Positions 1 through 44,593 of a stretch of 44,593 nt of DNA are shown here, in pieces. Source of the stretch: Candidatus Krumholzibacteriia bacterium (GTDB lineage: Bacteria; Krumholzibacteriota; Krumholzibacteriia; Krumholzibacteriales; Krumholzibacteriaceae); NCBI GenBank assembly GCA_023131975.1, contig JAGLYV010000025.1, positions 1-44,593 on the forward strand, in the 5' to 3' direction. Below the pieces are notes generated by a model. That model worked only from the letters and a program-made list of their open reading frames with translations. It searched no databases and was not told the DNA's origin. A program made the position numbers and the translations under genes. Positions within the stretch are counted from its first letter, which is position 1. Each line of letters opens with the position of its first letter.

Positions 1-239
1 TAAGTAGGAGTCTCTTTCGGTCCGGGGCCTCTTTCGCCGACGATCAGCTCTCCATCGTCGACCGTGATCTTCTTATGTCCCATGATGAAGCGAAAAGCCT
101 CAGCACGCTGCACGGGAACGGACATCTTCCCATGATCATGATCTCTGTAGAAGGCGGTGATGAGCCGCGCTCGCTCGATAGATATCAGCGGCCTGGCTTC
201 GAGGCTCTTTTCCCTGAGCAGTCGGATACGTTCGTTCAC
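1..239 (-). CDS. Glycyl radical enzyme (pyruvate formate-lyase family), N-terminal fragment cut by window edge
   Basis: The reverse complement of the first 239 bases is open for 79 codons and then leaves the window. It carries the N-terminal hallmarks of the PFL-like glycyl radical family: ERIRLLREKSLEARPLIS, then IERARLIT, then DDGELIVGERG and PKETPT. Such enzymes use a C-terminal glycyl radical for anaerobic C-C, C-O, C-N or C-S cleavage. The adjacent activase stops 7 bases upstream, so the pair is clearly an enzyme-activator couple. I chose the GTG at 239 because GGGGGGTGA precedes it at good spacing; a TTG at 269 with AAGGAG six bases upstream is a real alternative. The substrate (diol, hydroxyproline, choline, isethionate, pyruvate and so on) cannot be told because the active-site loop and glycyl loop lie outside the window. 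The VGExG...P.PT pattern resembles, from memory, hydroxyproline-dehydratase-type members. Confidence 0.85.
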   Translation of the reverse strand, partial: MNERIRLLREKSLEARPLISIERARLITAFYRDHDHGKMSVPVQRAEAFRFIMGHKKITVDDGELIVGERGPGPKETPT

Positions 240-246
240 TCCAACT

Positions 247-1059
247 TCACCCCCCGACGGAGACGACAAGCCCGGCTCCTTCGAATCGCGCCCTGATCTC
301 ATCGAGTTTCCCGTCATCCTGTTTTTCGAGTGGCCCTGGTTTATATTCGATGTTCAGCCTCCGGAATTTGTCTTCACCGATCCGGTTATAGGCAAGGAGA
401 CTGACACATTCGATTTTACCACAATCCACCAGAAATGAAACAATCGAATCCAGATTGGCTATATCGTCGGTGATCCCTGGAATCAATGGAACACGGGCCC
501 ATATCCTTCTCCCTGAGTCACACAGCATTCTGAAGTTCTCCAGGATCTGTCTGTTCGATACCCCCGTATACTTGAGATGATCTTTATCGTTCATCAGTTT
601 TATATCGAACATGTAGAGATCGACGAGCCCCGATATCCTCTCAAGGACATCCCGGGACGAAAAGCCTGAAGTATCCAGAGTCGTATGGATCCCCGATTCT
701 GCACATGCCGAAAGTAACGCCGCGAGAAATTCCGGCTGCATCAGGGGCTCTCCTCCTGACATGGTCACGCCGCCACCGGACTGATCGTAAAAAACCATAT
801 CCTTCTTTATCTCTGACATCAGATCTTCGATGGTCACGGCCGACCCCGTAAATCCGGCTTCCGGATCGGAAAAGAATCTTTTCCTGAGTGTTCCGTTCAC
901 GAAGGTGTTTTTCTCGATTCCTTCGGGATTGTGGCACCACCAGCAGGCAAGTGGACAACCGGAAAAAAATACAGTAGTCCTGATACCGGGTCCGTCATGA
1001 ATCGCGAATTTCTTCAGGTCGAATATAGCGCCCGTATTTGGGATGGTCTTATTTTTCAT
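247..1059 (-). CDS. Glycyl radical enzyme activating protein (radical SAM)
   Basis: This 270-residue radical SAM protein reduces S-adenosylmethionine to generate the glycyl radical on its partner enzyme. The cluster motif CX3CX2C is Cys35, Cys39 and Cys42, preceded by HDGPGIRTTVFFSG, which is diagnostic of PFL-activase-type proteins; the SAM-binding MSGGEP motif lies near residue 100. Most activases of non-PFL glycyl radical enzymes carry an inserted ferredoxin domain with two extra CX2CX2CX3C clusters just after the first motif. Here that stretch is short and has no cysteines, as in PFL activase itself. The start overlaps the permease stop as ATGA, and the stop lies 7 bases before the glycyl radical enzyme, so translation is probably coupled on both sides. 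Family assignment is firm; the target enzyme is inferred from position. Confidence 0.93.
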   Translation of the reverse strand: MKNKTIPNTGAIFDLKKFAIHDGPGIRTTVFFSGCPLACWWCHNPEGIEKNTFVNGTLRKRFFSDPEAGFTGSAVTIEDLMSEIKKDMVFYDQSGGGVTMSGGEPLMQPEFLAALLSACAESGIHTTLDTSGFSSRDVLERISGLVDLYMFDIKLMNDKDHLKYTGVSNRQILENFRMLCDSGRRIWARVPLIPGITDDIANLDSIVSFLVDCGKIECVSLLAYNRIGEDKFRRLNIEYKPGPLEKQDDGKLDEIRARFEGAGLVVSVGG

Positions 1060-2084
1060 TTCTTCACGCCGGCGCTTCGCCTTCTTCTTCCCCCGGGCCC
1101 TGTCTCTGAAAAACCAGCCATCAGCAACCAGAGGAAAAACGGCCCTCCCAGAAGCGCGGTCAGCACTCCGACCGGAATCTCGGCCGGAGCTATCAGTATC
1201 CTGGCAAAAGTGTCACAGACGACAAGAAACATCCCTCCGAACATAAGGGTGACCGGAGTCAGATACCTGTGGTTGGGACCTACCATCATTCGGCATATAT
1301 GCGGAGCCATCATACCCACAAATCCGATCGGACCGAAAGCGGCAACGATTCCCCCGGTCATAAGTGAAGTAGCGAAAAACAGTATCTTCCTCGTTCGTTT
1401 TACGTCGACTCCCCTGCTCAGAGCCGTCTCCTCGCCAAGGACCAGCAGGTTTAACTCATCCGCGAACAAAAATACCAGAAGAATACCTGGCAGAACGAAC
1501 GGGAGAACAGATTTCACGGCTCCATATCCGGTTAACGCGAACCCTCCCATCATCCATCGGATTATCCTGAAAGAATTATCAAAATCGCTGATATACTGCA
1601 TGAACAGGATCATGCTGGAGAACAGAAAATTAACCGCGACACCGGCAATAAGCATCGTCGCTGTGGAGAAACCCTTTCTGGCCCGCGTAAGTCCGTACAC
1701 GATCATTATCGAGGCAAGAGCCCATACAAACGCGCTGAGCGACTGCCCGGTCACTCCCAGCAATACAAAAGTCGCCCCGAACAAAGTGTAAAGGGACGCC
1801 CCAAATGCTGCCCCGCTGGAGACTCCGAGCGTAAAAGGTGTGGCCAGAGGATTTCTGAACATGGCCTGAAAAGCCATTCCTCCAAGGGCCAACGCGGCTC
1901 CCGCGATATACGCCGAGACGACGCGCGGAACTCTTATCTTCCAGAAGATGTCCATCTTGATCTGGCTTTCACCCTCTATCAGCGCTGCCGGAGTGATCGA
2001 TTCCATGCCGAAAAAGGGAGCACATACCGTCACCACGGAGGAGATGACGCATATCGCCAGCACGATATATACTTTCTTATTCAT
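1056..2084 (-). CDS. FecCD/BtuC-family ABC transporter permease
   Basis: A roughly 342-residue inner-membrane permease of the type II (BtuC/FecCD) importer family, which moves cobalamin, ferric siderophores or heme. It is almost wholly hydrophobic, with about nine to ten membrane segments. Family signatures include IRVPRVVSAYIAGAALALGG near residue 45, NPLATPFTLGVSSGAAFGAS, and GPIGFVGMMAPHICR (the cytoplasmic coupling region), followed by GVLTALLGGPFFLWLL near the C-terminus. An in-frame upstream extension to 2117 exists, but the ATG at 2084 fits the family start MNKKVYIVLAI and overlaps the ATPase stop by 8 bases. It is the membrane half of the importer formed with the two genes upstream. 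The ligand is not determined by sequence. Confidence 0.93.
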   Translation of the reverse strand: MNKKVYIVLAICVISSVVTVCAPFFGMESITPAALIEGESQIKMDIFWKIRVPRVVSAYIAGAALALGGMAFQAMFRNPLATPFTLGVSSGAAFGASLYTLFGATFVLLGVTGQSLSAFVWALASIMIVYGLTRARKGFSTATMLIAGVAVNFLFSSMILFMQYISDFDNSFRIIRWMMGGFALTGYGAVKSVLPFVLPGILLVFLFADELNLLVLGEETALSRGVDVKRTRKILFFATSLMTGGIVAAFGPIGFVGMMAPHICRMMVGPNHRYLTPVTLMFGGMFLVVCDTFARILIAPAEIPVGVLTALLGGPFFLWLLMAGFSETGPGGRRRRSAGVKK

Positions 2085-2874
2085 TTTCCCATCTTCCATC
2101 GGGAAGGACCATAGCATCCCCGGTCACGGGATGTTCGCAATACACGAATTCTTTTTCGAACAGTTCCTCGAGTTTTCCGGAAGAGATCGCCAGTTCGGGA
2201 TCACCTGTAAATATGATCTTTCCCTCCCTGATCATCGCCATTTTGCCGCCAGAGAGTATAGCTTCGTTGATATCGTGCGTGACGGTGACTATAGCCATAC
2301 CTTCTTCCGAGTTCAGCGCGGCAAGCAGCTTCATCAGGCCGGATCTGTGCCCGGGGTCCAGGTAAACGGAGGGTTCGTCGAGAAGAAGTACTTCGGCGCC
2401 CTGAGCCATCACCGCGGCAATCTGTACCATCTGCCTCTCCCCCCCGCTGAGCGTATCGAAGGACCTTTCGGAAAAATCTATCATACCCGTTCTCTCAAGA
2501 GCCTTCATGGCGACTTCCCTGTCCCTGTCGCCCGCGAATGAAAAAGGGCTCAGGTGAGGATATCGTCCAAGAAGAACATATTCTCCCACGGTAAAGGGGC
2601 AGCTGCCTGCATGGCGCTGCGGCACATAGCCGATCCTTGCCGCAAGCTGCTTCCTGCGCATGCGAAGGGTGTCGGTCCCGTATATCGATATACTCCCGGA
2701 TGATACGGGCAGTATTCTCATCACGCACCTGAGAAGCGTCGATTTGCCCGCCCCGTTCGGACCCAGTATCGAGACTCTTTCACCTTTCGATACAGCAAGA
2801 GAAACAGAGTCGAGTATCCGGTCTCCATCGATCAGGCAGGTAACATCATTGATATCGATCACGTTATTATTCAT
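2077..2874 (-). CDS. ABC transporter ATPase (FecE/BtuD-type)
   Basis: The cytoplasmic ATPase of the importer, 265 residues from the ATG at 2874. It shows Walker A GPNGAGKST, Q-loop VPQR, the ABC signature LSGGERQMVQIA, Walker B EVLLLDEP and the switch histidine in VTVTHD. The residues after Walker B (SVYLDPGHR) follow the D-loop pattern of the siderophore/cobalamin class. An in-frame extension begins at 2886, but the chosen ATG matches the family start and uses the same ATGAATAA overlap with the upstream stop that is seen at the next junction. It sits between the binding protein and the permease, completing a one-operon importer. Confidence 0.95.
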   Translation of the reverse strand: MNNNVIDINDVTCLIDGDRILDSVSLAVSKGERVSILGPNGAGKSTLLRCVMRILPVSSGSISIYGTDTLRMRRKQLAARIGYVPQRHAGSCPFTVGEYVLLGRYPHLSPFSFAGDRDREVAMKALERTGMIDFSERSFDTLSGGERQMVQIAAVMAQGAEVLLLDEPSVYLDPGHRSGLMKLLAALNSEEGMAIVTVTHDINEAILSGGKMAMIREGKIIFTGDPELAISSGKLEELFEKEFVYCEHPVTGDAMVLPDGRWENE

Positions 2875-3820
2875 TCTTTCCCACACCCCTGATGACTTCC
2901 ACCATATCCTCGAGGAGAAAGATGAATCTCGGCCCTGGAATATGAGCGTAATCTTTTCTCAGGATATATACCTTTCCGTTTCGAACGGCTTCGACCGATG
3001 ACATGAAAGCCCAGTCTTTCAGTATCTCCTTATCGGTCAGGTTACCGGCTGAACCCGGCATGACCAGTTCGATGATGATCTCGGGATCCATGGAGATTAT
3101 CCCTTCCGCTGATACCACCGGGTAAGAGACCGGTATACCTGAGCAGACATTCGATCCCCCTGCCATACCGAGTATCTCATCGTAGTATGTATCCTGGCCC
3201 GCCGCGAACACTTCATCCACTCTTCCCGAGCCGAAGTCATGCCCGATAGAGACCAGTACTCGCGCCTTCTCTGCCACATCTTCATTCGATATCCTCTTTA
3301 TACGTTCGTTGATCTTTTTGAGCAGCGCGGTCGCCTCATTCTCCGCTCCCAGGCGATGGCCCAGTGTGTCTATTGCCCCCAGGATGTCACCGACCGTTTT
3401 GTTGTCTACGGTCATCGTTCTGATACCGATTCCAGATAGATATTCAGCAGCATCTTCCTGTTCCGGAAGTAGCAGGACAAGATCGGGTCCGAGAGCGGCA
3501 ATAGCCTCATAATTAGTGTCGAGATAACCTCCCACCTCAGGTATGTCTGCCGTCTCAGGCGGATAATCACAGAACCTGCTCACACCGGCAAGGCGGTCTC
3601 CCATCCCGAGCGCGAAGACTATCTCGGTCGTACTCGGCGACAGCGAGATGATCCTGTCGGGGATAGAGACGTTGTTCCCCGATTGCACAGGTTCCTTCCG
3701 GGGTTTTGAACAGGATTGTAGTATGGACAGAGTCGAAAGGATAAAGAATGTCAGGACAACTATTTTCTTCGCCAGAATGAGGGAGCGTTCAGGTTTATTC
3801 TCCGAACTTACAGATATCAT
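2867..3820 (-). CDS. BtuF-like periplasmic binding lipoprotein
   Basis: A substrate-binding protein of the Peripla_BP_2 (helical backbone, BtuF/FhuD) class. The chosen ATG at 3820 has AAAGGA about nine bases upstream and gives a signal peptide ending in SILQSC, a plausible lipobox, so the mature protein should be membrane-tethered. The first lobe begins with RIISLSPSTTEIVFALG and DRLAGVSRFCDYPPE, then VGGYLDTNYEAIAALGPDLVLL; this CDYPPE-type pattern is common in proteins annotated as cobalamin-binding. A longer reading to 3889 would run far into the nitroreductase and put a charged stretch before the signal peptide. The ligand (cobalamin or a siderophore/heme) is inferred only. Confidence 0.9.
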   Translation of the reverse strand: MISVSSENKPERSLILAKKIVVLTFFILSTLSILQSCSKPRKEPVQSGNNVSIPDRIISLSPSTTEIVFALGMGDRLAGVSRFCDYPPETADIPEVGGYLDTNYEAIAALGPDLVLLLPEQEDAAEYLSGIGIRTMTVDNKTVGDILGAIDTLGHRLGAENEATALLKKINERIKRISNEDVAEKARVLVSIGHDFGSGRVDEVFAAGQDTYYDEILGMAGGSNVCSGIPVSYPVVSAEGIISMDPEIIIELVMPGSAGNLTDKEILKDWAFMSSVEAVRNGKVYILRKDYAHIPGPRFIFLLEDMVEVIRGVGKNE

Positions 3821-4331
3821 CGAGGGGGATCCTTTCAATCTCCGGAGGCGTTTCTGCCGAATAACCGACAACGATAAGTGACTGGACATTCCATCCAGTG
3901 GGCAGATTCAGGAGTTTCTTGAGTCTTTTCTTGCGGAACCAACCTATCCAGCAGGTCCCGAGACCAAGCTCGGTGGCCTGCATGACGAAATGCTCTCCAG
4001 CTATACCCGCGTCAAGTTCCTCATATTTTATCTTTCTCAATCCCCCGCCGATCGTATGTGTCAGAATATTCCTCACAGTAGCCACAACCGCAATAACCGG
4101 AGCTTCTCTGGCCCATCCGTTCGGCACTGGATAATCACCCAGACATTCATCGACGATCCTGTTCTTGAGATCTCCCTCGGCAATAAAGAATCTGCAGCTT
4201 TGCGTGTTACATGCAGTCGGCGCCAGCCTGGCTGCTTCAACACATTTCAGGATATCTTCACGAGAAACAGGGTCATTCCTGTATTTTCTTATGCTTCTTC
4301 TACGTTTAAACAGGTCGTGTATCATCTGCAT
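3795..4331 (-). CDS. Nitroreductase-family FMN oxidoreductase
   Basis: A 178-residue flavoprotein of the nitroreductase fold. The N-terminus IHDLFKRRRSIRKYRNDPV holds the FMN-phosphate-binding arginines, followed by ARLAPTACNTQSCRFF and, near residue 125, a second FMN-contact region ELGLGTCWIGWF. The length and the single domain are typical. These enzymes reduce nitro groups, quinones or flavins with NAD(P)H; the physiological substrate here is unknown. Its end overlaps the start of the ABC binding protein by 26 bases, so it looks like the first gene of the importer and glycyl radical operon. It lacks features I would associate with BluB, so a role in lower-ligand cobalamin synthesis is not supported. 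A 40-base AT-rich gap separates it from the ThyX-like gene. Confidence 0.9.
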   Translation of the reverse strand: MQMIHDLFKRRRSIRKYRNDPVSREDILKCVEAARLAPTACNTQSCRFFIAEGDLKNRIVDECLGDYPVPNGWAREAPVIAVVATVRNILTHTIGGGLRKIKYEELDAGIAGEHFVMQATELGLGTCWIGWFRKKRLKKLLNLPTGWNVQSLIVVGYSAETPPEIERIPLDDICKFGE

Positions 4332-4371
4332 TTCTTGTTATATAATTAGCAGTTACGTGGTTCTTGTAATC

Positions 4372-5769
4372 TTATTTATTAAGGAGCTGCCCCATTGCCT
4401 CATCAAACCCGTCCTTCCCCGAAAGCATCATGGTACCCGCGGGATATCTGGACGATGCTATTGAGCATAATTCACCTGAAAGATCCCTGATCTCCCACTG
4501 TGCGTGCGTATCACTTCTCAATCTTGAGAAATGATACAACTCCCTCAGATTCATATTCAGCAGCACTCGCCTCCTGTGAGCATTAGTCAGGACATATTCG
4601 GCAAGGATCCTGTCCGTGGAGGCGATCTTCCTGTAAAACTTCTCCGACCTGTCTACCGCTCTTCGGAAAACAGATACCGCACGTCCCTTCTTCACCGCCG
4701 CGGGCACGGTACAGCCAAGGCTCGTGTCGTAGGGTTGTACGATCTGTGTCGCCATCCTGTGTCGCTTGAGCTGCGCGTAGCAGGATGCCGACACTCTGAC
4801 TTCGAAAAGCATCTGAATGTTCTCAAACTCTCTCCACACGCTATCGTGAGGTTTTATAAGCTGCAGCGTCTCGCATATCATATCCCTTATCTCACTCTTT
4901 TTCATCGAACGGGCTTTTTCGAGAGCGGCAAAATATGATATCGACGAACTCGAGAAGATCAGTCCGGCTGCCAGCTTTTCATCACCTGACGCGGTGGACG
5001 AGACCAGGGTCGCCATTTTCCCATCATCATCGACCCGCTTCGCGTTACCTGCGAACCGTTTCCTGATCTGCGGCATCGACTTGAAATATTCGGTAGGCTC
5101 AGGATATTTGATCAGTGACGGCGCGACCTTGCCTGCTATCGATGAAAGCTTTCCAGCAAACTCCCTCAACTCCTGCAGGGGATGTGAGGCCAGCCTGCTG
5201 ATCATATACTCCGCGGCCCTGGCGTTCAGCGTCATTCCGAGCTGAGCGCTCGTGGCAAGCGGCATCAGGTATCTGGCGTCTTCCCTTGCCACGTATTTGT
5301 CTTCGCCGGCACCTTCGATCCGGCGATAGACCTCTTCATAGGCTCCCGACAGATATTCGATCAGTTCCATGAATCCGTCCCTGTATTCGCTTTCTGATAT
5401 CTCTTGAGGAACCACAAAATCCCGTCCCAGTCTGATATAACGCTGGGATTTCTCCGTATACGATGCCAGCCTGAAATGCTCTATAGATTCCACAGCCAGT
5501 CTCGATATATCCATGATATCGAAGTTAAAGACCGCATGTTCGGCCACTGACGAATGACCGAGTCCGAATATTATTGTCTCATTCGATTTGCGCGCCTTCT
5601 CTACCCGTGTCCTCGCTTCCTTCCGGAGCGTGTCGACATTTCTCGGATCTCTGCTGATCCTGGCATACGCCGCCGAGATCACCTCAGGGGTCAACTCCAC
5701 ACCGAATTCGTCGCCCGCTTTCTTTATCATCTCGGATTCCACGTTGTATCCAGCAAGGATCACCCTCAT
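4372..5769 (-). CDS. thyX: Double-domain ThyX-like flavin-dependent thymidylate synthase
   Basis: At 465 residues this is about twice the usual ThyX length and reads as two tandem ThyX-like halves. ThyX methylates dUMP to dTMP with methylene-tetrahydrofolate, FAD and NADPH. The N-terminal half has GHSSVAEHAVFNFDI near residue 71, then a motif at 98-111 that keeps R100, S103, E106, S108, R110 and Y111 of the RHRxxSxNExSxRY signature but not its leading RH. The C-terminal half keeps an intact RHR at 336-338 but loses the rest, and later has NLRELYHF...LR...AQWEIR, better preserved than the equivalent in the first half. The halves may together build one active site. From memory, chlamydial ThyX is also long. 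The start has GGAG at good spacing. No second thymidylate synthase is visible in the window. Confidence 0.8.
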   Translation of the reverse strand: MRVILAGYNVESEMIKKAGDEFGVELTPEVISAAYARISRDPRNVDTLRKEARTRVEKARKSNETIIFGLGHSSVAEHAVFNFDIMDISRLAVESIEHFRLASYTEKSQRYIRLGRDFVVPQEISESEYRDGFMELIEYLSGAYEEVYRRIEGAGEDKYVAREDARYLMPLATSAQLGMTLNARAAEYMISRLASHPLQELREFAGKLSSIAGKVAPSLIKYPEPTEYFKSMPQIRKRFAGNAKRVDDDGKMATLVSSTASGDEKLAAGLIFSSSSISYFAALEKARSMKKSEIRDMICETLQLIKPHDSVWREFENIQMLFEVRVSASCYAQLKRHRMATQIVQPYDTSLGCTVPAAVKKGRAVSVFRRAVDRSEKFYRKIASTDRILAEYVLTNAHRRRVLLNMNLRELYHFSRLRSDTHAQWEIRDLSGELCSIASSRYPAGTMMLSGKDGFDEAMGQLLNK

Positions 5770-5790
5770 GACTTCTCCATATCCCGTCTA

Positions 5791-8700
5791 TTAAAATTCA
5801 AAGAAGACCGTCCCGTAAAATTTCCACTCCTTACCCTCGTATGTCGTCCGTCCTTCGACGAACGGATCCACATACTTTATCTCATTAAAACCATATGCCC
5901 CTTCGAAAGAGACGGCGAGAGGATAGTTATAGAATGAGAAGCCCTTCATCCGGAGTTCGAACCCGGCGTCCTTCATGTTATGATCGAGGTCGAATTTATC
6001 TTCGTCCCAGGCCTTTCCCGCCTCCGCGAAGACCGCGCCATACAGAGACCCGAAGTATGTAGACATCACCTGAGTGTTGATATTCCTCCATATCGGGAAC
6101 CTGTAAGTCAGGCGAGCCATCGCGTTCTTCTTGCCGCCCATGCTGTAATACGAGTATCCGCGCATACCGTCACGGCTTCCAAGGAAAAGGTCGAAGAAAT
6201 CGTCGACCTCCTTCTTGTCTATCAGCCCCCCCTTCACAAAGAGAGAGAGTGAATGCGACCAGAGCGGCAAGGGCAGGTACTCCTCGTAGTGCAGATAGTA
6301 TCTACCGAAATCATTATTGTTATAAAGGGGCTTGAAATTATATTCGAATTCTCCTGACGAAAGGTTGTTCCAGGCCCTTGTCAACTCCAGGCTAATCCTT
6401 CTTCCCCTCTGCGGGTTGATATCAGCATACACGCCAGAGGCTATGTCCCGGTAATTGAGAATAAGGGAGATTTCATTGGCCTTGTAATACTTCCAGCCAA
6501 GCTCCATATCGATATCTTCTGCTTCCCAGGCATTGATATTAAGTCCATACTCTCCACGATTGAACTGGAGGACCGCGTCTTTTCTCTTCCGGGCGGATGG
6601 TTCGTCGAACTCTAACCTGCAACTGAAGAATACGTCCCACAGGTCGTACCTCACCTGCACATTCCCAAGAGCCTCTTCATAGTACTTGTAATACTTTCTG
6701 GCCGAATAGAAATTAACCGCGAACGTCGGTTTGAACTGCCTGGTCTCAATGCCGACCTGGATATTGTATTCCTTGTCATCGTTGATCGAACCGGAAGCGT
6801 AGAAACTCTGGCGATCGAGATAGTCCATCGTATTAAGGGTCAGTCCGATCCTCATTTTTTTATCGTAATACATGAGCCTTGGGAAAAGATAGATCGGTGT
6901 ATACTTGATATCGTAATCCTGAGCTTCACCTATCATCTTATCAAGTTCATCGTAGTCGTACAGCGCGCCGGTCCCGTCGGCAGTACGGATCCTGCAGATA
7001 TAGTCGGCTCTCTTTCCCATGACTTCACCATCTTCAGGCATCGCGCTGCCCGAGAGGGCCTTATCTCTCCAGTCCTCTATCTTCCGGATATCGTATCCGT
7101 CCCTGCCGTAGGATGAGAACAACAGCCCCCTGTCATAGCTCACCGGGGAGAAAGCTCCACCGAGAAGATTTGTCACCATCGCGTCACCGCCATGGCAGGA
7201 TTCTCTATGATATATATTGAATATCCCCGTCCTGTCGCTGGAGTAGAAAAACCCCACGCCTGAATCGTCCCACGATGGGTCACGTTCGTCGGCCAGCGTT
7301 CCGACCAGAACGGTATCCGTACCGGAAACAGGATCGATGAGTACGACATCCCTGCTCGTACCGTCAAACCGCGACGAAAGTACCCCCCTGTCGCTCCACG
7401 ACAGTCCATGATACCGGTATCCTCTTTCCCCTGAAGCGATGACCTTTACATTACAATCATCTGAGCAGCTGGCCACATCGACGAGCACGACATCTTCCTT
7501 GCCATCCCCGGTCATTACGGCCGCTATCGATCTTCCGTCAGGTGAGAACTCCGGATCCACCACTCTCAATCCACGAGTGAGCCTCTCTTCTTTCTCTGTA
7601 TCCATATCGAAGATGAAAATATCGTTTATCTCATAACCGTGTGGGTTGTCATCACCCCTCTTGGCGTAGCAGAGCTTTCGGCCGTCCTTCGATATACCCG
7701 GCCTGGAGTTTACACCGTCCGAGATCGTCCTCGTGCTTCCATCTGGTTCCAGGCAGACGAGATCCATCCCCATGTAATCCCGTCCCTGATTGGAAAGATA
7801 GTAGACCTTTCCGTCTACCCCGGATACTACAGGGAACAGATTCATATAACCTTTTCCGGCAAATCTCACGCCATCTATCGGCCTTTCCGCTATCCTTTCC
7901 CGCACACTGGTGTAATCGGCCCTCATGCTGTTTTTCCAGCGCGTGTAAAGCTCGGAAGAGGATATCCCCAGAGTTTTCCTGCATGCCCCCTCGAACCCGG
8001 ACCTGTTCCATACCTTGAAATATTCCCAGAATCTATCCGGTCGGCAATAAAATGACTTGTGAGCCTCCAGAAGCTCACTGAGACTTTCAGGCCCGAATTC
8101 CTGTGAGATGAACTTTACAAGTGAATATCCCTGATTATATACAAGCTCGGACTCGAGCGAGTTCTTGCCGAAGACCCCCATCTCGTCCAGTGAAAGAAGC
8201 TGATTTTCAAGGACCGCTAGCCGAAGAAGCATATCCCTGTGACTGTCCCATATGTCGTTCCTGGATGTCGGACACTGGAACTGGGCGACCCCCTCGGCGA
8301 ACCAGTTCGGAAGTGTCACTCCCGCGATCGGAAGTGATCCCTGAAAATTGGGATATCCGGTAATCACATCGGGCCTCTTCTCCCTCTCGAATGTGATTCC
8401 CTGCAGATAAATCGAAGGTAGCCATCTCGGCATCTTCATCGCGGACCTTATCGTCACCATGTGTGTGAATTCATGGGTCAGGACATTTCTCAGCCAGTCT
8501 GTCGTTCCACGTAGATGAAATTCATAATCCGAAGCATCGAGATCTATCCTGTTGAGGTAGAAATAGGCGGCACCAGCCGACCTGTCGTCATTGTCATGGA
8601 GGTTTATATGTACTCGATCGAGCTCGTAATCATAGAACTCGGTAACAGGTCCGTATATCTCCTCCGCGATCCTCGCGATCTCTCTTGCGCTCCATTCCTC

Positions 8701-8856
8701 ACCCGCATGAAAATGAACCGAAAAATGCTCGGTCTCAATGCTCTTCCACTTGATCTCCGTTCTGTTCCACGCGGCCAGCCCGGAAGGCAAAAGAATCAAT
8801 ACCAGAACGACCGAAAAAGCCGCGAATAACCTCCCCGATCGGGTAAATCTGATCAT
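5791..8856 (-). CDS. Secreted gluzincin peptidase / TolB-like propeller / outer-membrane barrel fusion
   Basis: About 1021 residues in three parts. A signal peptide (residues 1-29) is followed by a peptidase-MA-like gluzincin domain with HEFTH at 128-132 and the likely third zinc ligand E188 in NWFAEGVAQF. Residues about 355-650 hold repeated TolB/WD40-like blades, for example SRPGISKDGRKLCYAKRG, DPEFSPDGRSIAAVM and DPSWDDSGVGFFYSSDRTG. The last third is rich in alternating aromatic strands, includes a surface-antigen (BamA-like) pattern around FLGSRDGMRGYSYYSMGGKK, and ends in TVFFEF, a C-terminal Phe typical of outer-membrane barrels. I infer a barrel-anchored enzyme or assembly factor; the substrate is unknown. 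The ATG at 8856 has GGAG six bases upstream; a longer reading to 8952 only adds the terminator region. Confidence 0.85.
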   Translation of the reverse strand: MIRFTRSGRLFAAFSVVLVLILLPSGLAAWNRTEIKWKSIETEHFSVHFHAGEEWSAREIARIAEEIYGPVTEFYDYELDRVHINLHDNDDRSAGAAYFYLNRIDLDASDYEFHLRGTTDWLRNVLTHEFTHMVTIRSAMKMPRWLPSIYLQGITFEREKRPDVITGYPNFQGSLPIAGVTLPNWFAEGVAQFQCPTSRNDIWDSHRDMLLRLAVLENQLLSLDEMGVFGKNSLESELVYNQGYSLVKFISQEFGPESLSELLEAHKSFYCRPDRFWEYFKVWNRSGFEGACRKTLGISSSELYTRWKNSMRADYTSVRERIAERPIDGVRFAGKGYMNLFPVVSGVDGKVYYLSNQGRDYMGMDLVCLEPDGSTRTISDGVNSRPGISKDGRKLCYAKRGDDNPHGYEINDIFIFDMDTEKEERLTRGLRVVDPEFSPDGRSIAAVMTGDGKEDVVLVDVASCSDDCNVKVIASGERGYRYHGLSWSDRGVLSSRFDGTSRDVVLIDPVSGTDTVLVGTLADERDPSWDDSGVGFFYSSDRTGIFNIYHRESCHGGDAMVTNLLGGAFSPVSYDRGLLFSSYGRDGYDIRKIEDWRDKALSGSAMPEDGEVMGKRADYICRIRTADGTGALYDYDELDKMIGEAQDYDIKYTPIYLFPRLMYYDKKMRIGLTLNTMDYLDRQSFYASGSINDDKEYNIQVGIETRQFKPTFAVNFYSARKYYKYYEEALGNVQVRYDLWDVFFSCRLEFDEPSARKRKDAVLQFNRGEYGLNINAWEAEDIDMELGWKYYKANEISLILNYRDIASGVYADINPQRGRRISLELTRAWNNLSSGEFEYNFKPLYNNNDFGRYYLHYEEYLPLPLWSHSLSLFVKGGLIDKKEVDDFFDLFLGSRDGMRGYSYYSMGGKKNAMARLTYRFPIWRNINTQVMSTYFGSLYGAVFAEAGKAWDEDKFDLDHNMKDAGFELRMKGFSFYNYPLAVSFEGAYGFNEIKYVDPFVEGRTTYEGKEWKFYGTVFFEF

Positions 8857-8909
8857 GTTCTGCTCCGTCGCTGTTAAATGGTTCAGGGGACGGCGGCTAA
8901 ATATAACAC

Positions 8910-8948
8910 ATGGAGAAGCCCGATTCTCCAAAAATCGGGCTTCTCCAT
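8910..8948 (-). terminator. Hairpin downstream of hflC
   Basis: A perfect inverted repeat, TGGAGAAGCCCGATT at 8911-8925 and its reverse complement at 8933-8947, extends by one A-T pair to a 16-bp stem with a 7-base loop. On the minus strand it lies 48 bases after the hflC stop and is followed by the U-rich stretch TGTGTTATATTT. This fits a somewhat weak intrinsic terminator separating hflKC from the barrel gene. There is no T-run on the plus side. Confidence 0.6.
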
Positions 8949-8995
8949 ACAAAAGCTGAATTCTACGCTACAACCTGCCCGCGAGACGAGGAAGC

Positions 8996-9961
8996 CTATC
9001 TTCCGCTGACCTTTTTAAGATATCTGTAAATATCACTGTCAGTAGTCATGATCACCCTCGAATTAGAGGCAAGGGATTCCTTGTAGACATCAAGAGTCTG
9101 CAGGAACGAATAGAACTCGGGATCTTTGCGGTATGCCGCGGCATATATCTTCGTTGCTCTGGCATCAGCCTCGCCCCTGATCTCCTGTGAGCGCTTGTAA
9201 GCCTCCGACTGTATCCTGTTCAATTCCCTTTCCTTCATACCGACGATCTCGGCTTTCTTTCCTTCACCCTCGGAACGATACTTCGAAGCTACTCTCTGGC
9301 GTTCGGAGATCATCCTTTCGTATACCTTCTTCCGTACATCCTCGATATAGTTGAGTCTCTTTATCTGGACATCGAGGAGTTCAATGCCGTACGCAGGTGT
9401 AAGTTCGATAGCCCTTGCAAGAATATCCCTTGCGGTGGCTTCTCTCCCGAAGGTTATTCTTTCGAGTTCTTCAGCTACCTGGGCCTCTTCCCCTACACTC
9501 TCTTCCAGTTCCTCGGCAGTCTGTTCCGCATCGAGAATACTGTTGGTATTTCTCACGACCTCGACGAGGATATGCCCCGAAACGACATCTCTCGATGCCG
9601 AATCGATGATATCATCCATCCTCGTCTGCGCGCCTGTAACATTCCCGACAGACTGGTAGAAGAGCAGAGGATCGACTATCCGCCACCTGGCCGTCGTATC
9701 GAGCCAGATATATTTCTTGTCAGCCGTGGGGATCTGATCGGCGGACGCGTCCCATATGAGGATCCTCTTATCGAACTTGTGCAACGTATGGATGAGAGGC
9801 ATCTTGAAATGCAGGCCAGCCTTGTCTATCTTTCCGCCTATCGGCTTTCCGAACTGGGTGATGATCGCCTGTTCCGATTCCTTCAGCGTGTACACGGCGT
9901 TCGATAGAAATATTAACACGACGACTCCGAGAATGATCAAAGGTAATCCTTTCCTCTTCAT
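8996..9961 (-). CDS. hflC: HflC, SPFH-domain membrane protease modulator
   Basis: A 321-residue band-7/SPFH protein with one N-terminal membrane segment (about residues 5-24), followed by the HflC-type start TLKESEQAIITQFGKP and GLHFKMPLIHTLHKFDKR. The SPFH core contains DTTARWRIVDPLLFYQSVG, and a long coiled-coil-prone region follows (ERMISERQRVASKYRSEGEGKK, split by the family's alanine/glutamate heptads). With HflK it forms a cage around FtsH in the inner membrane and tunes membrane-protein turnover. The start overlaps the hflK stop as ATGA. An acidic insertion near residues 150-165 (EELEESVGEEAQVAEELE) is longer than I expect for the family. FtsH is not in the window. Confidence 0.95.
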   Translation of the reverse strand: MKRKGLPLIILGVVVLIFLSNAVYTLKESEQAIITQFGKPIGGKIDKAGLHFKMPLIHTLHKFDKRILIWDASADQIPTADKKYIWLDTTARWRIVDPLLFYQSVGNVTGAQTRMDDIIDSASRDVVSGHILVEVVRNTNSILDAEQTAEELEESVGEEAQVAEELERITFGREATARDILARAIELTPAYGIELLDVQIKRLNYIEDVRKKVYERMISERQRVASKYRSEGEGKKAEIVGMKERELNRIQSEAYKRSQEIRGEADARATKIYAAAYRKDPEFYSFLQTLDVYKESLASNSRVIMTTDSDIYRYLKKVSGR

Positions 9962-10941
9962 CGCCCATCACCTCCCTTCGCCCTTCCGCCCAGATCGAGC
10001 AGTGGCAATATCGATTTCTGCTTCTCATCTACAATATAGATCTCCTCGAGTTTTGGCAGTATCTCACGCATTGTCTCAAGATACAGTCGCCTTCTGGTCA
10101 CATCGGGAGCATTTCTGTATTCGAGGTAGACCTGGTTGAACAGTGACGCGTCGCCCATAGCCTGGTTGACTCTCTGTAGAGCATAACCCTCCGCCATCGC
10201 TATCATCTGTTCCGCTTCACCTTTGGCCCTGGGAATCCTCTTGTTGTAATCCTCCCAGGCCTCGTTGATCATTTTTTCCTTGTCCTGTTTCGCCCTGTTC
10301 ACCTCGTTAAACGCGGGCCTTACCGGCTCGGGGGGATTGACGTCCTGTAGCTTCACGGTGACGACCTGGATACCTGACTCGAACTGGTCGAGAAGAATCT
10401 GCAGACCGACCTCCACTTCCTTGGCGATCTCGATCCTGCCGAGCGTAAGGACATCCGTAACGGCCCTGTCTCCGACCACTCTTCGCACAACCGCCTCAGA
10501 CATCGCCCTGAGCGTTTCCTGAGGATCCTTTATCTTGAACAGATAATTGTAAGGATCCTTTACCTTGTACTGTACGATCCACTCGACTTCGGCAACATTA
10601 AGGTCTCCTGTCAGGATGATCGATTCATTCTGGAATCCCCTGCTCGCGTACTGGGTCCTGACAGCAGCCTTTATCGTACGAAAGCCGAATTCCTGTTTGA
10701 ATACCTTCTTGACTTTGACCTTTTCGACTCTCTCGACACCGAATGGGATCTTGAAATGAAGACCGGGGTTCGTCGTCCTGACATATTTGCCGAACTGGAG
10801 GATCACCCCGACCTCATCGGTGCCGACCGAGTATAATCCCGAAGCGACGATCACTATCGCCAGGATAACTAGTATTATCCGCTTGAACAGCTTCCCCTGG
10901 ACTTCGTAGGAATCCTTTCCTACCTGGACTTTCATCTGCAT
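9958..10941 (-). CDS. hflK: HflK, SPFH-domain membrane protease modulator
   Basis: A 327-residue SPFH protein with one N-terminal transmembrane helix (about residues 22-40), then GTDEVGVILQFGKYVRTTNPGLHFKIP split across the typical HflK entry to the domain. The region DLNVAEVEWIVQYKVKDPYNYLF and VTVKLQDVNPPEPV are strong HflK signatures. It lacks the long Gly-rich N-terminal extension of enterobacterial HflK. GTG at 10944, ATG at 10941 and ATG at 10935 all begin in frame; a GGGTGA element favours 10935, so the start is uncertain by a few residues. It is translated just ahead of hflC. The gene is 147 bases downstream of hypD, so it may have its own promoter. Confidence 0.95.
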   Translation of the reverse strand: MQMKVQVGKDSYEVQGKLFKRIILVILAIVIVASGLYSVGTDEVGVILQFGKYVRTTNPGLHFKIPFGVERVEKVKVKKVFKQEFGFRTIKAAVRTQYASRGFQNESIILTGDLNVAEVEWIVQYKVKDPYNYLFKIKDPQETLRAMSEAVVRRVVGDRAVTDVLTLGRIEIAKEVEVGLQILLDQFESGIQVVTVKLQDVNPPEPVRPAFNEVNRAKQDKEKMINEAWEDYNKRIPRAKGEAEQMIAMAEGYALQRVNQAMGDASLFNQVYLEYRNAPDVTRRRLYLETMREILPKLEEIYIVDEKQKSILPLLDLGGRAKGGDGR

Positions 10942-11088
10942 CACCCGCTTTCATTACAACTCCACCGGCACACAACCACAGATGCCGGTCCGTCCTTACA
11001 TCCAATACAACCTTTGACAATATTTATTCATTCAACGCTTTTTACGGTAATTCAGTTCTGTCAGATGAGTCAACAGGTTTCTGGAAAC

Positions 11089-12180
11089 TCAGACCTGTCT
11101 GTACTGGTACCTCGCGCGGCAGGTTCCCTCACTCGACACCATGCAGGGCCCTACAGGCATCCTCGGCGTGCATCCGGTCCCGAATAACGGACAATCTTCC
11201 GACTCGGCCTCACCGAGTATCACCTTGTGGCAAATGCACCCCGGCATGACATCCACAGCGTTCGGATCGGGGCTGAGATTCATTTTCTCCACGGCATCGA
11301 ACCGGGAAAACTCCGCCCTCAGACGCAGGCCCGATCCGGGTATGCTCCCTATCCCTCTCCAGTTCGAATCAGAGACCTCGAACACTCCGTCTATCAGCTC
11401 TCTGGCTTTTCGGTTGCCTTCCTCTGTGACCACTCTCTTGTAGAGGTTCGCCGTCTCGAACGGTGGCCCGGCTTCGACCATCCGTACCAGCTCCAGTATT
11501 CCATGCAGCATATCTACAGGTTCGAATCCAGCTATCACGCCCGGAATACCCGCATCCTCAAGGAAAGAATATCCCTCCCTGCCAAGCACGATGCTGACAT
11601 GACCCGGAAGAATGAAACCATCCAGTACTCCCTCGGATCTTTCCAGAAGAAACTTCAGTGCCGGAGGAACAACCCGAAGAGACGTAATTACCGAGAAATT
11701 CGATACCGAAACGGTCCGTATCGCGGCAGCGATCGGGGCTATCGTCGTCTCGAACCCGACGGCCATAAAGACCACTTCTCTCTCGGGCTCATCCATGGCG
11801 ATCGATAATGCGTCCAGGGGCGAATATACTACTCTCACGTCCGCGCCCTCTGCTTTGAGAAGTTCCAGGGTCGTATCCCCCGAGGGGACCCTGAACATAT
11901 CACCGAATGTCGTGAGAATTACGCCTGGCAGCCTCGCTGCCTGTATGGCGAGTGAGATATCAGAAGCGGGGCAGACACACACGGGGCATCCTGGACCAGC
12001 GACAAGCCTCAATCCCGGCGGCAGCATCGACCTTATCCCCGCTTTGGCCAGAGAATGTTCGTGTGTGCCGCAGACATGCATCAGGGTCAGAGGCCTGCTC
12101 GTCTCGAGAGAAGACAGTCTTTCCGCCAACGGCCCGGCTATGACCGGATCATGGAAAGAATCGAAAAACTTTTCATCCAT
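11089..12180 (-). CDS. hypD: HypD, hydrogenase cofactor maturation protein
   Basis: HypD is the iron-sulfur scaffold on which, with HypC, the Fe(CN)2CO moiety of [NiFe] hydrogenases is assembled. This 363-residue protein has all the family motifs: HVCGTHE with Cys37, GPGCPVCVC with Cys65, Cys68 and Cys70, the FGDMFRVPS loop, GFETTIAP, and the C-terminal [4Fe-4S] motif spread over CICHKVILGE, EDCPLFGTGCTP and PVGPCMVS. Its ATG overlaps the hypC stop by one base (TGATG). It is the last recognisable hydrogenase gene of the operon; hypE and hypF do not follow. Confidence 0.97.
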   Translation of the reverse strand: MDEKFFDSFHDPVIAGPLAERLSSLETSRPLTLMHVCGTHEHSLAKAGIRSMLPPGLRLVAGPGCPVCVCPASDISLAIQAARLPGVILTTFGDMFRVPSGDTTLELLKAEGADVRVVYSPLDALSIAMDEPEREVVFMAVGFETTIAPIAAAIRTVSVSNFSVITSLRVVPPALKFLLERSEGVLDGFILPGHVSIVLGREGYSFLEDAGIPGVIAGFEPVDMLHGILELVRMVEAGPPFETANLYKRVVTEEGNRKARELIDGVFEVSDSNWRGIGSIPGSGLRLRAEFSRFDAVEKMNLSPDPNAVDVMPGCICHKVILGEAESEDCPLFGTGCTPRMPVGPCMVSSEGTCRARYQYRQV

Positions 12181-12431
12181 CAGGATCCGCTCCCTGACTC
12201 CGGGTCGTGTGTCATCCCGGCCCTGTATACCTGCTTGATCAGTTCCAGTGTCTCGAGAGCCTCGGCCTTGTCCAGCTTCTCTATCGCGTATCCGGTATGT
12301 ATCAGGATGTAATCTCCCTCCACCACTCCATCGAGAAGGTCGAGACGCACTTTCTTTTTGATACCACCAGCCTCCACTACGGCATCGTCACCTTCCATCT
12401 GTGTAATGCGCATGGGAATAGCCAGACACAT
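12180..12431 (-). CDS. hypC: HypC, hydrogenase maturation chaperone
   Basis: An 83-residue HypC/HybG/HupF-type chaperone. The ATG at 12431 is chosen because the family begins MCLAIP: Cys2 must be near the N-terminus to bind the Fe(CN)2CO unit and to contact the large-subunit precursor. An in-frame TTG two codons upstream would bury this cysteine. Further family features are the central VRLDLLDGVVEGDYILIHTGYAIEKLD pattern, of which DYILIHTGYAIEK is the most conserved. It starts 2 bases after the hypB stop and its stop overlaps hypD. Confidence 0.96.
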   Translation of the reverse strand: MCLAIPMRITQMEGDDAVVEAGGIKKKVRLDLLDGVVEGDYILIHTGYAIEKLDKAEALETLELIKQVYRAGMTHDPESGSGS

Positions 12432-12433
12432 AT

Positions 12434-13099
12434 TCAACTCTTCCTTTCATCACAGAGGCGGACCATCCAGTCGACCCAGGCCTCTATCCCCTGCCCCGTC
12501 TTGCAGGAGATCTCGATAATATCGATCGAAGGATTTATGTCCCTCGCCTCACTCTTCGCTTTTTCGATATCGAAATCCACGTAGGGGGCAAGATCGATCT
12601 TGTTCATTATAAGCAGGTCGGATTCGTGGAACATCAAAGGATATTTTTTCGGCTTGTCGTCGCCCTCGGTAATACTGAGAAGCATCACCTTCGCGTCCAC
12701 CCCGACATCGAACTCGGCTGGACAGACGAGATTTCCGACATTCTCGACAAGAAGTATATCGATACTGTCAAGATCGAGCTGGTGCAGAGCGGAATGGACC
12801 ATGGACGCGTCGAGATGACATACCCCTCCAGTCTCGATCTGATAGACGTCGATACCAAGCGCGGCCACGCGTTCCGCGTCGCGGCTCGTCTGCAGATCTC
12901 CCTCTATTACCCCCACCCGATACTTTTTCATGAGACCGGGGATAGAAGCGACCAGCAGAGATGTCTTACCGGCACCGGGCGCGCTCATGATATTGATCGA
13001 TACGACTCCGTGTTTCTTCAACATGACCGTATTCTCCGCCGCGATTTCCCGGTTCCTCTCCCTGAGGTCGTCACCCATGTTTATCTGATGCATCATCAT
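12434..13099 (-). CDS. hypB: HypB, nickel-insertion GTPase
   Basis: A 221-residue G3E-type GTPase that delivers nickel with HypA during hydrogenase maturation. The P-loop SAPGAGKTS spans residues 39-47; further motifs are VIEGDLQTSRDA, the nickel/zinc site GGVCHLD (Cys and His at the dimer interface), LLVENVGNLVCP, and the base-specificity motif NKID. There is no His-rich N-terminal stretch and no N-terminal CXXCGC site, so it seems to lack extra nickel storage. Three ATGs lie in tandem at the start; the first forms an ATGA overlap with hypA. Confidence 0.97.
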   Translation of the reverse strand: MMMHQINMGDDLRERNREIAAENTVMLKKHGVVSINIMSAPGAGKTSLLVASIPGLMKKYRVGVIEGDLQTSRDAERVAALGIDVYQIETGGVCHLDASMVHSALHQLDLDSIDILLVENVGNLVCPAEFDVGVDAKVMLLSITEGDDKPKKYPLMFHESDLLIMNKIDLAPYVDFDIEKAKSEARDINPSIDIIEISCKTGQGIEAWVDWMVRLCDERKS

Positions 13100-13488
13100 C
13101 CCCCTGTATTTTCCATTTTATCACGACTTTCCGGGCTATCCGATTCATCATCGACCAGAATATAATCTATCTCCATCTCTCTCCCCGATGTGATCTCGAT
13201 ACTCGTCCCTTCGCATTCCGGGCATCTCAAAGTAAAATCGTCCGGATTGAAATCACTGCCGCAGTCCGAACAATGAATATTGAATGGAACATCTTCAATT
13301 ACAAGGATAGCGTTCTCGGCAATCGTTCCCTTTGCCAGGATATCGAAAGAGAATTTTAGAGATTCCCTGTTTACCCCCGCCATCTTCCCGATTCGGAGAT
13401 GTATCTCCGTGACAGGACTATCGCCCTGCTTAGAGGCCGCGATTCCGACCATCCTGAGAAGATTCTGCATTAGCGAGACTTCATGCAT
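13096..13488 (-). CDS. hypA: HypA, nickel-binding hydrogenase maturation factor
   Basis: HypA hands nickel to the hydrogenase large subunit with HypB. The N-terminus MHEVSLMQNLL contains the essential nickel ligand His2, and the zinc-binding site is formed by Cys73, Cys76, Cys89 and Cys92 (CSDC and CPEC). The protein has 130 residues, slightly longer than usual because of an acidic C-terminal tail. It overlaps the end of the maturation protease by 8 bases, with GGAG upstream of the ATG inside that gene. Confidence 0.96.
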   Translation of the reverse strand: MHEVSLMQNLLRMVGIAASKQGDSPVTEIHLRIGKMAGVNRESLKFSFDILAKGTIAENAILVIEDVPFNIHCSDCGSDFNPDDFTLRCPECEGTSIEITSGREMEIDYILVDDESDSPESRDKMENTGG

Positions 13489-13987
13489 TTCCAGATCTCC
13501 TCCCGGAAAGATCGATCGAGACCCGTTCCATCTTCTCTCCTTTTACGAAGGATGTTATTTCTCTGGCAAGAAGAGGGATCACCCGGGCCACGTCCTCGAG
13601 GCAACCTTCCGACAGTGTAAGCATATCCGCGGCCTGCACCGCATAGATGATCACTTCATCCGGCATTTCAAGACCCAACTTCCGCCCGAGTGCCAGGGCC
13701 GTCACGATATCTATGTCATGACAGGAGGAAAGCCTGGGAGTGATCTTCAGGTCGTCGGGCCTGAGTCTGAATACAGTACCCGGGAGCTCATCATCAAGTT
13801 TTATCGCGTCGACCAGGATAGCTCTCTCATACCCACTGAGCATCTCCATGAGATCGAGTCCGGCCGTCTCCGCCTCGATGATATCAACCGCTCCCGCAAG
13901 ATCTTTTTTTAGCATCCGGGCTACAAACACGCCCGCACCATCATCGCTGAGTATCGTATTTCCCAGCCCGACTATCAGCGTTTTCAT
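13481..13987 (-). CDS. Hydrogenase maturation endopeptidase (HyaD/HycI type)
   Basis: A 168-residue protease that trims the C-terminal tail of the [NiFe] large subunit after nickel insertion. It starts with LIVGLGNTILSDDGAGVFVA, whose Asp is a nickel-sensing residue. A second acidic ligand is in ETAGLDLMEML, and the histidine is in SSCHDIDIVTAL. It lies 24 bases downstream of the large-subunit gene, whose C-terminus carries a cleavable-looking 25-residue extension, so its substrate is almost certainly that protein. Confidence 0.93.
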   Translation of the reverse strand: MKTLIVGLGNTILSDDGAGVFVARMLKKDLAGAVDIIEAETAGLDLMEMLSGYERAILVDAIKLDDELPGTVFRLRPDDLKITPRLSSCHDIDIVTALALGRKLGLEMPDEVIIYAVQAADMLTLSEGCLEDVARVIPLLAREITSFVKGEKMERVSIDLSGRRSGNA

Positions 13988-14011
13988 TTTCTGACAAGAC
14001 CTTTCCCGCTC

Positions 14012-15472
14012 TTATCTGGAAACGGTATTCAGGACTTCTCCATCGAGATCCATTATATCCACGACCAGAGGCATCTGCCCAGGAAGACTGTGAGTCGCAC
14101 AGCTGAAACACGGATCGTAGAGCCTGAAAGCCATCTCCACTGTGTTGAGCAGACCGTCGCTGACCTCTCCACCCGGCTTGATAAGCTTTTGGGCGACCTT
14201 CTTGATCGCCATCGAGATCGAAGCGTGATTATTAGTCGTGCCCACGATCAGGTTCGCCTTTGTGACGATCCCGTTCTCGTCGGTCCAGTAATGATGAGTC
14301 AATGTTCCACGAGGCGCCTCGACGATACCGACGCCTTCTGTCGGCGTGGTCGAAGGAATGATCCTTACATTCGGGTCTGTTATCTCATCGTCGTTGATCA
14401 GTTCGACCATCCGCTCCGCGGCGTACAGTATCTCGATGAGCCTGGCCCAGTGGTTCACCAGAAGCTTGTGACAGGGCTTTCCTCCTATAGTCTCGAACAT
14501 CTTCTCGTAATGTTCCTGTGCTTTGGGAGTAGCGAATCCGTCAGATACATTGAGCCTCGGCAGCGGATTCGCCTGGAAGAGGGGCGTACCCATGCCTTCC
14601 TTGAATCCCTGCCATCCACGGTCCTTGAGATAGGGATACTTGAGGTAGGAATAGGGCTCGACATGCTCGGCAATGTGCTGCAGATATTCCGACTCGTCGT
14701 ACTTGACTATCTCGTTACCCTCGGGGTCCACCACCCTGACCTTACCGTGATAGAAGTTGACCTTGTTGTTCTCATCGACAAGTCCCATGTAGTTTGTGAC
14801 CTGTTCGAACACATCGCCCATGATCAGGTCGAGATATCCTTCATTCGCGAGAACGATGTCGGCGAAAAGCTTGAGGCTGAACTCGGCAAACCCGAGCTGT
14901 CCTTCGGCCAGTTCCTTTACCTTGTCCCTGTTTTCCGTTGAAAGAGCTCTGGTCACACCACCGGGAATATTCCAGACGGGATGCGTCGCCCTTCCACCTA
15001 CCATGATCTGGATCTCCTGTGAGATCCTTCTCTGCTTGAGGACCTCGGTACCTATCTCCAGACCGACTTTTTCGATGAGTCCAAGGACATTCCTCGATGC
15101 CTTGGGCGCGTCAGGACCAAGAACGAAATCGGGCGCCGCCAACGCGTAGAAATGAGCCGCGTGGCTGTGAACATAGTGCGCCATGTAGTACAGTTCCCTG
15201 AGCTTCTTCGCCACAGAGGGAATGTCCGCGTTGTAAACCGCGTCTACGGCTTTGCCCGCTGCCATGTGATGAGCGGCGGGACATACCCCGCAGATCCTCG
15301 GCATGATCCTCGGGATCTCCTCTACGGGCAGACCCTCGACGAACTTCTCGAATCCACGCAGTTCCGGTATCTGTAGAAAGGCATCTGTCACCGATCCGTC
15401 GTCGTCTATGAAGATCGATATCTTACCGTGCCCCTCCAGCCTGGTGATGGGATCTATCTCTACGCGTTTCAT
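14012..15472 (-). CDS. mvhA: MvhA-type [NiFe] hydrogenase large subunit (group 3c-like)
   Basis: The catalytic subunit of an H2-oxidising [NiFe] hydrogenase, 486 residues. Nickel ligands are Cys61 and Cys64 in RICGVC and Cys455 and Cys458 in DPCFSCATH. After His461 comes a 25-residue extension beginning SLPGQMPL, presumably cut by the protease encoded next. Other conserved parts are IDPITRLEGHGKI at the N-terminus and EAPRGTLTHHYWTDENG. Being encoded with mvhG, mvhD and hdrABC, it belongs to the methanogen-type F420-non-reducing (group 3c) class, which passes H2 electrons to HdrA. The start overlaps the mvhG stop as ATGA. Subgroup is inferred from gene context and motif style. Confidence 0.95.
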   Translation of the reverse strand: MKRVEIDPITRLEGHGKISIFIDDDGSVTDAFLQIPELRGFEKFVEGLPVEEIPRIMPRICGVCPAAHHMAAGKAVDAVYNADIPSVAKKLRELYYMAHYVHSHAAHFYALAAPDFVLGPDAPKASRNVLGLIEKVGLEIGTEVLKQRRISQEIQIMVGGRATHPVWNIPGGVTRALSTENRDKVKELAEGQLGFAEFSLKLFADIVLANEGYLDLIMGDVFEQVTNYMGLVDENNKVNFYHGKVRVVDPEGNEIVKYDESEYLQHIAEHVEPYSYLKYPYLKDRGWQGFKEGMGTPLFQANPLPRLNVSDGFATPKAQEHYEKMFETIGGKPCHKLLVNHWARLIEILYAAERMVELINDDEITDPNVRIIPSTTPTEGVGIVEAPRGTLTHHYWTDENGIVTKANLIVGTTNNHASISMAIKKVAQKLIKPGGEVSDGLLNTVEMAFRLYDPCFSCATHSLPGQMPLVVDIMDLDGEVLNTVSR

Positions 15473-16422
15473 ATTTTTTTCCTCCTGAGAATGGAAGCAG
15501 CCACACTAAACCTGTGCAAAGTCCTCAGGGGGTCAGGTATCTGACTGATAAGCTCATCTATCGCTTCTTCCTCTTTTGGTTCGAGGACCGATGCCAGGGC
15601 GCTCAACATCCTGATTCCCTGGTCGGGAACCCCTTCCAGGGGGCCATAACAACCTCTGCACGGCACGTTGCTATTTATGCATCTGCTTCCGCAACCTTCA
15701 CGGGTAACCGGGCCGAGACAAAGCAGGCCCTGCTCGAGCAGACATTTCTCCGGGTCGGTGATCACTTCCGATGTTCGCTTGAACTCTGTGATCTCTTTCT
15801 CTTCCTTTGTCCTGGAACATTCGTCGCAGAGAGTCCTGCTTCCCGCCCCGATCACCGAGCCCTTAGGTGGAAGATTGCCGTCCCATACCGCGACAAGCGC
15901 GTTCACGATCTGCTCCGGTACCGGCGGACAGCCTGGAATGTAATAATCGACATCGACTACCTGGTCGAGCGTCTTGACCGTGCCATAAAGCCTCGGAAGC
16001 TCCAGGGGAATCCCCGCTTCTTCCCAGTATTCCTGCGGGAGGGTCCCCTCTTCGTTCACGGTAGACTCCGAATCCACATAGACCCTTTTGAGCAGGTCTT
16101 CTTTTGTGTGAAAGTTGGCCATACCTATAAGGCCACCAAGGTGGGCGCAGGCCCCCAGCGCCACCATGACTTTGGACTTCTGCCTGAGAAGATGCGCGAT
16201 CTCCTCGTTCTCCGAGTTCCTTACTGCGCCGTTATACAGGACGATATCGAACTCCCCATCATCCATCGCCCTCACATCGTCATATTTGAAATCCAGCGCG
16301 ATCGGCCAGAAAAGGAGGTCCATCTTCTCCGCTACCAGCAATATCTTTTCATGCACATCGAGTACGGCTACATCGCATCCACCGCAACCGGCGCCCCAGT
16401 AGATTCCAGCTTTAAGCTTCAT
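15469..16422 (-). CDS. mvhG: MvhG-type [NiFe] hydrogenase small subunit
   Basis: The electron-transfer subunit of the hydrogenase, about 317 residues. Cysteines for the proximal [4Fe-4S] cluster are in GCGGCDVAV near the N-terminus, in GACAHLGG, and in PGCPPVPE. Medial and distal cluster ligands are in the C-terminal third: [24 protein letters not shown] and PCRGCYGP. No Tat signal is present, so the enzyme is cytoplasmic, as for group 3 hydrogenases. The ATG at 16422 lies within the end of mvhD (11-base overlap) and is preceded by the strong ribosome-binding element AAGGTGGTGA; in-frame GTGs just upstream are less likely. Confidence 0.94.
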
Positions 16423-16900
16423 TATCGTCACCACCTTTTTCTCCGCCAGAGGCGTGGTGGGGGATCACATCATCTTTCATCATCTCATCAAGGCCTTCCT
16501 TGATTCCCAGCGGTCCGAGGTTCCGGATCTCCTCCGTAAAATCATCGACCACATTGGCGAATTTTTCACCCTCGGAGGCGGCGACCCACTCGAGTCTTAT
16601 CCTTCCGGGATCGATCCCGTAGTCCGGCAGCACCTTCTTCAACATCCTGTATCTGCGAAGAGCCTTGTAATTACCCTCCTGGTAATGACAGTCACCGGGA
16701 TGGCATCCGGCAATAAGAACACCGTCGGCGCCTTCGTAAAGGGCCTTCATGATGAATGTGGGTTCGATCCTCCCGCTGCACATCACCCTGATAGATCTAA
16801 TATTCGGCGAGTACTTTATTCTGGCGGTCCCCGCCAGATCTGCTCCGGTGTACGAACACCAGTTGCAGAGAAAACCGACGATCTTTGGTTCAAATGACAT
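16412..16900 (-). CDS. mvhD: MvhD, [2Fe-2S] adaptor between hydrogenase and HdrA
   Basis: MvhD carries a [2Fe-2S] cluster and bridges the hydrogenase to HdrA. This 162-residue protein begins with [19 protein letters not shown], then [10 protein letters not shown] and [16 protein letters not shown], the standard MvhD/FlpD cysteine pattern. The C-terminal 35 residues are acidic and probably flexible. It stands 31 bases downstream of hdrA and overlaps mvhG, the gene order expected for a physical Hdr-Mvh complex. Confidence 0.95.
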
Positions 16901-16931
16901 TTCATGTTCCCTTCGGTAATCGATTTCTCTG

Positions 16932-18920
16932 TTATAACCCGCCCGAGAAGATACCCTCTATCTCGGCGAAAATCTGTCTGTCTTCATAATGCTTGGCCGA
17001 TATCGCCCCGCTGGGACATCCCGCGACGCAGGTCCCGCACCCCTTACAGAGCGCCTCGTTGACGACAGAGACTTCTTTTTCCTCGTCGAATTTCACTGCC
17101 TGATAGGGACAAAGAGTGTTACAGAGTTTACATCCTGAACATTTGTCCTCATCTACCTCAGAGGTCGCAGCCTCGATCTCGATTTTCTCGCGTGTTATCA
17201 TCGAAAGGACAGCGCTCGAAGCGGCCGATGCCTGCGCGACAGTATCGGGGATATCTTTCGGGGACTGGCAGCCTCCCACGACAAAGACCCCGTCAGTAGC
17301 CGTCGACACTGGCCCCAGCTTCGGATGTTTTTCTATTAAAAATCCATCCTTACCTACGCTGACGCTACAGAGCTTCGCTATCTCAGGAAGCGTTTCGGAA
17401 CCTTCCAGTCCGGTACTGAGTACGACCATGTCCAGTGGTATCCGTCTTACGGTACCAAGCAGGGTATCCTCGACCGAAACGACCAGTTTGCCCTCCTCGG
17501 TTTCCGTTACCGGCACCTTCGATATCTCGGCTACCTTGCCACGCACGAATCGCACGTCTTCGCTGAGAAGCCTGTCATAGAACTCCTCATATCCTTTTCC
17601 GAAACATCTCATGTCGATATAGAACTGGTAGACCTCGGCATCGGTCTTTTCCTTTATCAAATGGGCGTATTTAAGTGAATACATGCAGCAGACCCTCGAG
17701 CAGTGTTCGTTATAATGACTATCCCTGCTTCCGACACAATGAACGATACCGATCGATTTCGGCTCGCTACCGTCAGCCATCAGGATATTTCCACCCGTCG
17801 ATCCGGACGCGCAGTTCATCACCTCAAATTCGAGGGCAGTCATCACGTTGTCGAATCTGCCATAACCGTACCGCTTTACTTTCGCCGGATCGAAGGTCTT
17901 GAATCCGGCGGCGATGATTATGTTCCCCACTTCGAATTCGACGATCTCGTCGGTCATATCGTACTTGATGGCCCCCCGCTCACATTCCTTCGCGCATATT
18001 CCACAGGCGCCTGAATCATTCTTGAAATACAGGCAGGTGTCCCTGTCTATCACCGGTATAGCGGGCACTGCCTGCATGAACGGCATATAGATCGAAGTAG
18101 TGGGTCCGAGAGAAAGTTTCTCGTGGACGTTACCTTTCCTCGGCACTCTCGAACTCGGGCATTTGGACCAGCACGCGCCGCAACCGTTACAGAGTTCCGA
18201 GTCGACATACCTTGCTTTCTTCCTGACCCTGATATTGAAATTGCCGACATATCCACCGACATCCTCGACCTCGGCATACGACATCAGTTCGATATTCGAA
18301 TGCTGGCCGACCGAGACCATCCGGGGAGTCAGGATACAGGCGCTGCAATCGAGCGTCGGGAAGGTCTTGTCGAACTTTGCCATATGCCCGCCGATCGACG
18401 GTTCCTTTTCGACAAGTACCACTTCCTTACCAGCCTCAGCCAGATCCAAGGCGGCCTGTATACCCGCGATACCTCCACCTATCACAAGCGTCCTTGGGTT
18501 GATGGGGACCTCTTTTTTTGTGAGAGGCTCCAGAAGAAACGCTCTTCTGACAGAAGCGGCGACGAGGTCCTTGGCCTTCTCGGTCGTCCTGTCCGAATCG
18601 ATATGGACCCATGAGCACTGCTCCCGGATGTTGGTCATCGTGAACAGATAGGGATTCAGGCCCCCTCGCTCTACAGTTTTTCTGAATGTATTCTCATGCA
18701 TCAGGGGGGAACAGGACGCTACAACGACCCTGTCGACCAGCTTATTTTCCAGATCTTTCTGGATGAGAGCCTGGCCCGGATCGGAACACATGAATTTATA
18801 GTCTTTGACCAGCGTAACGTTTTCCAACCCCCTGGCAAAATCGGCGACAGCGTCTATGTCGACCTTGCCGGCTATATTCGCCCCGCAATGGCAGAGGTAT
18901 ACTCCTATACGTACTGACAT
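16932..18920 (-). CDS. hdrA: HdrA, FAD-containing electron-bifurcating subunit
   Basis: At 662 residues it has the length of methanogen HdrA. It is the flavin subunit that receives hydrogenase electrons and splits them between ferredoxin and HdrBC. The N-terminal domain has YLCHCGANI. The Rossmann FAD motif [19 protein letters not shown] is followed by [18 protein letters not shown] and [11 protein letters not shown], the HdrA-specific cysteine region. [13 protein letters not shown] ferredoxin-like motif is in the middle, and two further [4Fe-4S] motifs ([12 protein letters not shown] and [12 protein letters not shown]) close the C-terminus. It starts one base after the hdrB stop. I see no missing cluster motif. 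Confidence 0.95.
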
Positions 18921-18921
18921 C

Positions 18922-19797
18922 TTACGCCCCCTCGATTATTTTCTTCATCTCACCGGAGATCTTCACTCCAAGCCTGCCCAGCCCCAGTTCTTTCATCGAC
19001 TTGCCCTGGGCCAGTCCGATCAGCTGGGTGAAGTAGATCACCGGGATCCTGAATTTAGTACCGAAGAGGCTGTTAACCTTCGACTGGTAAATGTCCAGAT
19101 TCATCTGGCACAGGGGACATACCGTGATTATGCAGTGTGCTTCATTCCTCTCCGCGTCGGCAAGTATCTCTTTGCAGAGGTGGAGTGCTTTTTTCTCATC
19201 GGTACCCATGAGAGAGGCTCCACAACACTTCGTCTTCATAGAATAATCGACACAGGTCGCGCCGACAGAACGGATAAGTTCATCCATGATCTGGGGATCA
19301 TCCGGATCATCGAGCCCGATCTCGGGACGGACGATCTGACAACCGTAGTATGGCGCCACTTTCAGGGCTGAAAGGTCTTTTTTTACAGTGCCGGCGATCT
19401 TCTCCTTTTCGACATCGTTCACCACCACATCGAGGAGATGTCTTACCTTGATATTGCCGCTGTAATTGAGCCCACCTGCTTCCAGAGCCTGCCCGACCTT
19501 CTTTCGGATGTCAGGATACTCCTCACAATAACGGTTGGTCTTGTTAAGGACGAGATAACAGGCACTGCAGGGAGTGACCATATCTCTGTGATATTTTTCA
19601 GCCAGCGCAAGGTTTCTCGCCGATATCGCAAAGCTTAAAAGCTCTCTGACCGACATATACGCCGTAGCTCCACAGCAGTTCCAGTCGTCGAGTTCTTCCA
19701 GTTCTATACCGAGTCCAGGCAATACGGAATCGATCGATTCCTGATAGAGGTTAGCGGTCGCGCTGACGGAACATCCGGGATAATATGTATATTTCAT
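18922..19797 (-). CDS. hdrB: HdrB, heterodisulfide-reductase catalytic subunit
   Basis: HdrB carries the two noncubane iron-sulfur clusters that reduce the disulfide substrate. Both CCG domains are complete in this 291-residue protein: PGCS, WNCCGA and PCSACY in the first half, and YYGCQ, KCCGA and CPLCQ in the second. Retention of all these cysteines argues for an active disulfide-type site. Methanogens reduce CoM-S-S-CoB; the bacterial substrate is unknown and nothing in the window makes CoM or CoB. The gene starts at the base following the hdrC stop. Confidence 0.95.
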   Translation of the reverse strand: MKYTYYPGCSVSATANLYQESIDSVLPGLGIELEELDDWNCCGATAYMSVRELLSFAISARNLALAEKYHRDMVTPCSACYLVLNKTNRYCEEYPDIRKKVGQALEAGGLNYSGNIKVRHLLDVVVNDVEKEKIAGTVKKDLSALKVAPYYGCQIVRPEIGLDDPDDPQIMDELIRSVGATCVDYSMKTKCCGASLMGTDEKKALHLCKEILADAERNEAHCIITVCPLCQMNLDIYQSKVNSLFGTKFRIPVIYFTQLIGLAQGKSMKELGLGRLGVKISGEMKKIIEGA

Positions 19798-20376
19798 CTA
19801 TATCCCCTCCATCTCGTCGACTTTTCTGATGATCTTCCTGAGCTGATCGACATTCTTCATCTTGTGTGGAAGAATGGGCAATCTTCCATTTGAAAAAAGC
19901 TTCAGGCCCACGGGCGCAAAGTTGAAGGCGTTCAGAAGATCGGCCTCGATGATGTATCTTGTCATCAACTCGGTCTCGTGATTTCTGCCGTACTTGTTCA
20001 CCATCTTAATAAAGTTCCTGGAAAGTACGGCCGACTTTCTTCCCTCCGTCACCTTTCCTTCCTTTATCGCCAGTCTCTTGAGAGCGTACATCACGTCGGT
20101 GATCTTGATCTCCTTGGGACATCTCACCGCGCAGGAATAACAGGACGAACAAAACCAGATGGTGTTCGACCCAAGGACTTCGTTACGAAATCCAGCCCTG
20201 ATCAGGGAAAAGATCTTTCTGGGTGCGTGGTCCATGACCGCGCCCTGGGGGCAGGAGCCGCTGCATGTACCGCATTGGATACAACGCTTGACTTCTTTGC
20301 CGCCAGGAAGCGAATAGATCTCGTCCAGAAAATCATGATCGAGGGTTGCCTCGTAAACTACTTCTTTTTCAAGCAT
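19798..20376 (-). CDS. hdrC: HdrC, ferredoxin-type heterodisulfide-reductase subunit
   Basis: A 192-residue iron-sulfur protein with two [4Fe-4S] motifs, CIQCGTCSGSCP at about residues 35-46 and CSSCYSCAVRCPKEI near residue 76. It links HdrA to HdrB electronically. No membrane anchor is seen, so the complex is soluble HdrABC rather than membrane HdrDE. It is the first gene of the eleven-gene run; GAGGA lies about ten bases upstream of its ATG, and a good promoter lies about 60-90 bases upstream. Confidence 0.94.
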   Translation of the reverse strand: MLEKEVVYEATLDHDFLDEIYSLPGGKEVKRCIQCGTCSGSCPQGAVMDHAPRKIFSLIRAGFRNEVLGSNTIWFCSSCYSCAVRCPKEIKITDVMYALKRLAIKEGKVTEGRKSAVLSRNFIKMVNKYGRNHETELMTRYIIEADLLNAFNFAPVGLKLFSNGRLPILPHKMKNVDQLRKIIRKVDEMEGI

Positions 20377-20436
20377 TTACAGACTTCCTCTTGGAAATAA
20401 CCAAAGTTGCCATTCTTACGGTTAACACCGCTGTCT

Positions 20437-20464
20437 ATATTACAAAAACTACAGGAAAAGTCAA
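20437..20464 (-). promoter_or_regulatory. Sigma70-like promoter of the hdr-mvh-hyp operon
   Basis: On the minus strand, TTGACT (20464-20459) and TAATAT (20442-20437) are separated by 16 bases, a near-consensus arrangement 61 bases or more ahead of the hdrC start. The expected transcript start is around 20430, giving a leader of roughly 55 bases. No other promoter this good lies upstream of hdrC. Confidence 0.6.
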
Positions 20465-20468
20465 CCCT

Positions 20469-20484
20469 AATATGAAGTCATATT
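20469..20484. promoter_or_regulatory. Palindromic candidate regulator site AATATGAAGTCATATT
   Basis: A perfect inverted repeat with 7-base arms and a 2-base centre sits five bases upstream of the -35 element of the hdrC promoter, centred about 46 bases before the predicted transcript start. That is where an activator contacting RNA polymerase would usually bind. The regulator family cannot be named from the sequence. It could also control the divergent TPR gene. Confidence 0.45.
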
Positions 20485-20544
20485 TTGAGTTAGCCGATAT
20501 CGCATCTTGTGAATGACAAGGTTAATGTCAAGCCACGCACAAAG

Positions 20545-20574
20545 TTAACCCCTAAAGTATTTCTTAAATATACT
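20545..20574 (+). promoter_or_regulatory. Possible promoter of the TPR lipoprotein gene
   Basis: TTAACC and TATACT are separated by 18 bases on the plus strand, about 115 bases before the TPR gene. The -10 is good and the -35 matches four of six consensus positions. The long leader makes this a moderate call. Confidence 0.35.
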
Positions 20575-20688
20575 CATTATTGTGTGATACCTTTTAGAAA
20601 AAGATACTGAATTATTTCGGATTAATGGGTATGAAATGATTATGATTCATACAGAAGACTAAGCATCTGTTAACGAAAGGAAGCCCTG

Positions 20689-21825
20689 ATGAGATCGATA
20701 CTCTATATTCTGATCCTCCCGATCCTGGCTCTGGCTGTTACCGGATGCTCCGATGCGTCTATCAAGCACTACAATCTGGGGATCGAGGCGGCCGACAGCG
20801 GAGATATTGATAGAGCTATCAGCGAATGGAAAGAATCGCTTGAGCACAGATATGACGACTCGGACACCCAGTACAACCTGGGAATGGCGCTTCTGGAAAA
20901 AGAATTGTACGACGACGCTGCCGTCCATCTGCTGGAGGCTGCCCGGTTGTCGCCGGACGACAACGAGATCCAGTATGCCTGCGGAAAGGCACTCGAAGCA
21001 AAAGGTGCGCTGCCCGAAGCAAAAAAGGCATACCGGTTATCGATCACTCTCAAACCAAACTACTTTCCTCCGTATATCGGGATAGCCTCGATAGCGATGA
21101 AACAGGAACAGTACAGGACGGCTGAGAAATACGCTACACAGGCATTGAACATCTCTATGAGGAATCTCGAGGGCAACCTGATACTCAGCGAAGCCTACTT
21201 CATGCAGGGAAATCTCCAGGAGGCATATGCCCAGCTCCTCTCGATACGCCACATGTTCCCCCGGGAACCCGCTCTCCTCCTCCTTATGGGAAAGGTACTC
21301 AGCGAACGTCATATGCATGAAGACGCGATAGCCACTTTACGACTTGCCAAGGCGAATGGCGCTACCGGAGGGGACCTGTTCCTCTATATGGGCCGTTCTT
21401 CATATACTCTGAGCCAGTACAACAATGCTGAAAAATTCTTCCAGCTCGCCCTGTACGGGAATGATACGGATATTCGTGCCCTGAAGGGACTCGCCGAGAC
21501 GCGTTTCAAAAGGGGAGATTACGATAAATCGCTCAAGACATGGAAAGAAATATCATCGATCTCGCCCATGAATATGGAAGCAAAACTCGGTATCGGCATG
21601 ATCTACATCAACACGGGAAGATCCGAAGAAGCAGAATCCATCCTCGGAGCGCTCGCCGAAGAAGAAGACTTTCCTCCACGCACCCTCTACTATCTCGGTC
21701 ACGCTCTGATGAGAACGGGAAAAAAAGCAGAGGCCCGGGAATCATTCGAGGAATTTCTGAAGACATGGGAAGGCGATCGGGCACTGATCTCGGAAGTGAA
21801 GGATATAATCATCACTCTTCAATAG
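20689..21825 (+). CDS. TPR-repeat lipoprotein
   Basis: A 378-residue lipoprotein: signal peptide LYILILPILALAVTGC with a clear lipobox cleaved before Cys20. The rest is a run of about nine tetratricopeptide repeats, for example SDTQYNLGMALLEKELYDDA, YFPPYIGIASIAMKQEQY and RTLYYLGHALMRTGKKAEA. TPR lipoproteins usually scaffold envelope complexes; no catalytic domain is seen and the partner is unknown. AAAGGAAG five bases before the ATG is a strong ribosome-binding site. It is divergent from the hydrogenase operon and its 3' end overlaps the convergent EamA gene by 7 bases. Confidence 0.92.
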   Translation: MRSILYILILPILALAVTGCSDASIKHYNLGIEAADSGDIDRAISEWKESLEHRYDDSDTQYNLGMALLEKELYDDAAVHLLEAARLSPDDNEIQYACGKALEAKGALPEAKKAYRLSITLKPNYFPPYIGIASIAMKQEQYRTAEKYATQALNISMRNLEGNLILSEAYFMQGNLQEAYAQLLSIRHMFPREPALLLLMGKVLSERHMHEDAIATLRLAKANGATGGDLFLYMGRSSYTLSQYNNAEKFFQLALYGNDTDIRALKGLAETRFKRGDYDKSLKTWKEISSISPMNMEAKLGIGMIYINTGRSEEAESILGALAEEEDFPPRTLYYLGHALMRTGKKAEARESFEEFLKTWEGDRALISEVKDIIITLQ

Positions 21826-22742
21826 CTCCGCGCCACCCGGGACGTTCCGGACCCCTGGTTGAAATAGATCACGATTGCCAGGCCCATCATTATTATCAGG
21901 CCTCCCGCGACCTCGCTCTTCAAGGGGACCTCTCCGAGGATGAACAGAGCAAGGAGGGTGGTCCCCACCGGTTCGGCAAGAACCGAAAAGGTGACTACGG
22001 TCGTCCTCAACCTCTTCATGGACCAGTTTAAAAGAGAGTGCCCTCCCCCCTGACACACCACCGCCATAAGCAGACAATAAACGTACGATTCAACGGGCAG
22101 GCCTCTGAGGCTTCCACCTGTGAACGGAAGCACAGCAATCAGGATGACGGCCGCGACTGTATAGACATAGAACAGATGCGAAAGAAGTGATAATCTCCGC
22201 CTGAGCCTGCTGCCCGTCAAGAAATAGCCGGCAGCGGCGACAGCTCCAGTGACGGCAAGGAGATCTCCCTTCCACGAAGCTCCTCCCGTCACCCTGAGGT
22301 TGTTCCCTCCCATCACGATCGCGCCGACAACGGCCAGTCCAAGTCCGGCCCAGAAGAAACCCGGCACCTTCTCCCTGTATACAACGACCGAATATACCGC
22401 CACGAACAGGGGGCTTGCCGTAACAAAAACAATCGAGCTGACTGTTCCGGTCAGAAACAGCGATGTGATCCAGGTAAGAAAATGAATGGCGAGTAATCCA
22501 CCAGACACGAAAAGAAGTACGGCATCCTTCATTCCCAGAGAAGAAAGCTCCCCACGGACCTTCTTGGAAAAAAGGACAAAGGGAAGCAATAGAATCGATG
22601 AAAAAATCATCCTCAGTGCCGCGACCGACGACGGTGGCGCACCGGACAACCTGACGAAAACCGCAGCGAATGAAATAGAGATCATCGCGACCACAAGCGC
22701 TGCGTATGCTTTTCTGTCTCCCACTTCTGCGCCTTTGCTCAT
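21819..22742 (-). CDS. EamA/DMT-family transporter
   Basis: A 307-residue inner-membrane protein with ten predicted membrane segments forming two EamA repeats. The first repeat starts AYAALVVAMISISFAAVFVR and includes LRMIFSSILLLPFVLF. The second begins at GDLLAVTGAVAAAGYFLTG and ends SVLAEPVGTTLLALFILGE and GGLIIMMGLAIVIY, the usual EamA signatures. These proteins export or import metabolites such as amino acids; the substrate cannot be assigned. It is convergent with the TPR lipoprotein and divergent from the DUF116 gene. Confidence 0.92.
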   Translation of the reverse strand: MSKGAEVGDRKAYAALVVAMISISFAAVFVRLSGAPPSSVAALRMIFSSILLLPFVLFSKKVRGELSSLGMKDAVLLFVSGGLLAIHFLTWITSLFLTGTVSSIVFVTASPLFVAVYSVVVYREKVPGFFWAGLGLAVVGAIVMGGNNLRVTGGASWKGDLLAVTGAVAAAGYFLTGSRLRRRLSLLSHLFYVYTVAAVILIAVLPFTGGSLRGLPVESYVYCLLMAVVCQGGGHSLLNWSMKRLRTTVVTFSVLAEPVGTTLLALFILGEVPLKSEVAGGLIIMMGLAIVIYFNQGSGTSRVARSY

Positions 22743-22808
22743 ACGACGATTCTCTCACAGCAATCATTCTTGTTGAAGATAATTCTTCTCTGCGTTAGAT
22801 TTCTGTCG

Positions 22809-23603
22809 ATGAGCAAGCATGGAGAAAATAACGGGAAGGAAACCAAAGCCCGCAGGGTCCTGGGAGACGAATGGGAAGACTGGGATGGTGGAAAGGAACC
22901 TGAGAATATCGATGAGGGTAAGAAGACTTTCATTCTTCTCTCGTTGCTCGTCATCGCGTTCGTATTCATCGTCGGGGCTTTCTTCTGGTACCTTATTCTT
23001 CCGCGATTCCTGTCCTTCGGCAGAATATGGGCGGTCTCACTCAGCATCGTTTTCCTCATCGTGACCGTCATTCTTCTGACCTGGTATATTCTGCTTGTCG
23101 TGACTGTGTTCACAAAGAAAAGCTATATGAAGATCTGTCTCACGAGAGGCAGCAGCCTTTTCTTCTTCCTCTATCCCCTTGCGATTCGATTCGCCTCCCT
23201 TTTTGGAATATCCAGGGACAGGCTGAGTCATTCATTCATAAGGGTCAGCAATACTCTCGTCCGCCCTGACAGGGGAAACGGCCCGGTACTTGCCATCTTT
23301 CCCCGCTGCCTTGACAGTAAGACCAGAACGAAGGCCCTGGAGATATGCGAGCGCCATTCCGATGTGGTGGTCCATACCGCGTCCGGAGGGTCGGCGGCAC
23401 GCAAAGTCATAAAAGATATGAAACCTCGCGCGATAGTCGCGGTAGCCTGTGAAAGGGATCTGGTCAGCGGCATTCAGGATATAGCTCCGAAGATCCCGGT
23501 AATAGGAATTCCCAACGTCCGCCCGGGAGGCCCATGCAAAGATACGACTATGGACATTAAATCTTTCATAGACGCCATCGAGTTCTTTTCTCCCACTCCC
23601 TGA
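22809..23603 (+). CDS. DUF116-family membrane protein, variant lacking the usual Cys cluster
   Basis: About 264 residues: a charged N-terminal tail, two membrane segments (about residues 40-65 and 75-100), then a cytoplasmic DUF116 domain. Recognisable motifs are FPRCLDSK, GGSAARKVIKDMKPRAIVAVACERDLVSGI, and IPNVRPGGPCKDTTMD. As I remember the family, the first Cys is normally followed by a CXXC...CGXC metal-binding region; here that stretch is shortened and only single cysteines remain (RCL, EIC, ACE, GPC). The function of DUF116 is unknown. The ATG at 22809 lacks a good ribosome-binding site; a TTG at 22770 is an alternative. The 66-base gap to the divergent EamA gene should hold both promoters. 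Confidence 0.8.
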   Translation: MSKHGENNGKETKARRVLGDEWEDWDGGKEPENIDEGKKTFILLSLLVIAFVFIVGAFFWYLILPRFLSFGRIWAVSLSIVFLIVTVILLTWYILLVVTVFTKKSYMKICLTRGSSLFFFLYPLAIRFASLFGISRDRLSHSFIRVSNTLVRPDRGNGPVLAIFPRCLDSKTRTKALEICERHSDVVVHTASGGSAARKVIKDMKPRAIVAVACERDLVSGIQDIAPKIPVIGIPNVRPGGPCKDTTMDIKSFIDAIEFFSPTP

Positions 23604-23633
23604 GCCCTGACAGGCATATCTGGCATAATAATT

Positions 23634-23657
23634 GATAATAATATTCAGGATATTATC
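23634..23657. repeat. AT-rich inverted repeat after the DUF116 gene
   Basis: GATAATA and TATTATC, separated by ten bases, form a perfect 7-base inverted repeat in the 112-base gap between the DUF116 gene and the next plus-strand gene. It is AT-only in most positions and has no T-run, so it could be a weak hairpin or a protein site rather than a terminator. Confidence 0.3.
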
Positions 23658-23715
23658 TGTACCGATGCTCGCGATTGCCGTGTTTCGGTGATCTAACCCC
23701 AAGGGGGCAAATGAA

Positions 23716-24354
23716 ATGACTAACAATTACTACCGTCAGCCACCTGCCACGATCGGTGCTGAGGTCGCCAGGAAAGTAAAGTCTCGTATCATGATGCTGG
23801 TTCTTTTCAGCACAGTCACCGTAGCTATAGCCTTCGGGATGTCCTTTTACTTCGGGCTGATCTCCGGAGGATCGGCCATCTCGCAGCAGTTTCCGGAACT
23901 TGGAGCAATCGCGAAAAAGATGACAAGCATCCTGATGATGAATACGCTCGTATTCGTCGTTATCATCATAGGTTCCTTCTATCTCCTCGGAAAACTCATC
24001 ACAAAGAGGATGTTCGGTGCAATCGGCATCATCATCGGCAATATGCAGGCTTTGACCGACAGCGGAAAGATCTCCGAAATGGAAAGAATCGATCCGGGGC
24101 CCTTCAAATCTCTTGATTCATCTTACCGCGCCCTGGTGGATCGGTTAAGGGAGATGGAAGATAGCGATATCTCGAAGTTGCAGAAGATCGTCGATGAAGC
24201 TTCAGGCACAGGCCCTGATGCGTCTCACCTGAATATTATCAGGGAACTGATCGCGGAAAAGAAAGCAAAAACGGGAATCAGAACGGCAGCAGGATCCGCA
24301 GGCAGCGGGAAATCCAGCAATGACGGTGACCCGGTTTTTATGCAGCCTGCCTGA
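23716..24354 (+). CDS. Two-TM membrane protein with HAMP-like linker, function unknown
   Basis: A 212-residue protein with an N-terminal cytoplasmic stretch, two hydrophobic helices (about residues 25-48 and 75-95) and a short periplasmic loop. After the second helix, RMFGAIGIIIGNMQALTDSG and PFKSLDSSYRALVDRLREME look like the two amphipathic helices of a HAMP-type linker. The tail is Gly/Ser/Lys-rich. There is no kinase, receiver or methyl-accepting module, so it might be a truncated sensor or a structural partner of an adjacent signalling protein. AGGGGG lies about ten bases before the ATG. The convergent neighbour is a lone receiver. Confidence 0.7.
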   Translation: MTNNYYRQPPATIGAEVARKVKSRIMMLVLFSTVTVAIAFGMSFYFGLISGGSAISQQFPELGAIAKKMTSILMMNTLVFVVIIIGSFYLLGKLITKRMFGAIGIIIGNMQALTDSGKISEMERIDPGPFKSLDSSYRALVDRLREMEDSDISKLQKIVDEASGTGPDASHLNIIRELIAEKKAKTGIRTAAGSAGSGKSSNDGDPVFMQPA

Positions 24355-24370
24355 CCGGGGACTTCGATGG

Positions 24371-24739
24371 TCATACCGTTTGAAGCAAAGATGAGATGTG
24401 CCCCAGCAGGACTTCGATATTGAACGGTTTCTGGAGAAGTATATCAGCGTCCAGAGGCTCATCCAGGACTTCTCTCTCGAAATCCCTCGCTGACAGGATG
24501 ATGACCGGGATATGTTTAAGACTCTCGTCACTCTTGATCCTGTTACATACCTTATACCCATCTACCAGGGGAAGCATCAGATCGAGGATTACGAGGTCGA
24601 ACGACTCTCTCTCGAGCGCCTCCAGTGCCTCTTTGCCGTCATAGGCCAGGCTCGCTTCGTATCCAGCGTGATTAAGGGTAAACTGCAGTATTTTCGCAAG
24701 ATGCATTTCATCGTCTACGACCAGTACTCTTTGAGCCAT
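24371..24739 (-). CDS. Stand-alone response-regulator receiver domain
   Basis: A 122-residue CheY-like receiver without an output domain. The acidic pocket is in LVVDDEMH (Asp9, Asp10), the phospho-acceptor Asp53 in DLVILDLMLP, the conserved hydroxyl residue in VIILSA, and the Lys in LLQKPFN. GAGGA five bases before the ATG gives a good ribosome-binding site. Its histidine kinase is not in the window; the nearby HD-GYP and HAMP-like proteins are possible but unproven partners. Confidence 0.93.
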   Translation of the reverse strand: MAQRVLVVDDEMHLAKILQFTLNHAGYEASLAYDGKEALEALERESFDLVILDLMLPLVDGYKVCNRIKSDESLKHIPVIILSARDFEREVLDEPLDADILLQKPFNIEVLLGHISSLLQTV

Positions 24740-24914
24740 CTTTATCCTCTTTATTTAACGACAGATACAAAACCGACCGGAAATCCCGGCCTCAGCATGA
24801 CCACTTGATCGTATACAGATGAAAGTTACGTGCCATCACACGGCACAGCTGTCGCGGTCGAAAATATATCAAGTACTGCTATTTCTCCCCCGGACAGGGA
24901 AATCTTTTACCCCC

Positions 24915-24944
24915 TCGACACGGATCACCGAAATATGCTATAAT
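24915..24944 (+). promoter_or_regulatory. Sigma70-like promoter of the small secreted protein gene
   Basis: TCGACA (five of six consensus matches) and a perfect TATAAT are separated by 18 bases, giving a predicted start near 24951 and a leader of about 77 bases before the ATG at 25028. This is among the strongest promoters seen in the window. Confidence 0.65.
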
Positions 24945-25027
24945 AAAAATGTACAGGGCAGAAGATTGAGTCGCACACCTCAATCAATAAATTAAATGTT
25001 TCTTGTAATTCACTGGGAGTAAAGAAT

Positions 25028-25426
25028 ATGACCGCGCTGAAAACCAGGGCTCTCCTCGTGCTGACCGCCATAGCTATCCTGGTGTTCATCAGCCAGTCGG
25101 CTTTCGGGGCTGCTGCTTCAGTCAAGAAGAGCGTCACCCCGATGGAAGACGGCCGATACCTTATCAAGCTTAAGGTAACGTCTGCCGGTTCCGACATATA
25201 CGGGCTGAGAATCATCGATCCGGAAGCGTCTATTATCAACATTTACGCTCCCCGCGGCTGGTGTGCCATCACAGACGGTGAAGACTTTCTGGCAAGAACC
25301 TTCAACCTGCCTCTTAAATCAGGCAGGCCTGTAGAGTTCATCATTCATTCCAGTACGGACAAGATCAATTATACATGGTCTGTCTCTGGAAAGATGAAGG
25401 AGTTGGGTAAGCCGGAAACGTTGTAG
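25028..25426 (+). CDS. Small secreted protein, function unknown
   Basis: A 132-residue protein with a signal peptide (LLVLTAIAILVFISQSAFG, likely cleaved after about residue 28). The mature part of about 100 residues looks beta-rich, with alternating polar and hydrophobic strands such as GRYLIKLKVTSAGSDIYGLR and RPVEFIIHSS, suggesting a small Ig-like or carbohydrate-binding-like fold, but no family is recognised. A single Cys is in RGWCAIT. It has its own strong promoter and a strong terminator, so it is a monocistronic, possibly highly expressed gene. Confidence 0.75.
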   Translation: MTALKTRALLVLTAIAILVFISQSAFGAAASVKKSVTPMEDGRYLIKLKVTSAGSDIYGLRIIDPEASIINIYAPRGWCAITDGEDFLARTFNLPLKSGRPVEFIIHSSTDKINYTWSVSGKMKELGKPETL

Positions 25427-25442
25427 AGCGGAAGAGTTCCGT

Positions 25443-25490
25443 GCCCGGGGTGATCGTCTCACGTGAGGATGATCGTCCTGGGCTTTTTTT
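25443..25490 (+). terminator. Strong intrinsic terminator of the small secreted protein gene
   Basis: A long stem of about 16 pairs (several G-U) runs from GCCCGGGGTGATCGTC at 25443-25458 to GATGATCGTCCTGGGC at 25468-25483, then seven T residues at 25484-25490. It lies 17 bases after the stop codon. The T-run overlaps the stop codon of the convergent HD-GYP gene. Confidence 0.8.
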
Positions 25491-26943
25491 ATACCTTCGG
25501 TACGAGATACTTGCCTACCTCGACATCCCTTACAGGCTCGTTTTCAACACTCTTTATCATGTACTGCCCTTTTCCCTCCGCGCCTGCGCCTGGATTGTTC
25601 AGATCCAGTATTATCTTTTCACTTACGGGTTGTCCATCGGCATCAGAGAGTACCCTGACGATTGGTAAAGCGCCCTTATCTGTATTTATATCTACGACGA
25701 GTACTTTTTCACCGCTCTTCAGTTCGAGTGTGCTTCCAATCGGGATATTCCCCATCATATGAAGAAACATATCGAAATATCCGGGATGGAATTCAGTCCC
25801 CCTGGTCCGGGCCATGAGCTTGATCGCTTCATAGGGACTTATCTGTCGCCTGTATGCTCTTTTTGTTGTAAGCGCGTCATAAGTATCCGCGATCCTGACT
25901 ATCTGACTTCCCTCCAGGACCTCCATGCCATTTTCCAGCGCCGGGTATCCAGAGAGGTCATAACGCATGTGGTGTTCGTAGGCTACACGACAGATATCCT
26001 CCTCCACACCTTCTTCTTTTAGAAGACGTGCTCCATCGACAGGGTGCCGTTTGATCGCCTGCCACTCCGAAGGTGTGAGTTTTTCTGTCTTTTTGATTAT
26101 TCTTCTTGGGACATAGATTTTCCCGATATCGTGCATGATAGCGGCCAGGCCGATTTTTCCGATCTGGGCTTCGTCCCATCCTATATGTCGCGCCTGGGCC
26201 ATCGAGATCACTGATACGTTCACAGAATGGGCAAAGGTATAGTCATCATAGGCTCTCAAAGATTTTAAAAACAGTATCAGAGTATTATTGGCGACTTCGT
26301 TCTCAACCAGCCCCAGGATCATCTTTCTGGCTGCCCTGCCTTCCATCGACTGGATCTTTTCAAGTTTCTCCAGGACATTACCGACTTCCTGCCCTATAAC
26401 ACTCTCCGCAGATAATTTCGATGTGGATTCAGATTCGAGCGGTATCATCTGCCTGTCGTGCCGGATCCCGTTTTCCGGTTCGGACCTGCACGCATCGAGA
26501 GATTCATGCCTGATATTTATATTCCGGATCTTTGCCCACGCGCTGTTGAAATCAAAGGACTTGTCACCCTTCACGGCGGACGCGGCAATTTCCATAAAAG
26601 CCAGCAATTCATTCTTTTCGAGATCCGGCCTGAATTCTATCTCCCCGATGGAAAGTCTTTTTAATGAACTTAAAAGCACATGGACATTCCTGTCACTGCT
26701 TCCTTGAAGGTCGTACTCGAAATTCAGAAGACACAGAGAATTCTTGACCAGTTTCAGGGAAATGCCTGTATCGTCAGTCATCAATGCTCTGATCGATGTA
26801 TATACTTTGTCCAGAAACAGGGCTATAGACGGATGACCGGGCGGAAACAGCCGGACCTGCATAAGGAGCTTCGCCATCTGATCGGTGGACTCTTTGAGCA
26901 TCTTGAACTGCACGGGCAGTGTTTCAAGGGCCTGGCCTGACAT
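25489..26943 (-). CDS. HD-GYP domain protein, probable cyclic-dinucleotide phosphodiesterase
   Basis: A 484-residue protein. The first 200 or so residues are a helical region of no known family. The HD-GYP domain occupies about 215-400: His239 in FAHSVNVS, H271 and D272 in MHDIGK, His300 in KRHP, H324 and H325 in YEHHMRYDLSGYP, and ADTYDALTTKRAYR. The consensus HHExxDGxGYP is altered: the Glu is Met and the first Gly is Leu, although the probable metal-binding histidines and GYP remain. A C-terminal extension of about 80 residues (from LELKSGEKVLVV) is common in such proteins. It probably hydrolyses c-di-GMP. AAGGA six bases before the ATG supports the start. Confidence 0.88.
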   Translation of the reverse strand: MSGQALETLPVQFKMLKESTDQMAKLLMQVRLFPPGHPSIALFLDKVYTSIRALMTDDTGISLKLVKNSLCLLNFEYDLQGSSDRNVHVLLSSLKRLSIGEIEFRPDLEKNELLAFMEIAASAVKGDKSFDFNSAWAKIRNINIRHESLDACRSEPENGIRHDRQMIPLESESTSKLSAESVIGQEVGNVLEKLEKIQSMEGRAARKMILGLVENEVANNTLILFLKSLRAYDDYTFAHSVNVSVISMAQARHIGWDEAQIGKIGLAAIMHDIGKIYVPRRIIKKTEKLTPSEWQAIKRHPVDGARLLKEEGVEEDICRVAYEHHMRYDLSGYPALENGMEVLEGSQIVRIADTYDALTTKRAYRRQISPYEAIKLMARTRGTEFHPGYFDMFLHMMGNIPIGSTLELKSGEKVLVVDINTDKGALPIVRVLSDADGQPVSEKIILDLNNPGAGAEGKGQYMIKSVENEPVRDVEVGKYLVPKV

Positions 26944-27069
26944 TCTATTCCTTCCCTGGATAAATCACTCCACCTGTTTTGATGCAAGTATTGTTCCCTA
27001 ATACCCGTAATCACTTGAATACATGCATCTTCGAAAGCTGAACGGTAAATGAGACTCCATGTTTAGTCG

Positions 27070-27098
27070 TTGACCCTCTGGCGGAGTTGTCCTATTTT
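27070..27098 (+). promoter_or_regulatory. Probable promoter of the TPR/GWxTD lipoprotein gene
   Basis: TTGACC and TATTTT are separated by 17 bases, with a predicted start close to 27105 and a leader of about 30 bases. The rest of the 190-base divergent gap to the HD-GYP gene shows nothing else that I can name. Confidence 0.45.
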
Positions 27099-27133
27099 CA
27101 TCCATGGATACCCCTTTCGATGGGACTACCGGA

Positions 27134-29143
27134 ATGAAGACTGCTTTTTCGCTTCTTGTGATCTTTCTGCTCTCACTGTGTGCCTGTACTCCATACAGAG
27201 ACGTACCGCTCGAAAAAGACTTCCTTGAACCGGTGTCCGGCCTTGACACCCTCAATATCGAAAACAGGATCAATGATATAAAAAAATCACTGCGATACAG
27301 CCCCAAAGACCCGTCTCTTCACCGCAAGCTGGCAATATACTACAGGTTGAAGGCAACTCCATATTCTCGCGCGATGTCTATTGAAGAGATCGAGCGGGCT
27401 ATCATGCTTGCCCCCGATGACCCCCTGAATCATGTCGAAAAAGGTCTCACTCTCTACGCTATGAGATTCATTGGAGAGGCGGAAGATGCGATAAAGCAGG
27501 CTATTAGACTCGATCCCGGTTTTTTTCATGCCTGGTTTCAACTCGGCAGGATCGAGAAAGACAGATACCTTCTCAATATGTGTTTCACAGAGCGTAAGGA
27601 AAACGCGATAAGGTGTTTTAAAAAAGCCTGCAACATCGATGACACCCACGAAGAGACCCTGTACAATCTGGGGCTGCTTCACTGCCTGAGAAGGATGTAC
27701 AAGACCTCGAAGAAATATGCTTCGAGGGCTGCCACGCTTCACCCTGATAATCCAAGACATCACCTGCTGCTGGGAACGATACTGTTCAGGATGAGGCTGT
27801 TCGAGGGGGCGGCAAGGGAATATGATATAGCGCTGACACTCATGGATGACGCGGAAAGATCTTATTATCTCGACGCGGCTCCTCTCCTGCCTTTCAAGCA
27901 GAGAGAAGAATACCTCAAGTGGCCGGAAGACCAGGGAAAAAAATGGAGCGGAAGGTTCTGGCTCCGCAACGATCCGACACCCGCTACCGAACTCAACGAA
28001 CGGCTCCTTGAACATTATGAACGCGTCTTTTTAGCCAGGGAACTCTTGACCCACGACAGGTTGGAATTGGATGGCGCCGAGACTGCGAGAGGACTGGCCC
28101 TCATCAGCTATGGCCTTCCCGACAAATTTCTGTACAACCTCGGAGGTGGTCTGCAAGGCCCCATGGTTGTCTGGGAATACACGAGAGAAGGTACCGGGTT
28201 CCGCCTCTATTTCCAGGACGAATTCCTCAACGGAAACTATCATATCCCGATAGACCCGGCTTTCATCGGCATTGCCACCGCCACACAGAACATCCTCAAT
28301 ACGGTTCCACAGTCATACGAGTATCCTGTGGCCTTCATCCCGGCGGGGATACAGGTTGCGTCCGCCAGTAGAATGCTGGGATCAGGCAACACCAGGGTGG
28401 AATTCTCGGTGGCGATCCCCGACTCGGCTATCGATGATCCAGGAGTACGCTTTACACTTGTACTCTCGATATTCGATTTCGACCTTAACAGGATCGTCAA
28501 CGAGATCCGTCACCTCAGACCCGACACGCTTCTCTCTTTCGAACGCGGCGAAGAATCGTATCGCCTTTTCAACTTCAATATCGATCTGATCCCGCCCTCA
28601 GGAAAATGTGACATGGCGATGGAGCTTACAGGCGGCAAACCTTACAGACGGGCGACTTGTGATAAAGAGATAGATATCACCGACCTTGCCTGGAACAAGC
28701 CCGGGGCGAGCGATATCCGGCTCAACCTGTCCCTTCCAGAATCAGGATGCACTTCATTCCTCGACCCGATACCGGTCTACTATAACGGGACCAGGCTCTG
28801 CATGTCGTACGACATATACAACCTTTCAGGAAACCAGGACGGTCTATCCAGGTACAGGCTCACATATTCCATAAAGCCTGTCCCAAAATCAGATAAAGAT
28901 TATAATGGAATAAGAAAGGCCCTGTGGTGGATAGCACGAAGCACCAGAGGTGGTATGGACAAGGTCAGGCCATTCATATCCAGTTCGCTGGAGCAGAGCA
29001 TCGACTCACCTCACGTCACCGACGCTCTTCAGATCGAGCTTGGATCGATAGAGCCGGGCCGATACGTTCTGATTCTTGATATTGAGGATCTTATAAGCGG
29101 AGGCGCCATAAGAAGGGAAAGAGAATTCATAATCAGGGACTGA
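27134..29143 (+). CDS. TPR lipoprotein with GWxTD-type domain
   Basis: A 669-residue protein starting at the ATG of 27134, which gives the signal MKTAFSLLVIFLLSLCAC with a lipobox cleaved before Cys18; an in-frame ATG at 27104 would add ten residues ahead of the signal. Residues about 45-240 are TPR repeats. From about residue 273, RFWLRNDPTPATELNERLLEHYERV matches the GWxTD domain entry (here split: the Trp, DPTP.T and NE..EHY..V features), then GLALISYGLPDKFL and VVWEYT...FRLYFQDE. The last 250 residues look like beta-rich Ig-like modules. GWxTD proteins are typical of FCB and related candidate phyla; function unknown. The 3' end overlaps the convergent small membrane protein gene by 11 bases. 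Confidence 0.85.
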   Translation: MKTAFSLLVIFLLSLCACTPYRDVPLEKDFLEPVSGLDTLNIENRINDIKKSLRYSPKDPSLHRKLAIYYRLKATPYSRAMSIEEIERAIMLAPDDPLNHVEKGLTLYAMRFIGEAEDAIKQAIRLDPGFFHAWFQLGRIEKDRYLLNMCFTERKENAIRCFKKACNIDDTHEETLYNLGLLHCLRRMYKTSKKYASRAATLHPDNPRHHLLLGTILFRMRLFEGAAREYDIALTLMDDAERSYYLDAAPLLPFKQREEYLKWPEDQGKKWSGRFWLRNDPTPATELNERLLEHYERVFLARELLTHDRLELDGAETARGLALISYGLPDKFLYNLGGGLQGPMVVWEYTREGTGFRLYFQDEFLNGNYHIPIDPAFIGIATATQNILNTVPQSYEYPVAFIPAGIQVASASRMLGSGNTRVEFSVAIPDSAIDDPGVRFTLVLSIFDFDLNRIVNEIRHLRPDTLLSFERGEESYRLFNFNIDLIPPSGKCDMAMELTGGKPYRRATCDKEIDITDLAWNKPGASDIRLNLSLPESGCTSFLDPIPVYYNGTRLCMSYDIYNLSGNQDGLSRYRLTYSIKPVPKSDKDYNGIRKALWWIARSTRGGMDKVRPFISSSLEQSIDSPHVTDALQIELGSIEPGRYVLILDIEDLISGGAIRREREFIIRD

Positions 29144-29528
29144 TCGTTCCTGCCACTAACGAGGTCGGGATTTCCTTCCCGCCTCCTCCGTCGTCTGTCT
29201 CCTCATCATCATCACCGGAAAAGAACAACGTGTATATGATATAAATCGCGAAGGTGGCAACGACAGTCACCATCGCTACTTCCTTTACCATACTTTTCTC
29301 TTTTTCAACGGGAATCTCTATCTCCATCACTTCGATCGAGTCCCCGCGCGCGGACAATGGAGGATGCCCTTCGGGACTATCAGCGAATTCCGTCCCCCCG
29401 ATGGCCAGTTCCTTCAAATCGACACTCTGTTCCTCTAAAAATATATTTCCCGACAGCACCTGTTGAGACGAGACAAGAATACCGAGAAGCAGAAGGATAA
29501 AAACTCTCCGTGTGACAGAAGAGATCAT
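29133..29528 (-). CDS. Small exported protein with C-terminal membrane anchor, unknown function
   Basis: A 131-residue protein. The ATG at 29528 overlaps the stop of the nitroreductase gene as ATGA and gives a signal peptide RRVFILLLLGILVSSQQVLSG. The middle is acidic; a second hydrophobic segment (VAMVTVVATFAIYIIYTLFF, about residues 82-101) precedes a DDDEETDDGGGG tail. It looks like an exported, membrane-anchored protein. No family is recognised. The tight coupling with the nitroreductase and pgsA genes shows it is real. Confidence 0.7.
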   Translation of the reverse strand: MISSVTRRVFILLLLGILVSSQQVLSGNIFLEEQSVDLKELAIGGTEFADSPEGHPPLSARGDSIEVMEIEIPVEKEKSMVKEVAMVTVVATFAIYIIYTLFFSGDDDEETDDGGGGKEIPTSLVAGTISP

Positions 29529-30049
29529 CTCTCTTCCCACCTTTCATACATCAGGATTTCTTTTAGTTCTTTCCTGGGTCTGAAACGACGTTCGGTCGCC
29601 GGATAACCTATGGGAGTAAGAGCCAATATCTTTATCTCCGGGGGAACCCCAAGGATCTCCCGAACTTCCTCTTCCATAAAAGCACCTATCCAGCAAGTGC
29701 CGAGTCCCTCCGCTTCGGCTGCCAGCATCAGATGTTCCACCGCTATCCCGATATCGACAGGGAGACTGTTCCAGTACCCACCCATCTTGGTATAAGCATC
29801 TTCCTCATTACCACATACTGCTATAACTACGGGAGCCTCCGCGATAAAAGCCTGCTTCTTGCAGGCAGGAACGAGTTTCTTTCGGGTCTCTTCTTCCGTG
29901 ATGACAATAAATGTCCAGGGTTGGCCGTTTTTTCCGGATGGCGCCAGCCGGGCCGCGTCAAGGATCCTCTCCAGCTTTTCCTTTTCAATCGTGTCCGATT
30001 TATAAGCTCTGACGCTTGTCCTCATCCTGATCACTTCATACAGATCCAT
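29525..30049 (-). CDS. Nitroreductase-family FMN oxidoreductase
   Basis: A 174-residue single-domain nitroreductase starting MDLYEVIRMRTSVRAYK, whose Arg residues bind FMN phosphate. Further family features are ARLAPSGKNGQPWTFIV, EAEGLGTCWIGAF and LTPIGYPATER. It is only distantly similar to the nitroreductase at 3795-4331, although both carry GLGTCWIG. The ATG at 30049 is chosen because it lies one base after the pgsA stop; longer in-frame starts run into pgsA. NAD(P)H-dependent reduction of a nitro, quinone or flavin substrate is likely; the true substrate is unknown. Confidence 0.92.
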   Translation of the reverse strand: MDLYEVIRMRTSVRAYKSDTIEKEKLERILDAARLAPSGKNGQPWTFIVITEEETRKKLVPACKKQAFIAEAPVVIAVCGNEEDAYTKMGGYWNSLPVDIGIAVEHLMLAAEAEGLGTCWIGAFMEEEVREILGVPPEIKILALTPIGYPATERRFRPRKELKEILMYERWEER

Positions 30050-30050
30050 A

Positions 30051-30680
30051 TCAGGCCTCCCTTGTCCTTCTACCCGGCAACCACTGGAGGATCCTCTCGA
30101 TGACTGATCGCTTCTTTCCATCACTGCATTTCGGCAAAACGTAACAGAGACCTGAATCAACAGTTATAGTCACGGTTAGAAGCATAAGAACAAAGACCAG
30201 CCAGTATTTCTCCGGGATTTTCGCGGGATAGATGAACAGGTAGAACAACAATCCGTCCCCGACCAGACATTGGACAGTCGTTTTGACCTTGCCCAGCCAG
30301 CTTGCGGGAACGAAAACCCCAGCCTTTCTCCTCACTACCATACGGTAGACGGTGACAAGGAGCTCACGCAAAAGTATTACTCCTACGAAGAGATAGAACC
30401 ATGGGGTTTTAAGAGCTGATGCGATGATAAGAAATACTACAGTTATCAACACCTTGTCCGCGAACGGATCGAGATGAGCTCCAAGCCTTGTTTTCTGATG
30501 GAATCTTCTGGCATACCAGCCGTCGAAATAATCGAGGATCGAGGCGAAGATAAGCATAATTGCCGCAACGCCGCTACGTCCCGGATCACGGATCAAAAAG
30601 GCAGCCGCAACAGCCATGATTATCCGCAGGAGGGTCATTATGTTGGGAACAGTTATTTCCTTTCGGGAAATCACCGGCAT
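30051..30680 (-). CDS. pgsA: CDP-alcohol phosphatidyltransferase (PgsA-type)
   Basis: A 209-residue inner-membrane enzyme, most likely making phosphatidylglycerol phosphate from CDP-diacylglycerol and glycerol-3-phosphate. The catalytic motif is complete: DGWYAR, then eight residues, then GAHLDPFAD, i.e. DGX2ARX8GX3DX3D. It begins TVPNIMTLLRI, typical of PgsA, and has about five to six membrane segments. The specific alcohol is inferred from the PgsA-like N-terminus and LGK...KTTVQ. It is the first gene of a three-gene minus-strand operon with the nitroreductase and the small anchored protein. Confidence 0.9.
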   Translation of the reverse strand: MPVISRKEITVPNIMTLLRIIMAVAAAFLIRDPGRSGVAAIMLIFASILDYFDGWYARRFHQKTRLGAHLDPFADKVLITVVFLIIASALKTPWFYLFVGVILLRELLVTVYRMVVRRKAGVFVPASWLGKVKTTVQCLVGDGLLFYLFIYPAKIPEKYWLVFVLMLLTVTITVDSGLCYVLPKCSDGKKRSVIERILQWLPGRRTREA

Positions 30681-30703
30681 TATCTTCTTTCCCTTTACGC
30701 TTC

Positions 30704-30732
30704 TTGCGCATTACCAGAGGAAATAATATACT
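30704..30732 (+). promoter_or_regulatory. Possible promoter of the TonB C-terminal protein gene
   Basis: TTGCGC and TATACT are separated by 17 bases in the 113-base gap between pgsA and the plus-strand gene. The -10 matches five of six positions and the -35 is poor. The divergent pgsA promoter must also lie here, but I cannot single it out. Confidence 0.35.
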
Positions 30733-30793
30733 AGTAACGGGCTAAAGATACTACTAATCGCCTCCACAGTGCAACCATTCATAAGCTGGTGAG

Positions 30794-31450
30794 ATGAATA
30801 ATCGACCCAAAAACCCGTATTCTCCGTTCCGTATGAGAAAGCGTCCTGCTGAATGGCTATTGATAATATTCATGGTACTTCTCGGTCATCTGCTGATCTT
30901 CGTATTCCTCAAACCATCTTATCTTGAGATATTTCGCAGCGATCCTCCCGGCGAAGATGGTTCCTCGCGTTTCAAATTTATAAATCAGTCTATGACGATG
31001 GATCCGTATCCTGATTACGTTGAACAGATATCGGAGATGGATGACCCGGTAGAGGTCGTCGATGAAGAAGAAGTAATAAAAGCCTTTCTCAACGAATTCG
31101 GCGAACCGGCTCTCGATGTGGAACCTATTCAGAAAGGCAGAAGAAGCGGAGGCAGCGATGGGCTGAAAGGGCCCAGACGAAGCACTGTAGAACCCAAGCC
31201 ACTGTTCATGCCCTGGCCGAAATTCCCGAATGGAGTCGACAGGGACATCAAGGGAAAAGTGGAACTTCTTCTTTTTGTCGATGAGGAAGGACTGGTCCGG
31301 GAGATCAAGATCTCAAACGGGCTCTCCCATGATCTTCTCAATGCCACGGCTATTGAAGCTGCCCGGGATATACGCTTTGTGCCGGGTGAAATAAAAGGCG
31401 TACCCACTGCAATGTGGATACGCCTTACAATCGGATTTCAGCCGAGGTGA
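30794..31450 (+). CDS. TonB C-terminal domain protein
   Basis: A 218-residue protein with a short basic N-terminus, one membrane anchor (EWLLIIFMVLLGHLLIFVFL, about residues 19-38), a linker of about 90 residues rich in Asp/Glu and short in the Pro repeats usual for TonB, and a TonB-C domain from about residue 138: PKFPNGVDRDIKGKVELLLF, VDEEGLVREIKISNGLSHDLL, and AIEAARDIRFVPG. It should span the periplasm to energise an outer-membrane partner, or act in envelope integrity. ExbB and ExbD are not adjacent. It is convergent with the secreted paralog pair, 4 bases away. Confidence 0.88.
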   Translation: MNNRPKNPYSPFRMRKRPAEWLLIIFMVLLGHLLIFVFLKPSYLEIFRSDPPGEDGSSRFKFINQSMTMDPYPDYVEQISEMDDPVEVVDEEEVIKAFLNEFGEPALDVEPIQKGRRSGGSDGLKGPRRSTVEPKPLFMPWPKFPNGVDRDIKGKVELLLFVDEEGLVREIKISNGLSHDLLNATAIEAARDIRFVPGEIKGVPTAMWIRLTIGFQPR

Positions 31451-31454
31451 AACA

Positions 31455-32129
31455 CTACCTTCTGTAGAGTGTCTTCACGAAACCCCAGCTTTTATCATCG
31501 TTCGCGATGGAACAATTGACCAGATCCATCACACAATGTCCCTCAACATAGTCGTCTGCCCAGTTCGCGGGATCCGCGTTCTGGCATGACCCGTTATATG
31601 CGCCGCTACCACAATAAGCGGCAAAGTTACCAGTACCGTACTTCATGACCATAAGCGTCCCTTCGTAGGTACCGAAGGTCCGCTCTTCAATATCGAGTAT
31701 ACCATCAAAGTCCCAGTCACCGAAAGTGAAGGAGATGACGAGTGTCCCTCCCATCATTCCGTTGACAGGATGTGAGAGTTCCCAGGTTGGCTTGCTGGCC
31801 AGCGACTGTCCGTCAAACTCGGCGGTCCAGGACCCCGACATCGGATTGTATACGAAGAAATTGTCAAAGAGATACTGCCACCTTACTGCCGGATCACCCG
31901 TCCCGGGCCAGCCCGTATCATCTATCTCTACCCACCATGTACCCCCGACTACTAGCGGGTCGCCGGCGATAATATCACCGAAATACATCGGAGGCGATGC
32001 CATGATCATGTTCCCGAATCCTTCAAAATCGAATTCTAGAAAGAGGGTATCGGGCATCTGCGCAAAGAGATCGATCGGAATGAGGACGATCATGACCAGA
32101 AACAGGACCGATAAAGTGCGTCTTATCAT
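31455..32129 (-). CDS. Secreted protein, tandem paralog A, unknown family
   Basis: A 224-residue exported protein: signal peptide MIRRTLSVLFLVMIVLIPIDLFA, then a beta-rich body. It is clearly related to the next gene upstream: both contain a SPP[MY] / G.I.AG block, an IDD or MDD..WP block, RW.Y.F.N.F.Y, a W.L or EW segment, a DWDFDGI / DYNGNGI Asp-rich turn that looks like a calcium-binding loop, and a C-terminal C....(S)W...K..(Y/H)R ending. Cysteines (CGSGAYNGSC, GHC, NC) may form disulfides. Function is unknown; it may be a surface or cell-envelope protein. The start is preceded by GGAAGTGA. Confidence 0.78.
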   Translation of the reverse strand: MIRRTLSVLFLVMIVLIPIDLFAQMPDTLFLEFDFEGFGNMIMASPPMYFGDIIAGDPLVVGGTWWVEIDDTGWPGTGDPAVRWQYLFDNFFVYNPMSGSWTAEFDGQSLASKPTWELSHPVNGMMGGTLVISFTFGDWDFDGILDIEERTFGTYEGTLMVMKYGTGNFAAYCGSGAYNGSCQNADPANWADDYVEGHCVMDLVNCSIANDDKSWGFVKTLYRR

Positions 32130-32159
32130 TTAAGATCACTTCCTTTCATTGCAGGAAAT

Positions 32160-32867
32160 TCAGTCCCTGTGAATCGCCTTGATCGATCCCCAGCTGGAAG
32201 CCTCGTTTGCCGTTACGCAGCTGGTATCTCTCAGGTAAAGTCTTCCGGATGCCGATATGGGCGAGGGAACATAAAGTTCCTCTTCCATCGTCGAGTCATC
32301 GATAAGATCGAGAGTCCCCGAACAATTACCCTGACCGCAGAAACTCGTAAAGCATCCTTTGCTGTAATTTATGTAACAGACGAAACCGATGGAGAACTGC
32401 TTCGCGAGATAATCGCTGTCTTCCATGATCCCGTTACCGTTGTAATCGCGGATAACCACTCTGAAACTCGAGCAGAGGCCTCCGAGAGTATCGTCGGCAT
32501 CCGTGTAGAAACGCCATTCAGGCGAATCGTCTCCCAGCGACGTATTGGGCCATTCTCCGTCCCATCCTTCGGCTCCCGGCGTGGCATCGTACGTGAAATA
32601 GTTCGAGAAGATGTAGTCCCATCTCTCGTTGTTCGGCGTTCCCGGATTGTCGGCAGGCCAACTGCTGTCGTCCATCGAAATCCAGTAAACACCTGTTGAC
32701 AATGTCCCCGCGGTAATATTTCCACTCCAGTATGGGGGTGAATCCATGAAGGAACCTCCCCCGTCGAGAGCAAACGTCTCCGTTCTGTGCTCGATGGCAG
32801 AGATGCCTGAAGCGGAAAAAGCGAGGAAGGCGAATGCCATGGCGGCAAACGTTAACCTTTTAATCAC
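32160..32867 (-). CDS. Secreted protein, tandem paralog B, unknown family
   Basis: A 235-residue exported protein starting at GTG 32867, chosen because AAGGAGG lies six bases upstream and the signal peptide IKRLTFAAMAFAFLAFSASGISA follows directly; longer in-frame starts put unusual Cys/charged residues first. It shares with paralog A the DSPPYWSGNITAG, MDDSSWPAD, ERWDYIFSNYFTYD, DYNGNGI and SSWGSIKAIHRD patterns. Eight cysteines in the second half (for example CGQGNC and DTSC) suggest disulfides. The spacing to paralog A is 30 bases, so they are cotranscribed. No known family is recognised. Confidence 0.78.
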   Translation of the reverse strand: MIKRLTFAAMAFAFLAFSASGISAIEHRTETFALDGGGSFMDSPPYWSGNITAGTLSTGVYWISMDDSSWPADNPGTPNNERWDYIFSNYFTYDATPGAEGWDGEWPNTSLGDDSPEWRFYTDADDTLGGLCSSFRVVIRDYNGNGIMEDSDYLAKQFSIGFVCYINYSKGCFTSFCGQGNCSGTLDLIDDSTMEEELYVPSPISASGRLYLRDTSCVTANEASSWGSIKAIHRD

Positions 32868-33007
32868 TGCGCCCCTCCTTTGTTCGAACTCGCTCTGAAC
32901 TGCCGTAAATTTAATTTTACAACACCAGAACCGCATTTTATCACAATATCAATGATAATAAAAGAAGTTTTTGTAGATATTTCTACCTATATAACATGTA
33001 TTGAAGG

Positions 33008-33787
33008 TCACCAGACCTCTCTCTCCCTGTATACATCGAATATCCTCAGCGAATAATCGGCAAATTCACCTATCACTTCGGGATAACCATCATTATTCAT
33101 GTCAAATACCATTATCCTGTCTCCGAAGCTCTCGGTCCACTCGAGTTCGACATTGCGGAATTTACTGTCGATTACGATACCTGTGTTGAGGACTATCTCG
33201 AGTTGGTCGTCGGCATCCATGTTCGCCACCACGATCTCGGATACTCCCTCGAATTTTCTTTCGCTCTTCCATTGGATACTCTTGTCCAGAGCATCGATGA
33301 TGTAGAGGGTCCCATTGGCTATCATCACAAATTCCTGCTGAGGGTCGCTGTCAATATTGGTCAACTCCACGGCCTCGATGCTGGTGTAGTTATCTTCGAT
33401 GTTCTCCCAGAGATTCACATACCCGTCCATCGAATATATCAGCAACCTTCCAGCTACGGTCGCGATGACAATATCGGGACTGCCGTCAGGTTCGACATCC
33501 GTTATAAAGAACTTTCTCACTCTGGCTCCCAGATTCGTCAACTCCCATTCCCTCTTCCAACTGTTCCCCGTCCACCTGTTCAGGAATACTTTTCCATTGG
33601 TATCCGCGTATATCACTCCCCAGCCATTACCACTGTCCAGTGGTATTATCCTGACGAATGGGAAACGGCCGAATGCGTCCAGCATCTCATACGGATCCAG
33701 CTCCACGGCCCGGAGTTCTGACATCTCACCATTGAACAACACGGTCATCACGAGGACCACTCCCAGAATCAGAATTCTCTTCATCAT
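33008..33787 (-). CDS. Secreted FG-GAP/VCBS-like repeat protein
   Basis: A 259-residue exported protein with signal peptide MMKRILILGVVLVMTVLFNG. The mature part has four or five repeats of the FG-GAP type: FFITDVEPDGSPDIVIAT, AVELTNIDSDPQQEFVMI, VVANMDADDQLEIVLN and MVFDMNNDGYPEVIG. Each has an Asp-rich turn followed by hydrophobic strands, as in integrin-like beta-propellers that bind calcium. Its length suggests only part of a seven-bladed propeller. The ATG overlaps the gamma-glutamyltransferase stop as ATGA, so they are cotranscribed. The role is unknown. Confidence 0.82.
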   Translation of the reverse strand: MMKRILILGVVLVMTVLFNGEMSELRAVELDPYEMLDAFGRFPFVRIIPLDSGNGWGVIYADTNGKVFLNRWTGNSWKREWELTNLGARVRKFFITDVEPDGSPDIVIATVAGRLLIYSMDGYVNLWENIEDNYTSIEAVELTNIDSDPQQEFVMIANGTLYIIDALDKSIQWKSERKFEGVSEIVVANMDADDQLEIVLNTGIVIDSKFRNVELEWTESFGDRIMVFDMNNDGYPEVIGEFADYSLRIFDVYREREVW

Positions 33788-35535
33788 TCTACTCCCTTTC
33801 TGACTACCTTACGCGCTCCTCTGGAAGACCCGCCACGACGGGGGTCAGAGACTCCGCACATTTCATTTTCCTGTATCATTATGACCTGGGCATCGCCGAT
33901 GGGACTTCTCTCTACGAGGATATGCCCCCTGCTTTCCAGATCTTCAAGTGTGGACTTTTTTATCGTTCCTTTTTCGAAATAGACCTTGTCCGGCATCCAC
34001 TGATGGTGGATCCTCCCATCGGACACAGCCTCCTGAGGACTCATACAGAGATCGATTATATTTACGATTATCCGCGCGACGGTCGTTATGATCGTGGAGC
34101 CCCCCGGCGAACCCAGCACAAGAAGGGGTTTGTCGTCCCGAAGGACTATCGTCGGCGTCATCGAACTGAGCATCCTCTTGCCTGGCTCTATCGCGTTTGC
34201 CTTCCCTCCCACCAGACCATAGATATTCGGCACACCAGGCTTTGACGAAAAATCGTCCATCTCGTTGTTCATAAGGAATCCGGCGCCTTCCACCACTACT
34301 TTAGAACCGTAAGCGCTATTGAGTGTCGTTGTGACCGCAACGACATTACCCTCCCCGTCGGCAATGGAATAGTGGGTGGTCTCCTCACTCTCATACGGGC
34401 CGGAAAGGGCCTCTCCCAGACTTGAAGACGCTATCGCCTTCTCCCCGATAGAATTTCTGAGCCGTGTCGCGTATTCCCTGGAAAGAAGCCTCCCAAGGGG
34501 CATCTCGATGAAGTCCGGATCACCCAGAAATAGTGCGCGATCACTGTACGCCCGTCTCTCCGCCTCTATCATAAGGTGCTCGACACCAGCCCTTCCCCGG
34601 TCACTGCCCGGGATGTCGAACCCTTCCAGGATGTTCAGTATCTCCAGCAGCACAATTCCACCAGAACTCGGTGGAGGAGCAGATATCACGGTATGTCCCC
34701 GATAACTCCCGATCACAGGTTCCCTTAAAAGAGATCTGTAATCGTTCAGATCATCCATCGTGATGAGTCCACCACCCTTTTCCATTTCACGGACGATCAT
34801 CTCAGCTATCGTTCCCCGGTAAAAGGCTTCAGGCCCGTCCCGGGCGATCATTTTCAGTACACGTCCGAGCTCCGGCTGGACCATCGTGTCCTCCGGGGCC
34901 ATCGGACTGCCGTTCTCCCCGTAAAATTTTCTCAATCCGGGATACCCGGTATCGTATTTCATTAATTTTTGAAGAGAACTTGCCAGATGAGAATCGATTG
35001 TGAACCCCTGTTCGGCCAGTCTGATGGAGGGTTCGAGGAGTTCTTCCCATTCGAGGGTCCCGTACATCTCCCATGCCATGTAAAGTCCGGCGACAGTGCC
35101 TGGCACACCGCATGCCCTGTGACCGATCGTACTCATCCCCTCTATCACTTCTCCTGTCAGGTCCAGATACATATTACCTGAAGCGGCCAGAGGGGCTTTT
35201 TCCCTGAAATCGATAAAAAAGACCGTCCCGGAATCCATCCTGGCGAGCATGAAACCGCCCCCACCTATATTCCCGGCCGAAGGAAAGGTGACCGCGAGGG
35301 CAAATCCAGTGGCGACCGCCGCGTCTACAGCGTTACCCCCCATTTCGAGGATAGCCACACCGACTGCTGTAGCCGCAGAACAGGCTGTAGAGACCATCCC
35401 CTCTGACGACCGGTCGGAAACCGGATCACGCGCGGCCAGAGGCATGGATGAAAAAATCATCGTGATGATAAGGGTAATTGTGACCTGAGTAAAAGATGGT
35501 CGGATATGGATGTTCATCGGCTCCCCCCGCGACAT
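33784..35535 (-). CDS. ggt: Gamma-glutamyltransferase precursor
   Basis: A 583-residue self-processing enzyme that cleaves gamma-glutamyl bonds of glutathione-like compounds. The autoprocessing site is ETTHYS with the catalytic nucleophile Thr386; before it lies the large-subunit arginine in DFREKAP (Arg111). Other conserved parts are GGNAVDAAVATGFAL, GNIGGGGFML, PPPSSGGI, AERRAYSDRALFLGDP, NNEMDDFS and SPGGSTII. A hydrophobic segment near residues 17-35 (VTITLIITMIFSSM) is a signal peptide, so it acts in the periplasm. The ATG at 35535 is preceded by GGAGGTGA, the strong ribosome-binding site, which is itself in a hairpin. FG-GAP protein follows in the same operon. Confidence 0.95.
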   Translation of the reverse strand: MSRGEPMNIHIRPSFTQVTITLIITMIFSSMPLAARDPVSDRSSEGMVSTACSAATAVGVAILEMGGNAVDAAVATGFALAVTFPSAGNIGGGGFMLARMDSGTVFFIDFREKAPLAASGNMYLDLTGEVIEGMSTIGHRACGVPGTVAGLYMAWEMYGTLEWEELLEPSIRLAEQGFTIDSHLASSLQKLMKYDTGYPGLRKFYGENGSPMAPEDTMVQPELGRVLKMIARDGPEAFYRGTIAEMIVREMEKGGGLITMDDLNDYRSLLREPVIGSYRGHTVISAPPPSSGGIVLLEILNILEGFDIPGSDRGRAGVEHLMIEAERRAYSDRALFLGDPDFIEMPLGRLLSREYATRLRNSIGEKAIASSSLGEALSGPYESEETTHYSIADGEGNVVAVTTTLNSAYGSKVVVEGAGFLMNNEMDDFSSKPGVPNIYGLVGGKANAIEPGKRMLSSMTPTIVLRDDKPLLVLGSPGGSTIITTVARIIVNIIDLCMSPQEAVSDGRIHHQWMPDKVYFEKGTIKKSTLEDLESRGHILVERSPIGDAQVIMIQENEMCGVSDPRRGGSSRGARKVVRKGVE

Positions 35536-35540
35536 CGATC

Positions 35541-35563
35541 ACCTCCGGGAAAATCCCGCAGGT
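35541..35563 (-). promoter_or_regulatory. Hairpin that may hide the ggt ribosome-binding site
   Basis: On the minus strand ACCTGCGGGA and TCCCGGAGGT are complementary apart from one G-G mismatch, with a 3-base loop. The 3' arm contains the GGAGGT Shine-Dalgarno element of ggt. If it folds, it would block ribosome entry. The upstream promoter candidate predicts a transcript starting right at this hairpin. Confidence 0.4.
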
Positions 35564-35569
35564 CAGGCG

Positions 35570-35599
35570 AGGATACCAACATATCCCCTTCTTTGTAAA
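35570..35599 (-). promoter_or_regulatory. Possible promoter of ggt
   Basis: On the minus strand TTTACA (35599-35594) and TATCCT (35575-35570) are separated by 18 bases, in the 129-base gap between ychF and ggt. Matches are 5 of 6 and 4 of 6. Confidence 0.35.
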
Positions 35600-35664
35600 C
35601 TTATATTCGGCAAGAGTCATCACACTGGATCAGCAGAATCGGGACCGGGCACGGAAAGTGAATT

Positions 35665-36753
35665 CTACCTTTTGAAGAGGTACTGGATAACGTCACCGTC
35701 TTTTATGATGTAATCGTGACCCTCTGTCCGGAGGTGTCCCTGGTGCTGTACCTCAGCTTCCGAACCATGAGAGTCCAGATCGGCGTAACTCATCACCTTT
35801 GCCCTGATGAACCCGTCTCTCATATCGCTGTGGATCATCCCGGCAGCGTCAGGGGCCTTCGTTCCTTCGAGTATCGACCACGCCTGCAGTTTCCCGTTGG
35901 CCGCCGTGTAATACCTCACGAGTCCCAGGAGAGAATGGCATCTTTCGATAAAACTCTTTCTCGCTTCGGCTTCTATCCCCAGTTCCCGCATATACTCTTC
36001 CCTATCGTTCTCGGGAAGTTCCGCCAGTTCCTCCTCCACCCTTGCGGATATGACCACCGGTTCATGGCCATGATGGTCCCGGACAGTGGATACCTGCCCT
36101 TCCAGGCAGTCAGCCTCTTCGGACTCCCCCGAGTTCAGGACCAATATCATTGGCTTCTGCGTGAGAAGCCCCAACTCGGCCATGGCCTCCAACTGATGCT
36201 CGTTCATACCAGCCTGGTCTATGCGCTTCTCTTCCGAGAGAAGTCCTTTTATCTTTTCCAGGAATCCGAGATCCTTCCTCTCACCCTTTCTTACAGCTTT
36301 TGACTTCTCCCTTTCCTTCCCGATCCATTTACCTACCCTGTCGAGATCGGACAGAAAAAGCTCTGTCTCAACAGTCTGAAGATCCCTGACCGGATCGACC
36401 CCCTCAAAGACATGAGTGATATCGGGGTCATCAAAACAACGCAACACATGGACCAGGACATCCGCCTCCCTGATATGATGAAGAAACTTGTTTCCAAGTC
36501 CCTCGCCCCTGCTCGCGCCCTCTACCAGTCCAGCAATATCGACATATGTGATGTGACTTGGAATGACCTTGTCCGGACGCAGTATCTCCGCCAGCCTGTC
36601 GAGCCTTTCGTCCGGCACGGTAACGACCCCCTTGTTACATTCTATTGTACAGAAGGGGTAGTTCGAAGCCTCGGCGCCGGCGCTCGCGAGGGCATTCAGA
36701 AGTGTGGATTTCCCGACATTCGGAAGACCGATTATACCGATTGTGAGCGCCAT
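35665..36753 (-). CDS. ychF: YchF/OLA1-family GTPase/ATPase
   Basis: A 362-residue ribosome-associated P-loop NTPase. P-loop GLPNVGKST at about residues 9-17 is followed by [22 protein letters not shown], then the switch region [21 protein letters not shown] and [16 protein letters not shown]. The G4 position reads NSGE rather than NKxD, the known YchF trait that allows ATP use. The C-terminal TGS-like domain has [26 protein letters not shown] and [16 protein letters not shown]. The last residues KR close the family norm. It follows the pyrophosphatase terminator, so it has its own promoter somewhere in 36754-36850, which I cannot pin down. Confidence 0.96.
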
Positions 36754-36849
36754 GTCGCCCCTTTCTTTATCCGGAGAGTCTTTTTATGCCATACTGCGGC
36801 AGATGCCTTTCAGAAATCATGATAGACCAGGCGATGCGCTCTGTAAAAT

Positions 36850-36878
36850 GAAAAATCCCCGGCCACAGGACCGGGGAT
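36850..36878 (-). terminator. Intrinsic terminator after the membrane pyrophosphatase gene
   Basis: ATCCCCGG at 36855-36862 and CCGGGGAT at 36871-36878 form a perfect 8-bp GC-rich stem with an 8-base loop. On the minus strand the hairpin is followed by TTTTTCATTTT. It lies 29 bases after the pyrophosphatase stop. Confidence 0.88.
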
Positions 36879-36906
36879 CGTCATTTGTATTCTTGTTCCA
36901 GATCGT

Positions 36907-38892
36907 CTACTTCATGAACAACGGCGCGAAAACAAGCGCCACGACCGCCATGAGTTTGATCAGGATATTCATGCTCGGCCCGGAAGTATCCTTGAACGGA
37001 TCTCCGACAGTATCCCCGACCACAGAAGCAGAATGCGCGGCGGTTCCCTTCCCGCCGAGGTTCCCCTCTTCGATCCATTTCTTCGCGTTATCCCAGGTAC
37101 CACCGGCGTTCGACATGAAAATACCCAGCAACACGCCTGTCACCGTAGCTCCCGCGAGAAAACCTCCAAGCGATTCGGGTCCCAGCAGGAATCCCACAGC
37201 AAGCGGAGCGATTATCGCTATGATACCCGGCAGGATCATCTCCTTCAGAGCAGCCTTCGTCACGATATCCACACAGCTCTTCGTATCGGGCTCTGCCTCG
37301 CCTTCCATCAGGCCGACGATCTCCTTGAACTGTCTTCTTATCTCGATCACCATCTTGTTCGCCGCGCGGCCTACACCCTTCATCGTCATCGCGGCCATCA
37401 TGAACGGCATCATCCCGCCGAGGAAAAGACCGATGACTGTCTTCGTCGACGCGAGGTTGATCGAATCCAGCCCCACAGTCTTCTGATAGGCGCTGAACAG
37501 GGCAAGCGCGGTAAGTGCCGCCGAACCTATGGCAAAGCCCTTACCCACCGCTGCGGTCGTATTCCCGATGGAATCGAGCTTGTCCGTTATCTTCCTGATC
37601 TCCGGTCCGGCTTTCGACATCTCGGCGATGCCCCCGGCATTGTCGGCGATCGGGCCGTAAGAATCGGTCGACATCACTATCCCGATGATAGAGAGCATAC
37701 CGACAGCAGAAATAGCTATCCCGTAAAGTCCGCCACCAAAGGTATAGGCTACAAACATCGCGGCGGCGAGTGTGAAGATCGGCATGATCGTGCTTTCAAA
37801 TCCTACCGCCAGTCCGGTGATAATAGTAGTCGCCGGGCCTGTCTCGCTGGATCTGGCCACCGTCTTTACGGGCGGGCCCGAGGTGAAAAACTCACTCTCC
37901 GCTCCAATAAGAATACCCGCGACTATTCCAGCCAGGATGGCCCAGAATGGTTCAGTCGTACCCAACACAAACTTTATCAGGAACCATGAAGCTGCTATAA
38001 ACAGGATTCCGCTGAAATATTCGCTGTACCGCAGAGCTTCCTGGGGACCGGCCTTCTTCAACAGACCGATCGACCAGATACCGATCACGGAAGCTATGAG
38101 GCCCACGGCGATCAGAAGTATCGGAAGCGCCATATACCTGAAATTATCGACGCCCGTCATGGAGTATCCGAGAGCTATAGCAGCGATCACGCTCCCCACG
38201 TAGCTTTCAAAAAGATCCGCGCCCATTCCCGCCGTATCCCCGACATTGTCCCCAACGTTATCGGCGATCACTCCTGGATTCCTCGGATCGTCTTCAGGGA
38301 TGCCTGCCTCTATCTTACCGACAAGGTCGGCTCCGACATCCGCGCTTTTCGTGAAAACGCCTCCACCCACACGCGCGAACAGGGCGATCGAACTTGCTCC
38401 CATCGCGAACCCGTTGATTATCTTCGGGTCCCTTGTAAAGAGAAAGTAGAAGCCTATCCCTACGACACCGAGGGCCGCCACCGATATACCCATCACAGAC
38501 CCGCCGCTGAAAGCGATCATCAGTGCTCTGTTCATGCCGCCATCCTTGGCGCCCTGGCAGGCTCTCACACTACTGCGGGTCGCCGCTTCCATTCCAAGCA
38601 GTCCGGCACCCATCGAACAGATGGCTCCAAAAAGGAAGGCGATCGCTGTCTGAATACCGAGCATGAAAGCCAATACGGCAAATATGATCACGATAAAGAT
38701 CGCGATAATGCTGTATTCTCTTCTTAGAAAAACGAAGGCTCCGAGATGGATCTCGTCCGCGATCTTCTTCATCACGTCCGTACCCTCGGGATATCTTTTT
38801 ACATTAAAATAAGTGATAACAGCTATCACCATTCCTGCCACACCGATCCATGGCACTACCCTCAACAGCTGAGTCAGAAACTCAGTACTCAT
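36907..38892 (-). CDS. hppA: Membrane-bound K+-dependent pyrophosphatase
   Basis: A 661-residue integral membrane pyrophosphatase with about 15-16 helices, coupling PPi hydrolysis to H+ or Na+ transport. Substrate motifs are present: [25 protein letters not shown] (split, with the DVGADLVGK core), [35 protein letters not shown], and [12 protein letters not shown] with [16 protein letters not shown]. The diagnostic region reads [20 protein letters not shown]. As I know the family, an Ala at this position marks K+-dependent enzymes, where K+-independent ones have Lys. Which ion is pumped cannot be settled here. GGAGGT five bases before the second ATG (38892) favours that start. Confidence 0.95.
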
Positions 38893-38949
38893 CATTACCT
38901 CCCGGTTCTCTCTGTAACCTGATCGCGTTCATTCCTGTCGACCCTGTCT

Positions 38950-40143
38950 TCAGGAAATGACTCCCAGTTTCTTTCCGACTTTTATGAAAGCTCTCACGGC
39001 TTTTTCCAGATGTCCCCTGTTGTGGGCCGCGGATATCTGTACTCTGATCCTCGCCTTACCCTTCGGAACGACGGGATAGAAGAAGCCGATGACATATATC
39101 CCTTCTTCGAGAAGCATGTTGGCCATATCCTGTGACAGCTTCGCGTCTCCCAGCATGACCGGGACTATCGGGTGAGTGCCCGGGACTATATCGAATCCGG
39201 CTCCCGTCATTTCCTTCCTGAAATATTCAGTGTTCTCTACCAGGATGCCAAGCATCGGGCTGGGTTTCATCAACATGTCGAAGGTCCTGATAGCCGCCGC
39301 GACGAGCGCCGGGGGCAGTGAATTGGAAAAAAGGTATGGCCGCGATCTCTGCCTGAGAAGATCGACGATCTCCTTCCTTCCGGTAGTAAATCCGCCTGAC
39401 GCCCCACCCATCGCCTTGCCGAGGGTCGAAGTTATGATGTCTACCCGGCCAAGCACGCCGCAATGCTCGACGCTTCCCCGCCCGGTAGGTCCGAAGAATC
39501 CTGTCGCGTGAGAATCATCGACCATGACCAGTGCTCCATATTCGTCAGCGATATCGCATATCCTGTCGATCTGCGCGATGATACCGTCCATGGAAAAGAC
39601 ACCATCTGTGGCTATCATGATCCTTTTTACGCCATCGGCCTTCGCCGCTTCCAGCTGGACCCGGAGATCTTCCATATCATTGTTCTTGTAACGATACCTC
39701 TTTGCCTTGCAGAGCCTCACGCCGTCTATGATCGAAGCGTGGTTAAGTTCGTCACTGATGATCGCGTCATCCGCGGACAGGATCACCTCAAAGAGGCCCC
39801 CGTTGGCGTCGAAGCAGGATGTATAGAGGATCGCGTCCTCAGTCTCGAAGAATTCGGCTATCTTCCCCTCGAGTGTCTTGTGTATATCCTGAGTGCCGCA
39901 GATGAACCTGACCGACGATAGACCGAAACCATGGCTGTCCATCGCGGACTTTGCGGCTGTAATAAGGTCGGCATTGTTCGCCAGCCCCAGATAGTTGTTC
40001 GCGCAGAAGTTCAGGACATTCTCACCAGTGGAGACCGTAATGGCGGCCTTCTGGTCCGAAGTGATGATCCGTTCGTTCTTGAACAACCCGCCCTGCCTGA
40101 TCTCTTCGAGAGTAGCCTTGAGCTCTTCCTTTATATTGTACAT
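38950..40143 (-). CDS. kbl: Glycine C-acetyltransferase (2-amino-3-ketobutyrate CoA ligase)
   Basis: A 397-residue PLP enzyme of the alpha-oxoamine synthase family that cleaves 2-amino-3-oxobutyrate with CoA to glycine and acetyl-CoA. The PLP Lys is in [13 protein letters not shown]; other signatures are [63 protein letters not shown] and [11 protein letters not shown]. Kbl rather than KBL-like serine palmitoyltransferase or ALA synthase is indicated by these exact motifs and by tdh next door. GAGGAG lies six bases before the ATG. It is 54 bases downstream of tdh. Confidence 0.96.
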
Positions 40144-40197
40144 TCCCCGCTCCTCTTTCCTTTCTTTCCGGCAGGATCGCCTGCCGATGCAACCAGA

Positions 40198-41181
40198 CTA
40201 TATCTTCAGTTCACCTTTTTCCGCCTTCGCGCCGAGGACTTCCAGCATATCCCTGGTCATCTCTTCTATTCCATATTCCGGCAACCATCCCCATTCGTCC
40301 CTCGCGGCTGAATCGTCCATATTGTTCGGCCACGAATCCGCTATCGCCTGCCGGACCGGATCGTTCTCGTAGGTGATCTCGAATCCCGGAATAAATTTCC
40401 TTATCTCGGCAGCGATCATTTCGGGAGTGAAATGCATCGCGGTGACATTGAAAGCGTTCCTGTGCCTCAGGACTCCGGGGTCGATTTCCATCAGATCGAT
40501 CGCGGCCTTTATCGCGTCGGGCATATACATCATGTCCAGCGAAGTATCGGGGTTCAGGTAGCAGGTATACCTGCCATCGAGGATAGCCCTGTAGAATATC
40601 TCCACCGAATAATCGGTCGTGCCTCCACCCGGGAGAGTGACGTTCGAAATGATACCGGGATACCTGACTCCCCTCGTATCGACACCGAACCGGAGATTGT
40701 AGTAATCACAGAGAAGTTCACCTGACACCTTCGTGACCCCATACATGGAGTGAGGACGCATTATAGTATCCTGAGGAGTGTCATCGAGAGGAGTATCCGG
40801 ACCGAAAGCGCCTATCGAACTCGGGACAAATAGACTGCATCCATTTTCCCGCGAGACTTCCAGCGCGTTGAACAGTCCCTCCATATTTATCTGCCATGCC
40901 TTCTGCGGGCTCGATTCGGCCACTGCCGAAAGAAGAGCCGCCAGGTGATAGATAACATCGATATCGTTCTCACTGACGACGCGGTTGAAATCCTCTATCG
41001 ACAATACGTCGAGCTTCTCGAATCTCTCCGCGCAGGCCAGGCATCCGTTCTCATCTTCCCTGATATCGGTGGTGACGATATTATCCCCGCCATACCTTTC
41101 ACAGAGAGCGCCGGCCAGTTCCGAACCGATCTGTCCGAGCGATCCTGTGATCAGCACCTTTCTCTTTTCGATATTTCCCAT
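40198..41181 (-). CDS. tdh: NAD-dependent L-threonine 3-dehydrogenase, SDR type
   Basis: A 327-residue extended short-chain dehydrogenase that oxidises L-threonine to 2-amino-3-oxobutyrate. The NAD-binding motif is LITGSLGQIGSELA. The catalytic Ser/Tyr/Lys are in PSSIGAFGP and SMYGVTKVSGE; further features are HLAALLSAVAE, RYPGIIS and DMMYMPDAI. This is the epimerase-like SDR form, not the zinc MDR form of E. coli. Its product is the kbl substrate, so the pair converts threonine to glycine and acetyl-CoA. The gene order tdh-kbl is the usual one. A promoter candidate lies about 50 bases upstream. Confidence 0.95.
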   Translation of the reverse strand: MGNIEKRKVLITGSLGQIGSELAGALCERYGGDNIVTTDIREDENGCLACAERFEKLDVLSIEDFNRVVSENDIDVIYHLAALLSAVAESSPQKAWQINMEGLFNALEVSRENGCSLFVPSSIGAFGPDTPLDDTPQDTIMRPHSMYGVTKVSGELLCDYYNLRFGVDTRGVRYPGIISNVTLPGGGTTDYSVEIFYRAILDGRYTCYLNPDTSLDMMYMPDAIKAAIDLMEIDPGVLRHRNAFNVTAMHFTPEMIAAEIRKFIPGFEITYENDPVRQAIADSWPNNMDDSAARDEWGWLPEYGIEEMTRDMLEVLGAKAEKGELKI

Positions 41182-41230
41182 CTACGCCCCTGCCTTGTTG
41201 TCTGTTACAAATGGCACATCGTAATACATC

Positions 41231-41259
41231 AAATTATTGTACAACCACTCCGAGGTCAA
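41231..41259 (-). promoter_or_regulatory. Promoter candidate of tdh-kbl
   Basis: On the minus strand TTGACC (41259-41254) and TAATTT (41236-41231) are separated by 17 bases, predicting a start near 41224 and a leader of about 43 bases. Confidence 0.5.
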
Positions 41260-41326
41260 GCCTTCCCTCTCGCCTCACCAGCAGCCCGGGGCTACTTCAG
41301 TTTCCCCATATCAGCCGCTTCTCCTC

Positions 41327-43420
41327 TTACTTGAGATCCTTCAACGCCTCTTCCGTAGCGTGCAATAGAGCGTCCGGCCCCACCGGAGTACCGTCCGCGT
41401 TGATCATCCACAGGTCAGGCGCGATGTTTCCCGCCAGCGACATCCTCTCAAATTCACTGCCGATATTTCCTGCCTTTTTCATCTGTTCCTTCACCTGAAA
41501 GGCGATCATGTGTCCGATCGCGTAGTCAGGGATATAGAGGAAGGAGTGGATGATATGCGAATAGATGCCGAGGAGATAGACATCCTTCATTCCGAACACC
41601 GGTGCGTAATACAGGTTCCACACATCCTTCGAGATATCCAGCACAGCTTCCCTGAGCTGCGCCGCTGTGGCTTCAGGATTATCATACATCCATCTCCAGA
41701 TACGCATATCTACGAGCGAGACGCCGCCGATCTCGTATGTACTCCAGAAATCGTTCAGGACATGCATCGCTTCCGATTTCGCGTCACGATCCGGGTTCAG
41801 GCCGAGGAGCATCAGATCGTTCACCTGAAATACAAAGGCGAATGCCTCTGTGAACGCCGTGTTGGGAACACCGTTGAGAAGGGTATGATCGATATAGTTC
41901 ATCGTTATCGTCTGTTCGACATTATGCCCCAGCTCATGGGTAGCGATGTTGAACCCCTTGTAGTCCATCCCGTTTTTCCCTACCCGAGTTCGAAGTCGCG
42001 CGGGCTGATAGCGCATCTCGCCGCCGGAAGCGTGGCCGCTGCCTCGCGCCGCTTCGACAAGGATATTCGCCGAGATATCGTCTATCTTGTTTTCATCGAA
42101 ACCGAGGAGGCTGAGGAATCTGGGTATATCTTTCTTATAGGCCGCCGGATCCGGATACTTCTCGCGGACTATCCTGTCCAGTTCGGCTTCGCTGTATTTT
42201 CCGGTGGAACGGAATCCGTTGTACCAGATATCGAACGGTTCGAGGTCCCTGCCGACTCTCTTCTTGATGATTGCCGCAATCTTTTTAACGAGGGGAGAAG
42301 AACAGACCTTGATCAGCATCTTCTCTACGTCCTCTTCACGTATCTCCCTGCCTTCATCGAACCTTCTGGCTATCAGGGTCGGGGCGGAAGGAGAATACTC
42401 GTCGAGGAGCCTCGAAGCCCTGAAACAACCGAGCAGGATCTCGTATCTCGTATCGGGTTCCCTGTCGGCAGTCACCTTCATCCCGATGATGGCCTCTTCA
42501 CCGGAATCGTTGACAGCGGCGGTCGCCACCTCATTCGTGAACGGGTTCCAGTCTACATGGGGATTGTTGACGACGATCTCCGGGATAGTCTGATCGACTA
42601 TCCTCTCCATTACACGAAAGATCATCTTCTGCTTCTCGAGTCCGATCTCATTATCGGCATAGTTGGCCTTCAACTCGTCTCTGAGGTTCCAGTGGGAAAG
42701 AAGCCTGAGACCCTCGGGGAACAATCTTTCTCCCCGGTCGTTCAGAAGATGATGCATCCAGATATTATAATCCGCGATATACTCGTCCGACGCGGCGCCG
42801 GCCTCCGACAATGTCTGGTTGACATGGGCGGGGACTCTCCGCGAAAAACGTTGCGCGAGCCTCGCCATCGCCCACTGCTCCCGGGTCCACTTCGTCCCCT
42901 CGGTAAGTCGTTCATCAAGAGAGGTGACGGGGAAATTGAGCAGGGCGACAAAGGCCAGCTTGTTGGCGAACAAGTCGTCCGCGATATGCGCGCCGGGGTC
43001 ATATCCGGCAAATACCCTGTCCATCGGGAGTATCGGTCCGAGATCGAGGTCCGCCTGCCTGCGCATCTCGATAGACATCCCGTGGATCGATCCATTTATC
43101 TTTTCCAGTATCGATTCGAACCTGGAGAACATCCCGGCGAGTGTCTCCTCGTCCATGGCAAAGTTATCCAGCACGAAAGCTTCGAACACTTCAGGCCCAC
43201 CGTCCTCATCGCGCCAGAAATCAGCTACCTGCGACATTCCGCGGACCAATCTCTCACTCTGCGCGTCTCCATGACTCGAAATCACTTCCTTTTCGATTTT
43301 TTCAATAGATCCCTTTATCCAGGATGGTCTGGCCTCGGCTGCCATAGTCATCGCCATCATCGACAATACGATGATCATTGAAGTATTGAAAAAGAACGGG
43401 GCATTGATGAAACTTCTCAT
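41327..43420 (-). CDS. Secreted zinc metallopeptidase, HELGH gluzincin, M3-like
   Basis: A 697-residue exported protein with an N-terminal signal (MIIVLSMMAMTMAAEA). The body is mostly helical. The zinc motif is THELGH with H495, E496 and H499, and a probable third ligand E525 in FTEAFAF, 26 residues downstream of the last His, matching the M3 thimet-oligopeptidase arrangement (HEXXH then E about 25 later). The rest does not resemble any M3 subfamily I know closely, so it may be a divergent family. M49 (HELLGH) is excluded. AAGGAG eight bases before the ATG supports the start. Likely periplasmic peptide degradation; specificity unknown. Confidence 0.72.
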   Translation of the reverse strand: MRSFINAPFFFNTSMIIVLSMMAMTMAAEARPSWIKGSIEKIEKEVISSHGDAQSERLVRGMSQVADFWRDEDGGPEVFEAFVLDNFAMDEETLAGMFSRFESILEKINGSIHGMSIEMRRQADLDLGPILPMDRVFAGYDPGAHIADDLFANKLAFVALLNFPVTSLDERLTEGTKWTREQWAMARLAQRFSRRVPAHVNQTLSEAGAASDEYIADYNIWMHHLLNDRGERLFPEGLRLLSHWNLRDELKANYADNEIGLEKQKMIFRVMERIVDQTIPEIVVNNPHVDWNPFTNEVATAAVNDSGEEAIIGMKVTADREPDTRYEILLGCFRASRLLDEYSPSAPTLIARRFDEGREIREEDVEKMLIKVCSSPLVKKIAAIIKKRVGRDLEPFDIWYNGFRSTGKYSEAELDRIVREKYPDPAAYKKDIPRFLSLLGFDENKIDDISANILVEAARGSGHASGGEMRYQPARLRTRVGKNGMDYKGFNIATHELGHNVEQTITMNYIDHTLLNGVPNTAFTEAFAFVFQVNDLMLLGLNPDRDAKSEAMHVLNDFWSTYEIGGVSLVDMRIWRWMYDNPEATAAQLREAVLDISKDVWNLYYAPVFGMKDVYLLGIYSHIIHSFLYIPDYAIGHMIAFQVKEQMKKAGNIGSEFERMSLAGNIAPDLWMINADGTPVGPDALLHATEEALKDLK

Positions 43421-43459
43421 ACTGTGCTCTCCTTGTTTAAACGACAGTTCGGAGCGGCG

Positions 43460-43488
43460 ATTCTATCACCGGACGCTCCAAATCTCAA
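43460..43488 (-). promoter_or_regulatory. Promoter candidate of the secreted metallopeptidase gene
   Basis: On the minus strand TTGAGA (43488-43483) and TAGAAT (43465-43460) are separated by 17 bases, 40 bases or more upstream of the ATG at 43420. Confidence 0.55.
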
Positions 43489-43549
43489 GCAGATTGTCCT
43501 TACGCCATGTCTTTCTGCCCATTGCCCGAAAATCCCCCCCCCCTTCCAC

Positions 43550-44593
43550 TCAATCAAGGCCCTGGAACGCCAGCGGATGCTTTTTGTGGAAAGTCGTCGA
43601 CTCCTGATACCGCGCGGCCACGGCGAGAAGTATTCCCTCTTCAAAAAGCCGGCTGTTGAATGTGATGCTCACTGGTTTACCCTCATCTGAAAAACCGTTC
43701 GGCAGGACTACGCAGGGATGACCCGTCAGATTTGTGACGAGAAGATTGGATCCCTGGAAGGACGGCGCTATCCAGACATCTACCCCAAGTTTTTCCATGT
43801 CGCGCATCAGCATGTACCTGATCCTGTTTGCCTGTATATACTCGACGGCGGGGATAAGTCTCGCGGCACGAAACACGTTCGGCCAGGCGTTCCTCACCTG
43901 CCTGACCATCTGGTCATCCCGTCCGGACCGTGTCAGCTCGTCGAAAGATGCCGCGGCTTCCGCCCCGAGGATAAACGATATCTCGTAGACCGGATATTCG
44001 GGAAGCTCGATCGGGACAAGCTCCGCCCCCAGTTCCCTCAACCTTTCCAGTGTCGCGTTGTCAGTGTCTTTCCATTCATAGTCCTCTTCGAACGCACTCT
44101 TTATATACCCTATCCTGAAACCGTTCAGGTCCAGTCCGGGATCGATATTGAAAGGAATGTCGTGAACGGTCCTGTCTTTTCCGTCCGGGCCCCTTATTAT
44201 ATCAAAGACGATAGCGCAATCACAGACGCTCCTGCATATCGGCCCTATCTTGTCCATCGACCAGCTCAAAGCCATTGCTCCCTCGCGGCTGACTCTTCCG
44301 AAGGTGGGCCTCAGCCCCGTAGCTCCGCATCTCGTCGAGGGGGATACGATCGACCCCCATGTCTCCGTACCGATCGCGAACGGTACCAGTCCCGCGGCAG
44401 TGGCGGAAGCCGGCCCGGCGGATGAGCCACTGGAACCCTCTGTGATGTCCCATGGATTTCTGGTCGTCCCGCCGAACCAGACGTCACCCCATGCCAGTGC
44501 CCCAAGGGTGAGTTTAGCGACGAGGACTGCCCCGGCCTCTTCGAGCTTCTCTATCACTGTGGCGTTACGGTCGATCATCTGTTTCCGATAAGG
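43550..44593 (-). CDS. Amidase signature family protein, N-terminus outside window
   Basis: The frame stays open to the right edge, so the true start and the catalytic Lys region are outside. About 347 residues are visible. The amidase signature is EGSSGSSAGPASATAAGLVPFAIGTETWGSIVSPSTRC (read in parts: GSSGSSAGPAS, then GTETWGSIVSPS), providing the cis-Ser and nucleophilic Ser of the Ser-cisSer-Lys triad; then GLRPTFGRVSREGAM and SMDKIGPICRSV. Trp replaces the Asp or Gly that I usually expect in GTETxGSI. Such enzymes hydrolyse amides; the substrate is unknown. The C-terminal part ends HPCVVLPNGFSDEGKPVS and a short tail. It is 129 bases upstream of the metallopeptidase gene, probably a separate unit. 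Confidence 0.88.
   Translation of the reverse strand, partial: PYRKQMIDRNATVIEKLEEAGAVLVAKLTLGALAWGDVWFGGTTRNPWDITEGSSGSSAGPASATAAGLVPFAIGTETWGSIVSPSTRCGATGLRPTFGRVSREGAMALSWSMDKIGPICRSVCDCAIVFDIIRGPDGKDRTVHDIPFNIDPGLDLNGFRIGYIKSAFEEDYEWKDTDNATLERLRELGAELVPIELPEYPVYEISFILGAEAAASFDELTRSGRDDQMVRQVRNAWPNVFRAARLIPAVEYIQANRIRYMLMRDMEKLGVDVWIAPSFQGSNLLVTNLTGHPCVVLPNGFSDEGKPVSITFNSRLFEEGILLAVAARYQESTTFHKKHPLAFQGLD

Follow-up and report, generated by a model that had tools for sequence, protein, structure and literature searches.

A predicted outer-membrane protein joining a gluzincin peptidase, a TolB-like propeller and an Omp85-type barrel, with gene linkage to the T9SS

A gene in a 44,593-nucleotide contig from a Candidatus Krumholzibacteriia bacterium (the whole stretch analysed, hereafter the window) encodes an intact gluzincin peptidase domain, a TolB-like β-propeller and an Omp85-type barrel in one chain. 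Its zinc site is invariant among aligned relatives, and outside Krumholzibacteriota the gene recurs in tight clusters with T9SS genes. With moderate confidence, we propose that the product is a zinc protease that is anchored in the outer membrane and serves the biogenesis of outer-membrane proteins. Judged from sequence and context, the family probably has an as yet unrecognised helper role in secretion or in the assembly of outer-membrane proteins.

Results

One reading frame with relatives in many phyla

The gene occupies positions 5791-8856 on the minus strand, to which all window coordinates below refer, with an ATG at 8856, a stop at 5791 and a product of 1021 residues. This frame bears out an earlier sequence-only reading, which had assigned the region, with no strand given, to a single polypeptide of about that length. 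Read on the plus strand, the same stretch contains stops throughout and was rejected. A TTG-initiated version of the frame reaches 8952; we took the ATG at 8856 as the start because it begins a signal peptide. This Sec signal (about residues 1-29; 8770-8856), which has no lipobox cysteine, is evident from the hydrophobic N-terminus and from a modelled helix at residues 2-26. The coding sequence is complete and intact, as judged from the open frame and from whole-length orthologs, and the nearest genome has a copy of equal length that is 86% identical.

A single-sequence scan of genome contigs found no relatives. Relatives were obtained by an alignment-based pattern scan of data holding one genome per species, where at least 535 candidate stretches encode them. 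The best 80 of these are mostly full length and come from Krumholzibacteriota, Latescibacterota, Zixibacteria, KSB1, Calditrichota, Ignavibacteriota, Bacteroidota and Gemmatimonadota. Close orthologs are present in four of the eight sampled families of Krumholzibacteriota, the source phylum. Taxonomic distribution was among the checks suggested by the sequence-only reading; because full-length relatives span many phyla, chance is ruled out for the observation.

For structure prediction with AlphaFold2, 22 relatives were aligned. The model of the whole protein (pLDDT 78.6, pTM 0.79) shows, in order, a signal helix, an α/β peptidase domain, a propeller, two helices and 16 long strands.

The peptidase domain has an invariant zinc site

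The N-terminal domain (about residues 30-345; 7822-8769) matches the Pfam family Peptidase_MA_2 (PF13485) with 32.7 bits against a gathering threshold of 32.4 (E = 8.6e-8). Modelled alone, it reaches a pTM of 0.85. A profile of the domain matched no chain among PDB sequences, and a fold search was therefore used. Foldseek comparison of the model with the PDB returned lugdulysin (M30), an M61 enzyme, M9 collagenases and M1 aminopeptidases. The motif HEFTH, for zinc binding and catalysis, lies at residues 128-132 (8461-8475) and WFAEG at 185-189, in which Glu188 (8293-8295) would be the third zinc ligand. An HExxH motif with a downstream glutamate in a gluzincin fold is the hallmark of clan MA(E), and the zinc-peptidase assignment made from the sequence therefore holds.

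His128, Glu129, His132 and Glu188 are identical in 76 of 76 aligned relatives. Because these residues stood outside the search patterns, their conservation is no search artefact; conservation of the WDSHRDM motif is partly a product of the patterns. The invariance of every zinc-site residue indicates that catalysis is under selection, and zinc-dependent proteolysis is the activity predicted from this conserved active site.

The propeller leads into an Omp85-type barrel

Approximately residues 346-593 (7078-7821) form the propeller, as seen in the model strands. PD40 scores above its Pfam gathering threshold here, and Foldseek returns TolB structures first and Bacteroidota BamA structures next, in agreement with the TolB/WD40-like blades that had been proposed. 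Membership in TolB proper, of the Tol-Pal system, was considered and rejected, with TIGR02800 scoring 43.8 bits (E = 1.6e-11) against a cut-off of 343. The propeller is followed by a linker (6892-7077), which takes the position of the POTRA domains found in other Omp85 proteins. Pfam gave no POTRA match, and the model shows just two short helices before the barrel.

The remainder of the protein (residues 656-1021; 5794-6891), ending in a C-terminal Phe, is modelled as a barrel whose 16 strands run from residue 656 to 1019. Profile searches for the peptidase, the TolB propeller and Bac_surface_Ag had been suggested beforehand. Peptidase_MA_2 and PD40 score above threshold in the query, and Bac_surface_Ag (PF01103) falls below the Pfam threshold in the query itself; five of 22 relatives and paralogs do match it. 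With hhalign, the barrel profile aligns to the genome's own BamA at 95% probability and to its own TamA at 93%, compared to 0.2% for an unrelated control, and HMMER finds TamA chains in the PDB (E = 1.2e-4). An RGY motif at residues 899-901 (6154-6162) lies in the stretch that joins strands 11 and 12, the site of (V/I)RG(F/Y) in Omp85 proteins, and is the equivalent of their loop-6 motif. Among the 76 relatives, Y901 is kept in all, G900 in 72, and R or K in 73. With regard to the Omp85/TpsB superfamily, the protein thus has the homologous barrel, the 16 strands and the motif but no POTRA. According to the available text of PMC4104836, POTRA domains are not required for the non-POTRA Omp85 classes.

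The sequence-only reading had named two outcomes that would count against it: a C-terminal third that does not model as a barrel, and zinc residues absent in homologs. Neither occurred: a barrel is what the C-terminus models as, and every relative keeps the zinc residues. Both the three-part architecture and the proposal that a protease would be held at the outer membrane are well supported.

Outside Krumholzibacteriota the gene clusters with T9SS genes

Clustering of neighbouring genes at loci outside Krumholzibacteriota uncovered a recurrent, tight, same-strand order: the PorU sortase, PorV, an M6-like gene, sometimes a gene for a protein of ~220 residues, the peptidase-propeller-barrel gene, and one or two DUF5683-like genes. 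Counting only those loci with enough flank, the upstream genes include the M6-like gene in 42 of 48, PorV in 41 of 45 and PorU in 20 of 39, and DUF5683 is downstream in 51 of 56. The intergenic gaps are mostly tens of base pairs or overlaps. The PorU neighbours match NF033707 (970 and 724 bits), and PorV was identified by NF033710. The M6-like neighbours match NF052323, 'T9SS-dependent M6-like inactivated metalloprotease'.

The M6-like neighbours at two loci (L066, 5995-9249; L111, 6852-9971), called inactivated by NCBIfam, contain FG-GAP repeats and a T9SS sorting domain. In most loci the inactivated M6-like gene adjoins the gene for the intact protease.

At L066 the cluster is extended, past two opposite-strand genes, by an open frame of 2050 residues, and the SprA search maps SprA there (G094:C44). 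A comparison of listed positions places SprA within ~10 kb of the gene in six Bacteroidota-side genomes. The family occurs in 78 of 198 genomes from this side (the phylum of L066), and SprA is found in all 78 of them, compared to 76 of the 120 family-negative genomes (Fisher p = 6e-12, uncorrected for kinship). None of the 44 SprA-negative genomes has the family, and 76 of the 154 SprA-positive genomes are without it. Of the genomes from which the loci were drawn (49 in all), 47 have SprA, and in the remaining two PorU and the M6-like gene lie next to the family member. In a tree of the family, T9SS linkage is also seen on the Zixibacteria and Latescibacterota/Gemmatimonadota branches, although the linked label takes in one doubtful locus, L071, whose PorV-like gene lies far off and in the other orientation. 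Gene linkage of this kind shows a shared process rather than a mechanism.

Might the protein be a dedicated T9SS maturation protease, cleaving T9SS propeptides or surface cargo alongside PorU, instead of serving general outer-membrane assembly or quality control? At the majority of these loci its gene comes right after PorU-PorV and the CTD-bearing M6-like gene, no family-positive genome among the 198 is without SprA, and PorU carries a C25 propeptide. However, half of the SprA-positive genomes manage without the family, and the Krumholzibacteriota loci described below pair the window-clade gene with HflK-HflC and same-architecture paralogs with TamA-TamB, not with the T9SS. We therefore consider so narrow a role unlikely.

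In Krumholzibacteriota the gene and its paralogs sit elsewhere

The window gene lies after HflK-HflC and before ThyX, an arrangement common to about ten Krumholzibacteriota loci. HflC, the immediate upstream neighbour (8996-9961; TIGR01932, 291 bits against a cut-off of 134), is overlapped by HflK (9958-10944; TIGR01933, 284 bits against 159). The ThyX-type thymidylate synthase (4372-5769; TIGR02170), 21 bp downstream, is probably functionally unrelated. That protein has 465 residues, which makes it roughly double the ThyX model in length, and two Thy1-matching stretches.

The T9SS is usually described as Bacteroidota-specific. Matches to SprA, PorU and PorV were present in 78 of 78 sampled Krumholzibacteriota genomes, compared to under half for the family, which is therefore not required for the T9SS of this phylum. 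Contig C87 of the source genome (L126, 1426-12787) carries a run of PorU, PorV, an M6-like CTD protein, an unknown protein, a DUF5683-like protein and an NHL propeller, without this gene. A protein of ~320 residues beside PorUV in Krumholzibacteriota (L126, 3263-4210; L127, 9215-10189) has no Pfam or NCBIfam match. In the tree, T9SS linkage is absent from a group made up of the Krumholzibacteriota clade and a single Latescibacterota sequence, and linked loci occur on the surrounding branches. This suggests that the gene relocated; the deepest branching order is unsettled. Overall, the family shows T9SS linkage and co-occurs with SprA, PorU and PorV, but the linkage is absent in the window clade and the family is absent from many T9SS-positive genomes.

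The source genome encodes further proteins of the same architecture. One such paralog directly follows TamA-TamB in four Krumholzibacteriota genomes from three families (L138, 1085-10381, on contig C101 of the source genome, G000; also L139, L140 and L142). These TamA-TamB-linked proteins have 1089-1122 residues, PD40, and intact HExxH and WFAEG or WIAEG motifs. A shorter paralog of 934 residues, with HEMVH and WFTEG, is encoded among housekeeping-type genes (L141, 6052-8856, contig C147 of the source genome); its Omp85 part scores just above the Pfam cut-off.

The TamA-TamB link bears on another explanation, in which the barrel acts as a dedicated insertase for SprA, PorV or further barrels, with a peptidase that serves mostly as a module for binding. 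The barrel is homologous to those of BamA and TamA, and the barrels of T9SS translocons are unusually large. Still, a binding module would not account for selection on every zinc-site residue, and a POTRA-bearing BamA is already encoded in this genome, as well as TamA-TamB. An insertase of this kind strikes us as improbable.

Discussion

Omp85 proteins normally assemble or translocate proteins. In the reading we prefer, a zinc protease anchored in the outer membrane, the 16-strand barrel would insert in that membrane after Sec export and leave the N-terminus on the periplasmic side, where the TolB-like propeller and gluzincin domain would hang below the membrane. From general Omp85 topology and the precedent of the patatin-Omp85 protein PlpD, whose enzyme domain stays periplasmic (PMC11116518), we infer that the active site is most likely in the periplasm. 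The propeller would provide the docking contact with partner machinery or clients, and outer-membrane clients would be trimmed or removed by the protease. In T9SS-linked lineages the clients would most likely be T9SS parts or cargo, such as SprA, PorV, PorU and the CTD-bearing M6-like protein. The protein would then combine in one chain the work of BamA, of a propeller resembling BamB/TolB and of a protease resembling BepA.

Against this reading, the protein could act at the surface if its protease domain were exported. A type Vd-like arrangement, with the Omp85 barrel passing its own protease and propeller to the surface as a degradative enzyme, would find every part it needs in this one chain, and PlpD was itself originally proposed to be self-exporting, as discussed in the available text of PMC4104836. 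However, later work showed that the PlpD enzyme domain stays in the periplasm (PMC11116518). In addition, the present protein has no POTRA, a folded protease and propeller of ~600 residues would need to cross the barrel, and the conserved operon partners point to an envelope role. Self-export is thus very doubtful here.

That the protein helps outer-membrane or surface proteins to mature, which the sequence-only reading had offered as a possibility, is plausible and gains contextual support from the T9SS cluster, the TamAB-linked paralog and HflKC. Going further, and tentatively, the family may be an unrecognised part of the T9SS pathway in deep-branching FCB phyla that processes or quality-controls T9SS outer-membrane machinery, with protease-propeller-Omp85 paralogs each dedicated to one machine (T9SS, TAM); we rate this as possible rather than probable. 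If true, proteolysis would be built into outer-membrane assembly across a large part of the bacterial tree, and the T9SS would have unlisted partners in phyla related to Bacteroidota.

Comparison with known systems

Lugdulysin (M30) and the M61, M9 and M1 gluzincins share the peptidase fold, with HExxH plus a downstream Glu, but are only ~10-14% identical to the domain described here. TolB is the best structural match of the central domain; unlike TolB, the propeller here is covalently joined to a protease and a barrel. BepA is a soluble M48-TPR gluzincin metalloprotease at the outer membrane that acts on barrel proteins, and it and other periplasmic quality-control proteases of the BAM pathway are the functional analogues we propose. 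Compared to BepA, the present protein belongs to another gluzincin family and also carries a propeller and a barrel of its own. A possible functional link between BAM and the T9SS has been raised for Bacteroidota (PMC12611786). In the open-access literature searched we found no link between a peptidase, Omp85 and the T9SS, and the combination of a conserved active protease with T9SS and TAM linkage appears undescribed there. PlpD, of type Vd, likewise carries an enzyme domain on the N-terminal side of an Omp85 barrel in the same chain, but that domain is lipase-like rather than a zinc protease, and PlpD has a POTRA and no propeller.

The closest published counterpart is the WD40-Omp85 class, named in 2014 and likened to a BamA-BamB fusion (Heinz and Lithgow, PMC4104836, available text). 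With a propeller N-terminal to an Omp85 barrel and no POTRA, the present protein fits the definition of this class, and judged by the class description in that text, our family is likely the published cluster. The available text mentions no peptidase for the class. By contrast, the proteins described here have a conserved, intact gluzincin domain before the propeller, and their genes have ties to T9SS and TAM loci.
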